Shown here: positions 1-48,532 of the stretch, in pieces
Position numbering within the stretch: the first letter of the stretch is position 1
How the letters are laid out: each line of letters opens with the position of its first letter
From: Actinotalea alkalitolerans
GTDB taxonomy: Bacteria; Actinomycetota; Actinomycetes; Actinomycetales; Cellulomonadaceae
DNA length: 48,532 bases
Assembly: GCF_023369855.1 (NCBI RefSeq)
Contig: NZ_JAMBPP010000023.1
Location: 1-48,532 of the forward strand
Direction: 5' to 3'
The notes under the pieces: generated by a model
Databases searched by the model: none
What the model was told of the DNA's origin: nothing
Seen by the model: the letters and a program-made list of their open reading frames with translations, nothing else
Translations under genes and position numbers: made by a program

Positions 1-174
1 ACCTACCCCACCACCGGCCAGTACCCCATCACCCTGACCACCACCTGGACCGGCACCTACCAGACCACCCCCACCGGACCCTGGCTCACCATCGACGGCC
101 ACGCCACCACCACCGCCACCACCCCACCCTTGGACGTCCTCGAAGCCCGCACCCACCTCGTCGACAGCTACTGA
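1..174 (+). CDS. C-terminal fragment of a Thr-rich secreted/PKD-like protein (5' end outside window)
   Basis: Frame 1 is open from the window edge and ends at TGA 172-174, giving 57 residues. The fragment is extremely rich in threonine and in short beta-strand-like stretches (TGQYPITLTTTW, GTYQTTPTGPW, LTIDGHATTTATT), then ends in a polar tail (VLEARTHLVDSY). Codon choice is striking, with almost every Thr as ACC. The pattern resembles the last strands of PKD/immunoglobulin-like extracellular domains found in actinobacterial surface proteins, but the fragment is too short to name a family. The start, any signal peptide and the function cannot be seen. Its reading frame is the only one with a natural stop here, which supports it being coding. 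Confidence 0.6.
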   Translation, partial: TYPTTGQYPITLTTTWTGTYQTTPTGPWLTIDGHATTTATTPPLDVLEARTHLVDSY

Positions 175-208
175 CCACGGTGCGCGTGTCTGACCACAGT
201 GCGCACGT
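171..208. repeat. 19-bp imperfect tandem duplication over the stop codon
   Basis: Two adjacent 19-mers at 171-189 and 190-208 both begin CTGACCAC and continue GTGCGC; they differ at only a few positions. The first copy contains the TGA stop of the upstream reading frame, so the second copy supplies a back-up TGA. Likely a replication-slippage duplication; no function is claimed. Confidence 0.5.
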
Positions 209-259
209 CGTGTCGGCGCTCTGATCTGCTGGACGGACCTGCACCCGAGTTGAGGAGTG

Positions 260-553
260 ATGACCGTGCACCCCACGGCCAAGGCCTGTATCCGGTGGGC
301 TGTGGCGCTGACGGCCGTGGGCGCAGTCCTGCTCGCCTTCGGGCCTGACCTCTACGCACGTCTCGTGGACCTCGCGGGCGCCAACGCCACCACGGGGCTC
401 CACCTGGTGAACCTCGTCCTGACGTTCGTGCGGGCGGCGATCTTCCCGATGGGGGCCGTGCTCGTCGGCACAGCCATCGTCATCCAGACACTCGCGGGCT
501 CGGGCGTCGACGCACGCACACTGGCCCCGCACGACGAGCACACCGACCGCTGA
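260..553 (+). CDS. small two-helix membrane protein, unknown function
   Basis: 97 residues. Two hydrophobic segments can be seen: residues ~10-33 (WAVALTAVGAVLLAFGPDLY) and ~48-78 (LVNLVLTFVRAAIFPMGAVL), followed by a charged C-terminal tail, so an inner-membrane protein is likely. I place the start at ATG 260. GTG 257 directly abuts the AGGAG (253-257) and is unlikely; GTG 266 is an alternative with better Shine-Dalgarno spacing. It stands alone between the preceding fragment and the convergent gntK gene. I do not recognise the family. Confidence 0.7.
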   Translation: MTVHPTAKACIRWAVALTAVGAVLLAFGPDLYARLVDLAGANATTGLHLVNLVLTFVRAAIFPMGAVLVGTAIVIQTLAGSGVDARTLAPHDEHTDR

Positions 554-563
554 TCCCTACGGG

Positions 564-1124
564 TCAGCGGGCCTGCTCCCGACCCAGCCTGCGTACCGTT
601 GCCTCGACGATCCGCTCGACCGGGTCCTCGAAGGAGTGGACCCATCCGGGCTCGTCCGGGTCGAGGGGCTCGAGGGTCGCCAGCTGGGAGTCCAGCAACG
701 ACGCCGGCATGAAGTGACCCGGACGCTCGGTGAGGCGTCGGACCAGCGTCTCGCGGTCACCGTCCAGGTGCACGAAGACCAGGCGAGGTGCGGCCTTGCG
801 CAGCAGGTCGCGGTAGGTGCGGCGCAGCGCCGAGCAGCCGATGACCGCGCCGTCGTCCTCGTGCTGGGCGAGCCAGGCACCGACGCGCGCGAGCCACGGC
901 CACCTGTCCTCATCGCCCAGCGGGATACCCGCGGCCATCGTGGCGACGCACTCGGGACTGTGGAAGTCGTCGGCGTCGGCGTAGACGCTGCCGGTGCGCT
1001 CCGCGAGCGCCTGGCCGACGGTCGACTTCCCGGAGCCTGAGACGCCCATCACCATCACGATCGGCGGTCGGAGCAGACCGTCACCGTCGTCCGGCTCCTC
1101 GACCCCGCGCGGGCCCGTCAGCAT
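564..1124 (-). CDS. gntK: gluconokinase
   Basis: Phosphorylates D-gluconate with ATP to 6-phosphogluconate, which enters the pentose phosphate pathway. The 186-residue protein carries the P-loop GVSGSGKS at residues 27-34, then the gluconokinase signatures DADDFH and GCSALRRTYRDLLR and the lid region LTERPGHFMP. Length fits the GntK/IdnK shikimate-kinase-like family. ATG 1124 overlaps the stop of the upstream FadR-type regulator by 7 bases, so the two genes are translationally coupled and probably co-transcribed. The neighbouring divergent dehydrogenase of the idonate type suggests the pair serves L-idonate/gluconate catabolism. The kinase family is clear; the physiological substrate route is inferred. 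Confidence 0.92.
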   Translation of the reverse strand: MLTGPRGVEEPDDGDGLLRPPIVMVMGVSGSGKSTVGQALAERTGSVYADADDFHSPECVATMAAGIPLGDEDRWPWLARVGAWLAQHEDDGAVIGCSALRRTYRDLLRKAAPRLVFVHLDGDRETLVRRLTERPGHFMPASLLDSQLATLEPLDPDEPGWVHSFEDPVERIVEATVRRLGREQAR

Positions 1125-1834
1125 GTCGGGAACGCGGAGTCGACGGCCCGCTGCGCCTCACCGACGATCTCCCTCATGCCCTGCTCGGCGCCGGCGGCGT
1201 CCCCCGAGGCCACAGCCTGCGCGACGTCGGCGTGGAGCCTGACGGCCGACGGCTCGGGCCGGGCAGGCATGAGGTCGTGGTGGGTGCGCCCGGCGAGCAC
1301 CTCACCGACGATCGAGGCGAGGGCTGCGAAGAGCTCGTTGCCGGATGCCTCGAGCAGCGCACGGTGGAAGGCGACGTCGTGCTCGAGGTAGGCGGTGAGG
1401 TCACCCTGCCGGCCCGTCACGGCCATGCCGATCGCGGCAGCGGTCAGGCGCCCGCAGTGCTCAGGAGTGGCCCGCTCGGCGGCGAGGGCGGCGGCGCGGG
1501 GCTCGACGCCGTGGCGCATCTCGTGCAGGGACCGGAGCACCGCCGCACGGTCGGGCCCGGCCAGGCGCCACCGGATCAGGCGGGGGTCCAGCACGTTCCA
1601 CTCCGAGCTCGGACGCACCGTCAGTCCCACGCGCGGGCGAGCGGTGACCAGGTGCAGCGACTCGAGCACCTTGACGACGTCTCGCGCGACCGTGCGCGAC
1701 ACCTGATGCTCGATGACGATCCCGTCGATGGTCAGCACGGTGCCGGCGGGAACCTCACCCGAGGCGAGGGCGGGGCCGACCGTGCTCAGGACCCGCTCGT
1801 GCAGCCCGCTGAGAGGTGGGGAGTCGGTGGTCAC
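1118..1834 (-). CDS. FadR-subfamily GntR regulator of the gluconate/idonate genes
   Basis: 238 residues from GTG 1834. An N-terminal winged helix (about residues 8-75, with VSRTVARDVVKVLESLHLV as recognition region) is followed by an all-helical FCD domain (about 95-230, including LEHDVAFHRALLEASGN), the usual FadR layout. FCD domains bind small carboxylates through a metal site; here gluconate or a phosphorylated derivative is likely. The frame stays open upstream to 2080, but residues before GTG 1834 are non-homologous and run through an AT-rich promoter region, so the shorter start is chosen. It overlaps gntK by 7 bases and is divergent from the idonate dehydrogenase gene, the classic arrangement for a local repressor. 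Confidence 0.88.
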   Translation of the reverse strand: MTTDSPPLSGLHERVLSTVGPALASGEVPAGTVLTIDGIVIEHQVSRTVARDVVKVLESLHLVTARPRVGLTVRPSSEWNVLDPRLIRWRLAGPDRAAVLRSLHEMRHGVEPRAAALAAERATPEHCGRLTAAAIGMAVTGRQGDLTAYLEHDVAFHRALLEASGNELFAALASIVGEVLAGRTHHDLMPARPEPSAVRLHADVAQAVASGDAAGAEQGMREIVGEAQRAVDSAFPTC

Positions 1835-1854
1835 GCCACCAGTGTGCCGCAGAA

Positions 1855-1904
1855 CTCCGATTAGTACTACTATTTCGTGCCGGCTATTGTAATCATCATA
1901 GGAA
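1855..1904. promoter_or_regulatory. AT-rich divergent promoter with candidate FadR-type operator
   Basis: The 154-base gap between the regulator and the dehydrogenase contains the most AT-rich patch of this area. At 1862-1869 it holds the perfect 8-bp palindrome TAGTACTA. FadR-group operators have the form T-N-G-T-(spacer)-A-C-N-A, and this site fits with no spacer. A TTGTAA-like element lies at 1888-1893. Assignment as the operator of the adjacent regulator is inference from position and form. Confidence 0.5.
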
Positions 1905-1988
1905 TAGGTCACTGTGGGACGAGCGCTCGGCCCGGGCGCGTCGCACCCAGGACGACCGCGACCCGTCGCGAAGACCAGGAAGAGCCCG

Positions 1989-3008
1989 ATGCGCGCACTC
2001 GTCATCCACGGCCGGAACGACCTCCGCGAGTCCGAGGTCCCGACTCCCGAACCGGGTGACGACCAGGTCCGGGTGCGCATGGCGTACGCCGGGATCTGCG
2101 GCTCCGACCTGCACTACTACAACGAGGGCGCCAACGGGGCCTTCGTCGTGCGCGAGCCCCTGGTACCCGGGCACGAGGTCAGCGGCACGGTCGACCTGGA
2201 CCCCTCGGGCTCCTACCCGCCCGGCACCCCGGTGACCGTGCACCCCGCGACCTTCGGCGTCTGCGAGCCCGGGCTCGAGCAGCACCGCCACCTGTGGCCC
2301 CACGGCGCCTACCTGGGCAGCGCGTCGACCATGCCGCACACCCAGGGCGGGATGAGCGAGTACCTGCTCGTGGCCCGCGAGGCGATCCGGGTGCTGCCAC
2401 CCACCCTGCCGCTGCGTCGTGCAGCCCTCGCCGAGCCCCTCGCGGTCGGGCTGCACGCGGTCGCGGTGGCCGGTGGGGTCGGGGGAAGACGGGTGCTCGT
2501 CTCCGGCTCAGGCCCGATCGGCCTGCTGGCCGCGGCCGCGGCGCTGGCGTCGGGCGCGGCCGAGGTCGTCTGCACCGACGTGCTGCCCGGCCCCCTCGAG
2601 CGAGCCCGTGCCCTCGGCGTCCAGGGGACCGTGCAGGTGGGCCAGGAGAGTCTTCCCGAGTCCCACTTCGACGTCGCGATCGAGTGCTCAGGAGCGGCGC
2701 CGGCCATCAGCGCCGCGATCGTCGCCGTTCGACGCGCCGGCATCCTCGTGCAGGTCGGCATGATGGCCGCCGGACCCCACCCCATCGCCCTGGCACCGCT
2801 GGTCGCCAAGGAGATCCAGCTGCGCGGCTCGTTCCGCTTCAACGACGAGATCGACGAGGCCGTGCGCCTGCTCGACTCGACCCCCTCGATCGAGGCGGTC
2901 GTGACCCACGAGCTGCCCGCGTCGAGCGCCGTCGAGGCCTTCCGCACCGCCACCGACTCCGCCGGCTCCGGCAAGGTCCTGGTCAACCTCTGGCACGACC
3001 CGTCCTGA
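1989..3008 (+). CDS. idnD: L-idonate 5-dehydrogenase-like zinc medium-chain dehydrogenase
   Basis: 339 residues. It matches the idonate/sorbitol dehydrogenase group of medium-chain dehydrogenases: catalytic zinc ligands in GICGSDLHYY (C37) and PGHE (H62, E63), the family phrase AEPLAVGLHA, the Rossmann motif GSGPIG (172-177), and LRGSFRF near residue 280, typical of IdnD. It would oxidise L-idonate to 5-ketogluconate. The structural-zinc lobe is eroded: residues 85-105 contain one Cys (C92) where four are usual. ATG 1989 follows AGGA (1977-1980) with 8-base spacing; the frame is open further upstream but that part has no ribosome site. The ketogluconate reductase IdnO, needed to link to gluconokinase, is not in the window. 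The exact substrate is therefore inferred. Confidence 0.85.
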   Translation: MRALVIHGRNDLRESEVPTPEPGDDQVRVRMAYAGICGSDLHYYNEGANGAFVVREPLVPGHEVSGTVDLDPSGSYPPGTPVTVHPATFGVCEPGLEQHRHLWPHGAYLGSASTMPHTQGGMSEYLLVAREAIRVLPPTLPLRRAALAEPLAVGLHAVAVAGGVGGRRVLVSGSGPIGLLAAAAALASGAAEVVCTDVLPGPLERARALGVQGTVQVGQESLPESHFDVAIECSGAAPAISAAIVAVRRAGILVQVGMMAAGPHPIALAPLVAKEIQLRGSFRFNDEIDEAVRLLDSTPSIEAVVTHELPASSAVEAFRTATDSAGSGKVLVNLWHDPS

Positions 3009-3019
3009 CCGAGCCCCCG

Positions 3020-3079
3020 CCGAGATGGGGCTTTCCGTCGCTTTCCCGGAGCGGATAGCGACGGAAAGCCCGACCTCGG
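3020..3079. repeat. long palindromic element, copy 1 of a dispersed family
   Basis: A 15-bp perfect stem, GGGCTTTCCGTCGCT (3028-3042) with AGCGACGGAAAGCCC (3057-3071), has a 14-base loop; pairing continues outward, imperfectly, to CCGAG/CTCGG at 3020-3024 and 3075-3079. It lies between the convergent idonate dehydrogenase and acetyltransferase genes. A second copy at 23245-23304 keeps the arm ends but carries compensating base-pair changes. It could act as a bidirectional terminator or as a REP-like element. Confidence 0.8.
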
Positions 3080-3104
3080 GCTACGGCAGGCCCTGGACGC
3101 GCGG

Positions 3105-3701
3105 TCAGGTGGTGGACGGGCGGTCAGGGGCTGTCGTGAGGCGGGCGAGCAGTCCGGCACGCACGTCGGGCCACTCGGGGGCGAGGATCGAGAAGTAGGC
3201 GGTGTCCCCGCGTGAGCCGTCGGCCGCGAGACGGTGCCCGCGCAGCACACCCTCGGCGACCGCCCCGAGCCTGCGCATCGCGGCGACGCTGCGGGCGTTG
3301 CGGGCGTCGGCACGAAGGGCCACCCGGTGCATGTCCCAGCCGTCGAAGGCGTGGGTGAGCAGCGCGAGCTTGCACGCGGGGTTGGTCCGCCCGCCCCACC
3401 ACCCCCGGCCGTAGAAGGTGTGGCCGATCTCCAGGCGCCGGACGGTGCGGTCGACGTCGTAGAAGGACGTCGAGCCGCGCACCTCGCCGGAGGCCTCGTC
3501 GACCACGGCGAACGCGTACCGCCCCGGGGTGGCCAGCGCCGCGTCGACCCAGGCCGTCAGGTCTGCCACGCCCCGGGGGACGGGGGTGGTCATCCCGGCC
3601 CACAGCGGCTCGTCGATCAGGCCGAGCAGCGCCTCGGCGTGCTCGTGGCCGAGCGGCACGAGCGCCACACCGTGCGTCGCGAGCCTCAGGTCGTGGTCCA
3701 C
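3105..3701 (-). CDS. GNAT family N-acetyltransferase (RimJ/RimL type)
   Basis: 198 residues from GTG 3701. The protein has the acetyltransferase_3 layout: an N-terminal LATHGVALVPLG strand, a central RRLEIGHTFYGRGWWGGRTNPACKL region, and the terminal ALRADARNARSVAAMRRLGAVAEGVLR segment, all usual in RimJ/RimL-like enzymes that acetylate protein N-termini or small amines. GRGWWG sits where the acetyl-CoA pyrophosphate loop is expected. Residues upstream of GTG 3701 are Arg/Cys-rich and non-homologous, so that start is used. It lies 67 bases downstream of another acetyltransferase-containing gene on the same strand. The acceptor substrate cannot be told from sequence. Confidence 0.85.
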   Translation of the reverse strand: MDHDLRLATHGVALVPLGHEHAEALLGLIDEPLWAGMTTPVPRGVADLTAWVDAALATPGRYAFAVVDEASGEVRGSTSFYDVDRTVRRLEIGHTFYGRGWWGGRTNPACKLALLTHAFDGWDMHRVALRADARNARSVAAMRRLGAVAEGVLRGHRLAADGSRGDTAYFSILAPEWPDVRAGLLARLTTAPDRPSTT

Positions 3702-3768
3702 CGCTCCCCCGTCGCCCCTCTCCCGGCTGCCCGGCCTCCTCCCGCACCGGCACCGGCACCGGCAGCTC

Positions 3769-4773
3769 TCACCACCCGAGCAGCCCCAGCACCTGGCCCG
3801 CCACCTCGCGGGCCGGCCGACCGTCGTTGTCGACCACGGCGTCGTCCAGGTCCAGCGCGGTGAGCACGGCCTCGAGCTCGACGGTGCGGGCGAACGCCAG
3901 GTCCTGCCAGTACCCCTCGGGTTCACGCGCGGTCAGCCGCTCCACGCGCACGTGTTCTGCAGCTCGCAGACGCACGACGGTGACGTCGGCACCGTCGAAG
4001 GCCATCTCATACCGCTCGCGGTCGGCGGGGTCCTCGACGACCCGCGCCAGCACGACCCGCCGGTAGCCCTGCGCCGCCAGACCTGGGGCGAGCCCCGCCA
4101 GCCCGAGGAAGACCAGTGACTGCGCGTACGGGTCCTGCTCCGACGTCGGCCACACCTGGCACAGCGCGTCGACGTCGACCCAGCCGTGCGGCACCTCCCG
4201 CTCGCGCAGCAGGTCGCTCATCGCCGAGGCGACGGTCGTCTTGCCCGCGCCCATCGTGCCGTTGACCACCACGACCCGGGTCCCCGTACCGTCGAGCCAC
4301 CGGGCGTAGCAGACCGAGTCGGCCTCCTCGACGTAGGGGCCGTAGTTGGGGATGCGCCGGTAGCCGGCCGACCGGTACAGCCCGATCGCCTCGGGCTGAC
4401 GCACGCCCGTCTCGAGGAGCAGCCGGCGCAGCCCCTGCTCGACGGCCCGGCGCTCGAGCTCGGCGAGGACCAGCCGGGACAGACCACGCCCGCGGAAGGG
4501 CGGCCGGACGAACATCCGCTTGAGCTCGCCGACGCCGTCCCTGTACCCGTCCGCAGCGCGCAACGCACCGCAGCCCGCGACCTCACCGTCGACGCTCACG
4601 ACCACGGTCGCGAGCATCTGCTCGACCGGCAGATCGGGCTCGATGTCCTCGACGCCGTCGTAGCGGGCCGCGAGCTCGGCCTGCTGCTCGTCGCGCAGCC
4701 GGGCGGCACGCTCGTCGTCCCACGGGACGGTGAGCACCTCGATCACTGGCGTCGTGACGCCGGGGTCGCTCAT
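3769..4773 (-). CDS. fusion protein: GNAT acetyltransferase domain + P-loop kinase-like domain
   Basis: 334 residues from ATG 4773. Residues ~10-160 form a GNAT domain: RMFVRPPFRGRGLSRLVL carries the acetyl-CoA loop R-x-x-G-x-G, and ETGVRQPEAIGLYRSAGY is the usual C-terminal strand. A short linker leads to a P-loop at 172-180 (GTMGAGKTT) within VVVVNGTMGAGKTTVA, starting an AAA_33/adenylylsulfate-kinase-like NTPase domain that fills residues 165-334. The two-domain order is uncommon; the second half could be a small-molecule kinase working with acetylation, for example in modification of an antibiotic or metabolite, but this is conjecture. The gene begins 10 bases after purQ with AGGACAG before the ATG, so it sits where purL often lies. 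Confidence 0.8.
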   Translation of the reverse strand: MSDPGVTTPVIEVLTVPWDDERAARLRDEQQAELAARYDGVEDIEPDLPVEQMLATVVVSVDGEVAGCGALRAADGYRDGVGELKRMFVRPPFRGRGLSRLVLAELERRAVEQGLRRLLLETGVRQPEAIGLYRSAGYRRIPNYGPYVEEADSVCYARWLDGTGTRVVVVNGTMGAGKTTVASAMSDLLREREVPHGWVDVDALCQVWPTSEQDPYAQSLVFLGLAGLAPGLAAQGYRRVVLARVVEDPADRERYEMAFDGADVTVVRLRAAEHVRVERLTAREPEGYWQDLAFARTVELEAVLTALDLDDAVVDNDGRPAREVAGQVLGLLGW

Positions 4774-4783
4774 CTGTCCTGGC

Positions 4784-5527
4784 TCAGGAGACGAGGACGC
4801 CGAGCACCGAGGAGAACAGGCCCAGGCCGTCGGTGCCGGTGCGCGGCCCACGGGGCCCGTCCGGTCCGAAACCTGGCTCGACGGCGTGCTCGGGGTGCGG
4901 CATGAGGCCCACGACGTTGCCCGCCGCGTTGGAGATCCCGGCGATGTCGCGGCGCGAGCCGTTCGGGTTGGACCCCTCGTAGCGGAAGACCACCCGGCCC
5001 TCGCCCTCGAGCTCGTCCAGCACGTGCTCGTCGGCGACGAACTGCCCGTCCTGGTTCTTGACCGGGATGGTGATGTGCTGGCCGCGCGAGTAGCTGCGGG
5101 TCCAGGCCGTGTCGACGTTCTCGACGGTGAGCACCTGCTCGGTGCAGATGAACGTCCGATGGTCGTTCTTGATCATCGAGCCGGGGAGCAGGTGCGCCTC
5201 GCACAGGATCTGGAAGCCGTTGCAGATGCCCAGCACGGGCAGCCCGCCGTTCGCGGCGTGCACGATCTCACCCATCACCGGGGCGAAACGGCTGATCGCG
5301 CCGGCCCGCAGGTAGTCGCCGTAGGAGAACCCGCCGGGCAGCACGACGGCGTCCACCCCGTGCAGGTCGGCGTCGGCGTGCCACAGCGGGACGGGGGTGC
5401 CGCCGGCGAGCCGGACCGCGCGGGCGGCGTCCCGGTCGTCCAGGGTCCCGGGGAAGGTCACCACCCCGATGCGGGTCCCGGCCACGGCCGATGCCGCGTC
5501 GTCGGTGGGGGTCTGCGTCTGGGCCAT
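4784..5527 (-). CDS. purQ: phosphoribosylformylglycinamidine synthase subunit PurQ (glutaminase)
   Basis: 247 residues. Class I glutamine amidotransferase subunit that releases ammonia from glutamine for PurL, converting FGAR to FGAM in purine synthesis. The nucleophile loop GICNGFQ contains C102, [15 protein letters not shown] is the oxyanion/interface segment, and MPHPEHA supplies the catalytic His and Glu near the C-terminus. The ATG overlaps the purS stop by one base (TGATG), showing tight coupling. The next gene downstream is not purL but the GNAT/kinase fusion, which is unusual since purS-purQ-purL is the common order. The C-terminal tail after the His/Glu motif is somewhat extended and Gly/Pro-rich. 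Confidence 0.95.
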
Positions 5528-5784
5528 CAGCCCTCGCCCTGGTCGGCCGCCACCCGCACGACGTCCTCGATGACCGGGTTGGACAGCAGGGTCGCGGCGG
5601 CCTGGCGCACGGTCTCCAGGACCTCCTCGGTGACCTCGCCGTCGACCTCGAGCTCGAAACGCTTGCCCTGCCGCACGCTGGTGAACCCCTCGAACCCGAG
5701 TCGCGGCAGCGCAGCGGCCACCGCCTTGCCCTGAGGGTCGAGGATCTCGGGCTTCGGCATCACATCGACGACGACACGTCCCAC
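5527..5784 (-). CDS. purS: phosphoribosylformylglycinamidine synthase subunit PurS
   Basis: 85 residues. Small bridging subunit that joins PurQ and the small-type PurL in the three-protein FGAM synthase. It begins with the family phrase [20 protein letters not shown] and ends at the conserved [10 protein letters not shown] stretch; length is typical. GTG 5784 is preceded by GGAG with 7-base spacing; later ATG codons would remove the first beta-strand. The stop overlaps the purQ start by one base. A TACCCT -10 element about 83 bases upstream is a plausible promoter for the purS-purQ pair. Confidence 0.93.
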
Positions 5785-5866
5785 GTCAGGCTCCAGGGTG
5801 CTGGTTGGGCTGCGGCAGCGGTGGCTACGGAGAAGGCACTGCACGACGCCGTGCGCGGCCGGGTCC

Positions 5867-5872
5867 AGGGTA
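5867..5872 (-). promoter_or_regulatory. putative -10 element of the purS-purQ transcript
   Basis: On the minus strand the hexamer TACCCT lies in GGGTACCCTGGACC, a common actinobacterial housekeeping -10 context. It would start a transcript near 5860 with a leader of about 75 bases before purS. No clear -35 was found, as is frequent in this group. Confidence 0.4.
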
Positions 5873-5919
5873 CCCGGGCGCCTGGGCCGGATGTGGCGTC
5901 CGCCCACGCAGCGGTCCGG

Positions 5920-7122
5920 TCAGCCGGTCGCGGGCCACGGTGGGTCGTCGTGGAGCCGGAGTCCCTGGACCGCTCCGTCGGGAACCGGGCCGGCCAGCGG
6001 GGCCAGGGTGGCGACGGGCCGGGCCACGCCGGGCGCCGTGCCGCGCATGGCGATGTGCCAGACGTCGCGGTCGGCGAGATCAGCGGCCCGCGGCCCCTGG
6101 CAGAACCGCAGCGCGATCCACGCCCCCGGCAGCAGGACCAGGGACAACGCCCCGAGGGCGATCCCTGCACCGAGGACCAGCCGTCCGGTGACCTCGAACC
6201 ATCCCAGGGCCAAGGCGGCACCCGACCAGACGGCGGTGACCACGACGCCCTGGGTCGAGATGCGGCGCAGGTACCGGTGCGGCTGCTCGGGGCACCGGTC
6301 GACCAGCCGGTCCAGGCGCCGACCGGTCAGCACACCACCGAGCAGGCCGAGCAGCAGTGCGCACACGAGGACCACCACGCCCACCCCGCGGTAGCCACCG
6401 ATCGGACCCACCACGTTCTGCCAGGCACCGGGGTGATCGGGATCGAGGACGACGTGCAGGACCTTCGGTGCCACGAACGCCGAGACCACGGACGTCGCCG
6501 CGACCACGGTCAGGAGTCCCACCGCCCACGGGAGCACCGACCGGGCGGACGCCCTGCTGCCCGGGACTGCGGCGGGCACCAGGGAGCCCTCGACGAGGGG
6601 CTCGCCCAGCCTCGGCGCGAGCTGCCTGACCCGCGCCTGCCGACGCCGGCCCTCGGGCCACACGGCCATCGAGAGGAGGTTCGTCGCGAGCAGCACCCAG
6701 AGGAACGACACCGGGGGTAGCAGCGGTTCACCTCCGACCAGCTCCAACGTGACAAGGAAGGGGAGTACCAGCGACAGACCCGCGAGGTTGACACGAAGGA
6801 CGTACCAGAACCCGTCGATGTCGTCGGCAGCCCACGGCCGGTACCTCTCCGGGAGCCTCCGGTCGAGGCAGCGGTACAGCAGCCACCGGCCCAGCGGCGG
6901 GTGCTCGCGCCACCGGGTGGCCCAGCCACCCCGGACGAGGTCGACGACGGCGCGCGCGTCGAGGCGGCGAGACCCGGGGGCTGCGAGGTCCACCAGCAGG
7001 CCCTCGAGCTCCGCGCCACGCGCGGCCCGCCAGCGGCGCGGGTAGGCACGCATCCACAGCCGCACGCTGCGCCCGAACCGTGGGTCCGGACCGACCGGCA
7101 CGTCAGCACCCGACGGCTTCAT
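5920..7122 (-). CDS. six-helix membrane protein partnered with a PadR regulator
   Basis: 400 residues. The N-terminus RLWMRAYPRRWRAARGAELEGLL is the amphipathic prefix often seen on membrane proteins encoded next to PadR regulators. Six hydrophobic segments follow (about 107-130, 138-156, 195-220, 245-268, 295-315 and 319-345), ending in a cytoplasmic-looking tail. No transporter ATPase or catalytic motif is visible, so function is unknown; envelope stress sensing or permease accessory roles are possible. ATG 7122 overlaps the PadR stop by one base (TGATG), so the pair is coupled; a GTG one codon earlier is less likely. Transcription would be controlled from the palindrome upstream of the PadR gene. 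Confidence 0.8.
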   Translation of the reverse strand: MKPSGADVPVGPDPRFGRSVRLWMRAYPRRWRAARGAELEGLLVDLAAPGSRRLDARAVVDLVRGGWATRWREHPPLGRWLLYRCLDRRLPERYRPWAADDIDGFWYVLRVNLAGLSLVLPFLVTLELVGGEPLLPPVSFLWVLLATNLLSMAVWPEGRRRQARVRQLAPRLGEPLVEGSLVPAAVPGSRASARSVLPWAVGLLTVVAATSVVSAFVAPKVLHVVLDPDHPGAWQNVVGPIGGYRGVGVVVLVCALLLGLLGGVLTGRRLDRLVDRCPEQPHRYLRRISTQGVVVTAVWSGAALALGWFEVTGRLVLGAGIALGALSLVLLPGAWIALRFCQGPRAADLADRDVWHIAMRGTAPGVARPVATLAPLAGPVPDGAVQGLRLHDDPPWPATG

Positions 7123-7457
7123 CACACGCCCCCGAGCGCCGGACGGTTCGTCAGCACCGAGGTCGCGCGCCGGGTCAGCGCCCGCAGGCGAGCGGTCTCG
7201 GCTGTCACGGCGGCCGAGCCGGTCTCGGTGAGCCGGTAGTACCGCCGCAGCCGGCCGTCCACGACCTCTTCGCCGCAGGGCTCGACCATCCCGGCGCCGC
7301 CGAGCCGGTCGAGCAACCCGTACAGGGTGCCGGCCCCGAGGCGTGTGGCGCCGTCCGACAGGGCGGTCACCTCCTGGACGATCCCGTAGCCGTGACGCGG
7401 ACGGTCGGCCAGCGAGAGCAGCACCAGGTACGCCTGCTCGGTCATCCGGAACGTCAT
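7122..7457 (-). CDS. PadR-family transcriptional regulator
   Basis: 111 residues. The winged helix is clear: MTEQAYLVLLSLADRPRHGYGIVQEV, LGAGTLYGLLDRLGGAGMVE and GRLRRYYRLTETG are the standard PadR segments. The C-terminal helix (AVTAETARLRALTRRATSVL) is short, as in the PadR-s1 group, and would make the dimer. It is translationally coupled to the membrane protein gene and preceded at 2 bases distance by a perfect 14-bp palindrome overlapping the likely -10 element, indicating autorepression. The start could also be the internal ATG four codons later; the first ATG fits a leaderless transcript. Confidence 0.9.
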   Translation of the reverse strand: MTFRMTEQAYLVLLSLADRPRHGYGIVQEVTALSDGATRLGAGTLYGLLDRLGGAGMVEPCGEEVVDGRLRRYYRLTETGSAAVTAETARLRALTRRATSVLTNRPALGGV

Positions 7458-7459
7458 CG

Positions 7460-7473
7460 ACGATATATATCGT
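7460..7473 (-). promoter_or_regulatory. perfect 14-bp palindromic PadR operator overlapping the -10 element
   Basis: ACGATATATATCGT reads the same on both strands and ends two bases before the PadR start codon. On the minus strand TATATA at 7469-7464 sits 12 to 7 bases before the ATG, where the -10 of a leaderless transcript should be. Binding of a PadR dimer here would block the promoter directly. PadR sites with ATAT cores flanked by CG are common; the assignment to this protein is inference. Confidence 0.7.
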
Positions 7474-7522
7474 GCGACGACCTATCAGAACAAGCCCCGG
7501 GGATCACGGTCGACCCCGACGC

Positions 7523-7909
7523 TCAGCGCCTCGAGCGCGACCGCCCCCGGGCGTGGCCGCTCGAGCCGGCCCCACCGCTGAAGAAGATCGACACACCGAG
7601 CAGGAAGCCGAAGTCGTACCAGCCGCCCGTGTTGTGCACCTCGTAGACGCCCACGCCCTCGGCGAAGAGCGAGACGACGAAGGTCACCGGGGCGATGAAC
7701 CCGTGCCACAGGCCCCACCAGAACCCCACCGCCGCGGTGCCGTCCGGGGCTGCGGTACCCACGGCCTCGTTGGCCCCGGGCGCGCAGGCGGCCAGCAGAA
7801 GCAGGGCGACGGCCGTGAGCACGAGGAGCGCACCCGTCCGCGGGGCAGGAGGGGCCGCAGAAGGGGACGTCGAACGTGGTGCCGGGCGAGGTGTCACGTG
7901 CAGGGACAT
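7523..7909 (-). CDS. small lipoprotein-like membrane protein of a widespread unnamed family
   Basis: 128 residues from ATG 7909, which follows GGAGG with 5-base spacing. A Pro/Ser-rich N-terminus leads to a hydrophobic stretch ending in the lipobox LAAC (C42), suggesting lipid attachment. The mature part holds WWGLWHGFIAPVTFVVSLF (64-82), the phrase YEVHNTGGWYDFGFLLGVS (89-107) and a basic tail. The His/Asn/Trp phrase recurs in small conserved hypothetical membrane proteins of many bacteria, from memory of the family; no biochemical role is known to me. It stands alone between the PadR pair and the dehydrogenase operon. A very long N-terminal segment before the lipobox (about 40 residues) is unusual and makes lipidation less certain. 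Confidence 0.75.
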   Translation of the reverse strand: MSLHVTPRPAPRSTSPSAAPPAPRTGALLVLTAVALLLLAACAPGANEAVGTAAPDGTAAVGFWWGLWHGFIAPVTFVVSLFAEGVGVYEVHNTGGWYDFGFLLGVSIFFSGGAGSSGHARGRSRSRR

Positions 7910-8013
7910 GGGGGCCTCCCCCACCAGGCAAGCCCTGCGGTCGACCCGCCGCCAGGGACCAAGGTCGCGCTGCGAACCTCGCCACCGGACCGCGGCACCA
8001 CCGGACCGCGAGG

Positions 8014-9081
8014 TCACGGCACCACCACGGTCATCCCCGCGCCGCCGCCCGGTCGATCCATCGCCGCGAGCGCGGCACCGGCGTGGTCCAGGTCGATCGT
8101 CCGCCCGACGAGCAGCTCGGGACGCAGCTCGCCGCTCGCGACCCGGGCGAGCATCGCGGGGTACTCGTGCGCGGCCATGCCGTGGCTGCCGTAGAGCTCG
8201 AGCTCCCAGCCGACCACCCGGTCCATCGGCAGGGCGGTGCGGGCGTGGTCGGCCAGCAGCAGACCGACCTGCACGTGCCGGCCGCGACGCCGCAGACCCA
8301 GCACCGAGGCGAGCGCCGTCGCGGGGTGCCCGAGGGCGTCGAGGGAGACGTGCGCACCGCCGTCGGTCAGCTCGGCGACACGTGTCGCGACGAGCTCGGG
8401 TGTGCTCACGTCGTCAGTCCCGGTCAGCGCCCCCGGGTCCACCACGGACTCGGCCCCCAGGACGAGGGCGGCCTCACGCGCCTGCGGGGAGACGTCGACC
8501 GCGATCACCCGTGCACCGCTCGCCGCGGCGATCATCACCGCGGACAGGCCGACCCCGCCGCAGCCGTGCACCGCGACCCGGTCGCCCGCCCGCACCCGGC
8601 CGTGGACCACGAGCGCGCGGTAGGCAGTCGCGAACCGGCAGCCCAACGACGCGGCGGTCACCGCCGTCATCCCCGGAGGCAGCCGGACCAGGTTCACGTC
8701 GGCGTGCCCGACAGCGACCTGCTCAGCGAACGACCCCCAGTGGGTGAACCCCGGCTGGGTCTGCTGCTCGCACACCTGCTGCTCCCCGGCCAGGCAGGCG
8801 GCGCACTCCCCGCATGCGCACACGAAGGGCACCGTGACCACGTCACCAGGCCGCCAGGCCGTCACCGAGGCGCCGACCTGCACCACGGTGCCGGCGAGCT
8901 CGTGCCCGGGGACGTGCGGCAGGGTGATGCCGTCGTCATGCCCCTGCCAGCCGTGCCAGTCGCTGCGGCACACCCCGGTGGCCTCGACCCGGATCACCGC
9001 GCCGTGCGGCGGGCAGGCCGGCACGGGGACGTCGCGCACCGAGGGCTCGACCCCGAACTCCTCGACCACCACGGCGCGCAT
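8014..9081 (-). CDS. zinc-dependent alcohol dehydrogenase (medium-chain)
   Basis: 355 residues. Catalytic zinc site in [11 protein letters not shown] and PGHELAG, a complete structural-zinc lobe with four cysteines in [17 protein letters not shown] (15-residue spacing as usual), and the NAD(P) motif [10 protein letters not shown]. It resembles zinc dehydrogenases acting on alcohols or threonine-like substrates; the precise substrate is unknown. ATG 9081 gives the canonical [10 protein letters not shown] opening. GTG 9120, which overlaps the upstream stop by four bases (GTGA), would add 13 residues and is a real alternative. Last gene of a run with a second dehydrogenase, an amidohydrolase and a PaiB-like protein. 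Confidence 0.88.
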
Positions 9082-9116
9082 GAGGTCCGCCGTCGACGGG
9101 CCGTGCCCCTGACCGC

Positions 9117-10157
9117 TCACGGCCGCAGCAGCACCTTGATCGCGGTCCGGCCGTCCATCGCCACGTACCCCTGCGCCACCTGGTCCAGCGGGAGCTCGAG
9201 GTCGAAGACGGGTGACGGGTCGATCACCCCGTCGAGCACGTCCTGCAGGAGCTCGGGCAGGTAGGCGCGCACCGGGGCGACCCCGCCGTGCACCGCGATG
9301 TTGCGGGTGAACAGGGTGCCCAGGGGAAGGCCGTCGGTGACCCCCGCGGGGACCCCCACGTACCCGACCGTGCCACCGGGCCGGGTGATCCCCACCGCGG
9401 TGTCCCACGAGGACTGCATCCCCACGCACTCGAGCACGTGCGGCACCCCGAGCCCGTCGGTCATGTCCGAGATCCGCGCGACGGCGTCGTCGCCGCGCTC
9501 GGTGACCACGTCCGTGGCACCGAAGAGCCGCCCGACGGCGATGCGGTCGGGGTGACGGCCGAGCAGGATGATGCGCTCGGCGCCGAGGCGTCGTGCCGCG
9601 AGCACCCCGCACAGCCCGACGGCGCCGTCGCCGACCACCGCCACGTGCGACCCCGGTCCCACCCCGGCCGAGAGTGCTGCGTGGTGCCCGGTGCCCATCA
9701 CGTCCGAGAGGGTCAGCAGGGCCGGCAGCCGGGCGTCATCGGGGCTCACCGGCGCGACCACCAGGGTGCCGTCGGCCTGCGGGCAGCGGACCATCTCGCC
9801 CTGGCCGCCGTCGACCCGGTCATCGCCCCACCCACCACCGTGCAGGCACGAGGTGTGCACCCCGGCGCGGCAGTGCGGGCACGTCCCGTCGCTCCACATG
9901 AACGGGGCGATGACGACGTCACCGGGGCGCACGGTGCGCACGTCGGCGCCGACCTCCTCGACGACCCCGAGGAACTCGTGGCCGATGCGGGCCGGGCCGC
10001 CGGGCCGCTCGGCGGTCCTGCGGTAGGGCCACAGGTCGCTGCCGCAGATGCATGACAGCAGCACCCGCACCACGGCGTCGGTCGGTGCGAGCAGGACGGG
10101 GTCGGGGACCTCCTCGACGCGCACGTCGAAGCCACCGTGGATGATCGTCGCCTTCAT
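9117..10157 (-). CDS. zinc-dependent dehydrogenase, formaldehyde-dehydrogenase-like subgroup
   Basis: 346 residues opening [20 protein letters not shown]. Catalytic zinc ligands are in [12 protein letters not shown] and IGHEFLG. The structural-zinc lobe reads [16 protein letters not shown], three Cys plus an Asp in the first ligand place, a variant seen in glutathione-independent formaldehyde dehydrogenase relatives. The Rossmann motif [10 protein letters not shown] follows. It probably oxidises an alcohol or aldehyde with NAD(P); substrate unknown. It starts 20 bases after the amidohydrolase and its stop overlaps the possible GTG of the next dehydrogenase, so the genes are an operon. ATG 10157 is preceded by GATGAGG. 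Confidence 0.88.
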
Positions 10158-10176
10158 GCCCTCATCCTGCCTGCCG

Positions 10177-11718
10177 TCACAGCGTCGTGTGGGTCCACCG
10201 GCCTGCGAGCATCGTCGCCACGACGGGCATCTGGCGCAGGGCGGTGGCCGGATCACGCGGGTCCGTGTCGAGCACGACGAGGTCGGCGGGCTGGCCGGCA
10301 CCCACGTGGGTGCGCACCGAGCCGTGCAGCGCGGTCAGCCGGTCGAGCCGCTGCTCGGGGTGCCAGGCGGGGCGGCCGCCGCGGGTCCGGTGCACCGCGG
10401 CGTCGATCGCGACCCACGGGTCCAGGGGGGCGACGGGCGCGTCGGAGCCCAGCGCGAGCCGTGCACCGGTCCGGGCCAGGGTCGCGTACGCGAACGCCCG
10501 GTCGGTGCGTCCCACCCAGTGCCGGTCGGCGACGTCCCGGTCGTCCATCGCGTGCTCGGGCTGGATGCTCGCGACCACTCCCAGGGCAGCCATCCGCTCG
10601 GCGTCGGGCACGGTGAGCAGCTGGGCGTGCTCGATGCTCCCTCGTGCGCCGGTGGCCTCGAACGCGTCGAGGGCCAGGGTGTTGGCGTGGTCGCCGATGG
10701 CGTGGATCGCGCAGCTCAGACCACCGCCGTGGGCACGGGCCATCAGGGGGACGAGCTCCTCGGGCGGCACCGTGAGCATCCCGTGGGCGTGGGGCCCGCT
10801 CAGGCCCGGGTAGGGGTCGTGGCAGAAGGCGGTCCGGGTGTTGAGCGACCCGTCGCTGATGACCTTGAGGGGTCCCAGGGCGAGGAGCCCGCCGTCGAGC
10901 CCGGGCAGGAGGTCCCCCGAGGCCAGGCCGAGGGCGAGCGCGTGGTCGAGGTGCTGGGGCCACACCCCGGCCTCGACCCGCAGGGAGCGTGACCCCTCGC
11001 GGATGCGGCGGGCCCACGCGGAGATGTTGTCGGCGATCTCGAGCTCGACGATCCCCACGACCCCGCGGGCGGCGGCGGCGCGTGCGGCGTCGTGCACCCA
11101 GCGGTCGAGCACGTCACCCGTCACCTCGTCGATGCCGCCCGCCACGGCGAACCACTCGGCCTCGCGCAGCAGGCCGGTCTCGTGACCGGTCGACCCGAGG
11201 CGCACCAGGGCCGGGGAGCTGAGCCACCCGCAGTGCAGGTCGCTCGAGACCGCGACCACCGGGCTCGGCGGCAGCCCGGCTGCGGCGATGGCCCGGTCGA
11301 GCAGGTCGGCCGTCGGCGCGTCGTCCCAGAGCCCGTCCCGGAAGCCGTGGGCCACGAGCATCGCGCCCTCGGGAAGGGGCCGGTCGCGCAGGCGTGCGGC
11401 GATCAGGGTCGCCGCGTGGGCCGCCGACGTCGCACCCGCGAGGTCGAGGCGCTGGCGGGCCAGGGCCCACTGGTCCATGTGGACGTGCGCGTCCCACAGC
11501 CCGGGCATCAGCCAGCGCCCGTCGAGGTCCAGCACCTCGACCCCGGGTTCCACGAGCCGAGGCCCGACGGCGGCCACCAGCCCGTCGCGCAGCAGCACGT
11601 CCACCGGCGCGTCCTCGGGGGACGCGCCGTGCAGGGTGTCGACCACGCGGACCCCGCGCAGCAGCAGCGGCCGCGCGGACGCCGCGCCCCCGCCCACGCC
11701 GCTCACCGGCCCGGCCAT
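10177..11718 (-). CDS. amidohydrolase family 3 protein (YtcJ-like)
   Basis: 513 residues. An N-terminal beta-sandwich segment leads to the metal site LWDAHVHMDQW (H78, H80), then GPLKVISDGSL, SCAIHAIGDHAN, IEHAQLL and LALGSDAPVAPLDPW, the ordered signature of the YtcJ/NfdA group that cleaves N-acyl or formamide bonds. The sandwich closes at the C-terminus with QPADLVVLDTDP. The metal ligands appear complete, so the enzyme should be active; the natural amide is unknown. Its start overlaps the PaiB-like gene by 16 bases, and it is followed after 20 bases by a dehydrogenase, suggesting the released product is oxidised. Confidence 0.88.
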   Translation of the reverse strand: MAGPVSGVGGGAASARPLLLRGVRVVDTLHGASPEDAPVDVLLRDGLVAAVGPRLVEPGVEVLDLDGRWLMPGLWDAHVHMDQWALARQRLDLAGATSAAHAATLIAARLRDRPLPEGAMLVAHGFRDGLWDDAPTADLLDRAIAAAGLPPSPVVAVSSDLHCGWLSSPALVRLGSTGHETGLLREAEWFAVAGGIDEVTGDVLDRWVHDAARAAAARGVVGIVELEIADNISAWARRIREGSRSLRVEAGVWPQHLDHALALGLASGDLLPGLDGGLLALGPLKVISDGSLNTRTAFCHDPYPGLSGPHAHGMLTVPPEELVPLMARAHGGGLSCAIHAIGDHANTLALDAFEATGARGSIEHAQLLTVPDAERMAALGVVASIQPEHAMDDRDVADRHWVGRTDRAFAYATLARTGARLALGSDAPVAPLDPWVAIDAAVHRTRGGRPAWHPEQRLDRLTALHGSVRTHVGAGQPADLVVLDTDPRDPATALRQMPVVATMLAGRWTHTTL

Positions 11719-12350
11719 GCGGCGTGCCGGGTCATCTCCGCGCGCATCTGGGCCGCGAGACGTGGGTTGGTGTACGGATGGTCGGCGTCGTGCGGGTCAC
11801 GTTCGAGCTCGGCGACGACCCGCTGGGCGACCGCGAGCGGCTTGTCCTGGCTGAGCTTGGACTTGCCCTGCCATCGGGTCACCCGCAGCCGGAAGCCAAC
11901 CGCCCCGGGGGCGATCTGGTGCGCGTACTCCTCGACCTGGGGCAGCGTCACCGGGTCGGGCATGACCCGCTCGTAGCGGTCCGTGGTGTCCGAGAGCACC
12001 GTGTAGGTGTCCTCGGGGCCGAGCAGCTCGGGCACCCCGTAGAGGTGCACGGCGAGGTAGTTCCAGGTCGGCACGGCCGGGCTGGTCCCGTACCAGCCGG
12101 GCGAGACGTAGCCGTAGGGCCCCTCGACCACGAGCATCACCTCGCTGCTGCCCAGGTCGTGGTGCACCTCGTCAGGCCGTCCCACGTGGCTCACCACGGT
12201 GAACGCGTCGGCGTCCTCGACGAGCACCGGGACGTGCGAGGCCACCAGGCCCTCGGCGGTGTGGCTCACCAGGGTGGCCCAGCCGTTGTCCCGGACCAGG
12301 GCACGCGCGCGGTCCTCGTCGGTCAGCGCGTAGACGGGCGTGTGGATCAT
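11703..12350 (-). CDS. PaiB-like FMN-binding split-barrel protein
   Basis: 215 residues beginning MIHTPVYALTDEDRARALV. Family marks are the SHTAEGLVASHVPVLVED strand pair, the GPYGYVSPGWYGT segment with PTWNYLAVHLYG, and a C-terminal LSQDKP motif. PaiB of Bacillus was described as a negative regulator of sporulation genes; the fold is a flavin-reductase-like split barrel, so an FMN- or heme-dependent role is as likely as DNA binding. The start follows GGAGG with 8-base spacing. First gene of a likely four-gene transcript ending with two dehydrogenases; an inverted repeat CGCCCC/GGGGCG at 12386-12399 lies in its leader. Confidence 0.88.
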   Translation of the reverse strand: MIHTPVYALTDEDRARALVRDNGWATLVSHTAEGLVASHVPVLVEDADAFTVVSHVGRPDEVHHDLGSSEVMLVVEGPYGYVSPGWYGTSPAVPTWNYLAVHLYGVPELLGPEDTYTVLSDTTDRYERVMPDPVTLPQVEEYAHQIAPGAVGFRLRVTRWQGKSKLSQDKPLAVAQRVVAELERDPHDADHPYTNPRLAAQMRAEMTRHAAWPGR

Positions 12351-12525
12351 GAGCGGCCCTCCGAGGTCGAGCGTGTCGCGGATGACGCCCCGAGGGGCGC
12401 GTGGACCCCAGCACCGCGGTCAGAGGCAGACTCTGCCACGAGCACCGGGCATCTGCGCCGCAAGCCGCCGTCGGCCTGTCCTGCGGCACGCCGGGCCAGG
12501 ACGGGAGTCCTCGACCCGCTGACGG

Positions 12526-13206
12526 TCAGGACCCTGCGGCCCCGGCCGCCGTGACGGCGGCGATGCTCGCGGCCGTGGCAGCCGCCACGGCCTCGACGGC
12601 CTTGCGGACGGCTTCGCCGGCGAAGCCGCCCGCGGCGACCGCCTTGGCACGCCTGCGCAGCTCCCGCTTCGGGATGCCGACCTCACGCAGGACCTTGGGC
12701 ACCTGGTCGACGGCCTGGAGCAGGGCGATGAGGGCGGACTCGTCGTGGGTCGGTGTGCGGCCGACGACGAGCACGTCGTGCAGAGCGTCCCGGAGCCTGC
12801 GCTCGTGCGCGACATCCACGGCGGGCCACGACCGCGTCGGGAAGACGCCCAGGATCCTGCCCTGCTCGGCACGCAGGACGCCACGGGACGTCAGCCGGTG
12901 CAACAGCTCGGGCCGCAGCCCCTTGCCGAGCGTCGACAGGGCCGACTGCGGCTTCTTGGGGCCCATCACCTGGATCCGGCGCAGCGCCTCGTCGAGGACC
13001 GTGTCACCGGTGGGCGTGAGGTCACGGACGACGAGCAGGCCCGCCCTGACCGGCTCCCCCGGACCGGTCACGTCCACCCGTCCGCGGGTCGCCAGGTCGA
13101 GCATCACCGCGCCGGACAGCGCCAGGTCGAGACGCGTCGTGTCCACGATCGCCTTGCCCGACACGTCGTCGAGCAGGAGGAGCAGCACGTCCTCGGCCAG
13201 GATCAT
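12526..13206 (-). CDS. GPP34-family (Golgi phosphoprotein 3-like) lipid-binding protein
   Basis: 226 residues opening MILAEDVLLLLLDDVSGKA, the usual start of bacterial GPP34 proteins, followed by LALSGAVMLDLATRGRVDV and a basic helical C-terminus (KRELRRRAKAVAAGGFAGEA) that could meet membranes. In eukaryotes GOLPH3 binds phosphatidylinositol 4-phosphate; the bacterial proteins are uncharacterised. The last 25 residues are Ala-rich and low in complexity. ATG 13206 has only a weak ribosome site (GGTGGGC). Monocistronic by spacing: 175 bases separate it from PaiB and 100 from the siderophore protein, the latter gap holding the palindrome CCCCGCCGGCGGGG at 13259-13272. Confidence 0.85.
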   Translation of the reverse strand: MILAEDVLLLLLDDVSGKAIVDTTRLDLALSGAVMLDLATRGRVDVTGPGEPVRAGLLVVRDLTPTGDTVLDEALRRIQVMGPKKPQSALSTLGKGLRPELLHRLTSRGVLRAEQGRILGVFPTRSWPAVDVAHERRLRDALHDVLVVGRTPTHDESALIALLQAVDQVPKVLREVGIPKRELRRRAKAVAAGGFAGEAVRKAVEAVAAATAASIAAVTAAGAAGS

Positions 13207-13306
13207 CTGCCCACCGTAGGGCGCCGGCACGGTGGGCGCGGTGGGTTCCGGGCAGCGTCCCCGCCGGCGGGGTGGTGGTTCGCGCCGGGCCCTCAGGGAT
13301 GGCTCG

Positions 13307-14329
13307 TCAGCCTTCCGCGCGGCCGACCCGCCAGTAGCCCATGAAGGCCACCGCGGTGCGGTCCACGCCGATGTCACGCACGAGGAAGCGACGCAGCGAC
13401 TTGACCACGCCTGCCTCGCCCGCGATCCAGGCGTAGACACCGTCCGGCGCACGGGCCTCGAGGGGCACCTCCCACAGGGTGCCGTGGTCGAGGTCGACGT
13501 CCTCCGGCTCGGACCCCGCACGCCGGGCCGCGAGGCGCTCGGTGACGAGGAGCTCGGCGGCCTCCCGGACCGCTCGGTCCAGCAGGGACCCGTGCGCCGC
13601 GGTGGACCCTTCGTGGGCCCGGGGCAGCCAGCGGACCTCGACACCCGCGGCCAGACGCAGGTCCAGCTCGTCGTGCTCGGTCGGCACCTCGAGAAAGGCC
13701 TGCGCCTGCGTCCCGGCGGGCAGCGACTCGAGGATCGAGCAGATGGCCGGTACCGCGGTCTCGTCGCCGGCGAGCAGCAAGGTCGTCGCGTCAGCGGGCG
13801 GGCGCCACTCGATCCCGGTGGGCGGGCCGTCGTGGCGAGCGTTCGGGCCGATCAGCACCAACGGGTCGCCCGGTCGGGCTGCGGCGCACCACCGCACGGC
13901 CGGACCCACGTCGGCGGTGCAGCTGCAGCCGAGCACCCGGGCCAGGCCGCAGCCGCGGGTGGTGACCTCACCGGGGGCGACGCCGTGCAGCACCACGTCG
14001 ACGTCGACCTCGCACTGCTCGGGACGCACGGCCCGGACGGTGTAGGTGCGCAGCGACTCGCGCTCGTGGTCGGGCTTGCTGCGCCATGCGGTGAACCAGT
14101 CATCGGCCACGAACATGCCCACGTCGACCCGCGCCCCGCAGGCGGCGGGCAGGACGAGCTTGATCCGCTGGTCCAGGCCGGTGGTCCCGAAGTCGCACAG
14201 GTCGGGACCGGTGAAGGTCATCCGCAGGAAGCTGGGGCTGAGCCGGCGGGCACGGAGCACCTGGACCTCGAAGCCCCGGTACGCCGGTTCGGCGCGCTGT
14301 GGGGCCGTGATCAGGGTGGCGGCCGACAT
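13307..14329 (-). CDS. siderophore-interacting protein (FAD/NAD(P)H ferric-siderophore reductase)
   Basis: 340 residues. SIP/ViuB-type flavoprotein that reduces ferric siderophores in the cytosol. The FAD-binding barrel shows LRTYTVRAV, the family R-x-Y-T/S motif, followed by DVVLHGVAPG; the NAD(P)-binding SIP domain shows LLLAGDETAVPAICSILESL and ends in YAWIAGEAGVVKSLRRFL and AFMGYWRVGRAEG, all standard. An iron-box sequence lies 52-80 bases upstream, so expression should rise when iron is scarce. No siderophore transporter is adjacent, so uptake must be encoded elsewhere. ATG 14329 is followed by an immediately conserved N-terminus. Confidence 0.93.
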   Translation of the reverse strand: MSAATLITAPQRAEPAYRGFEVQVLRARRLSPSFLRMTFTGPDLCDFGTTGLDQRIKLVLPAACGARVDVGMFVADDWFTAWRSKPDHERESLRTYTVRAVRPEQCEVDVDVVLHGVAPGEVTTRGCGLARVLGCSCTADVGPAVRWCAAARPGDPLVLIGPNARHDGPPTGIEWRPPADATTLLLAGDETAVPAICSILESLPAGTQAQAFLEVPTEHDELDLRLAAGVEVRWLPRAHEGSTAAHGSLLDRAVREAAELLVTERLAARRAGSEPEDVDLDHGTLWEVPLEARAPDGVYAWIAGEAGVVKSLRRFLVRDIGVDRTAVAFMGYWRVGRAEG

Positions 14330-14380
14330 GGTGCTCCTCGGGAGAGACGAGGGCCCACGGGCCCGCTCTGACGACCCGAG

Positions 14381-14409
14381 TAAAGCATAGGCTTACCTTA
14401 GTGAGGTAA
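14381..14409 (-). promoter_or_regulatory. IdeR/DmdR-type iron box upstream of the siderophore-interacting protein
   Basis: On the minus strand TAAGGTAAGCCTATGC (14400-14385) closely follows the IdeR/DtxR consensus (TWAGGTWAGSCTWACC). Next to it, TTACCT (14393-14398) and AGGTAA (14404-14409) form an inverted repeat with a 5-base spacer, so two overlapping sites may exist. Position just before the SIP gene matches iron-dependent repression. Confidence 0.75.
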
Positions 14410-14439
14410 CCCTGTCTCGCCGTCCGGCTGTGAGCCCTG

Positions 14440-15372
14440 TCACGTCCCGACCGACGGCAGCTCGAGCTCCCGTCCGGTCAGCCGGCGGAACGCGTCCAGG
14501 TAGCGCTCGCGCGTCAGGTGCACCACCTCGTCGGGCAGGGGCGGGGGCGGGCGGTCCCCCGCACGGTCCCAGCCCGAGGCCGAGGACGTCAGCCAGTCCC
14601 GCACGTACTGCTTGTCGAAGCTGGGCTGGGCCCGGCCCGGGGCCCAGCCGTCGACCGGCCAGAAGCGCGAGGAGTCGGGGGTGAGCACCTCGTCGCCCAG
14701 CACGATCTCCCCGGCGTGCGGACCACCTGTCGCCCGTCCGAACTCGAGCTTGGTGTCGGCCAGGATGACTCCACGCTCCCGGGCCAGCCCCTCGGCCCGG
14801 GCGTAGACCTCGAGAGTCAGGTCGCGCAGCCGCTCGGCGTCCTGCGCACCGATCTGCGCGGCGACCGTCTCCAGGCTCACGTTCTCGTCGTGCTCACCCA
14901 CCGCGGCCTTGGTCGCCGGGGTGAAGATCGGCTCCGGGAGCCGCGAGCCGTCCTCGAGTCCCGCAGGCAGCCGCACCCCGCAGACCGCTCCACCGGTGCG
15001 GTACTCGACCAGGCCCGACCCCGTCAGGTAGCCGCGGGCCACGCACTCCACCGGGAACATCTCGAGCCGCCGGCAGACCATCGCCCGACCCGCCACCTGC
15101 ACCGGGACACCGTCGGGCCCGTCGCTCGAGGCCGTCACCACGTGGTGCGGCACCAGGTCGGACAGCTGCTCGAACCACCACAGGCTGAGCTGGGTCAGCA
15201 CCGTCCCCTTGCCCGGCACCGTGGTGCTGAGCACGTGGTCGTAGGCGCTGATGCGGTCGCTCGCCACGACCAGGACGACGTCCCCCTCGGGGTGGTCCCC
15301 GGCGGGCAGGTAGAGGTCACGGACCTTGCCCGAGTACGCATGCGTCCAGCCCGGCAGATCGAGGATCGTCAT
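14440..15372 (-). CDS. purC: phosphoribosylaminoimidazole-succinocarboxamide synthase
   Basis: 310 residues. Joins CAIR and aspartate using ATP to form SAICAR. The hallmark segments are GKVRDLYLP (phosphate-binding start), [21 protein letters not shown], the [13 protein letters not shown] turn, [10 protein letters not shown] and [13 protein letters not shown]. Length and order are those of the long-type bacterial PurC. ATG 15372 follows a GAGGG site. It lies 73 bases downstream of purD, all on the minus strand, as the third gene of a purA-purD-purC set. Confidence 0.96.
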
Positions 15373-15445
15373 GCCCTCAGCATCCCAGCAGGTCCACCGA
15401 GCCGGCAGCGCGGTCCGCGTGGCGACCCGTGGCGGCTGGGAGCAC

Positions 15446-16723
15446 TCAGAGGGTCGGCATGGTCGCGGCGATGTCGGACCGGTGGTGCGCGCCCCGCAGC
15501 TCGATCAGGGCGAGCCCCGCGTACGCGGTCTCGCGAGCGACCGCGAGGTCGGGCCCGACACCCACTACCGACAGCACCCGCCCGCCCGAGGAGACCAGAC
15601 GACCGTCGTCGTCGGCACTCGTCCCCGCGTGCAGCACGTGCACCCCGGCCAGCTCCTCGGCGTCGTCCACGCCGGCGACCTCATCTCCGGCCCGCACCGT
15701 CCCGGGGTAGCCGTGCGCCGCGAGCACCACCGTCACCGCGGCGTCGTCGAGCCACCGCAGCGGCGGCTGGTCGGCGAGGTGACCCGTCGCCGCAGCCAGC
15801 AGCACCTCGGCCAAAGGGGTCGCCAGCCGGGCCAGGACCACCTGCGTCTCCGGGTCGCCGAAACGCGCGTTGAACTCGATCACGCGCACCCCACGGCTGG
15901 TCAGCGCCAGACCGCAGTACAGGACACCCGCGAAGGGTGTGCCGCGACGGTGCATCTCGTCGACGGTGGGCTGCGCGACCCGCTCGACCACCTCGGCCAC
16001 CAGGTCCTGCGGGGCCCACGGCAACGGTGAGTAGGCGCCCATCCCGCCGGTGTTGGGGCCCTGGTCGCCGTCGAGCGCACGCTTGAAGTCCTGGGCCGGG
16101 GCGAGCGGCACCACGGTCGTGCCGTCGCTCAGGCAGAACAGCGACACCTCGGGACCGTCGAGGAACTCCTCGATGACCACGGCCGCCTCGTCCTGCGCAC
16201 GGCGCACCAGGCAGGCCCGTGCGTGCGCGAGCGCCTCGTCCCGGTCGGAGGTCACGACCACGCCCTTGCCCGCTGCGAGGCCGTCGTCCTTGACCACGTA
16301 CGGCGGGCCGAAGGCGTCCAGCGCGTCGACGACCTGCTGCTCGGTCGTGCAGACGTGGGCCATCGCGGTCGGCACACCCGCCGCAGCCATCACGTCCTTG
16401 GCGAAGGCCTTGGAGCCCTCGAGGGCGGCAGCCTGCGCGCTCGGCCCGAAGCAGGCGATGCCCGCCTCACGCACCGCGTCGGCGACCCCCGCGACCAACG
16501 GCGCCTCCGGGCCCACGACGACCAGGTCGGCCCCCAGCTCGGTGGCCAGCCCCGCGACCCCGCGCGAGTCCATCGGGTCGACGTCGTGCAGGGTGGCCAG
16601 GCGCGCGATGCCGGGGTTCCCGGGGGCCGCATGCAGCTCATGACCCTCGGGAGCGTCCTCCCGGTGCAGCGCGTGGACGATGGCATGCTCGCGGGCACCC
16701 GAACCGACGACGAGGATCCTCAC
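15446..16723 (-). CDS. purD: phosphoribosylamine-glycine ligase (GAR synthetase)
   Basis: 425 residues opening with the ATP-grasp phrase [14 protein letters not shown]. Second step of purine synthesis: phosphoribosylamine plus glycine and ATP to GAR. Visible are [15 protein letters not shown], the ATP-grasp lysine region [27 protein letters not shown], and [11 protein letters not shown], the metal/ATP end motif. GTG 16723 overlaps the purA stop by four bases (GTGA), showing translational coupling. Confidence 0.96.
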
Positions 16724-18033
16724 GGGCGGACGGCCTCCCGACCCTGTCGGCCCAGCAGGTCGTGCCGGACGATCGTCGCCTCACGGTCGGGGCCCACGCC
16801 GACCGCGGAGACCCGCGTGCCGGACATCTCCTCGATCGCCAGGACGTACCGCTGGGCGTTGACGGGCAGGTCCTCGAAGGTGCGGCACTCGGTGATGTCC
16901 TCCCACCACCCGTCGAGCTCCTCGAGGACGGGCGTCGCGTGGTGGAAGTCGCTCTGGTCGGCGGGCATCTCGTCGTGGCGCACGCCGTCGACGTCGTAGG
17001 CCACGCACACCGGGACCTTCTCCAGACCGGTCAGGACGTCCAGCTTGGTCAGGACCAGGTCGGTGAGCCCGTTGACCCGGCTCGCGTAACGTGCGATCAC
17101 GGCGTCGTACCAGCCGCACCGGCGCGGGCGGCCGGTGGTCACGCCGTACTCGCCACCGGTCTTGCGCAGCCACTCGCCGGTGTCGTCGAGCAGCTCGGTG
17201 GGGAACGGCCCCTCACCCACGCGGGTCGTGTAGGCCTTGATGACGCCGATCACCGTGTCGATCCGGGTGGGCCCGACGCCCGACCCGGTGCACACCCCGC
17301 CCGCGGTGGCGTTCGACGAGGTCACGAACGGGTAGGTGCCGTGGTCGACGTCGAGCATCGTGGCCTGGCCGGCCTCGAACAGCACCGTCCGTCCGGCGTC
17401 CAGGGCCTGGTTGATCACCAGCGAGGTGTCGGCCACCATCGGCCGCAGCCGCTCGGCGTAGGCCAGCAGGTCCTCGACGGTCTCCTCGACGGTGATCGCG
17501 CGACGGTTGTAGACCTTGACCAGCAGGTGGTTCTTCTGGTCCAGGGCACCCTCGACCTTCTGGGCCAGGATGTGCTCGTCGAAGAGGTCCTGCACACGGA
17601 TCCCGACCCGGCTGATCTTGTCCGCGTAGGTCGGTCCGATGCCGCGCCCCGTGGTCCCGATCTTGCGCTTGCCCAGGAACCGCTCGGTGACCTTGTCCAG
17701 GGTGCGGTTGTACGGCGCGATGAGGTGCGCGTTGCTCGAGACGAGCAGACGCGAGACGTCGACCCCGCGCGCGGTCAGCGCGTCGAGCTCCTGGAAGAGC
17801 ACCGCGAGGTCGATCACCACACCGTTGCCGATCACGGGGGTCACCCCGGGCGACAGGATCCCCGAGGGCAGCAGGTGCAACGCGTACTTCTCGTCGCCCA
17901 CCACCACGGTGTGACCCGCGTTGTTGCCGCCGTTGAACTTCACGACGTAGTCCACGCGCGAGCCGAGCTGGTCGGTCGCCTTGCCCTTGCCCTCGTCGCC
18001 CCACTGGGCACCGACGACCACGACGGCTGGCAT
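16720..18033 (-). CDS. purA: adenylosuccinate synthetase
   Basis: 437 residues. GTP-dependent ligation of IMP and aspartate to adenylosuccinate, first step from IMP to AMP. The GTP/phosphate loop [14 protein letters not shown] (8-21) carries the catalytic Asp and Lys, the signature [11 protein letters not shown] is present, and the C-terminus [13 protein letters not shown] is intact. ATG 18033 follows AGAGGA with 7-base spacing; the reading frame extends upstream but lacks homology. First gene of purA-purD-purC, placed beside DUF3151 as in many Actinobacteria. Confidence 0.96.
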
Positions 18034-18101
18034 GGCAGGTCCTCTTCCTTCGACGGGTGATCGCGGCGGACGCGCGTCCGACGCCTGGACGAGGTTACCG
18101 C

Positions 18102-18539
18102 TCAGCGCAGGGCGGCGACCTCGTCGGCCGAGGCACCCGAGTCGGCGAGGAAGGTCAGGCACCGGTCGGCCTCGTCCTGCTCACCGATCGCGTGCGCCGC
18201 CTGCCCCAGGGCGAGCAGCGCCCGCAGGAAGCCCTGGTTGGGCACGTGGGTGACCGGGACGGGACCGGTGCCGCGCCAACCGGCACGGCGCAGCGAGTCC
18301 AGACCCCGGTGGTAGCCGGTGCGGGCGTAGGCGTACGCCGCGACCGGGTCGGGAGCCTGACCGTCGGCACCCTCGAGCGCCTCCTCGGCCAGCAGCGCCC
18401 ACAGGTAGGACGAGGCCGGGTGCTCGTGCACGGCCTCGCGGACCGTGGTCCGGGCCAGTGCGGCGCGCGCCGCGGTGTCGGGGTGGTCCTCGGGCAGCAG
18501 CGTGGGCGCAGGCCCACCGAGCAGGTTCTCCGGGTGCAT
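18102..18539 (-). CDS. DUF3151 family protein
   Basis: 145 residues: [20 protein letters not shown] opening, then a largely helical protein with [32 protein letters not shown] and [24 protein letters not shown]3151 proteins are actinobacterial, found next to fructose-bisphosphate aldolase and purA; no activity is known. TPR-like alternation of aromatic and small residues suggests a protein-binding role. Here a signalling cassette (STAS/SpoIIE/STAS) has been placed between it and fba. Start ATG 18539. Confidence 0.88.
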
Positions 18540-18701
18540 CCCCCCATCCTGCCCCGGGCAGGGCGGCCCGAGCGACCACAGCCCACCAGGAGGGCTGTCC
18601 CCCTGCGTCGAGCGCTCGCCCGGAGTGCGCAGGACGAGGGGTACTGGTTACAGTCGACGGTGCCCGTACCCCCCCGGGCGACGCGAGGCACCGGAGTCCT
18701 G

Positions 18702-19031
18702 ATGATCGAGATCGCGATGTCGCCCGCCACGACGACCCTGGCCATCGCGGGCGACCTCGACCTCGCCGAGCGTGAGCAGTTCCCGGAGATCGCCGCCCGG
18801 GTCACCGGGCTGCGCCGTCAGCTCCTGGTGATCGACATGTGCCGGGTGACCTTCATGGACTCGACCGGTGCCGCGTTCCTCATCTCGCTGGCCGACTCGA
18901 GCCGCAAGCGGGGAGGGGCGACCGTGCTGCGCGGCTGCGACGACAGGGACCTGTTCGTCCTGGAGGTCTGCGGCGCGCTGGAGATGTTCCGGATCGACGC
19001 CGACCACGCCTGCCCGCGGATCGTCGCCTGA
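18702..19031 (+). CDS. STAS-domain anti-sigma factor antagonist (compact form)
   Basis: 109 residues forming one STAS domain. Strand/helix pattern MIEIAMSPATTTLAIAGDLD leads to the regulatory loop VTFMDSTGAAFL, where S54 follows D53, the position phosphorylated by anti-sigma kinases in SpoIIAA/RsbV. When dephosphorylated, such proteins bind the anti-sigma kinase and free the sigma factor. ATG 18702 follows GGAG with 6-base spacing; a TACAGT -10 at 18649-18654 is plausible. It converges on the SpoIIE-type phosphatase gene 28 bases away, its likely partner. Confidence 0.85.
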   Translation: MIEIAMSPATTTLAIAGDLDLAEREQFPEIAARVTGLRRQLLVIDMCRVTFMDSTGAAFLISLADSSRKRGGATVLRGCDDRDLFVLEVCGALEMFRIDADHACPRIVA

Positions 19032-19059
19032 CGGCTCCCGAGGTCGTCGCGGAGCGAGG

Positions 19060-21204
19060 TCAGCTCCGCGAGGGCGACCGGCCCCCGGCCAGCGCCGCCG
19101 AGATCGGCAGCGGTCGCACCCGCGCCCACACCAGCTTGCCCGCACCGGCCGGCCGCCATCCCCAGTCCCCCAGGCGCTCGACGATCTGCATCCCATAGCC
19201 GCCGATCCGCCCCGGGTGCCCGTCCGTGGTGACCGGGGGCGCCGGGTTCGCGTCCTCGACCTCGATCCGCAGCCCCTCTCCGGTGTCGAAGAGCCGCAGC
19301 ACCACGTGGCCCCAGCCGTGCAGCACCGCGTTGGCGACCATCTCCGAGACGACCAGCTCGGCACTCGCGGCGCCCTCGATCTCCCAGGCCGCGCACGTGC
19401 GCACCACCGCGTGACGTGCGCGCGCGATCGAGGCGGGGTCGCTCGGCAACGACCAGCGGCGCCGACGCGGAGCGTGAACCCCGGGCGTCTGCGCGGCATC
19501 GGGGTCAGGGACCCGCACGACGACGAGGGCGACGTCGTCCTCGGGAGCGTTGGCCAGGCGCGAGAGCAGCTCTTCTCCCAGGCCGGCAGCCTCCTGGACG
19601 CCCAGTCGCCCGCTCACGTCGACGAGAGCGGTCAGCCCGTCCCGCAGCGACCTGTCGCGACGTTCGATCAGGCCGTCGGTGTACAGCAGCAGCACGTCGC
19701 CCGGCTCGAGGTGGTGCGCCGCGGTGCTGCGGGCCTCGTGGCCGAAGCCGAGCATCGGGCCCATCGCCCCGGACAGCTGCACGACCTCGCCGTCACGGAT
19801 CACCAGCGGTGGCAGGTGCCCGGCACGTGAGTACTCGAGCAGCCAGCCGGTGTCCTCGCGGCTCAGCGTCGCGAAGACCAGGCTCGCCGCACGAGGGATC
19901 CGCATCCCGGTGATCAGGGTGTCGACACGCTCGAGGACCGGGCCGGGCACGGTCACCTCGAAGGCGTAGGAGCGTACGACCGACCGCAGCTGACCCATGG
20001 CCGCGGCGGCCTCGACGTCGTGACCCACCACGTCACCGATGACCAGCCCGACGACGTCCGTCGAGATCTGCAGCACGTCGAACCAGTCGCCGCCCACCTG
20101 GGCGTGGCCCGCACTGGGTGCGTAGTAGCTCCACACGTCGAGATCGTCGACCTCGGCCTGCTCGGGGAGCATCGCACGCTGCAGGGTCTCCGCGAGCAGG
20201 TGCTCACGGGCGTACAGGCGGAGGTTGTCCACCGCCATGCCGACACGGCGCACCACGAGCGACAGGACCGCACGGTCGTCCTCGGCAAGGTCGGCGCAGG
20301 CCCCGCCGCCGTGCGGGGCCACCACGAGGAGACCGAAGGGGCGACGTCGGCCCGGGACGACCGTGACCACCACGCGAGAGATCTCGGGCGCGTCGACGAA
20401 CCTGCTCCGCAGGTGCTCGACCAGCCAGGTGGTCGTGGGTCCGACCGGCGGGTCGGTCAGCGAGAGGTCGAGCGGTCCGTCGGCCACCCCGTCGAGAAGC
20501 TCTCGCACAGGGTCCGGGGGCGATCGCCGAGGGTCGCCGACGTCTCCGACGTCCTGCGGCGGGCGGTCCCCACGGGACCGGTGATGCTCGGTCTGCAGCG
20601 TCACGGCGGGGTGCAGGCCCGCGTCGTCGTCCACGAAGAACCCCGCCCACGCGACCATCTCCTGACGGAGCAGGCTCGCGATCTCCCGGAGCAGGTAGGG
20701 GTCGTCGAGGTCCAGCAGCAGGTCGGAGACGTGGGCGAGCAGGGTCAGGCCCGACCGCGCCCGACGCTCGACGTCGATCGACCGCTGCTGCGCATCGGCG
20801 TGGTCCATGTGACCGGTGACGTCGACCTGGATCCCGACGTGGTGGGTGACCCGCCCGGACTCGTCACGCACCGGCGAGATCGAGACCTGGTTCCAGAACG
20901 TCTCGCCGTCGGCCCGGTAGTTCAGCACGGTCGCCGTGATCGGCTCGCCCTGCGCGATGGCCCGTCCCATCCGTGCCACCACGGCCGGGTCGGTCGCGGG
21001 ACCCTGGAGCAGGTCCGGCCCTCGGCCCAGGACCTCGGACAGCGCGTACCCGGTGGTGCGGGTGAACGCCTCGTTGACCCAGACGATCGGCCATCCGGGC
21101 TGCAGGGCGTCGGTGAGGACGAACGAGACATCGGTCGAACCCAGCGCCCGGTCGCGGATCCCAGCAAGCGTAGGGTTGTGATCTGGCGGGACGGAGTTGA
21201 CCAT
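19060..21204 (-). CDS. PAS(LOV-like)-GAF-SpoIIE phosphatase-HATPase sensor protein
   Basis: 714 residues with four domains in order: PAS (21-130), GAF (155-330), PP2C/SpoIIE serine phosphatase (340-565) and an RsbW-type HATPase_c kinase domain (595-700). The phosphatase keeps its metal motifs GGDWFD (371-376), GDVVGHD (390-396), YTDGLIE (508-514) and the terminal Asp pair at 556-557. The kinase domain keeps the N box ELVVSEMVANAVLHG (E616, N625) and the G-rich IGGYGMQIVERLGDWGW. Thus one polypeptide may both phosphorylate and dephosphorylate STAS antagonists. The PAS domain reads GRGPDLLQGPATD where LOV photoreceptors have GRNCRFLQG..TD, so it is LOV-like but lacks the flavin-adduct Cys. ATG 21204 follows GGAGG with 5-base spacing. 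It lies between two STAS genes. Confidence 0.9.
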   Translation of the reverse strand: MVNSVPPDHNPTLAGIRDRALGSTDVSFVLTDALQPGWPIVWVNEAFTRTTGYALSEVLGRGPDLLQGPATDPAVVARMGRAIAQGEPITATVLNYRADGETFWNQVSISPVRDESGRVTHHVGIQVDVTGHMDHADAQQRSIDVERRARSGLTLLAHVSDLLLDLDDPYLLREIASLLRQEMVAWAGFFVDDDAGLHPAVTLQTEHHRSRGDRPPQDVGDVGDPRRSPPDPVRELLDGVADGPLDLSLTDPPVGPTTTWLVEHLRSRFVDAPEISRVVVTVVPGRRRPFGLLVVAPHGGGACADLAEDDRAVLSLVVRRVGMAVDNLRLYAREHLLAETLQRAMLPEQAEVDDLDVWSYYAPSAGHAQVGGDWFDVLQISTDVVGLVIGDVVGHDVEAAAAMGQLRSVVRSYAFEVTVPGPVLERVDTLITGMRIPRAASLVFATLSREDTGWLLEYSRAGHLPPLVIRDGEVVQLSGAMGPMLGFGHEARSTAAHHLEPGDVLLLYTDGLIERRDRSLRDGLTALVDVSGRLGVQEAAGLGEELLSRLANAPEDDVALVVVRVPDPDAAQTPGVHAPRRRRWSLPSDPASIARARHAVVRTCAAWEIEGAASAELVVSEMVANAVLHGWGHVVLRLFDTGEGLRIEVEDANPAPPVTTDGHPGRIGGYGMQIVERLGDWGWRPAGAGKLVWARVRPLPISAALAGGRSPSRS

Positions 21205-21303
21205 CACCACCTCCGATCGTCTAGCGTTCTCACCATCTGCCGATCCGTGACGACGCACCACAACGGTGCACGTCGGGCGGGCAGTCCAGCCGAGGGGATC
21301 AAC

Positions 21304-21828
21304 GTGCGAGACGGTAACAGCCCGACGGGCAGCGGGCCCGCTGAGGGCGGCTCCGCCACCACGGTCCAGGATGCCTCGACTTCGGGATCGGCGCGTGCCG
21401 AGGGCACCGGGTCCGAGGTCACGGTCACCGAGTCCCGCGTGTCCGAACCGGGCTCGGTGCACGTCATCGTCGAGCAGGACCGGACACGCATCGTGCTCTC
21501 GGGTGAGGTCGACGCCGATCTGGCGGCCGACCTGAGCGAGGCGACGAGCGACGCCGAGGCCACCGGCCTGCCGATCGAGGTCGACGCGCAGCACGTGACG
21601 TTCATGGACTCCTCGGGGATCGCCTTCCTGGCTCGCCTCGCGACCCGCAGCAGCACCAAGGTGCGTGTCATCCGCGCCCCCGAGACCGTGCGGTTCCTGC
21701 TCGCGGTGACCAAGATCGGTGACCTCGTCGAGATGGTCGAGGACGCCGCCCCGGCCGACGGTCTGCCGAGGATCGGCCCCGCGGGCCGGGCGCCGAGCAC
21801 GCTGCCCACCCCTGACGACGACGTCTGA
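21304..21828 (+). CDS. STAS-domain anti-sigma factor antagonist with disordered N-terminal extension
   Basis: 174 residues from GTG 21304, which follows GAGGGG with good spacing. The first ~50 residues are Gly/Ser/Thr/Glu-rich and probably disordered. A STAS domain follows (about 51-155): SVHVIVEQDRTRIVLSGEVD, then the loop VTFMDSSGIAFLARLATR with S103 at the phosphorylation position. A Pro-rich tail ends the protein. It is transcribed divergently from the PAS-GAF-SpoIIE-HATPase gene across a 99-base gap and is the natural substrate candidate for its kinase and phosphatase domains. Confidence 0.85.
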   Translation: MRDGNSPTGSGPAEGGSATTVQDASTSGSARAEGTGSEVTVTESRVSEPGSVHVIVEQDRTRIVLSGEVDADLAADLSEATSDAEATGLPIEVDAQHVTFMDSSGIAFLARLATRSSTKVRVIRAPETVRFLLAVTKIGDLVEMVEDAAPADGLPRIGPAGRAPSTLPTPDDDV

Positions 21829-21931
21829 CCCAGCCAGCAGCGCCGGCCAGCCGCGGGACGCAGGCCTCCACCCGGACGAGGTCCGGGCGCCTGCCCGCAC
21901 AGGGACCGGGCGTGGCAATCCGACCATAGGC

Positions 21932-21976
21932 CCTGACACGCCTGCGTGAACAGGGTCCTGACGCACCTGCGTGAAC
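21932..21976. repeat. two 20-bp direct repeats spaced 25 bp apart
   Basis: CCTGACACGCCTGCGTGAAC (21932-21951) and CCTGACGCACCTGCGTGAAC (21957-21976) differ at two positions. They lie in the gap between the STAS gene and fba, just before the fba terminator hairpin. Meaning unknown; tandem slippage or a pair of protein sites. Confidence 0.6.
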
Positions 21977-21978
21977 GA

Positions 21979-22021
21979 CGACGGCCGCGCCCCCCGCGGT
22001 GAGCGGGAGGCACGGCCGTCG
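21979..22021 (-). terminator. hairpin terminator of fba
   Basis: CGACGGCCG (21979-21987) pairs with CGGCCGTCG (22013-22021), with further pairs inward across one mismatch. It lies 14 bases after the fba stop on the minus strand. There is no T tract, as is common in high-GC Actinobacteria; it could also stop the plus-strand STAS transcript. Confidence 0.6.
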
Positions 22022-22035
22022 GGTGTCGCGGTCGG

Positions 22036-23058
<1,023 letters not shown>

Positions 23059-23244
23059 GAAGACTCCTGCTGATCAGAGGGGTGGTGTTCGCGGTCCATC
23101 GTGTCACGGATCACCCCCGGCACGCCGGGACCTCTCGCCGCGCGAGACCCCCGCCGACGACACCCACGTCCACCCCCACGCGCCGGGCACCGCCCACCCG
23201 GCCCTCACGCGCACCAGCGCCCAGCAGCCCGTCCCGACCCAGCG

Positions 23245-23304
23245 CCCAGATGGGGCTTTCCGCTGCTTTCCCGCTGCGGTAAGCAGCGGAAAGCCCCATC
23301 TCGG
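23245..23304. repeat. long palindromic element, copy 2 of a dispersed family
   Basis: A perfect 20-bp stem: GATGGGGCTTTCCGCTGCTT (23249-23268) pairs with its reverse complement at 23281-23300, around a 12-base loop. Arm ends are the same as in copy 1 at 3020-3079, but the TC/GA pairs in the middle of the stem are CT/AG here, so pairing is kept by double substitutions. It lies in the 305-base gap between the methyltransferase and fba genes. Confidence 0.85.
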
Positions 23305-23305
23305 C

Positions 23306-23355
23306 GGGCGGGCGGGCGGGAGCGCGTGCGGGCGGGCGGGGTGCGGGCGGGCGGG
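23306..23355 (+). other. G-run tract able to form G-quadruplex structures
   Basis: Ten runs of three or more G occur within 50 bases, beginning with four perfect GGGC units (23306-23320). Loops are one base in several places, the most favourable quadruplex geometry. It joins directly onto palindromic copy 2 and lies between a methyltransferase gene and fba. Together these two account for most of the 305-base gap at 23059-23363; I see no gene there. Confidence 0.6.
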
Positions 23356-23363
23356 TCGAGCGC

Positions 23364-24005
23364 TCAGGCGTGCTGGGCGATCCAGGCGTGCATCGCGATC
23401 GCTGCGGCGGCGCCGGCGTTGATCGAACGGGTCGAGCCGAACTGGCGGATGTGCAGGACGTCCTGGCAGGCCGCTCGCGCCTCGTCGGAGAGGCCGACGC
23501 TCTCCTGCCCGAAGAGCAGCACGCACCCGCGTGGCATGGGGTAGCCCTCGAGATCGACCGAGCCGGGCAGGTTGTCGATCCCCAGCAGGGGGAGCCCGGC
23601 GTCAACCGCCCACGTCACGAGCTGCCCGACGTCCTGATGGTGCCGTAGGTGCTGGTAGCGGTCGGTCACCATGGCTCCGCGTCGGTTCCACCGCCGTCTT
23701 CCGACGATGTGGACCTCTGCCGCCGCGAAGGCGTTGGCCGTCCGCACCACCGACCCGATGTTCAGGTCGTGCGCCCAGTTCTCGATCGCCACGTGGAACG
23801 GGTGCCTACGCGTGTCGAGATCCGCGACGACGGCCTCGAGGGTCCAGTAGCGGTAGCGGTCCACGACGTTGCGCCGGTCACCCTCGGCGAGCAGCTCGGG
23901 GTCGTAGCGCCGGACGCCGTCGACGTCCAGCGCCGGCCACGCAGCAGGACCTCCGGGCCACGGCCCGACACCGACCTCGACCGGACCGGCCTCGCTCTCA
24001 GTCAC
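23364..24005 (-). CDS. TrmH/SpoU-family RNA 2'-O-methyltransferase
   Basis: 213 residues. SPOUT knot methyltransferase using S-adenosylmethionine. Motif 1 is NIGSVVRTANAF, motif 2 LLFGQESVGLSDEA, motif 3 RSINAGAAAAIAMHAWI, in the right order. The N-terminal extension (about 1-70, ending VVADLDTRRHPFHVAIENW) is typical of the actinobacterial homologues encoded near fba. The target, tRNA or rRNA, cannot be told. GTG 24005 overlaps the permease stop by 8 bases, so it may be co-transcribed with the ABC exporter. Confidence 0.9.
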   Translation of the reverse strand: MTESEAGPVEVGVGPWPGGPAAWPALDVDGVRRYDPELLAEGDRRNVVDRYRYWTLEAVVADLDTRRHPFHVAIENWAHDLNIGSVVRTANAFAAAEVHIVGRRRWNRRGAMVTDRYQHLRHHQDVGQLVTWAVDAGLPLLGIDNLPGSVDLEGYPMPRGCVLLFGQESVGLSDEARAACQDVLHIRQFGSTRSINAGAAAAIAMHAWIAQHA

Positions 24006-25245
24006 CCGATCCCCGCCACGCCTGGCTGGCCTTGAGCCGCTGCGAGGTGTGCAGCACCGATCCTCGGTAGAGCCGGGCCCCGAGGGCCACGAAGAGCACC
24101 GAGGTCGCCAGCACGATCGCGGCCGCGACCACCGGTTCCCACGGCTCGGCGTTGCCGAGCACCACCCGCGCGGGCATGAGCAGGGGCGAGGTGAACGGGA
24201 TGTACGACAGGAGCCGCTGCGTCGGGCCGGGGTCGGTCGCGAAGACGGCGGCGAAGAACGGGATGATCACCAGCACCTGCATGAAGATGGTCGTGGAGTT
24301 GAGGTCCTCGACCCGTGAGGCGAGCGACCCGGCCACGGCCCACAGGCAGGCCAGCATCACGAAGCCCAGCAGGAAGAACAGCACGAACCATCCCGAGGCG
24401 TCGACGATCTGCCGCAGCACCGCGCCCTGCCCGACGAGCCAGGCCCCGATCAGCCCCACACCGAGGATCAGCACGATCTGACCGACGGCCATGATCGTGT
24501 TCCCGATCACCTTGCCGGCCAGCAGCCACCTCACCGGGACCGCGGCGACCAGCAGCTCCACGACGCGCGACTGCTTCTCCTCGACGACGCTCTGCGCGAT
24601 CGACATGCCGAACGTGAGCACCGACAGGTAGAACAGGAAGGCGAACGCGAGCACCAGGAACTGGGGCGGCACCGACCCCGTGGGGCGGGCCTCGAGCAGC
24701 ACCACCTGGGGCGGCACAGGACTGGTCAGCGCCTGCACCTGGTCCGCGCTCAGCCCGCCGTCCTGCGCCGCGCGGGCGATCTGCAGCTGAGAGGCGGCAG
24801 CCCGGAGCAGCACCTCGAGGTCCTCGGGCACGGACTGGGCGCCGAGCACCTCCAGGGCCTGGACGTCGTCCCCCACGACCGTCGCCGTCACGTCGCCGTC
24901 ACGCACGAACCGTGCGGGGTCGGCGTCGGCCTCGAGCACCACCGACGTGATGTCCGCCGCGGGCAGCCCGCCCGCCCCCATCAGGGTCAGCATCGGGGGG
25001 GTCTGCTGCGCGGGGTCCTGGGCGTCCAGGCCCATCTCGGCTGCCAGGGCGACCACCTGCTCGGCCACGTCACCCTGGACGGCCACGCGGTAGGACGGCG
25101 TCTGCTGCGAGATGAGGACCGGGATCACCGCGGCGACGCTGATCAGCACCAGCATGAAGAGCGTCGTGCCGATGAACGCCTTGTCGCGCAGCTTGACGTA
25201 CATCTCGCGTCCCGCCACGACCCGCACCGTGGTCCACCCGTTCAT
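23998..25245 (-). CDS. ABC-2 type transporter permease (NatB-like)
   Basis: 415 residues. One N-terminal helix (KAFIGTTLFMLVLISVAAVIP) is followed by a ~150-residue extracytoplasmic domain, then a membrane block of about five helices starting at LVLAFAFLFYLSVLTFGM. EEKQSRVVELLVAAVPVRWLLAGKVIG is the ABC-2 cytoplasmic loop signature. This layout is that of NatB-type exporters (sodium, antibiotic or unknown substrates). The start overlaps the ATPase gene stop by four bases (ATGA), so the two form the transporter. Substrate unknown. Confidence 0.88.
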   Translation of the reverse strand: MNGWTTVRVVAGREMYVKLRDKAFIGTTLFMLVLISVAAVIPVLISQQTPSYRVAVQGDVAEQVVALAAEMGLDAQDPAQQTPPMLTLMGAGGLPAADITSVVLEADADPARFVRDGDVTATVVGDDVQALEVLGAQSVPEDLEVLLRAAASQLQIARAAQDGGLSADQVQALTSPVPPQVVLLEARPTGSVPPQFLVLAFAFLFYLSVLTFGMSIAQSVVEEKQSRVVELLVAAVPVRWLLAGKVIGNTIMAVGQIVLILGVGLIGAWLVGQGAVLRQIVDASGWFVLFFLLGFVMLACLWAVAGSLASRVEDLNSTTIFMQVLVIIPFFAAVFATDPGPTQRLLSYIPFTSPLLMPARVVLGNAEPWEPVVAAAIVLATSVLFVALGARLYRGSVLHTSQRLKASQAWRGSGD

Positions 25246-26189
25246 CGGACGACCTCCCGGAAGATCTCGGCGAGGGTGGGCAGCACCGGGGCGAACTCGC
25301 GGACCGCACCGTAACGCTGGGCGGCGGCCAGCAGGGCCTGGTCGTCGGCGTCGGGCGCGAGGTCCATCACCACGAGGGGTCCGTCCTGCGTGTGCAGGCT
25401 CGCACCCGGCACCTGGTCGAGGAAGGACGCCAGGCCCGTGGGCGCCCCGGCGGGCTCGGTCAGATCCGGACCGGCCGAGTCGTCGAAGGGGTCCACGACG
25501 ATCCGGACCCGGCGCCCCGCCTGCTCGGTGCGGACCTGGTGGGCGTCCCCAGCGGCCGCCACCCTGCCGTGGTCGATGATGACGACGTCATCGCAGAGCC
25601 GCTCCACGAGCTCGAGCTGGTGCGAGGAGAACAGCACCGGGACGCCTGCGTCCGCACGGGTTCGCAGCTGCTCGGCCATGATGTCGACGGCCAGCGGGTC
25701 CAGGCCCGAGAACGGCTCGTCGAGCACCAGCAGGACCGGGTCGTGCACGAGCGCGGCAGCGACCTGGACCCGCTGCTGGTTGCCCAGCGACAGGGTGGTG
25801 AGCTGGTCCTGGGCACGGTCGGCCAGGTCGAGCCGGTCGAGCAGGACGGCGACCCGCGCCCGCGCGGTACGTCGGTCCAGGCCGTGGATGCGCCCCAGGA
25901 AGACGAGCTGGTCGACGACCTTCATCTTGGGGTAGAGGCCGCGTTCCTCGGGCATGTACCCGAACCGGCGCCGGATCTCGGGGGTGAGCTCGCGGTCGCC
26001 GAGGGTGATCCGCCCGGAGTCCGCCGCCAGCACGCCCAGGATGATGCGCATGGCCGTGGTCTTGCCGGCACCGTTGGCCCCGATGAACCCGGTCATCCGG
26101 CCCGGTCGGACGCTGAAACCGATGTCGTCCAGGGCCCTGCGGTCCCCGAACGTGCGCGTCACACCCGCGAGGGTGAGCACTTCCTGCAC
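25242..26189 (-). CDS. ABC transporter ATP-binding protein (NatA-like)
   Basis: 315 residues from GTG 26189, which follows AGGAGG with 8-base spacing; an upstream TTG is less credible. Walker A GANGAGKTT, signature LSLGNQQRVQ, Walker B LLVLDEPFSGLD and the H-loop FSSHQLELVE are intact. The C-terminal ~90 residues form the extra DUF4162-like domain of exporters of this group. It energises the adjacent permease. A TAGGGT -10 at 26225-26220 would start a transcript about 25 bases before the start codon. Confidence 0.92.
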   Translation of the reverse strand: MQEVLTLAGVTRTFGDRRALDDIGFSVRPGRMTGFIGANGAGKTTAMRIILGVLAADSGRITLGDRELTPEIRRRFGYMPEERGLYPKMKVVDQLVFLGRIHGLDRRTARARVAVLLDRLDLADRAQDQLTTLSLGNQQRVQVAAALVHDPVLLVLDEPFSGLDPLAVDIMAEQLRTRADAGVPVLFSSHQLELVERLCDDVVIIDHGRVAAAGDAHQVRTEQAGRRVRIVVDPFDDSAGPDLTEPAGAPTGLASFLDQVPGASLHTQDGPLVVMDLAPDADDQALLAAAQRYGAVREFAPVLPTLAEIFREVVR

Positions 26190-26299
26190 GGCGTTCCCTC
26201 CTGCTCGCAACCCGCCACGACCCTAGCGGGACTGCCGGCAGTGGACCCGGTCGAGCACGCCTCCGCCACGAGCGGTGCACCCGGGGCGGCGACGGGTCC

Positions 26300-26305
26300 T
26301 AACCT
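26300..26305 (+). promoter_or_regulatory. -10 element for a leaderless transcript of the HAD phosphatase
   Basis: TAACCT ends 6 bases before GTG 26312, which has no Shine-Dalgarno sequence. That distance places the transcription start on the start codon. The same layout recurs at six other genes in the window, which supports the reading. Confidence 0.6.
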
Positions 26306-26311
26306 GGTCGC

Positions 26312-27121
26312 GTGACCCCGACCACGCCCCGCCCGTTGGCCTCGACCGAGGTCCGGGAGATCCACAGCTGGCTCACCGACATGGACGGCGTGCTCGTCCA
26401 CGAGGGCAAGGCCCTGCCCGGTGCCCCCGAGTTCGTCCGCGCGCTGCGCGACGCCGACCGGCCGTTCCTGATCCTGACCAACAACTCCATCTTCACCGCA
26501 CGCGACCTGCGTGCCCGGCTCGCATCCTCGGGGATCGAGGTTCCCGAGGAGGCGATCTGGACCTCGGCGCTGGCCACGGCCCAGTTCCTGGCGCAGCAGG
26601 TGCCCGCCGGCAGCGCCTACGCGATCGGCGAGGCCGGCCTGACCACGGCCCTGTACGAGGCCGGCTACACGCTGACGGAGTCCTCCCCCGACTACGTGGT
26701 GCTCGGTGAGACCCGCACGTACTCCTTCGAGGCGATCACCCGCGCCGTCCGGCTCATCCAGGGTGGGTCGCGCTTCATCGCGACGAACCCCGACGTGACC
26801 GGCCCGTCGGCCGAGGGCGACCTCCCGGCGACCGGCGCGGTCGCGGCGATGATCACCGCAGCGACGGGTCGCACGCCGTACTTCGTCGGCAAGCCGAACC
26901 CGATGATGTTCCGCTCGGCCCTGAACCGCATCGACGCCCACTCCGAGACCACCGCGATGGTCGGCGACCGGATGGACACCGACGTCGTGGCCGGGATCGA
27001 GGCCGGGCTCCAGACGTTCCTCGTGCTCACCGGCTCGACCGCGGCAGGCGACCTCGACCGTTTCCCGTTCCGACCCAGTCACGTGGTCGACTCCGTCCAG
27101 GACCTCGTCGCGCTCGTCTGA
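26312..27121 (+). CDS. HAD-superfamily phosphatase (NagD-like, subclass IIA)
   Basis: 269 residues. Motif I WLTDMDGVLVHEG contains the nucleophile Asp pair, motif II is FLILTNNS, motif III lies in FVGKPNP, and motif IV is AMVGDRMDTDV, all in the order of NagD/p-nitrophenyl phosphatase-like enzymes that dephosphorylate nucleotides or sugar phosphates. The cap region carries GETRTYSFEAITRA and RFIATNPD. GTG 26312 has a TAACCT hexamer 6 bases upstream and no ribosome site, so translation is probably leaderless. A YwiC-like gene starts one base after the stop. Confidence 0.92.
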   Translation: MTPTTPRPLASTEVREIHSWLTDMDGVLVHEGKALPGAPEFVRALRDADRPFLILTNNSIFTARDLRARLASSGIEVPEEAIWTSALATAQFLAQQVPAGSAYAIGEAGLTTALYEAGYTLTESSPDYVVLGETRTYSFEAITRAVRLIQGGSRFIATNPDVTGPSAEGDLPATGAVAAMITAATGRTPYFVGKPNPMMFRSALNRIDAHSETTAMVGDRMDTDVVAGIEAGLQTFLVLTGSTAAGDLDRFPFRPSHVVDSVQDLVALV

Positions 27122-27122
27122 C

Positions 27123-27935
27123 ATGCCGGCGCCGCCCATCACCCCCCGCCCCGTGGGACGACCGCGCTCTGGCTCCCGTGGCGGGCCTCGCCGCCGCAGC
27201 CCGGGATGGGTCCCCAACCAGCACGGTGCCTGGGCGATGCTCGTGGTCCCCGTGGTCGTCGGCGCGCTGCGCGGCGGGCCCGCCTGGTCCCACCTGCTCC
27301 TGCTGGTCTCGTGGCTCGCGGCGTACCTCGCGTTCTACGCGACCGGCCTGTGGCTCCGGTCGCGACGTCGAGCGCGCTACCTGCCTCCGGTGCGCGCCTA
27401 CGCGCTGGTCACCGCGGCCCTGGGAGGCGCGTTGCTCGTCCTCGAGCCCGGGCTCCTGGCCTGGGCGCCCGTCTACCTGCCCCTGCTCGCCCTCAGCCTG
27501 TGGCTCTCGGCCCGGCGGCAGGACCGGTCGGTGCTCAGCGGGATGCTCACCGTGACGGCCGCCGGACTGATGGCAGTGGTCGCGCAGGGCCTGGGGACGC
27601 GGGGGGACGACGACGCGTGGTGGGTCGCGGCCGTCCTCGTCACGTACTTCGCGGGCACCGTCCTGTACGTCAAGACGATGATCCGCGAGCGCGGGAGCCG
27701 GCCGGTGTACCGGGCCTCGGTGGGCCTGCACGCGACCGCCACCGCGGTGCTCGCGGTGCTGCTCGCCGCGGGATCAGGGCCGCCCGCGGGCCCCGGGCTG
27801 GTCGTGCTGGCCGTCCTGCTCACCCTGCGGGCCGCGACGGTGCCCCGGCGTTGGCCACGCGCCACCCCCCGGGCCGTGGGCCTCGGAGAGATCCTCGCGA
27901 CCAGCGTCCTGGCGGTGCTCCTGGTGCTGGGCTGA
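27123..27935 (+). CDS. YwiC-like membrane protein
   Basis: 270 residues. Basic, Pro-rich N-terminus, then the family motif WVPNQHGAWAMLVVP (29-43), followed by about seven hydrophobic segments to the C-terminus, including LLLLVSWLAAYLAFYATGLW and WWVAAVLVTYFAGTVLYVKT. YwiC proteins lie near the nitrate/anaerobic genes in Bacillus but their role is unknown. It starts one base after the HAD phosphatase stop and probably depends on its transcript. It converges on lemA with a 3-base gap. Confidence 0.85.
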   Translation: MPAPPITPRPVGRPRSGSRGGPRRRSPGWVPNQHGAWAMLVVPVVVGALRGGPAWSHLLLLVSWLAAYLAFYATGLWLRSRRRARYLPPVRAYALVTAALGGALLVLEPGLLAWAPVYLPLLALSLWLSARRQDRSVLSGMLTVTAAGLMAVVAQGLGTRGDDDAWWVAAVLVTYFAGTVLYVKTMIRERGSRPVYRASVGLHATATAVLAVLLAAGSGPPAGPGLVVLAVLLTLRAATVPRRWPRATPRAVGLGEILATSVLAVLLVLG

Positions 27936-27938
27936 CCC

Positions 27939-28523
27939 TCAGGCGCCCGTGGCACCCGAGGTGCCGAAGTCGACCCGGGGCGCGGCCCGCACGGCGGCGT
28001 CCTCGATCTCGAAGTACTCCGCGCGGGTGAACGAGAACATGCCGGCGACGACGTTCGCCGGGAACTGCTCGACCTTGGTGTTCAGCTGGCGCACGTTGGC
28101 GTTGTAGAACCGGCGCCCGGCTGCGATGCGGTCCTCGGTGTTGGTCAGCTCGGCCTGGAGCTGGGCGAAGTTCTCGCTGGCTCGAAGGTCCGGGTAGGCC
28201 TCGGCGACCGCGAAGAGCCGACCCAGTGCCTGGGTCAGCTGGTTCTCCTGGGCCGCCTGCTGGGCCGGGCTCGAGCCGGGCTGCGCGGCCGCTGCCCGGG
28301 CCGTGGTGACGGCCTCGAAAACGCCGCGCTCGTGGGCCGCGTACCCCTTGACCGTCTCGATCAGGTTGGGGATCAGGTCGTGGCGCCGGTGGAGCTCGAC
28401 GTCGATCTGCCGCCAGGCCTCCTGGACGAGGTTGCGCAGCCGGACGAAGCCGTTGTAGGTGGCCACACCCCAGAGCAGGACGACGACCACGATCACGATC
28501 GGTACGGCGATGAGCAGCTCCAC
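27939..28523 (-). CDS. LemA family protein
   Basis: 194 residues. One N-terminal transmembrane helix (LLIAVPIVIVVVVLLWGVAT) followed by the LemA helical domain: NLVQEAWRQIDVELHRRHDL, IPNLIETVKGYAAHE, LRASENFAQLQAEL and TEDRIAAGRRFYNANV are the standard blocks. LemA proteins are membrane-anchored four-helix bundles of unclear function, with links to stress and envelope maintenance. GTG 28523 follows GGAGG with 6-7-base spacing. It follows a one-helix membrane protein by 17 bases, a frequent LemA neighbour type. Confidence 0.93.
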   Translation of the reverse strand: MELLIAVPIVIVVVVLLWGVATYNGFVRLRNLVQEAWRQIDVELHRRHDLIPNLIETVKGYAAHERGVFEAVTTARAAAAQPGSSPAQQAAQENQLTQALGRLFAVAEAYPDLRASENFAQLQAELTNTEDRIAAGRRFYNANVRQLNTKVEQFPANVVAGMFSFTRAEYFEIEDAAVRAAPRVDFGTSGATGA

Positions 28524-28540
28524 GATGTCCCTCCCAGGGA

Positions 28541-29224
28541 TCAGCTTGTGCCCGGATCGTAGCCGTGATCGAGCCACACGAAGCGAGGCACGGCGTTCAC
28601 CACCGCGGCCATCACCTGCAGGCGGGGCCCGATGACGTCCAGCCTGGTCGCCCCCGGGGACCAGCACAGGATGTCGGTGCCCTCGATCCTCATCGACAGG
28701 CCGCGGGCATCGGCGCGCAGCAGCCGCTCCATCAGGCGCGGGTGCACGACGTCGTGGGCGAACCGGTTGTCCGGGGCGACCACCCGCCAGGCCTGGTTGA
28801 AGTCCTCGGACTCGAACTGGATGTCCTGCCCACCCAGGACCTTCGCGAGACGCGCCCCCAGCCCGTCCGGGGTGAGCTCGAGCGTCGGCAGGAAGGCCGG
28901 CAGCCGCATCGCCAGGACGTGGTGGGTCACCGTGGTCTGGTTCTTGCCCGAGCCGGTGGTGTAGCGGTAGGTGAAGGACACCGCCTGACGGCCCTGGAAC
29001 GGGCCGGTCAGCGCCTCGGACACGCGCCGGGCGTGACCGGTGCCGAACGGCTGCCTGCTCCAGCGCGAGGCGAGCGAACGGTCCGAACCGACGTAGGACC
29101 AGCCCATCCGGCCGGCCCACTCCTTGATCCCGGTCAGGCGGCGGTGGTGGTACCAGAGCGCTGCGGCCGCGGCCACCGGGACCAGCAGCAGGACCAGCAG
29201 GAACACGCCCCCCGAGGCGTCCAC
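28541..29224 (-). CDS. one-helix membrane protein of unknown function (DUF3137-like) upstream of lemA
   Basis: 227 residues. Residues ~6-25 (GVFLLVLLLVPVAAAAALWY) form a membrane anchor. A soluble domain follows with AGRMGWSYVGSDRSLASRW, FTYRYTTGSGKNQTTVTHHV and RFVWLDHGYDPG, resembling the soluble domain of proteins paired with LemA. Start GTG 29224 is 3 bases after the pyrE stop. The pairing with LemA suggests a joint envelope role, which is inference. Confidence 0.75.
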   Translation of the reverse strand: MDASGGVFLLVLLLVPVAAAAALWYHHRRLTGIKEWAGRMGWSYVGSDRSLASRWSRQPFGTGHARRVSEALTGPFQGRQAVSFTYRYTTGSGKNQTTVTHHVLAMRLPAFLPTLELTPDGLGARLAKVLGGQDIQFESEDFNQAWRVVAPDNRFAHDVVHPRLMERLLRADARGLSMRIEGTDILCWSPGATRLDVIGPRLQVMAAVVNAVPRFVWLDHGYDPGTS

Positions 29225-29227
29225 GCC

Positions 29228-29821
29228 TCAGGCCGGCAGACCGAGGTCGGCCAGGTCGAAGACCGACAGGTAGGGCAGACCCTCGGCCTCGATCCTCTCG
29301 CGGGCACCCGTGCCCCGGTCGACGATCACGGCCACGCCGACCACCTCGGCACCGGCCTCGCGCAGGGCCTCGACCGCCGTGAGCACCGAGCCGCCCGTGG
29401 TCGAGGTGTCCTCGACGGCCACGACCCGCCGCCCCGCGACGTCCGGTCCCTCGATGCGTCGCTGCAGACCGTGGGCCTTGCCCTCCTTGCGCACGACGAA
29501 GGCGTCGAGGTCCTGCCCGCGGGCCGAGGCGGCGTGCAGGAGGGCCGAGGCGACCGGGTCGGCACCCAGCGTGAGGCCTCCGACCGCGTCGATCTCCGCG
29601 GTCCCCAGCCCCGCCTCCTCGAGCACGTCCAGCAGGACGTGACCCACCAGCGGCGCGGCACGGTGGTGCAGCGTGATCCGACGCAGGTCCACGTAGTAGT
29701 CGGCCTGCTTGCCCGAGGACAGCGTCACCGCCCCGTGCACGACGGCGAGCTCGGCGATCAGCAGGCGCAGCTGCTCACGCGGCGCGGGGTCCATCACGAG
29801 GTCTCGGTAGGCAGGGCTCAC
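29228..29821 (-). CDS. pyrE: orotate phosphoribosyltransferase
   Basis: 197 residues. Pyrimidine synthesis: orotate plus PRPP to OMP. VTLSSGKQADYYVDLRR, GGLTLGADPVASALL, FVVRKEGKAHG and the PRPP loop RRVVAVEDTSTTGGSVL are all present as in mycobacterial PyrE. GTG 29821 is chosen because TAGCCT ends 6 bases upstream and no ribosome site is visible, matching a leaderless start; ATG 29794 nine codons later is the alternative. Membership in a minus-strand row with lemA downstream and an SDR gene upstream. Confidence 0.93.
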   Translation of the reverse strand: MSPAYRDLVMDPAPREQLRLLIAELAVVHGAVTLSSGKQADYYVDLRRITLHHRAAPLVGHVLLDVLEEAGLGTAEIDAVGGLTLGADPVASALLHAASARGQDLDAFVVRKEGKAHGLQRRIEGPDVAGRRVVAVEDTSTTGGSVLTAVEALREAGAEVVGVAVIVDRGTGARERIEAEGLPYLSVFDLADLGLPA

Positions 29822-29843
29822 GGGGCCAGGCTACTGGCTGGGC

Positions 29844-30692
29844 TCAGGCCGACGGGGTCGGAGCGTCCTGGGCGGACGGAACGTCCCCGGCGCCGTCCGT
29901 GGCCTCGGCGTCGGGTGTCTGGGCCGAGGCCTGCCGTGCCCGCGCGCCCGCCGAGAACGCGCGGATCGCCGCGCGAGGAAGCAGCCGGGCGACCTCGGCC
30001 GCGAGCCCGTACCGCAGGCTCGGGGTGGAGATCACCGCACCGCGTCGCACGTCGGCAAGGGCTGAGGACACGACCGCGTCGGCGTTGAGCCAGGCGAACT
30101 CGGGGAACTCGTCCGCGCCGACCCCGGCGCGCTCGTGGAACTCGGTGTGCACCAGTCCGGGGCACAGCGCCGTCGCGGTGACCCCGGTGCCGCGCAGCTC
30201 GACCGCGAGGGCCTCGGTGAAGACCCGCACCCAGGCCTTGTCCGCCGAGTAGGTGCCCATGGTGGTCAGGGCAGCGACCGACGAGACGTTGAGCACCGCG
30301 CCCCGGCCCCGCTCGACCATCGGGCCGACCGCGGCGTGCGAGAGCACCATGACGGCGCGCACCATCACCTCGAGGGCTCGTTCGTGCAGGGACAGGTCCC
30401 CACCCACGAAGTGGTCGCGCAGCCCGAAGCCCGCGTTGTTGACGAGCAGACCCACCGGTCGCTCGGTGTCCCTGAGCCGCTCCGCGACGCGCTCGACCTG
30501 GTCGCGGTCGGCGAGGTCGGCAGGCAGGACCTCGACGTCGATGCCGGCGGCGGCGCGCAGCTGCCCGGCGAGACGCTCGAGACGCTCGGCGTCACGCGCG
30601 ACCAGGACGACGTCGTGCCGTGCCGTCGCGAGCTGCCAGGCGAACTCCAGACCCAGGCCGACGCTCGCGCCGGTGATCAGTGCCGTTGCCAT
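29844..30692 (-). CDS. short-chain dehydrogenase/reductase (SDR)
   Basis: 282 residues. Classical SDR: nucleotide site GASVGLG (8-14), NNAG, catalytic Ser in LNVSSVAALTTMG, and the active-site Tyr-Lys pair in TYSADKAWV. The C-terminal ~40 residues (from SAGARARQASAQTP) are disordered and acidic/Ala-rich. Oxidoreductase with NAD(P), substrate unknown. ATG 30692 has TAGGCT ending 6 bases upstream and no ribosome site: a leaderless candidate. It is divergent from the exonuclease gene. Confidence 0.9.
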   Translation of the reverse strand: MATALITGASVGLGLEFAWQLATARHDVVLVARDAERLERLAGQLRAAAGIDVEVLPADLADRDQVERVAERLRDTERPVGLLVNNAGFGLRDHFVGGDLSLHERALEVMVRAVMVLSHAAVGPMVERGRGAVLNVSSVAALTTMGTYSADKAWVRVFTEALAVELRGTGVTATALCPGLVHTEFHERAGVGADEFPEFAWLNADAVVSSALADVRRGAVISTPSLRYGLAAEVARLLPRAAIRAFSAGARARQASAQTPDAEATDGAGDVPSAQDAPTPSA

Positions 30693-30786
30693 GCCGCCAG
30701 CCTACGGGCACGGACCGGTCGGGGCCTGGTGCACCGCCGGTCGGGCCGTCCGCGCCGGGGTGCGCGGGGCGGGTAGCGTTCGATGC

Positions 30787-31590
30787 ATGCGGATCGCGAC
30801 CTGGAACATCAACTCGATCCGTGCCAGGGCCGACCGTGCGGTCGCCTGGCTCGAACGCACCGGCACCGACGTGCTCGCGCTGCAGGAGACCAAGTGCCGT
30901 GACGAGCAGTTCCCGCACGCGGTGTTCGAGGCCGCGGGGTACGAGGTCGCCCACGTCGGCCTGAGCCAGTGGAACGGGGTCGCGGTGGTCTCCCGGGTCG
31001 GGATCCAGGACGTCGAGGTCGGCTTCCCGGACCAGCCGACCTTCGGCGCGGACACGCCCGTCGTGGAGGCACGGGCCCTGGGGGCCACCTGCGGCGGGGT
31101 CAGGGTGTGGAGCCTGTACGTCCCGCACGGTCGCTCGCCCCACGACCCGCACTACGCCTACAAGCTCGAGTGGCTCGAGCGGCTGCGCGCCGCCGCACGG
31201 ACCTGGACCGACCCGACCACCGGTGACCCGACCGCGCAGGTCGCCCTGCTCGGCGACTGGAACGTCATCCCGCTCGACACCGACGTGTACGACGTGACGG
31301 CCTTCGAGGGCGCGACCCACGTCACGCCTGCCGAGCGCGCGGCCTTCGCGGCGTTCACCGACGTCGGCTACACCGAGGTCACCCGCGTGCACGTGCCCGG
31401 AGAGCACACGTACACCTACTGGGACTACCAGCAGCTGGCCTTCCCCAAGAACAAGGGGCTGCGGATCGACTTCGCCTACACCTCACCCGCCCTGACCGAT
31501 CGAGTCCAGGGGGTCATGATCGACCGGGACGAGCGCAAGGGCAAGGGTGCCTCCGACCACGTCCCGGTGGTGGTCGACCTCAGGGACTGA
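30787..31590 (+). CDS. xth: exodeoxyribonuclease III (AP endonuclease)
   Basis: 267 residues. Removes 3' blocking groups and cuts at abasic sites in base-excision repair. The fold and catalytic residues are visible: RIATWNINSIRAR, LQETKCRDEQ (metal ligand E34), VYDVTAF, GDWNVIPLDTDV, and the end motifs LRIDFAYTS and ASDHVPVVVDL. Length fits the bacterial XthA family. ATG 30787 lies 7 bases after TAGCGT (30774-30779) without a ribosome site, so leaderless translation is likely. Confidence 0.95.
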   Translation: MRIATWNINSIRARADRAVAWLERTGTDVLALQETKCRDEQFPHAVFEAAGYEVAHVGLSQWNGVAVVSRVGIQDVEVGFPDQPTFGADTPVVEARALGATCGGVRVWSLYVPHGRSPHDPHYAYKLEWLERLRAAARTWTDPTTGDPTAQVALLGDWNVIPLDTDVYDVTAFEGATHVTPAERAAFAAFTDVGYTEVTRVHVPGEHTYTYWDYQQLAFPKNKGLRIDFAYTSPALTDRVQGVMIDRDERKGKGASDHVPVVVDLRD

Positions 31591-31661
31591 TCGGGTGACT
31601 TCGTCCACCCAGGTCCGGGCTCCTCTGCCGATCGGCCCTGCGCCCCGCTAGGTTGGCGGCC

Positions 31662-32483
31662 ATGAGCACGACGCCGGGATGGCCGGCCCCCGATCCTGCT
31701 GGCTCGCTGCAGCCCTCCGGCACGCCACCCAGCGGGTCCTGGCAGCCCGCGGCCGGGCCCGGCCCGGTTCCGCCGCCCCCACCACCACCACCGATCGTCG
31801 CCCCCGGGTACGCCACCGGCCAGCCCTACGGCGCCGTACCTCAGCCGTACGGCGGGTACAGCGCGACGTCCGATCCGTACGACGTCGATCCGTACCGCGG
31901 GTCCAGCACGACGCCCGGTCCGTACAACGTCGATCCGTACCGCGGGTCCAGCGCGACGCCCTTCGGCGGTCACGGCGCTCCGCCCCAGCCCTACGTCGAG
32001 TACGCCGCCCCGCCGACCGGCTACGGCGCACCCCCGTCGACGGGCTACGGCGCACTCCCGGCTGCCGGCTACGGCGTACCTCCGTCTGCCAGCTACGGCG
32101 CCGCGCCCCAGCCCTACGGCGGGTACGGTCCGCCGCCGCAGTGGGCACCCCCCGCGATGAACGAACCGATGGCGGTCGCGGCTCTGGTCTGCGGCATCGC
32201 GAGCCTGTTCATCTCGATCACCGGACCCGTCGGTGTCGTGCTGGGCGCGGTGGCACTGCGCCGCATCGCGCGCACGGGCAACCAGGGTCGCGGGATGGCG
32301 ATCGCCGGGATCGTGACGGGCGTCCTGGGCACCCTGTCCCTGCTGCTGCTCGCGCTGCTGCTCGCGGTGGGGTTCAGCGAGGGGTTCCAGGACGGCTACT
32401 CCTCCACGGCCACCGCGCTGCCGACCACGTCGTCCAGCTCGATCCTGCAGTCCTTCGCCGCCCCGGTCGCCCTGCACCGATGA
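31662..32483 (+). CDS. Pro/Tyr/Gly-rich DUF4190 membrane protein
   Basis: 273 residues. The first ~165 residues are low-complexity: Pro runs, a 15-residue tandem repeat containing VDPYRGSS twice, and degenerate GYGAPP-type repeats. Then a DUF4190 two-helix unit follows: ALVCGIASLFISITGPVGVV and a second helix VLGTLSLLLLALLLAV, with ALRRIARTGNQGRGMAIAG between, and a short Ser/Thr tail. Such proteins are typical of actinobacterial envelopes; the repeats may bind partner proteins or be disordered. ATG 31662 has TAGGTT ending 7 bases upstream, again without a ribosome site. The stop overlaps the next gene by four bases (ATGA). Confidence 0.85.
   Translation: MSTTPGWPAPDPAGSLQPSGTPPSGSWQPAAGPGPVPPPPPPPPIVAPGYATGQPYGAVPQPYGGYSATSDPYDVDPYRGSSTTPGPYNVDPYRGSSATPFGGHGAPPQPYVEYAAPPTGYGAPPSTGYGALPAAGYGVPPSASYGAAPQPYGGYGPPPQWAPPAMNEPMAVAALVCGIASLFISITGPVGVVLGAVALRRIARTGNQGRGMAIAGIVTGVLGTLSLLLLALLLAVGFSEGFQDGYSSTATALPTTSSSSILQSFAAPVALHR
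31865..31954 (+). repeat. 45-bp in-frame tandem duplication in the DUF4190 gene
   Basis: Two adjacent 45-base units, 31865-31909 and 31910-31954, share the core GTCGATCCGTACCGCGGGTC and differ by single bases elsewhere. They encode TSDPYDVDPYRGSST and TPGPYNVDPYRGSSA. Length and frame are kept, so it can expand or shrink by slippage without breaking the gene. Confidence 0.75.
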
Positions 32484-33034
32484 CCGGGACCGGCGCCGGG
32501 CCGCCCTACGGGAGCCCTCCCGGCGGCTACTACCCGCAGGAGGCGTACTACGCCCCGGGGTGGAGCGCACCCCTCGGGCCGCCGCCGCGACGCCGTGGCC
32601 GCCGCCGCGCGGGGATCGCCGCGATCATCGTCGGCGCGGTCGTCCTGCTCGGGGTCGCCGGGGCCGCAGCCGTCCCGCTGGTCCGCACCTGGACCCTGCG
32701 GCCGATCGGTGAGGTCACCGAGCCCCGTGAGGTGCATGCCCGCCGACTGGTCGTGGGCAGCTGCATCCAGGAGCTGGGGCCCGACGGCTCGGTCACCCGG
32801 GTCACCGTGGTGCCGTGCGACCAGCCGCACGAGGCGACAGTGGTCGGGGTGCTCGGTCTCGACGACGACAGCTGGCCGGGTCAGGGCGCCGTCGACTCCC
32901 GCGTGGGGGCCTGGTGCGAGATGGACACGACCCAGCTCGCCGAGGGGCTCACCGCTGTCGTGTGGTCGCCGTCGCAGGAGTCGTGGGAGCAGGGCGATCG
33001 CCGAGGGCTCTGCCTGGCCCGGTCCGGGAGCTGA
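32480..33034 (+). CDS. septum-formation-domain membrane protein
   Basis: 184 residues. Pro/Tyr-rich N-terminus (like the preceding protein), a basic stop (PPRRRGRRRAG) and one membrane helix (44-67), then an extracytoplasmic domain with VGSCIQELGPDGS, VPCDQPHEATVVGVL and a terminal GLCLARSGS. The C-x-P-H-E spacing with two flanking Cys is that of the Septum_form family, often found in actinobacterial septum or envelope proteins. ATG overlaps the previous stop (ATGA), so the two proteins are probably made together and share the disordered N-terminal style. Role in division is inferred from the family name only. Confidence 0.8.
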   Translation: MTGTGAGPPYGSPPGGYYPQEAYYAPGWSAPLGPPPRRRGRRRAGIAAIIVGAVVLLGVAGAAAVPLVRTWTLRPIGEVTEPREVHARRLVVGSCIQELGPDGSVTRVTVVPCDQPHEATVVGVLGLDDDSWPGQGAVDSRVGAWCEMDTTQLAEGLTAVVWSPSQESWEQGDRRGLCLARSGS

Positions 33035-33104
33035 CCACCAACCCGCGCCCACCGACCCGGGCCCTGGCGGCGTCTGACGCGACAGCAGCACACTCCCTGG
33101 GACG

Positions 33105-35618
33105 TCAGCGGTTCAGCCCCGAGTGGTGCGGGACGGATGCGGTGATCACCGTGCCGTCGGCACGGAGCGTCCCGCGCAGCGCCGTCGCGTCCGGCTCACC
33201 GCTGATCTGCGGTCCCTGACCGTCCAGGGGCACGGTCACCGGCTCCGCACGGGACAGCATGACGTCCTGACCTCGCACCGAGACGACGAGGGCGGGGCCG
33301 GTCTCGACCGTGAGCTCGATCGCCTCCGCACGCACCTGGACCCGGACCCGGGTGCCTCGCACGGTGAGCCGGAACGTCAGCGACGGCCAGGACACCGGCA
33401 GGCGAGGGTCGAAGGACACCTTGCCCTCGTAGTCCCGCATGCCACCGAAGCCGTGGACCAGGGCGCTCCACACGCCGCCGGCCGAGGCGACGTGCACGCC
33501 GTCCGAGGTGTTGTGGTGCAGGTCCCCGAGGTCCACGAACAGGGCGTCGTGGAAGTAGCGCAGCGCGAGCTCGTGGTAGCCCACCTCGGCGGCGACGATC
33601 GACTGGACCACCCCGGACAGGGTCGAGTCCCCCGTGGTGATCGGGTCGTAGTACTCGAAGTCGGCCCGCTTCTCCTCGGCGCTGAAGTGCTCGCCCTGCA
33701 GGAAGAGCGCGAGCACGACGTCTGCCTGCTTGAGCACCTGGAACCGGTAGATGACCAGCGGGTGGTAGTGGAGCAGCAGCGGGCGCTTGTCGGCCGGGGT
33801 GCTCGGCAGGTCCCAGACCTCGCGCTCGTGGAAGTGCGAGTCCTGGGGGTGGATGCCGAGGTTGGCGTCGAAGGGGATCGCCATCGCCTCGGCGGCACGA
33901 TCCCACTCGGCGACCTCACCGCCCCGCAGGTCGAGCCGCGCCACCATGCGGGCGTGCTCCTGCGGCCAGCTGGCCTCGAGGTGGCGCACGGCCTCCGCGG
34001 CCCGCCGGAGGTTGAAGCGCGCCATCACGTTCGTGTACAGGTTGTCGTTGACCACGGTGGTGTACTCGTCGGGACCGGTGACCCCGTGGATGTGGAACGA
34101 GTCCTCGCCGTTGCCCCGCCAGAAGCCGAGGTCGGCCCACATCCGCGCGGTCTGCACCAGGATGTCCACTCCCTCGCGGGCCATGAACTCCTCGTCACCG
34201 GTGGCCTGCACGTACTTGCTCACCGCGTAGGAGACGTCGGCGTCGATGTGGTACTGCGCGGTCCCCGCGGCGTAGTACGCCGAGGCCTCCTCGCCGTTGA
34301 TGGTGCGCCAGGGGAACAGCACGCCGTGCTGCGTGAGCTCCTGCGCCCGCCGCTTGGCCGCGGGGAGCATCGTGTAACGGAAGCGCACCGCGTTCCTCGC
34401 GAACAGCGGCGAGGTGTAGATGAAGTACGGCACGACGTAGATCTCGGTGTCCCAGAAGTAGTGCCCGCTGTACCCCGACCCGGTCACCCCCTTCGCGGAG
34501 ATCCCGTTGCCCTCGGCCCGCGCGGCCGCCTGCGCCAGCTGGAAGAGGTTCCAGCGGATCGCCTGCTGGACCTCGGGGTGGCCCTCGACCTCGACGTCGG
34601 ACCGTTCCCAGTAGGCGTCGAGCCACGCTCGCTGGTCGGCGAACTGCTTGTCGGTGCCCTCCTCGCGCACCCGGTCCAGTGTGCGGCGGCACCGGTTGAC
34701 CAGCTCGACGGCCGGCACGTTGCGCGAGGTGTGATAGCTGATCGTCTTGGTGATCCGGATCTTCTTGCCGGGCTTGGCCCGGAACCGGAACACGTGCTTG
34801 GCCTGGTCGCTCTCCACCTCGGTGAGAGTCTCGTAGTCGTTGTCGGTCTCGACCGTGTGGTCGGCCGCGACGGCGAGCGCCATGCGCGAGTTGGTGCAGC
34901 GGTACCCGAGGACCACGCGGTCGTCATCGCCCCAGTGGGTCATCGGCTGGAGCACCCGCTGCTCGAACTGCTCGCCACGGCGCGGGTCGACCATGCCCCC
35001 GGCGGCGGTGCGGCTACGGAACTCGTCGAGGCCGTCCTGGCGGTTGAGGATCTGCGAGGACACCACCACGGGCACGGGGTTGTCGAGCACCGTGACCTCG
35101 AGGGTCAGCACCGCGAGGTGCCGCTGGGTGAAGGACACCATGCGTCGCGACCGCACGTGCACGCGGTTGCCCGCGGGGGTGCGCCACAGCAGGTCGCGGG
35201 TCAGCACACCGTCGGCGAAGTCCAGCGTGCGGTCGTAGGAGATGAGGTCGGCGACCGAGAGCAGCATCGGCTCGTCATCGACGTAGAGCCGCATGATCTT
35301 GGCGTCGGGGACGTTGACGATGGTCTGCCCGACCTGCGCGAACCCGAACGCCTCCTCGGCGTGGCGGATCGGCCAGGTCTCGTGGAACCCGTTGATGAAC
35401 GTCCCGTGGCTGTGGCTCGGTCGCCCCTCGGTGAGGTTGCCGCGCATGCCCAGGTACCCGTTGCCCACCGCGAAGAGGGTCTCGGTGGTGCCGAGGTCCT
35501 CCTCGTCGAAGAAGGCCTCGGTGAGCCGCCACGGGTCGGCGGGGAAGCGGTTGCGGTCGACGTGGTCGGGCAGGTCGCCGAGGGTGCCCACCGAGGGGCT
35601 GGGCGCCTCCCCGGTCAT
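33105..35618 (-). CDS. glycoside hydrolase family 65 disaccharide phosphorylase
   Basis: 837 residues. GH65 enzymes phosphorolyse alpha-linked disaccharides (trehalose, maltose, kojibiose, nigerose) to glucose and beta-glucose 1-phosphate. The N-terminal beta-sandwich starts with ETLFAVGNGYLGMRGNLTEG, the (alpha/alpha)6 barrel has GHYFWDTEIYV (386-396) and GVTGPDEYTTVVNDNLYTN, in which E518 is the general acid; the C-terminal sheet follows FDPRLPVSWPSLTFRL. GPDEY rather than GPNEY is more like trehalose/kojibiose phosphorylases, but substrate cannot be fixed. Its ATG overlaps the stop of the beta-phosphoglucomutase-type gene by four bases, the expected pathway partner. No sugar transporter is adjacent, so the disaccharide may be internal, e.g. 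trehalose. Confidence 0.93.
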   Translation of the reverse strand: MTGEAPSPSVGTLGDLPDHVDRNRFPADPWRLTEAFFDEEDLGTTETLFAVGNGYLGMRGNLTEGRPSHSHGTFINGFHETWPIRHAEEAFGFAQVGQTIVNVPDAKIMRLYVDDEPMLLSVADLISYDRTLDFADGVLTRDLLWRTPAGNRVHVRSRRMVSFTQRHLAVLTLEVTVLDNPVPVVVSSQILNRQDGLDEFRSRTAAGGMVDPRRGEQFEQRVLQPMTHWGDDDRVVLGYRCTNSRMALAVAADHTVETDNDYETLTEVESDQAKHVFRFRAKPGKKIRITKTISYHTSRNVPAVELVNRCRRTLDRVREEGTDKQFADQRAWLDAYWERSDVEVEGHPEVQQAIRWNLFQLAQAAARAEGNGISAKGVTGSGYSGHYFWDTEIYVVPYFIYTSPLFARNAVRFRYTMLPAAKRRAQELTQHGVLFPWRTINGEEASAYYAAGTAQYHIDADVSYAVSKYVQATGDEEFMAREGVDILVQTARMWADLGFWRGNGEDSFHIHGVTGPDEYTTVVNDNLYTNVMARFNLRRAAEAVRHLEASWPQEHARMVARLDLRGGEVAEWDRAAEAMAIPFDANLGIHPQDSHFHEREVWDLPSTPADKRPLLLHYHPLVIYRFQVLKQADVVLALFLQGEHFSAEEKRADFEYYDPITTGDSTLSGVVQSIVAAEVGYHELALRYFHDALFVDLGDLHHNTSDGVHVASAGGVWSALVHGFGGMRDYEGKVSFDPRLPVSWPSLTFRLTVRGTRVRVQVRAEAIELTVETGPALVVSVRGQDVMLSRAEPVTVPLDGQGPQISGEPDATALRGTLRADGTVITASVPHHSGLNR

Positions 35619-36331
35619 CGCGTCACCAGCTCGGCGAGGTCCTGCACCACGATGTCCGCACCGGCGTCGAGCAGCGTCTGCACCCCGGCGCCGCGGTCGA
35701 CCCCGACCACCAGGCCGAAGCCCCCGGCGCGCCCGGCGGCAACGCCCGAGACGGCGTCCTCGACGACGACCGACCGTTCCACGCTGGCTCCCACGGCCTG
35801 CGCCGCGTGCTCGTAGGTCGCCGGGGAGGGCTTGCCCGCGAGTCCCGTCGCCCGGGCGACCTCGCCGTCGACGACGACCGTGAAGCGGTCGGCCAGGCCT
35901 GCCGCGGCCAGCACCGCCGGGGCGTTGCGCGAGCTCGAGACGACGGCCACCGCGGTGCCCCGCTCGAGCAGCGCGTCCAGCAGCTGCACCGAGCCGGGGT
36001 AGGGCTCGACGCCCTCGGTGGCCAGGATCGAGGAGAACACCGCGTTCTTGGTGTTCCCGAGCCCGCACACCGTCGGGGTGCCCGGGGCGTCCGACGGGTC
36101 ACCCTCGGGCAGCACGACCCCGCGCGAGGCGAGGGCGGACCGCACGCCGTCGTACCGGGGCTTGCCGTCGACGAACGCGAAGTAGTCGTCATCGGTGTAC
36201 GGGGGCTGCACGTCGTGCGCCTCGAAGTAGTCGGTGAACATCTGGCGCCACGCGTGCATGTGCACGTCGGCCGTGGGGGTCAGCACGCCGTCGAGGTCGA
36301 ACAGCGCTGCGTCGTACAGGTCCCAGTCCAT
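35615..36331 (-). CDS. pgmB: beta-phosphoglucomutase-type HAD hydrolase
   Basis: 238 residues. HAD motif I LFDLDGVLTPTADVH with the Asp pair, motif II VVSSSRNA, motif III GKPSPATYEHAA, motif IV VVEDAVSGVAAGRAGGF. The cap (KPRYDGVRSALASRG) is of beta-phosphoglucomutase type, which turns beta-glucose 1-phosphate into glucose 6-phosphate. Coupled by ATGA overlap to the GH65 phosphorylase that would supply its substrate. ATG 36331 has TAGCGT ending 6 bases upstream, a leaderless start driving the two-gene transcript. A plain sugar phosphatase is a possible alternative, but context favours the mutase. Confidence 0.85.
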   Translation of the reverse strand: MDWDLYDAALFDLDGVLTPTADVHMHAWRQMFTDYFEAHDVQPPYTDDDYFAFVDGKPRYDGVRSALASRGVVLPEGDPSDAPGTPTVCGLGNTKNAVFSSILATEGVEPYPGSVQLLDALLERGTAVAVVSSSRNAPAVLAAAGLADRFTVVVDGEVARATGLAGKPSPATYEHAAQAVGASVERSVVVEDAVSGVAAGRAGGFGLVVGVDRGAGVQTLLDAGADIVVQDLAELVTR

Positions 36332-36394
36332 GGAACGACGCTATCCGGTGATCACGGCGCTCCACGACGTTGCCCGGGTGAATCGCCGTCGGTG

Positions 36395-39025
<2,631 letters not shown>

Positions 39026-39076
39026 CCGGGCGTCCTCCGCATCGCGATGTCGTCTGGTCACGACAACCGCCTCAGA

Positions 39077-39097
39077 CTTGAGCCTATTCCGCTCAAC
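39077..39097 (-). promoter_or_regulatory. HAIR-type HspR operator overlapping the clpB promoter
   Basis: CTTGAGC - 7 bases - GCTCAAC (plus strand, 39077-39097) matches the HspR inverted repeat CTTGAGT-N7-ACTCAAG at 11 of 14 arm positions, with the inner T/A pair changed to C/G so symmetry is kept. On the minus strand TAGGCT within it resembles a -10 hexamer for clpB. HspR repression of clpB and dnaK is known in Streptomyces; this site is inferred. Confidence 0.7.
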
Positions 39098-39180
39098 TCC
39101 GAGACGCGAGCCCGCCGCGGCCCGCGCCCGGCCCACGATCTCGGCCTGCGTCTGCCCGCATCCCTGTGGGAGGGTCGAGC

Positions 39181-40095
39181 ATGCGCACTCCACGACTGCT
39201 CGAGGCCACGGTCCTCGCCGCCCTGACGACCCTCGCCCTGAGCGGCTGCGTGCGCCTGGACGTCGACCTCGCCCTGCAGCCCGACGACACCGTCGACGGG
39301 TCGATGGTCTTCGCGATCTCCTCCGAGCTCGCCGAGCTCTCCGGGCAGGACCCGGCCGACCTCTCCCAGGAGCTGCAGGACCAGCTCCTGGCCAGCCAGG
39401 ACGGACCGGAGAACGCCCGCACCGAGCCCTACGAGCAGGACGACTTCACGGGGACCACCCTGCACTTCGAGGGCGAGCAGCTCGACCTCTTCGGGGGCGA
39501 GGAGGGTCAGGACGGGCTGGACGTCGTCCGCGAGGGCGACGAGTTCGTCGTCACCGGGGTGCTCGACCTCACGCAGGTGGCCGACGCCCAGGAGCAGGGC
39601 CTCTCGCAGGACTTCGACGTGCGGGTCGCCGTGACCTTCCCGGGATCGGTGAGCGACCACAACGGCGTCATCGACGGGCGTCGCGTCACCTGGGTCGCGG
39701 TGGCCGGCGAACGGCTCGAGATGCAGGCGCGGGGTAGCGCCGTCGAGGGCGGCGGCGGACTGTCCGCCGGCCTCCTGGCTGGGCTCGTCGCAGCGCTCCT
39801 GGTCGCCGCCGGCCTGGTCGTCCTCCTCGTGACGCGGTCCCGCAGCACTCCCGACCGCGACGACGCGGTCGCGGTCCCGCAGGGCATCCCCCAGCAGGCC
39901 GTGGTGAGCGACGGTCCGGCGGCCATCGACCCCTCAGGCCCTCCGGAGCCGGTCGCGCCCGCCGCTCCGCCGGCAGCCACCGATCCGCCCGCACCTGTCG
40001 CTCCCCCGGCACCCGCAGCGCCCTACCCGCCGACCGCGCCCCCGGTCGACCCGACCGAGGTCGTCCCCCCCGAGGAGGACCGACCGACCTCCTGA
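39181..40095 (+). CDS. LppM-like lipoprotein with transmembrane and Pro-rich tail
   Basis: 304 residues. Signal peptide with lipobox LSGC (about residue 27), then a ~160-residue domain with [36 protein letters not shown] and [20 protein letters not shown], as in the mycobacterial LppM family (linked to envelope and phagosome traffic). A helix at about 198-222 ([21 protein letters not shown]) and a ~75-residue Pro/Ala-rich cytosolic tail follow. Both a lipid anchor and a C-terminal helix are thus present. ATG 39181 follows GGGAGG with 8-base spacing. Divergent from clpB. Confidence 0.85.
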
Positions 40096-40117
40096 GACGA
40101 GTCGCCGGGCCGCCCGC

Positions 40118-40137
40118 GCCTGCGGGCACCCGCAGGC
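40118..40137 (+). terminator. hairpin after the LppM-like gene
   Basis: GCCTGCGGG/CCCGCAGGC, an 8-9-bp GC stem with a very small loop, 23 bases after the stop. No T tract follows; GC-only hairpins of this kind are usual terminators in high-GC Actinobacteria. Assignment rests on position and stem strength only. Confidence 0.5.
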
Positions 40138-40204
40138 CCGGGCCTGGCATGATCACACCTGAGCGGCAAGGTCACCGTCGACCCGGTCGCACGAGGAGGA
40201 CGAC

Positions 40205-40630
40205 ATGTCGATCATCGTCGGCTACACCCCCACCCCCCAGGGCGAGGCCGCGCTGCAGCACGCCATCGTCGAGGCCCGGACGCACGGGCACGACCTGGTC
40301 CTGGTGAACGTGTCCCCGGTGAGCGAACCCAGGTCGAGCTTCGCGACCGACGAGGACGTCGCCCGGGTCCGCGCGGCCCTCGACCCCACGGGTCTTCGGT
40401 ACTCGATCCGCCAGCTGGTGCGCGGCAAGGACGTCGCCGACGAGATCGTGGGCATGGCCACCGAGCTCTCGGCAGCCCTCGTCGTCATCGGGCTGCGGCA
40501 CCGGACCCCGGTCGGCAAGCTCCTGCTGGGCAGCAACTCCCAGCGGATCCTGCTCGAGTCGCCGTGCCCGGTGACGGCCGTCAAGGCCCCTCACCGACGT
40601 CGTGACGCGGGACCGAGCTCTGGCGCCTGA
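40205..40630 (+). CDS. universal stress protein (UspA family)
   Basis: 141 residues, one Usp domain: MSIIVGYTPTPQGEAALQHA strand, then LVVIGLRHRTPVGKLLLGSNSQRILLESPCPVTAVK. The ATP-binding G-2x-G-9x-G(S/N) motif has the form GLRHRTPVGKLLLGSNSQ, close to the ATP-binding Usp type. It begins after GAGGAGGACGAC, a strong ribosome site. The C-terminal tail is Arg/Ser-rich. Role in stress survival is from the family; no dosR-like elements are seen nearby. Confidence 0.9.
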   Translation: MSIIVGYTPTPQGEAALQHAIVEARTHGHDLVLVNVSPVSEPRSSFATDEDVARVRAALDPTGLRYSIRQLVRGKDVADEIVGMATELSAALVVIGLRHRTPVGKLLLGSNSQRILLESPCPVTAVKAPHRRRDAGPSSGA

Positions 40631-40631
40631 C

Positions 40632-41636
40632 ATGGGACACCCGCCGAGCACCGACGACCGCGCCAGCACCGGCGCCACCGTGCCCGCACCGTGGCGGCCC
40701 GACCTCCTGGGCGAGGGCTGGCAGGCCCGGACCCTGAGGCTGACGCCCGACGACCACGGTGAGGCGGTCGCCACGCTGGTGCGCCGCACGCCGTCGGCCG
40801 AGGCACCCCGTCGCCGGGCAGTGCTCTACGTCCACGGCTACGTCGACTACTTCTTCCAGCGACACCTCGGTGACTTCTGGGACGCCGCAGGCTACGACTT
40901 CTACGCCCTGGACCTGCGCACCCACGGCCGCTCCCTGCTGCCCCACCAGCTGGCGAACTACTGCACCGAGCTCGCGGTGCACGCCGAGGAGCTGGACCTC
41001 GCGGTACGGATCCTGCGCGAGGAGGAGGGACACGACCTGGTCGTCGCCAACGGGCACTCCACCGGCGGGCTGCTGGTCAGCCTGTGGGCCCACGCGCGCC
41101 GCGGGAGCCCGTCGGGCCCGGACGCCCTGGTGCTCAACAGCCCCTGGTTCGACCTCAACAAGCCGTGGTTCGACCGGGTCGTGACCACCCGGGTGGTCGA
41201 CGTGGTCGGCCGGGTGCTCCCACGGCTCGTGGTCGGCGGGGTCGACCGCTACTACGGGGAGTACCTGCACGAGACCGCGGGCTGGGAGTACGACCTGGCG
41301 TGGAAGCCCGACCTGGGCTTCGGCGCACGTGCCGGGTGGCTCCGGACCATCCGGCGGGCCCACCGGGCGGTCGCCCGTGGCCTCGCGATCGACGTCCCCG
41401 TGCTGGTCTGCGCCTCGACCGAGACCGGGCCCTCGGACCGGTGGCACGACCGCCTGGACCGCACCGACAGCGTGCTCGCGGTCGAGCACATCGTGCAGCG
41501 TGCCCCCCTGCTGGGCCCCGACGTCACCGTGGTGCAGATCGAGGGTGGGATCCACGACCTCGCGCTGTCCCCCGAGCCGGCGCGCAGCGCATACTTCGAC
41601 GCGATCCGCTCGTGGCTCGGTGACCGGCTGCCCTGA
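40632..41636 (+). CDS. alpha/beta hydrolase (serine aminopeptidase/monoglyceride lipase type)
   Basis: 334 residues from ATG 40632, one base after the Usp stop; GTG 40602 would overlap that gene by 29 bases and lacks a ribosome site. Oxyanion loop VLYVHGYVDYF, nucleophile elbow GHSTGG (Ser143), and the acid/base end with EGGIHDLALS (H309) mark the S33/monoacylglycerol-lipase group. The cap region includes NSPWFDLNKPWF. Hydrolysis of an ester or lysophospholipid is likely; substrate unknown. Confidence 0.85.
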   Translation: MGHPPSTDDRASTGATVPAPWRPDLLGEGWQARTLRLTPDDHGEAVATLVRRTPSAEAPRRRAVLYVHGYVDYFFQRHLGDFWDAAGYDFYALDLRTHGRSLLPHQLANYCTELAVHAEELDLAVRILREEEGHDLVVANGHSTGGLLVSLWAHARRGSPSGPDALVLNSPWFDLNKPWFDRVVTTRVVDVVGRVLPRLVVGGVDRYYGEYLHETAGWEYDLAWKPDLGFGARAGWLRTIRRAHRAVARGLAIDVPVLVCASTETGPSDRWHDRLDRTDSVLAVEHIVQRAPLLGPDVTVVQIEGGIHDLALSPEPARSAYFDAIRSWLGDRLP

Positions 41637-41684
41637 TCGGGACCGCTCCTCAAGGACGGCCGTCTCGGTGTCGACAGCCCAGGC

Positions 41685-42104
41685 ATGACCGCGACCCACG
41701 TCCAGCCTGGCTGGTACCCGTGCCCCGCGACCGCCGGGCAGCTGCGCTGGTACGACGGCGTGCAGTGGACCGACCAGGTCACCCCCGTGCCACCCCCGGC
41801 GGCTCCCGTGTGGCAGCACGGTGCACCCGCGACCGCACCACGGGGCTCGGGCGAGGAACCCTCGGACCCGCTCCACTGGATCGTCCCCACCGGTCGCTCC
41901 GGGGTCTCCATCGTGGCCGGCTACGTCGGTCTGATCGCCCTCCTGGTGTGGCCGTTGGGTCCGGTGGCCGTGTGGCTCGGGACCTGGGGTCTGCGCAAGG
42001 CCCGTCACGGGGGTCACGGATCGGGCCGTTCGGTCTTCGCGATCATCGCGGGAGCACTCGGCACCGTCCTGGGGGTCCTGGCACTGACCGGCGCCCTGTT
42101 CTGA
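41685..42104 (+). CDS. DUF2510 + DUF4190 small membrane protein
   Basis: 139 residues. DUF2510 motif at the N-terminus (PGWYPCPATAGQLRWYDGVQW, residues 8-28) with a Cys in place of the usual Asp after WYP; Pro/Ala-rich linker; then two helices, IVAGYVGLIALLVWPLGPVA and FAIIAGALGTVLGVLALTG, separated by the DUF4190-like basic loop LRKARHGGHGSG. Function unknown. Weak ribosome site before ATG 41685. Third DUF4190-type architecture in this window, after the pair at 31.7-33 kb. Confidence 0.85.
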   Translation: MTATHVQPGWYPCPATAGQLRWYDGVQWTDQVTPVPPPAAPVWQHGAPATAPRGSGEEPSDPLHWIVPTGRSGVSIVAGYVGLIALLVWPLGPVAVWLGTWGLRKARHGGHGSGRSVFAIIAGALGTVLGVLALTGALF

Positions 42105-42149
42105 GACCCGTGGGCAGCGCTTCGGAGACCAGTGGGTAGCGTGACGGGC

Positions 42150-42905
42150 GTGACCTCGCCGACCGACCGCTTCTCGCACGTCCCGGCCTCCGCGCACGAC
42201 CCGATCCGGACCTTCCACCCTCGCCGCAGCCCGCTGCGACGCGGGCAGCGCAAGGCCGTCGAGACGCTCTGGGACGCCTACGGCTTCTCCGTGCACGACG
42301 ACACGAACGGTGCACCACCGCTGACCCCGCAGGGTCACCTGGACACCACCACGCTCTTCGGCCGGTCCGCCCCGGTGGTGCTGGAGATCGGCTCAGGGAT
42401 GGGCGAGGCCGTGGCGGCCACCGCGGCGGCGCACCCCGAGCACGACCACCTCGCGGTCGAGGCGCACGTGCCGGGGGTGGCCAGCACCTTGCGCCGCATC
42501 CGATGGCTGGGGCTGACGAACCTGCGGGTCGCCCACGGCGACGCTCTGGACCTGCTGCGCGACCAGGTCACGCCGGGCTCGCTGCACGCGGTGCACGTCT
42601 TCTTCCCCGACCCGTGGCCCAAGGCCCGTCACCACAAGCGCCGCATCATCTCGCCCGAGCACGTCGCCCTGATGCGTTCCCGGCTCGCGCCCGGGGGCAC
42701 CCTGCACTGCGCGACCGACTGGGCCCCTTACGCCGCCTCGATGCTCGAGACGCTCGAGGCGGACCCCGGCCTGGTCAACCCCCACGACGGGTACGCACCG
42801 CGCCCGGCGGACCGACCGGTGACCAAGTTCGAGCAGCGCGGCCTGGACCTCGGCCACCCGATCCACGACCTGGTCATGACCCGCACGACGGCCTCCGTCC
42901 CGTAG
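42150..42905 (+). CDS. trmB: tRNA (guanine-N7-)-methyltransferase
   Basis: 251 residues. SAM-dependent formation of m7G46 in tRNA. SAM site LEIGSGMGEAVAATA, AVEAHVPGVAS, the TrmB signature FFPDPWPKARHHKRRIISPE, LHCATDWAPYA and the C-terminal TKFEQRGLDLGHPIHDL are all present. GTG 42132 and 42141 are also in frame; GTG 42150 is chosen because TAGCGT (42137-42142) lies 7 bases before it with no ribosome site, the leaderless arrangement seen at several genes here. Confidence 0.93.
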   Translation: MTSPTDRFSHVPASAHDPIRTFHPRRSPLRRGQRKAVETLWDAYGFSVHDDTNGAPPLTPQGHLDTTTLFGRSAPVVLEIGSGMGEAVAATAAAHPEHDHLAVEAHVPGVASTLRRIRWLGLTNLRVAHGDALDLLRDQVTPGSLHAVHVFFPDPWPKARHHKRRIISPEHVALMRSRLAPGGTLHCATDWAPYAASMLETLEADPGLVNPHDGYAPRPADRPVTKFEQRGLDLGHPIHDLVMTRTTASVP

Positions 42906-42925
42906 CCGCCGTGCGGGTCACCGCC

Positions 42926-43402
42926 TCACGCGGGCGCTCGTCCCTCGGCCGCGAGCAGGGCCCGGGACTCGTCGTCGTCGAAGAGGCGCGAGCGGATGAG
43001 GAACCGCACCCCCTCGGGCGCCTCGAGGGAGAACCCGGCGCCCCGGCCCGGGACGACGTCGATGGTCAGGTGGGTGTGCTTCCAGTACTCGAACTGGTTG
43101 CGGCTCATCCACACCGGCACGGTGAAGGGCTCGGCGTCGGGCCCGGCGTCCTGGCCGGCACCGGGCCCGCCGTCCACGTCCCCCCCGGGCACCTCGCCGG
43201 GGACGCGCAGCAGACCCAGCTGCACGTCGGCGTCACCGGTGAGGAAGTCGCCGTCGGGGTAGCACATCGGGGACGACCCGTCGCAGCACCCCCCGGACTG
43301 GTGGAACATCAGCTCGCCGTGCTGACGACGCAGCGTCCGCAGCAGCTGCTCCGCGGCAGGCGTCAGCGCCACCCGTTCCGGGACCGCGCTCACCTCGTCC
43401 AT
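42926..43402 (-). CDS. DUF779 protein associated with aldehyde dehydrogenase
   Basis: 158 residues. Conserved blocks LMFHQSGGCCDGSSPMCYP (31-49, with C39, C40, C47) and FEYWKHTHLTIDVVPGRGAGFSLE (104-127). The Cys and His residues could bind a metal. DUF779 genes are widely paired with aldehyde dehydrogenases; this one starts 28 bases downstream of ALDH on the same strand. Residues 72-90 are an extra Gly/Asp-rich loop. Function unknown. Confidence 0.9.
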   Translation of the reverse strand: MDEVSAVPERVALTPAAEQLLRTLRRQHGELMFHQSGGCCDGSSPMCYPDGDFLTGDADVQLGLLRVPGEVPGGDVDGGPGAGQDAGPDAEPFTVPVWMSRNQFEYWKHTHLTIDVVPGRGAGFSLEAPEGVRFLIRSRLFDDDESRALLAAEGRAPA

Positions 43403-43430
43403 GCCCGAACCCTCTCCCTCCGGCCGCCGC

Positions 43431-44954
<1,524 letters not shown>

Positions 44955-45003
44955 GGGTGGAACCTCCATACCGGTGGGCCGGGTCCAGGTCGTGGGCCCG
45001 GGG

Positions 45004-45023
45004 GCGTCGCACCGTTGCGACGC
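45004..45023. promoter_or_regulatory. candidate operator: 8-bp palindrome upstream of aldehyde dehydrogenase
   Basis: GCGTCGCA (45004-45011) and TGCGACGC (45016-45023) are perfect inverted arms with a CCGT centre, 50-70 bases before the ALDH start. A direct repeat of GGTTGCAC/GGTTGCGC lies further upstream (about 45050-45067). Likely target of the neighbouring GAF/winged-helix regulator; inference from position. Confidence 0.5.
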
Positions 45024-45100
45024 GCCACGCCGTGACCGTAGGTCGGCCGAGGTTGCACAAGGGTTGCGCGGGACACCCTCGCGGACGGGCGGCGGACGTC

Positions 45101-46447
45101 TCAGTCCGTCACGCCGCCCAGCGTCCGGTCGAGCAGGCGGAGGCGAGCCCTCGCCCGGGCCGCCCCCGGTGACCCGGCAGGCATCAGCGCGGTCAGCCGC
45201 TGCCACGCGGACCAGTCCTCGGCGCCCGCCGCGCTCAGGGTCCACGCCACGACGGCCGCGACGTCGTCGGTGTCCTCGACCGCTGCCCGCACCTCCGCGT
45301 CGACCTCGTGCCGCAGGGCGACCACCCCCGGAGCCTGGGAGCGCGGCAGCACGGGGCCGGCGTAGCGGCTCACCGCCGCGGCGACGTCCCCCCGGGCCAG
45401 GTCCTCACGCACGTCGTCGACGTCGGTGCGCAGCGGCGTCGCGAGCCGGTAGGGCCGTGACGCCCCGAGCAGCGGGCCGACGGCGCGACGCAGCCGGGAG
45501 ATCTCCGCCCGGACCGTCACGTCCGAGAGCGTGCCGGGGTGCAGCTCGACCGCGAGGCCGTCGGCGGAGAGCCCCGCGGGGTGGGTCGCGAGCAGCAGGA
45601 GCATCTCGGAGTGGCGCAGACCGAGTGCCAGGGTGGTCGACCCGCGACCCTCGGCAGCCGCGTGCAGCGCCCCCGCGGACCGCCCCAGCACCTCGAGCCT
45701 GGGCGCCGGTGCGGCGGCGGGACGCGGGCGAGCGCGGGTGACGGCCCGTCGTCGGACCGGACGGCGTGCGTGCGCGGCGTCGCGCAGCGCACGCACGGCC
45801 AGCTCGGCCTCCATCGCCGCGACGGTGGCCCGGGCCAGGGAGAGCATGTGGGGAGAGGCCGCAGCATCGCCGCCCGTGATGTCCAGGACGCCGAGCAGCG
45901 CACCGCTCACCGGGTCGTGGACGGGTGCGGCCGAGCAGCTCCACGGCTGGACCGCCCGGCTGAAGTGCTCGGCGGCGAAGACCTGGACCTCGTGGTCGGT
46001 GGCCAGTGCGATCCCTGGCGCGCTCGTGCCCACGTCCTGCTCGAGCCACCGGGCGCCCTCGACGAAGCCGGCGTCCTCGACCGCGCGCAGCACGGCCCGG
46101 TCGCCCTCGACCCACAGCAGCCGCCCGGCGTCGTCGGCCACACCGACGACCACGCCGTCGGAGCCGGCTCCGTCGATCAGGATCCTGCGGACGATCGGCA
46201 TCAGGGGCGCCAGCGCGTGGTCACGCCGGTAGGCCGCGAGGTCCGGCGAGTCGAGGTCCAGGCCGATCTGGGGGTGCTCGGGGTCCACTCCCGAGCGCCG
46301 GCTGCGTTCCCAGGACTCCAGGACGATGCGACGCACCGCTCCCGCCGACCCTCCGGCGAGGAAGGACTCGTGGGCGCGGTGCAACCGCGAGGCCAGCTCG
46401 GTCGGGTCCGACCCGGACGGCCAGGCCAGCCACGGGCTGGTGGTCAT
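45101..46447 (-). CDS. GAF-domain transcriptional regulator lacking the AAA+ domain (AcoR-like N-terminus)
   Basis: 448 residues. The start MTTSPWL... leads to [20 protein letters not shown] (40-58), the AcoR-type phrase before a GAF domain (about 90-215; [27 protein letters not shown]). In sigma-54 activators an AAA+ domain would follow; here instead comes an Arg/Pro/Ala-rich linker (223-260) and a winged-helix domain (about 270-345, [17 protein letters not shown] ... [18 protein letters not shown]). The last ~100 residues are helical. Such AAA-less versions are typical of Actinobacteria, which lack sigma-54. It is on the same strand upstream of ALDH, 146 bases away. TAGGCT at 46518-46513 is a probable -10. 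Confidence 0.85.
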
Positions 46448-46677
46448 GCCGATCCCTGCTCCCCTCGACACCGTCGTCGGGTGATGGTGCACGGTTCCTG
46501 TCTGACGACCGCAGCCTAACCGTCTGTGCGCTCCGTCGTCCGGTCGCCGTCCGGGCTGCGGGACGTCCACTAGCATCGGCTCACGACGAGCCCGACGGAC
46601 ATCTCTCGGGCGAACCCCACCGGGTACCTGCAGGACGCCCGGGCGGGGTGCGGTCCGCTGCGAGCCGAGGGAGAGGC

Positions 46678-47736
46678 GTGACACCGTCGAAGCCGGCGCG
46701 TACGCGAGCCAACCTCGAGGACGTCGCCTCGGTCGCCGGGGTGTCACGCGCCACCGTCTCGCGCGTGGTCAACGGCTGGGCGTCGGTGGCCCCCGAGCTG
46801 CGGGAGCGGGTCGAGCGGGCCGTCACCGAGCTCGGCTACGTCCCGAACAGCGCGGCCCGCACGCTGGTCACCCGACGGACCGACACCATCGCCCTGGTCG
46901 CCTCCGAGCCCGACCCACGCGTGTTCGGGGACCCGTTCTTCTCCGGGATCGTGCGCGGCGTCAGCCAGGAGCTCATGCAGGCGGGCGTGCAGATGGTCCT
47001 GGTGATGGCTCAGTCCGCCGACGACCTGGACCGCATCGGACGGTACCTGCGCACGGCACCGCTGGACGGGGTCCTGCTGGTCTCGGAGCACGCGAGCCAC
47101 GACCCGATCCCCGGCGCGATGCTCCAGGCGGGGGTCCCGGTGGTCATCGGGGGGCGCCCCATGCGCCCCGAGCTGGACATCCCCTCGGTCGACAACGACA
47201 ACGTCGGCGGGGCCCGCGCCGCCGTGACGCACCTCCTCGGACGGGGGCGGTCCACGATCGGCACCGTCGCCGGGCCCGCCGACATGGCCGCCGGACGCGA
47301 TCGCCTCGACGGGTTCCGCGAGGGGCTCGGCACCGGCTTCGACCCCGACCGCGTCGAGCACGGCGACTTCACCCAGGCCGGGGGCGAGGCCGCCACGCGC
47401 CGGCTGCTCACCCGGGCACCCGACCTCGACGGGCTGTTCGTCGCCTCGGACCTGATGGCCCTGGGTGCGCTGCGCGCCCTGCGCCTCGCGGGACGCCGGG
47501 TGCCCGACGACGTCGCGGTCGTGGGTTTCGACGACATCCCGCTCGCGGCGACGGCCGAGCCACCGTTGACCACGGCTCACCAGCAGACGGTGCTCCAAGG
47601 GCGGGTCATGGCGCGGATGCTGCTGTCCCGGGCACGGCCCGACCTGGATCTCGCGGCCGACCCGGAGGTTCCCGACCTGGCCGGGCTCGACCGGGTGGTG
47701 CTGCCGGTACGACTGGTCGTACGCGAGTCCACCTGA
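46678..47736 (+). CDS. LacI-family transcriptional regulator
   Basis: 352 residues from GTG 46678, after a purine-rich AGGGAGAGGC site. DNA-binding headpiece NLEDVASVAGVSRATVSRVVNGWASVAPELRERV, hinge NSAARTLVTRRTDT, then a sugar-binding periplasmic-type core (from IALVASEPDP) with GGRPMRP, DNDNVGGARAAVTHLLGRG, FVASDLMALGALRAL and VAVVGFDDIPLA. Its ligand is probably a sugar or oligosaccharide. TAGCAT at 46571-46576 is a plausible -10, giving a ~95-base leader. The gene directly downstream, same strand, is a broken secreted glycosidase with a CelR-like palindrome, suggesting control of polysaccharide use. Confidence 0.92.
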   Translation: MTPSKPARTRANLEDVASVAGVSRATVSRVVNGWASVAPELRERVERAVTELGYVPNSAARTLVTRRTDTIALVASEPDPRVFGDPFFSGIVRGVSQELMQAGVQMVLVMAQSADDLDRIGRYLRTAPLDGVLLVSEHASHDPIPGAMLQAGVPVVIGGRPMRPELDIPSVDNDNVGGARAAVTHLLGRGRSTIGTVAGPADMAAGRDRLDGFREGLGTGFDPDRVEHGDFTQAGGEAATRRLLTRAPDLDGLFVASDLMALGALRALRLAGRRVPDDVAVVGFDDIPLAATAEPPLTTAHQQTVLQGRVMARMLLSRARPDLDLAADPEVPDLAGLDRVVLPVRLVVREST

Positions 47737-47897
47737 TCGGACCGCCGATCCTTCTCGCCCTCCGCCCTGCCCGCCGGTACGCATGACCCAGGGTGGTCGG
47801 TCGCCCGCCCGGCGCGGCCGGTCGCCTCGTCGCCTCATGGCCGCGTCGCCTCGTGGGCCCGCAGACCTTGTCTGCTCGAAAGCCGTGTGGATTCCGC

Positions 47898-47911
47898 AGA
47901 GAGCACTCTCT
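47898..47911. promoter_or_regulatory. LacI/CelR-like operator upstream of the truncated glycosidase gene
   Basis: AGAGAG-CA-CTCTCT is an inverted repeat with the GAGCnCTC core of the CelR operator known from cellulolytic Actinobacteria (TGGGAGCGCTCCCA). It lies 81 bases before the ATG of the fragment and 162 bases after the LacI-family stop. The match is visual; the regulator that binds is inferred. Confidence 0.6.
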
Positions 47912-47991
47912 CGCGTCTCGGCCAGGGGCGCGACAACTCAACGGCGAGCTCGTCACGCCGGCCCTTCACCTGCACCAGGAGAGGCCTCGTC

Positions 47992-48303
47992 ATGTCCGCG
48001 ATCCAGTCCCTAGCCCTGCCCCGGCACGGTGGTTCCCCATCCCGCGGGCGTCCCCGCACCGCTTCCCTGTCCCGCTCGCTGCCCCGCGCCGGTGCGGCCC
48101 TCGCGGAGGCGGCTGCCCTGCTGGTCGCGCCCGCGGTGCTGCCAGCCGTGGCCGACGAGCACGAGGAGGTGCTCCCACCCACCCTGGTCGACGACTTCGA
48201 GCAGCCCCTGGAGCAGGGGTCCCAGGGCGCGGTCCCGCTCGGCTTCACCGCCGCCCAGTCGCCCGGCAGCACGGTGTCCTTCGACCGTTCGACCGCGCAG
48301 CTG
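47992..48303 (+). pseudogene. truncated secreted glycoside hydrolase (N-terminal remnant)
   Basis: ATG 47992 follows GGAGAGG with 7-base spacing. About 104 codons look genuine: a long basic signal peptide (RSLPRAGAALAEAAALLVAP, cleavage near ...AVADEHEE) and then LVDDFEQPL (66-74), the VDDFE phrase typical of CBM11-like/galactose-binding domains on actinobacterial beta-glucosidases and glucanases, followed by STVSFDRSTAQ. Then coding resemblance stops within ~10 codons of a 16-bp terminator hairpin; the frame just runs on into antisense 5S rRNA. The simplest reading is an internal deletion that joined the gene's 5' end to its own terminator. The LacI gene and CelR-like operator upstream remain intact. 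Confidence 0.65.
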
Positions 48304-48312
48304 ACCGACCGG

Positions 48313-48353
48313 GGCCCGTGCCCTGCCGAGCGGCTGCCGGCAGGGCACGGGCC
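48313..48353 (+). terminator. strong hairpin terminator after the glycosidase remnant
   Basis: GGCCCGTGCCCTGCCG (48313-48328) pairs perfectly over 16 bp with 48338-48353 around a 9-base loop. It is the strongest stem of the plus-strand side and sits immediately behind the truncated gene, as its original terminator would. Confidence 0.8.
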
Positions 48354-48420
48354 TCGTCTCGCCCGACGTTGTGGGGCCGCGCATGGTCGTGCAAGGCGCA
48401 TCCCACTCGAAAGCGGACAG

Positions 48421-48456
48421 CAGAAAGGGCCACCCCTCACGGGGTGGCCCTTTCTG
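48421..48456 (-). terminator. rRNA operon terminator
   Basis: CAGAAAGGGCCACCCC (48421-48436) pairs perfectly with 48441-48456 around the 4-base loop TCAC. On the minus strand the stem is followed by TTTCTG, directly downstream of 5S rRNA, the usual place of the rRNA operon terminator. Confidence 0.85.
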
Positions 48457-48461
48457 AAAGG

Positions 48462-48532
48462 GTGTTCGGCGGCGACCTACTCTCCCACACAGTCTCCCAT
48501 GCAGTACCATCGGCGCAGAAGGGCTTAGCTTC
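48462..48532 (-). rRNA. 5S ribosomal RNA, 3' part (gene runs off the window)
   Basis: Reverse complement reads GAAGCTAAGCCC ... GCGCCGATGGTACTGC ... GTGGGAGAGTAGGTCGCC, the conserved 3' half of actinobacterial 5S rRNA. The 3' end is near 48462, then the terminator hairpin follows. The rest of the operon would lie beyond the window's right edge. Confidence 0.93.

Follow-up and report, generated by a model that had tools for sequence, protein, structure and literature searches.

An apparent REP/RPE-like family of 60-bp palindromes in Actinotalea alkalitolerans and other Cellulomonadaceae

Two palindromes 20 kb apart in a 48,532-nt window (the whole stretch of Actinotalea alkalitolerans DNA that was analysed) raise the question of whether they belong to a mobile repeat, terminate transcription or bind a protein, and whether their fold is under selection. 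Both stand at the coordinates and in the intergenic gaps given by the original prediction, the latter upheld by gene calls (Table 1), and their outer arms are exactly identical (GGGCTTTCCG...CGGAAAGCCC, spacing 24 nt). Folded as RNA, they reach -44.8 to -50.8 kcal/mol (z -7.7 to -9.4), which none of 200 shuffles equalled. The exact 10-mer GGGCTTTCCG is found in the window only within the two palindromes (n = 4), and with up to two mismatches it is not enriched there (52 matches, 60.8 expected). The sole Rfam match in the window at gathering scores is 5S rRNA, and copies of the element in L021, L017 and L016 remained unmatched to E 1. Beside the minus-strand 5S rRNA gene that ends the window, we also observed two strong inverted repeats (48310-48356 and 48421-48456) that are probably rRNA operon terminators.

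Table 1. Positions of the palindromes, their flanks and neighbouring genes in the window, and loci of palindromes with CGAGATCGG ends elsewhere
Feature	Position	Strand	Property
Palindrome copy 1, 60-bp dyad	3020..3079	.	RNA fold -44.8 (+) / -47.2 (-) kcal/mol
Palindrome copy 2, 60-bp dyad	23245..23304	.	RNA fold -47.2 (+) / -50.8 (-) kcal/mol
Left flank of copy 1, C-rich, overlapping ADH gene 3' end	2960..3019	+	Mean G-C skew -0.22, three 20-nt bins
Right flank of copy 1, G-rich, overlapping acetyltransferase gene 3' end	3080..3139	+	Mean G-C skew +0.32, three 20-nt bins
Left flank of copy 2, C-rich	23185..23244	+	Mean G-C skew -0.35
Right flank of copy 2, G-rich, GGGC repeats	23305..23364	+	Mean G-C skew +0.44
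Zinc-binding alcohol dehydrogenase family gene, 3' end 11 nt ahead of copy 1	1989..3008	+	Gene call and Pfam
GNAT acetyltransferase gene, 3' end 25 nt past copy 1, convergent	3105..3701	-	Gene call and Pfam
SpoU-family RNA methyltransferase gene, 3' end 59 nt off copy 2	23364..24005	-	Gene call and Pfam
Class II fructose-bisphosphate aldolase gene, start 186 nt off copy 2, tandem	22036..23058	-	Gene call and Pfam
Palindromes with CGAGATCGG ends	L107, L068, L137, L115, L154, L163, L066, L162		

The genome holds not two but 18 copies of a fixed-length 60-bp dyad, as revealed by a covariance model search. The exact core (GGGCTTTCCG, 24 nt, CGGAAAGCCC) has 11 genomic copies, all of 44 nt even with spacings of 20-40 nt allowed, and arms with up to three mismatches in 20 arm bases at fixed length yield 17 copies (reversed-pattern control, 0). 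The covariance model was built from these 17 copies; the 18th was found later and is absent from the 17-copy alignment. Among the 150 of 1,807 first-look candidates that were scored, the weakest strand score of any copy is 57.3 bits and the next candidate scores 16.5 bits. The full dyad reads CCGAGATCGGGCTTTCCGTCGCTTTCC, then a centre of 4-6 nt, then the inverse, with ends (CCGAGAT...ATCTCGG) that pair in the consensus. Mean divergence between copies is 19% and every copy is unique, so the family shows no trace of very recent movement.

Half-site matches with up to two mismatches in the whole genome all lie inside full dyads (32/32), and at exactly three mismatches 14 lie outside dyads compared with 3 in the reversed control. 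Neither solo halves nor a parent insertion sequence sharing the dyad ends was found in the genome with up to two mismatches; BLAST of copy 1 against plasmids and phages and a search of viral contigs with one exact pattern were likewise without a match. All 18 copies lie on five of the 35 contigs (C11, C15, C22, C31 and C32; 1.45 of 4.37 Mb), often 0.8-2 kb apart. On the G017 chromosome (4495 kb), at least 7 of 11 anchors could be located, every one of them between 115 and 2087 kb, a suggestive pattern.

The two window copies differ in mid-stem by TC/GA against CT/AG, originally taken as compensated change and thus as selection for the folded form. The other copies in this genome do not bear this out: across 17 aligned copies, paired cells are at the shuffled level (87.2% vs 87.7%), as is the covariation score (0.079 vs 0.078), and only one of three copies with CT in the left arm, window copy 2 itself, has the AG partner, the other two keeping an uncompensated GA. 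Pairs 24/37 and 25/36 are each unpaired in 9 of the 17 copies. The constraint lies in the sequence, with 27 of 60 columns invariant where 6.7 are expected if the 130 substituted cells are spread evenly (maximum of 16 in 10,000 draws); substitutions avoid the arms, and the constraint exceeds what pairing alone needs.

Paired substitutions do occur in related subfamilies of other genera, where pairing is conserved as the original prediction requires. The two-sided cells number 37 against 13.7 shuffled in 15 aligned copies of genus g7 (genomes G621, G622, G618, G623, G615 and G619; the G623 copy L316, of differing sequence, was left out) and 18 against 8.1 in 12 copies of g8 and g23, with 0 of 500 shuffles as high in either set, a comparison in which kinship among sequences alone can outscore the shuffles. 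A further measure in g7, that of further pair types, is not raised (12 vs 12.6 shuffled). Template-switch repair is an alternative cause of the two-sided changes.

We categorized the copies by the orientation of their neighbouring genes, using gene calls from a small codon-usage script (the 18th copy, L019:17491, was placed from that gene list). In this genome 16 of 18 copies are intergenic, of which six are in convergent, seven in tandem and three in divergent gaps; the remaining two are in frame within genes. The 41 copies inspected in other genera comprise 23 convergent, 14 tandem, 1 divergent and 3 unclassed, and 37 of the 38 classified copies adjoin at least one gene 3' end. Relative to control gaps, all 56 of which come from this genome and none from other genera, convergent placement is in excess both here (6/16 vs 7/56, p 0.03) and in other genera (23/38 vs 7/56, Fisher p 1.2e-6). 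No copy in other genera is wholly within a gene, and two overlap a gene 3' end by 11-12 nt. Position-independent scatter inside coding regions would have spoken against the original prediction; the scatter is instead position-dependent, mainly at gene ends and in support of a REP-like dispersed family, although two of the 18 copies do lie within coding regions.

The sequence around the copies is skewed in this genome and in its congener G014. C-rich left and G-rich right 60-nt flanks (both skews >=0.15) accompany 15 of the 18 copies in this genome and 7 of the 8 in G014, compared with 3 of 56 control gaps measured mid-gap. A polymerase on either strand reaches C-rich sequence ahead of the hairpin. 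Some left flanks consist of C-rich tandem repeats (for example CAGCCC x10 at L023:6393-6453), and the skew may be a rut-like signal or a product of slippage. It is no family trait, being found at 6 of 41 copies in other genera (p 0.12).

One of the two intragenic copies lies in frame in a linker of gcvP, whose reading frame stays open through 985 residues and whose halves on both sides of the palindrome match solved glycine dehydrogenases. This copy is a clear case of palindromic DNA translated as protein. The linker, from DETTT to YRSET, has 94 residues here and 61 in G018, G004 and G005; elsewhere it has 64 (G002, counted manually), 79 (G001), 82 (G012) and 96 (G014), with 7 of 11 loci readable by script. 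That the linker varies in length anyway counts against reading the length of the insert as evidence of mobility. The other copy is in frame in a linker of a LysE-family gene (Pfam, 60.7 bits). Counted by eye, this linker exceeds those of G014 and G016 by about 31 residues; comparison of this protein with the PDB gave spurious matches only. The peptides encoded by the palindromes in the gcvP and LysE-family genes are RDGALRRLPAEESDGKPDLG and PDRPFRRLPAADSDGKADLG.

The gcvP linkers of G014 (L259, G014:C48:120300-121300) and G012 (L236, G012:C72) carry an insertion of another kind, in which an inverted repeat (14 or 17 bp, read by eye) encloses a core. The repeat sequence differs between the species, whereas the core, GTGGTGGGCCTGGCAGGCGRCCGCGACGAAGGAGCGG, is common to both and occurs in only these two places among 264 loci examined, one of the two being represented a second time as L247; Rfam gave no match for either insertion. 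We also observed a glycine riboswitch ahead of the palindrome-carrying gcvP and a guanidine-III riboswitch nearby (L021:2953-3050 and 971-1033).

An exact-arm search of 99 genomes (this one and 98 relatives) detects the element in this genome only. With the model, congeners give eight places in G014 (two of them weak, 31-33 bits), one in G003, weak matches only in G002, G007, G015 and G017 (E 0.001 to 0.009) and no match in 12 others. Across the family, 28 of 221 genomes, this one included, and 8 of 25 genera have matches at E <=1e-4 under stricter filters. The 41 copies from other genera come from 22 of the 25 matching genomes besides G000, G014 and G003 (G550, G057 and G568 were left out); they are 56-60 bp long, with one of 70, and their arm sequences vary between genera and at times within one (g20, g21). 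In g8 and g23 (L302, L307, L297, L299 and L300) an extra partial arm, CGAGnACGAGGTTCCGCG or similar, lies just outside the palindrome on one side, resembling an unpaired tail by eye.

A scan of named genomes with the 9-bp ends alone returned at least 117 stretches, most of them resembling coding coincidences, and we rejected it as too loose for evidence of kinship. Among the matches listed, 20 or more symmetric pairs are present in 15, which fall in 14 loci; actinomycetes account for 12 of these loci, perhaps by chance. Palindromes with CGAGATCGG ends and differing interiors occur in Microbacterium, Geodermatophilus, Frankia and Phycicoccus, through kinship or chance (Table 1). A class-level scan (50 of 394 genomes) is as loose and carries no conclusion.

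Loci in congeners suggest that the copies were added to existing gene neighbourhoods. The SpoU-aldolase gap that holds window copy 2 here is shorter and has no strong palindrome in the five congeners with readable synteny (G002, G006, G018, G017 and G014); most others have a different neighbour, the L217 locus was misread and the L209 locus is partial. In G015, SpoU is followed by another hairpin, of 44 nt. The locus C11:27013-30326 has four copies interleaved with three genes, whose order is wholly or partly kept in six congeners. A hairpin finder that detects three of the four known copies found no copy of the element in 15 congener stretches, nor did the model search of the genus find the element at the counterpart loci. 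Because congeners keep the genes without the elements, it appears that the elements, not the genes, arrived at this locus, and because conserved congener neighbourhoods are without the element, the family acts as an inserted, dispersed repeat.

Other hairpins, of 30, 34, 46 and 61 nt, occur in 4 of those 15 stretches. In G004 (L334, G004:C88:1-13000, between 622 and 2095) a 61-nt palindrome, TTGAGATGTC...GACATCTCGA, at the matching locus is perhaps another species-specific family. In the DNA examined around the G014 copies, no gene directly beside a copy has an ortholog directly beside a copy here. The members of one gene pair (84% identity) are, in both genomes, found 5-7 kb away from a copy. 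Direct repeats of at least 3 nt at the dyad edges, as a target duplication would leave, flank 1 of 18 copies compared with 1.76 by shuffling, a test that true ends beyond the 60 bp would escape.

Our best reading is of a new actinobacterial palindrome family resembling REP and RPE elements. We think it probable, if well short of certain, that the family is a non-autonomous, dispersed one of the REP/RPE/MITE kind that has been copied to new sites and serves in 3'-end gaps as a probable bidirectional terminator. A trans-acting, sequence-specific protein would recognise the 60-bp dyad, and we propose such a copying protein because the arm sequence is invariant and the copies are dispersed. The dyad would then be copied to new places, usually gaps past gene ends and twice in frame within a gene. 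In 3'-end gaps a long hairpin would form in transcripts from both sides and probably act as a bidirectional barrier or terminator, a two-way stop proposed because of the 3'-end bias and the hairpin.

The RAYT transposase suggested as the mobiliser by the original prediction finds no candidate here, as a PF01797 (Y1_Tnp) search gave 0 matches in this genome and matches in 5 of 14 control genomes. We also rejected a DUF559 endonuclease for this role: only one of five such genes (three here, two in G014) is beside elements. The sharp family edge, from 57.3 to 16.5 bits and with no decaying copies, is unexpected of a mobile repeat and in keeping with a functional site. A bolder form of the mobile reading, possible in our view and rather doubtful, would make the family an undescribed class of actinobacterial mobile palindromes whose arms shift between genera yet stay symmetric. 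A non-Y1 enzyme would move them, their C-rich approaches here and in G014 would load Rho and make them portable bidirectional terminators, and they would enter genes in frame since translation shields the element.

The evidence from gene ends also bears on another account, in which the copies are bidirectional terminators that share their sequence through gene conversion or inter-locus copying, not transposition, and the C-rich, G-poor 5' side on both strands is a possible rut-like Rho-loading site. This would explain the 3' ends adjoining 37 of 38 classified copies in other genera, the RNA hairpins of -45 to -51 kcal/mol and the flank skew here and in G014. We consider it unlikely, however, as neither window copy has a T-tract, the sequence is constrained beyond pairing, two copies are within translated genes, and the skew fails at most copies of other genera. 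The three copies in divergent gaps fit a terminator poorly, and the same 3' ends in the examined congeners lack this hairpin, some having another (G015 after SpoU; 4 of 15 C11-locus stretches). Less likely still, a regulatory or chromosome-organising protein would bind the dyad, each arm of which would carry two half-sites at a spacing of 10 bp (GCTTTCCGTC GCTTTCCG). The invariant arm sequence, the two halves that vary independently as a protein site would, the confinement to five contigs with close spacing and the G017 anchors speak for such a site, whereas the places are unshared with G014 or other examined congeners, the strong symmetric change in other genera fits a hairpin better, and regulator sites seldom favour 3' ends.

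The symmetry itself could be kept by template-switch repair (quasi-palindrome correction), so that paired changes would reflect a mutational process and not selection on the fold. Within one genome of the g7 group, arms do change block by block between TAAG/CTTA and GGGG/CCCC, but the mismatches that persist here at pairs 24/37 and 25/36 do not suit such correction, and we hold it improbable to about the same degree as a protein site. Elements that alternate with genes, as the four copies and three genes at C11:27013-30326 do, might also be attC-like boundaries of gene cassettes. This we regard as extremely improbable: the AP_endonuc_2, GDSL and FAD-protein genes keep their order in several congeners without elements, and the DUF559-like gene is present in two of six. 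Gene cassettes are refuted at that locus, as the genes are not the mobile part.

In the open-access literature, a library outside which most subscription journals fall, we found no paper on such elements in Cellulomonadaceae. We compared the palindrome family with systems described elsewhere. Like intrinsic bidirectional terminators, it places a strong hairpin between convergent genes; unlike them, it has no T-tract, has a conserved sequence and also occurs in genes and divergent gaps. With MITEs that have fused terminal inverted repeats it shares a non-autonomous, dispersed, inverted-repeat structure, but it has no target duplication, and a terminal repeat standing alone was not found in the genome at up to two mismatches. 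The Rickettsia palindromic elements are about 150 bp long and nearly half lie inside ORFs, according to a review of MITEs (PMC10969869). By that description they resemble our family in their in-frame insertion in protein genes, here gcvP and the LysE-family gene, whereas our elements are 60 bp long and lie in genes in 2 of 18 copies here and 0 of 38 classified copies in other genera.

The closest likeness is to REP elements, whose GTAG and CGTC superfamilies are defined by an unpaired GTAG or CGTC tag, as the available portion of Di Nocera et al. 2013 (PMC3733652) has it. Such palindromes are there mostly from Proteobacteria, the GTAG type being linked to RAYT transposases, and that portion makes no mention of Actinobacteria, Cellulomonas or Geodermatophilus. 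Going by the same text, REP elements share with our family short dispersed palindromes that mostly occupy intergenic DNA, chiefly convergent and tandem gaps close to 3' ends, with some copies in ORFs, families confined to one or several species, and dimers that may make long hairpins. Each copy of our family is by contrast a single 60-bp dyad without the GTAG or CGTC end tag, CGTC being present only within the arm, and this genome has no RAYT. We set the element apart from REP, given the absence of the unpaired tag and of any detected RAYT. A family that is present in 8 of 25 Cellulomonadaceae genera and stays symmetric despite its shifts in sequence, and for which the single genome searched has no Y1 enzyme, would suggest that palindromes can also spread by a different route.
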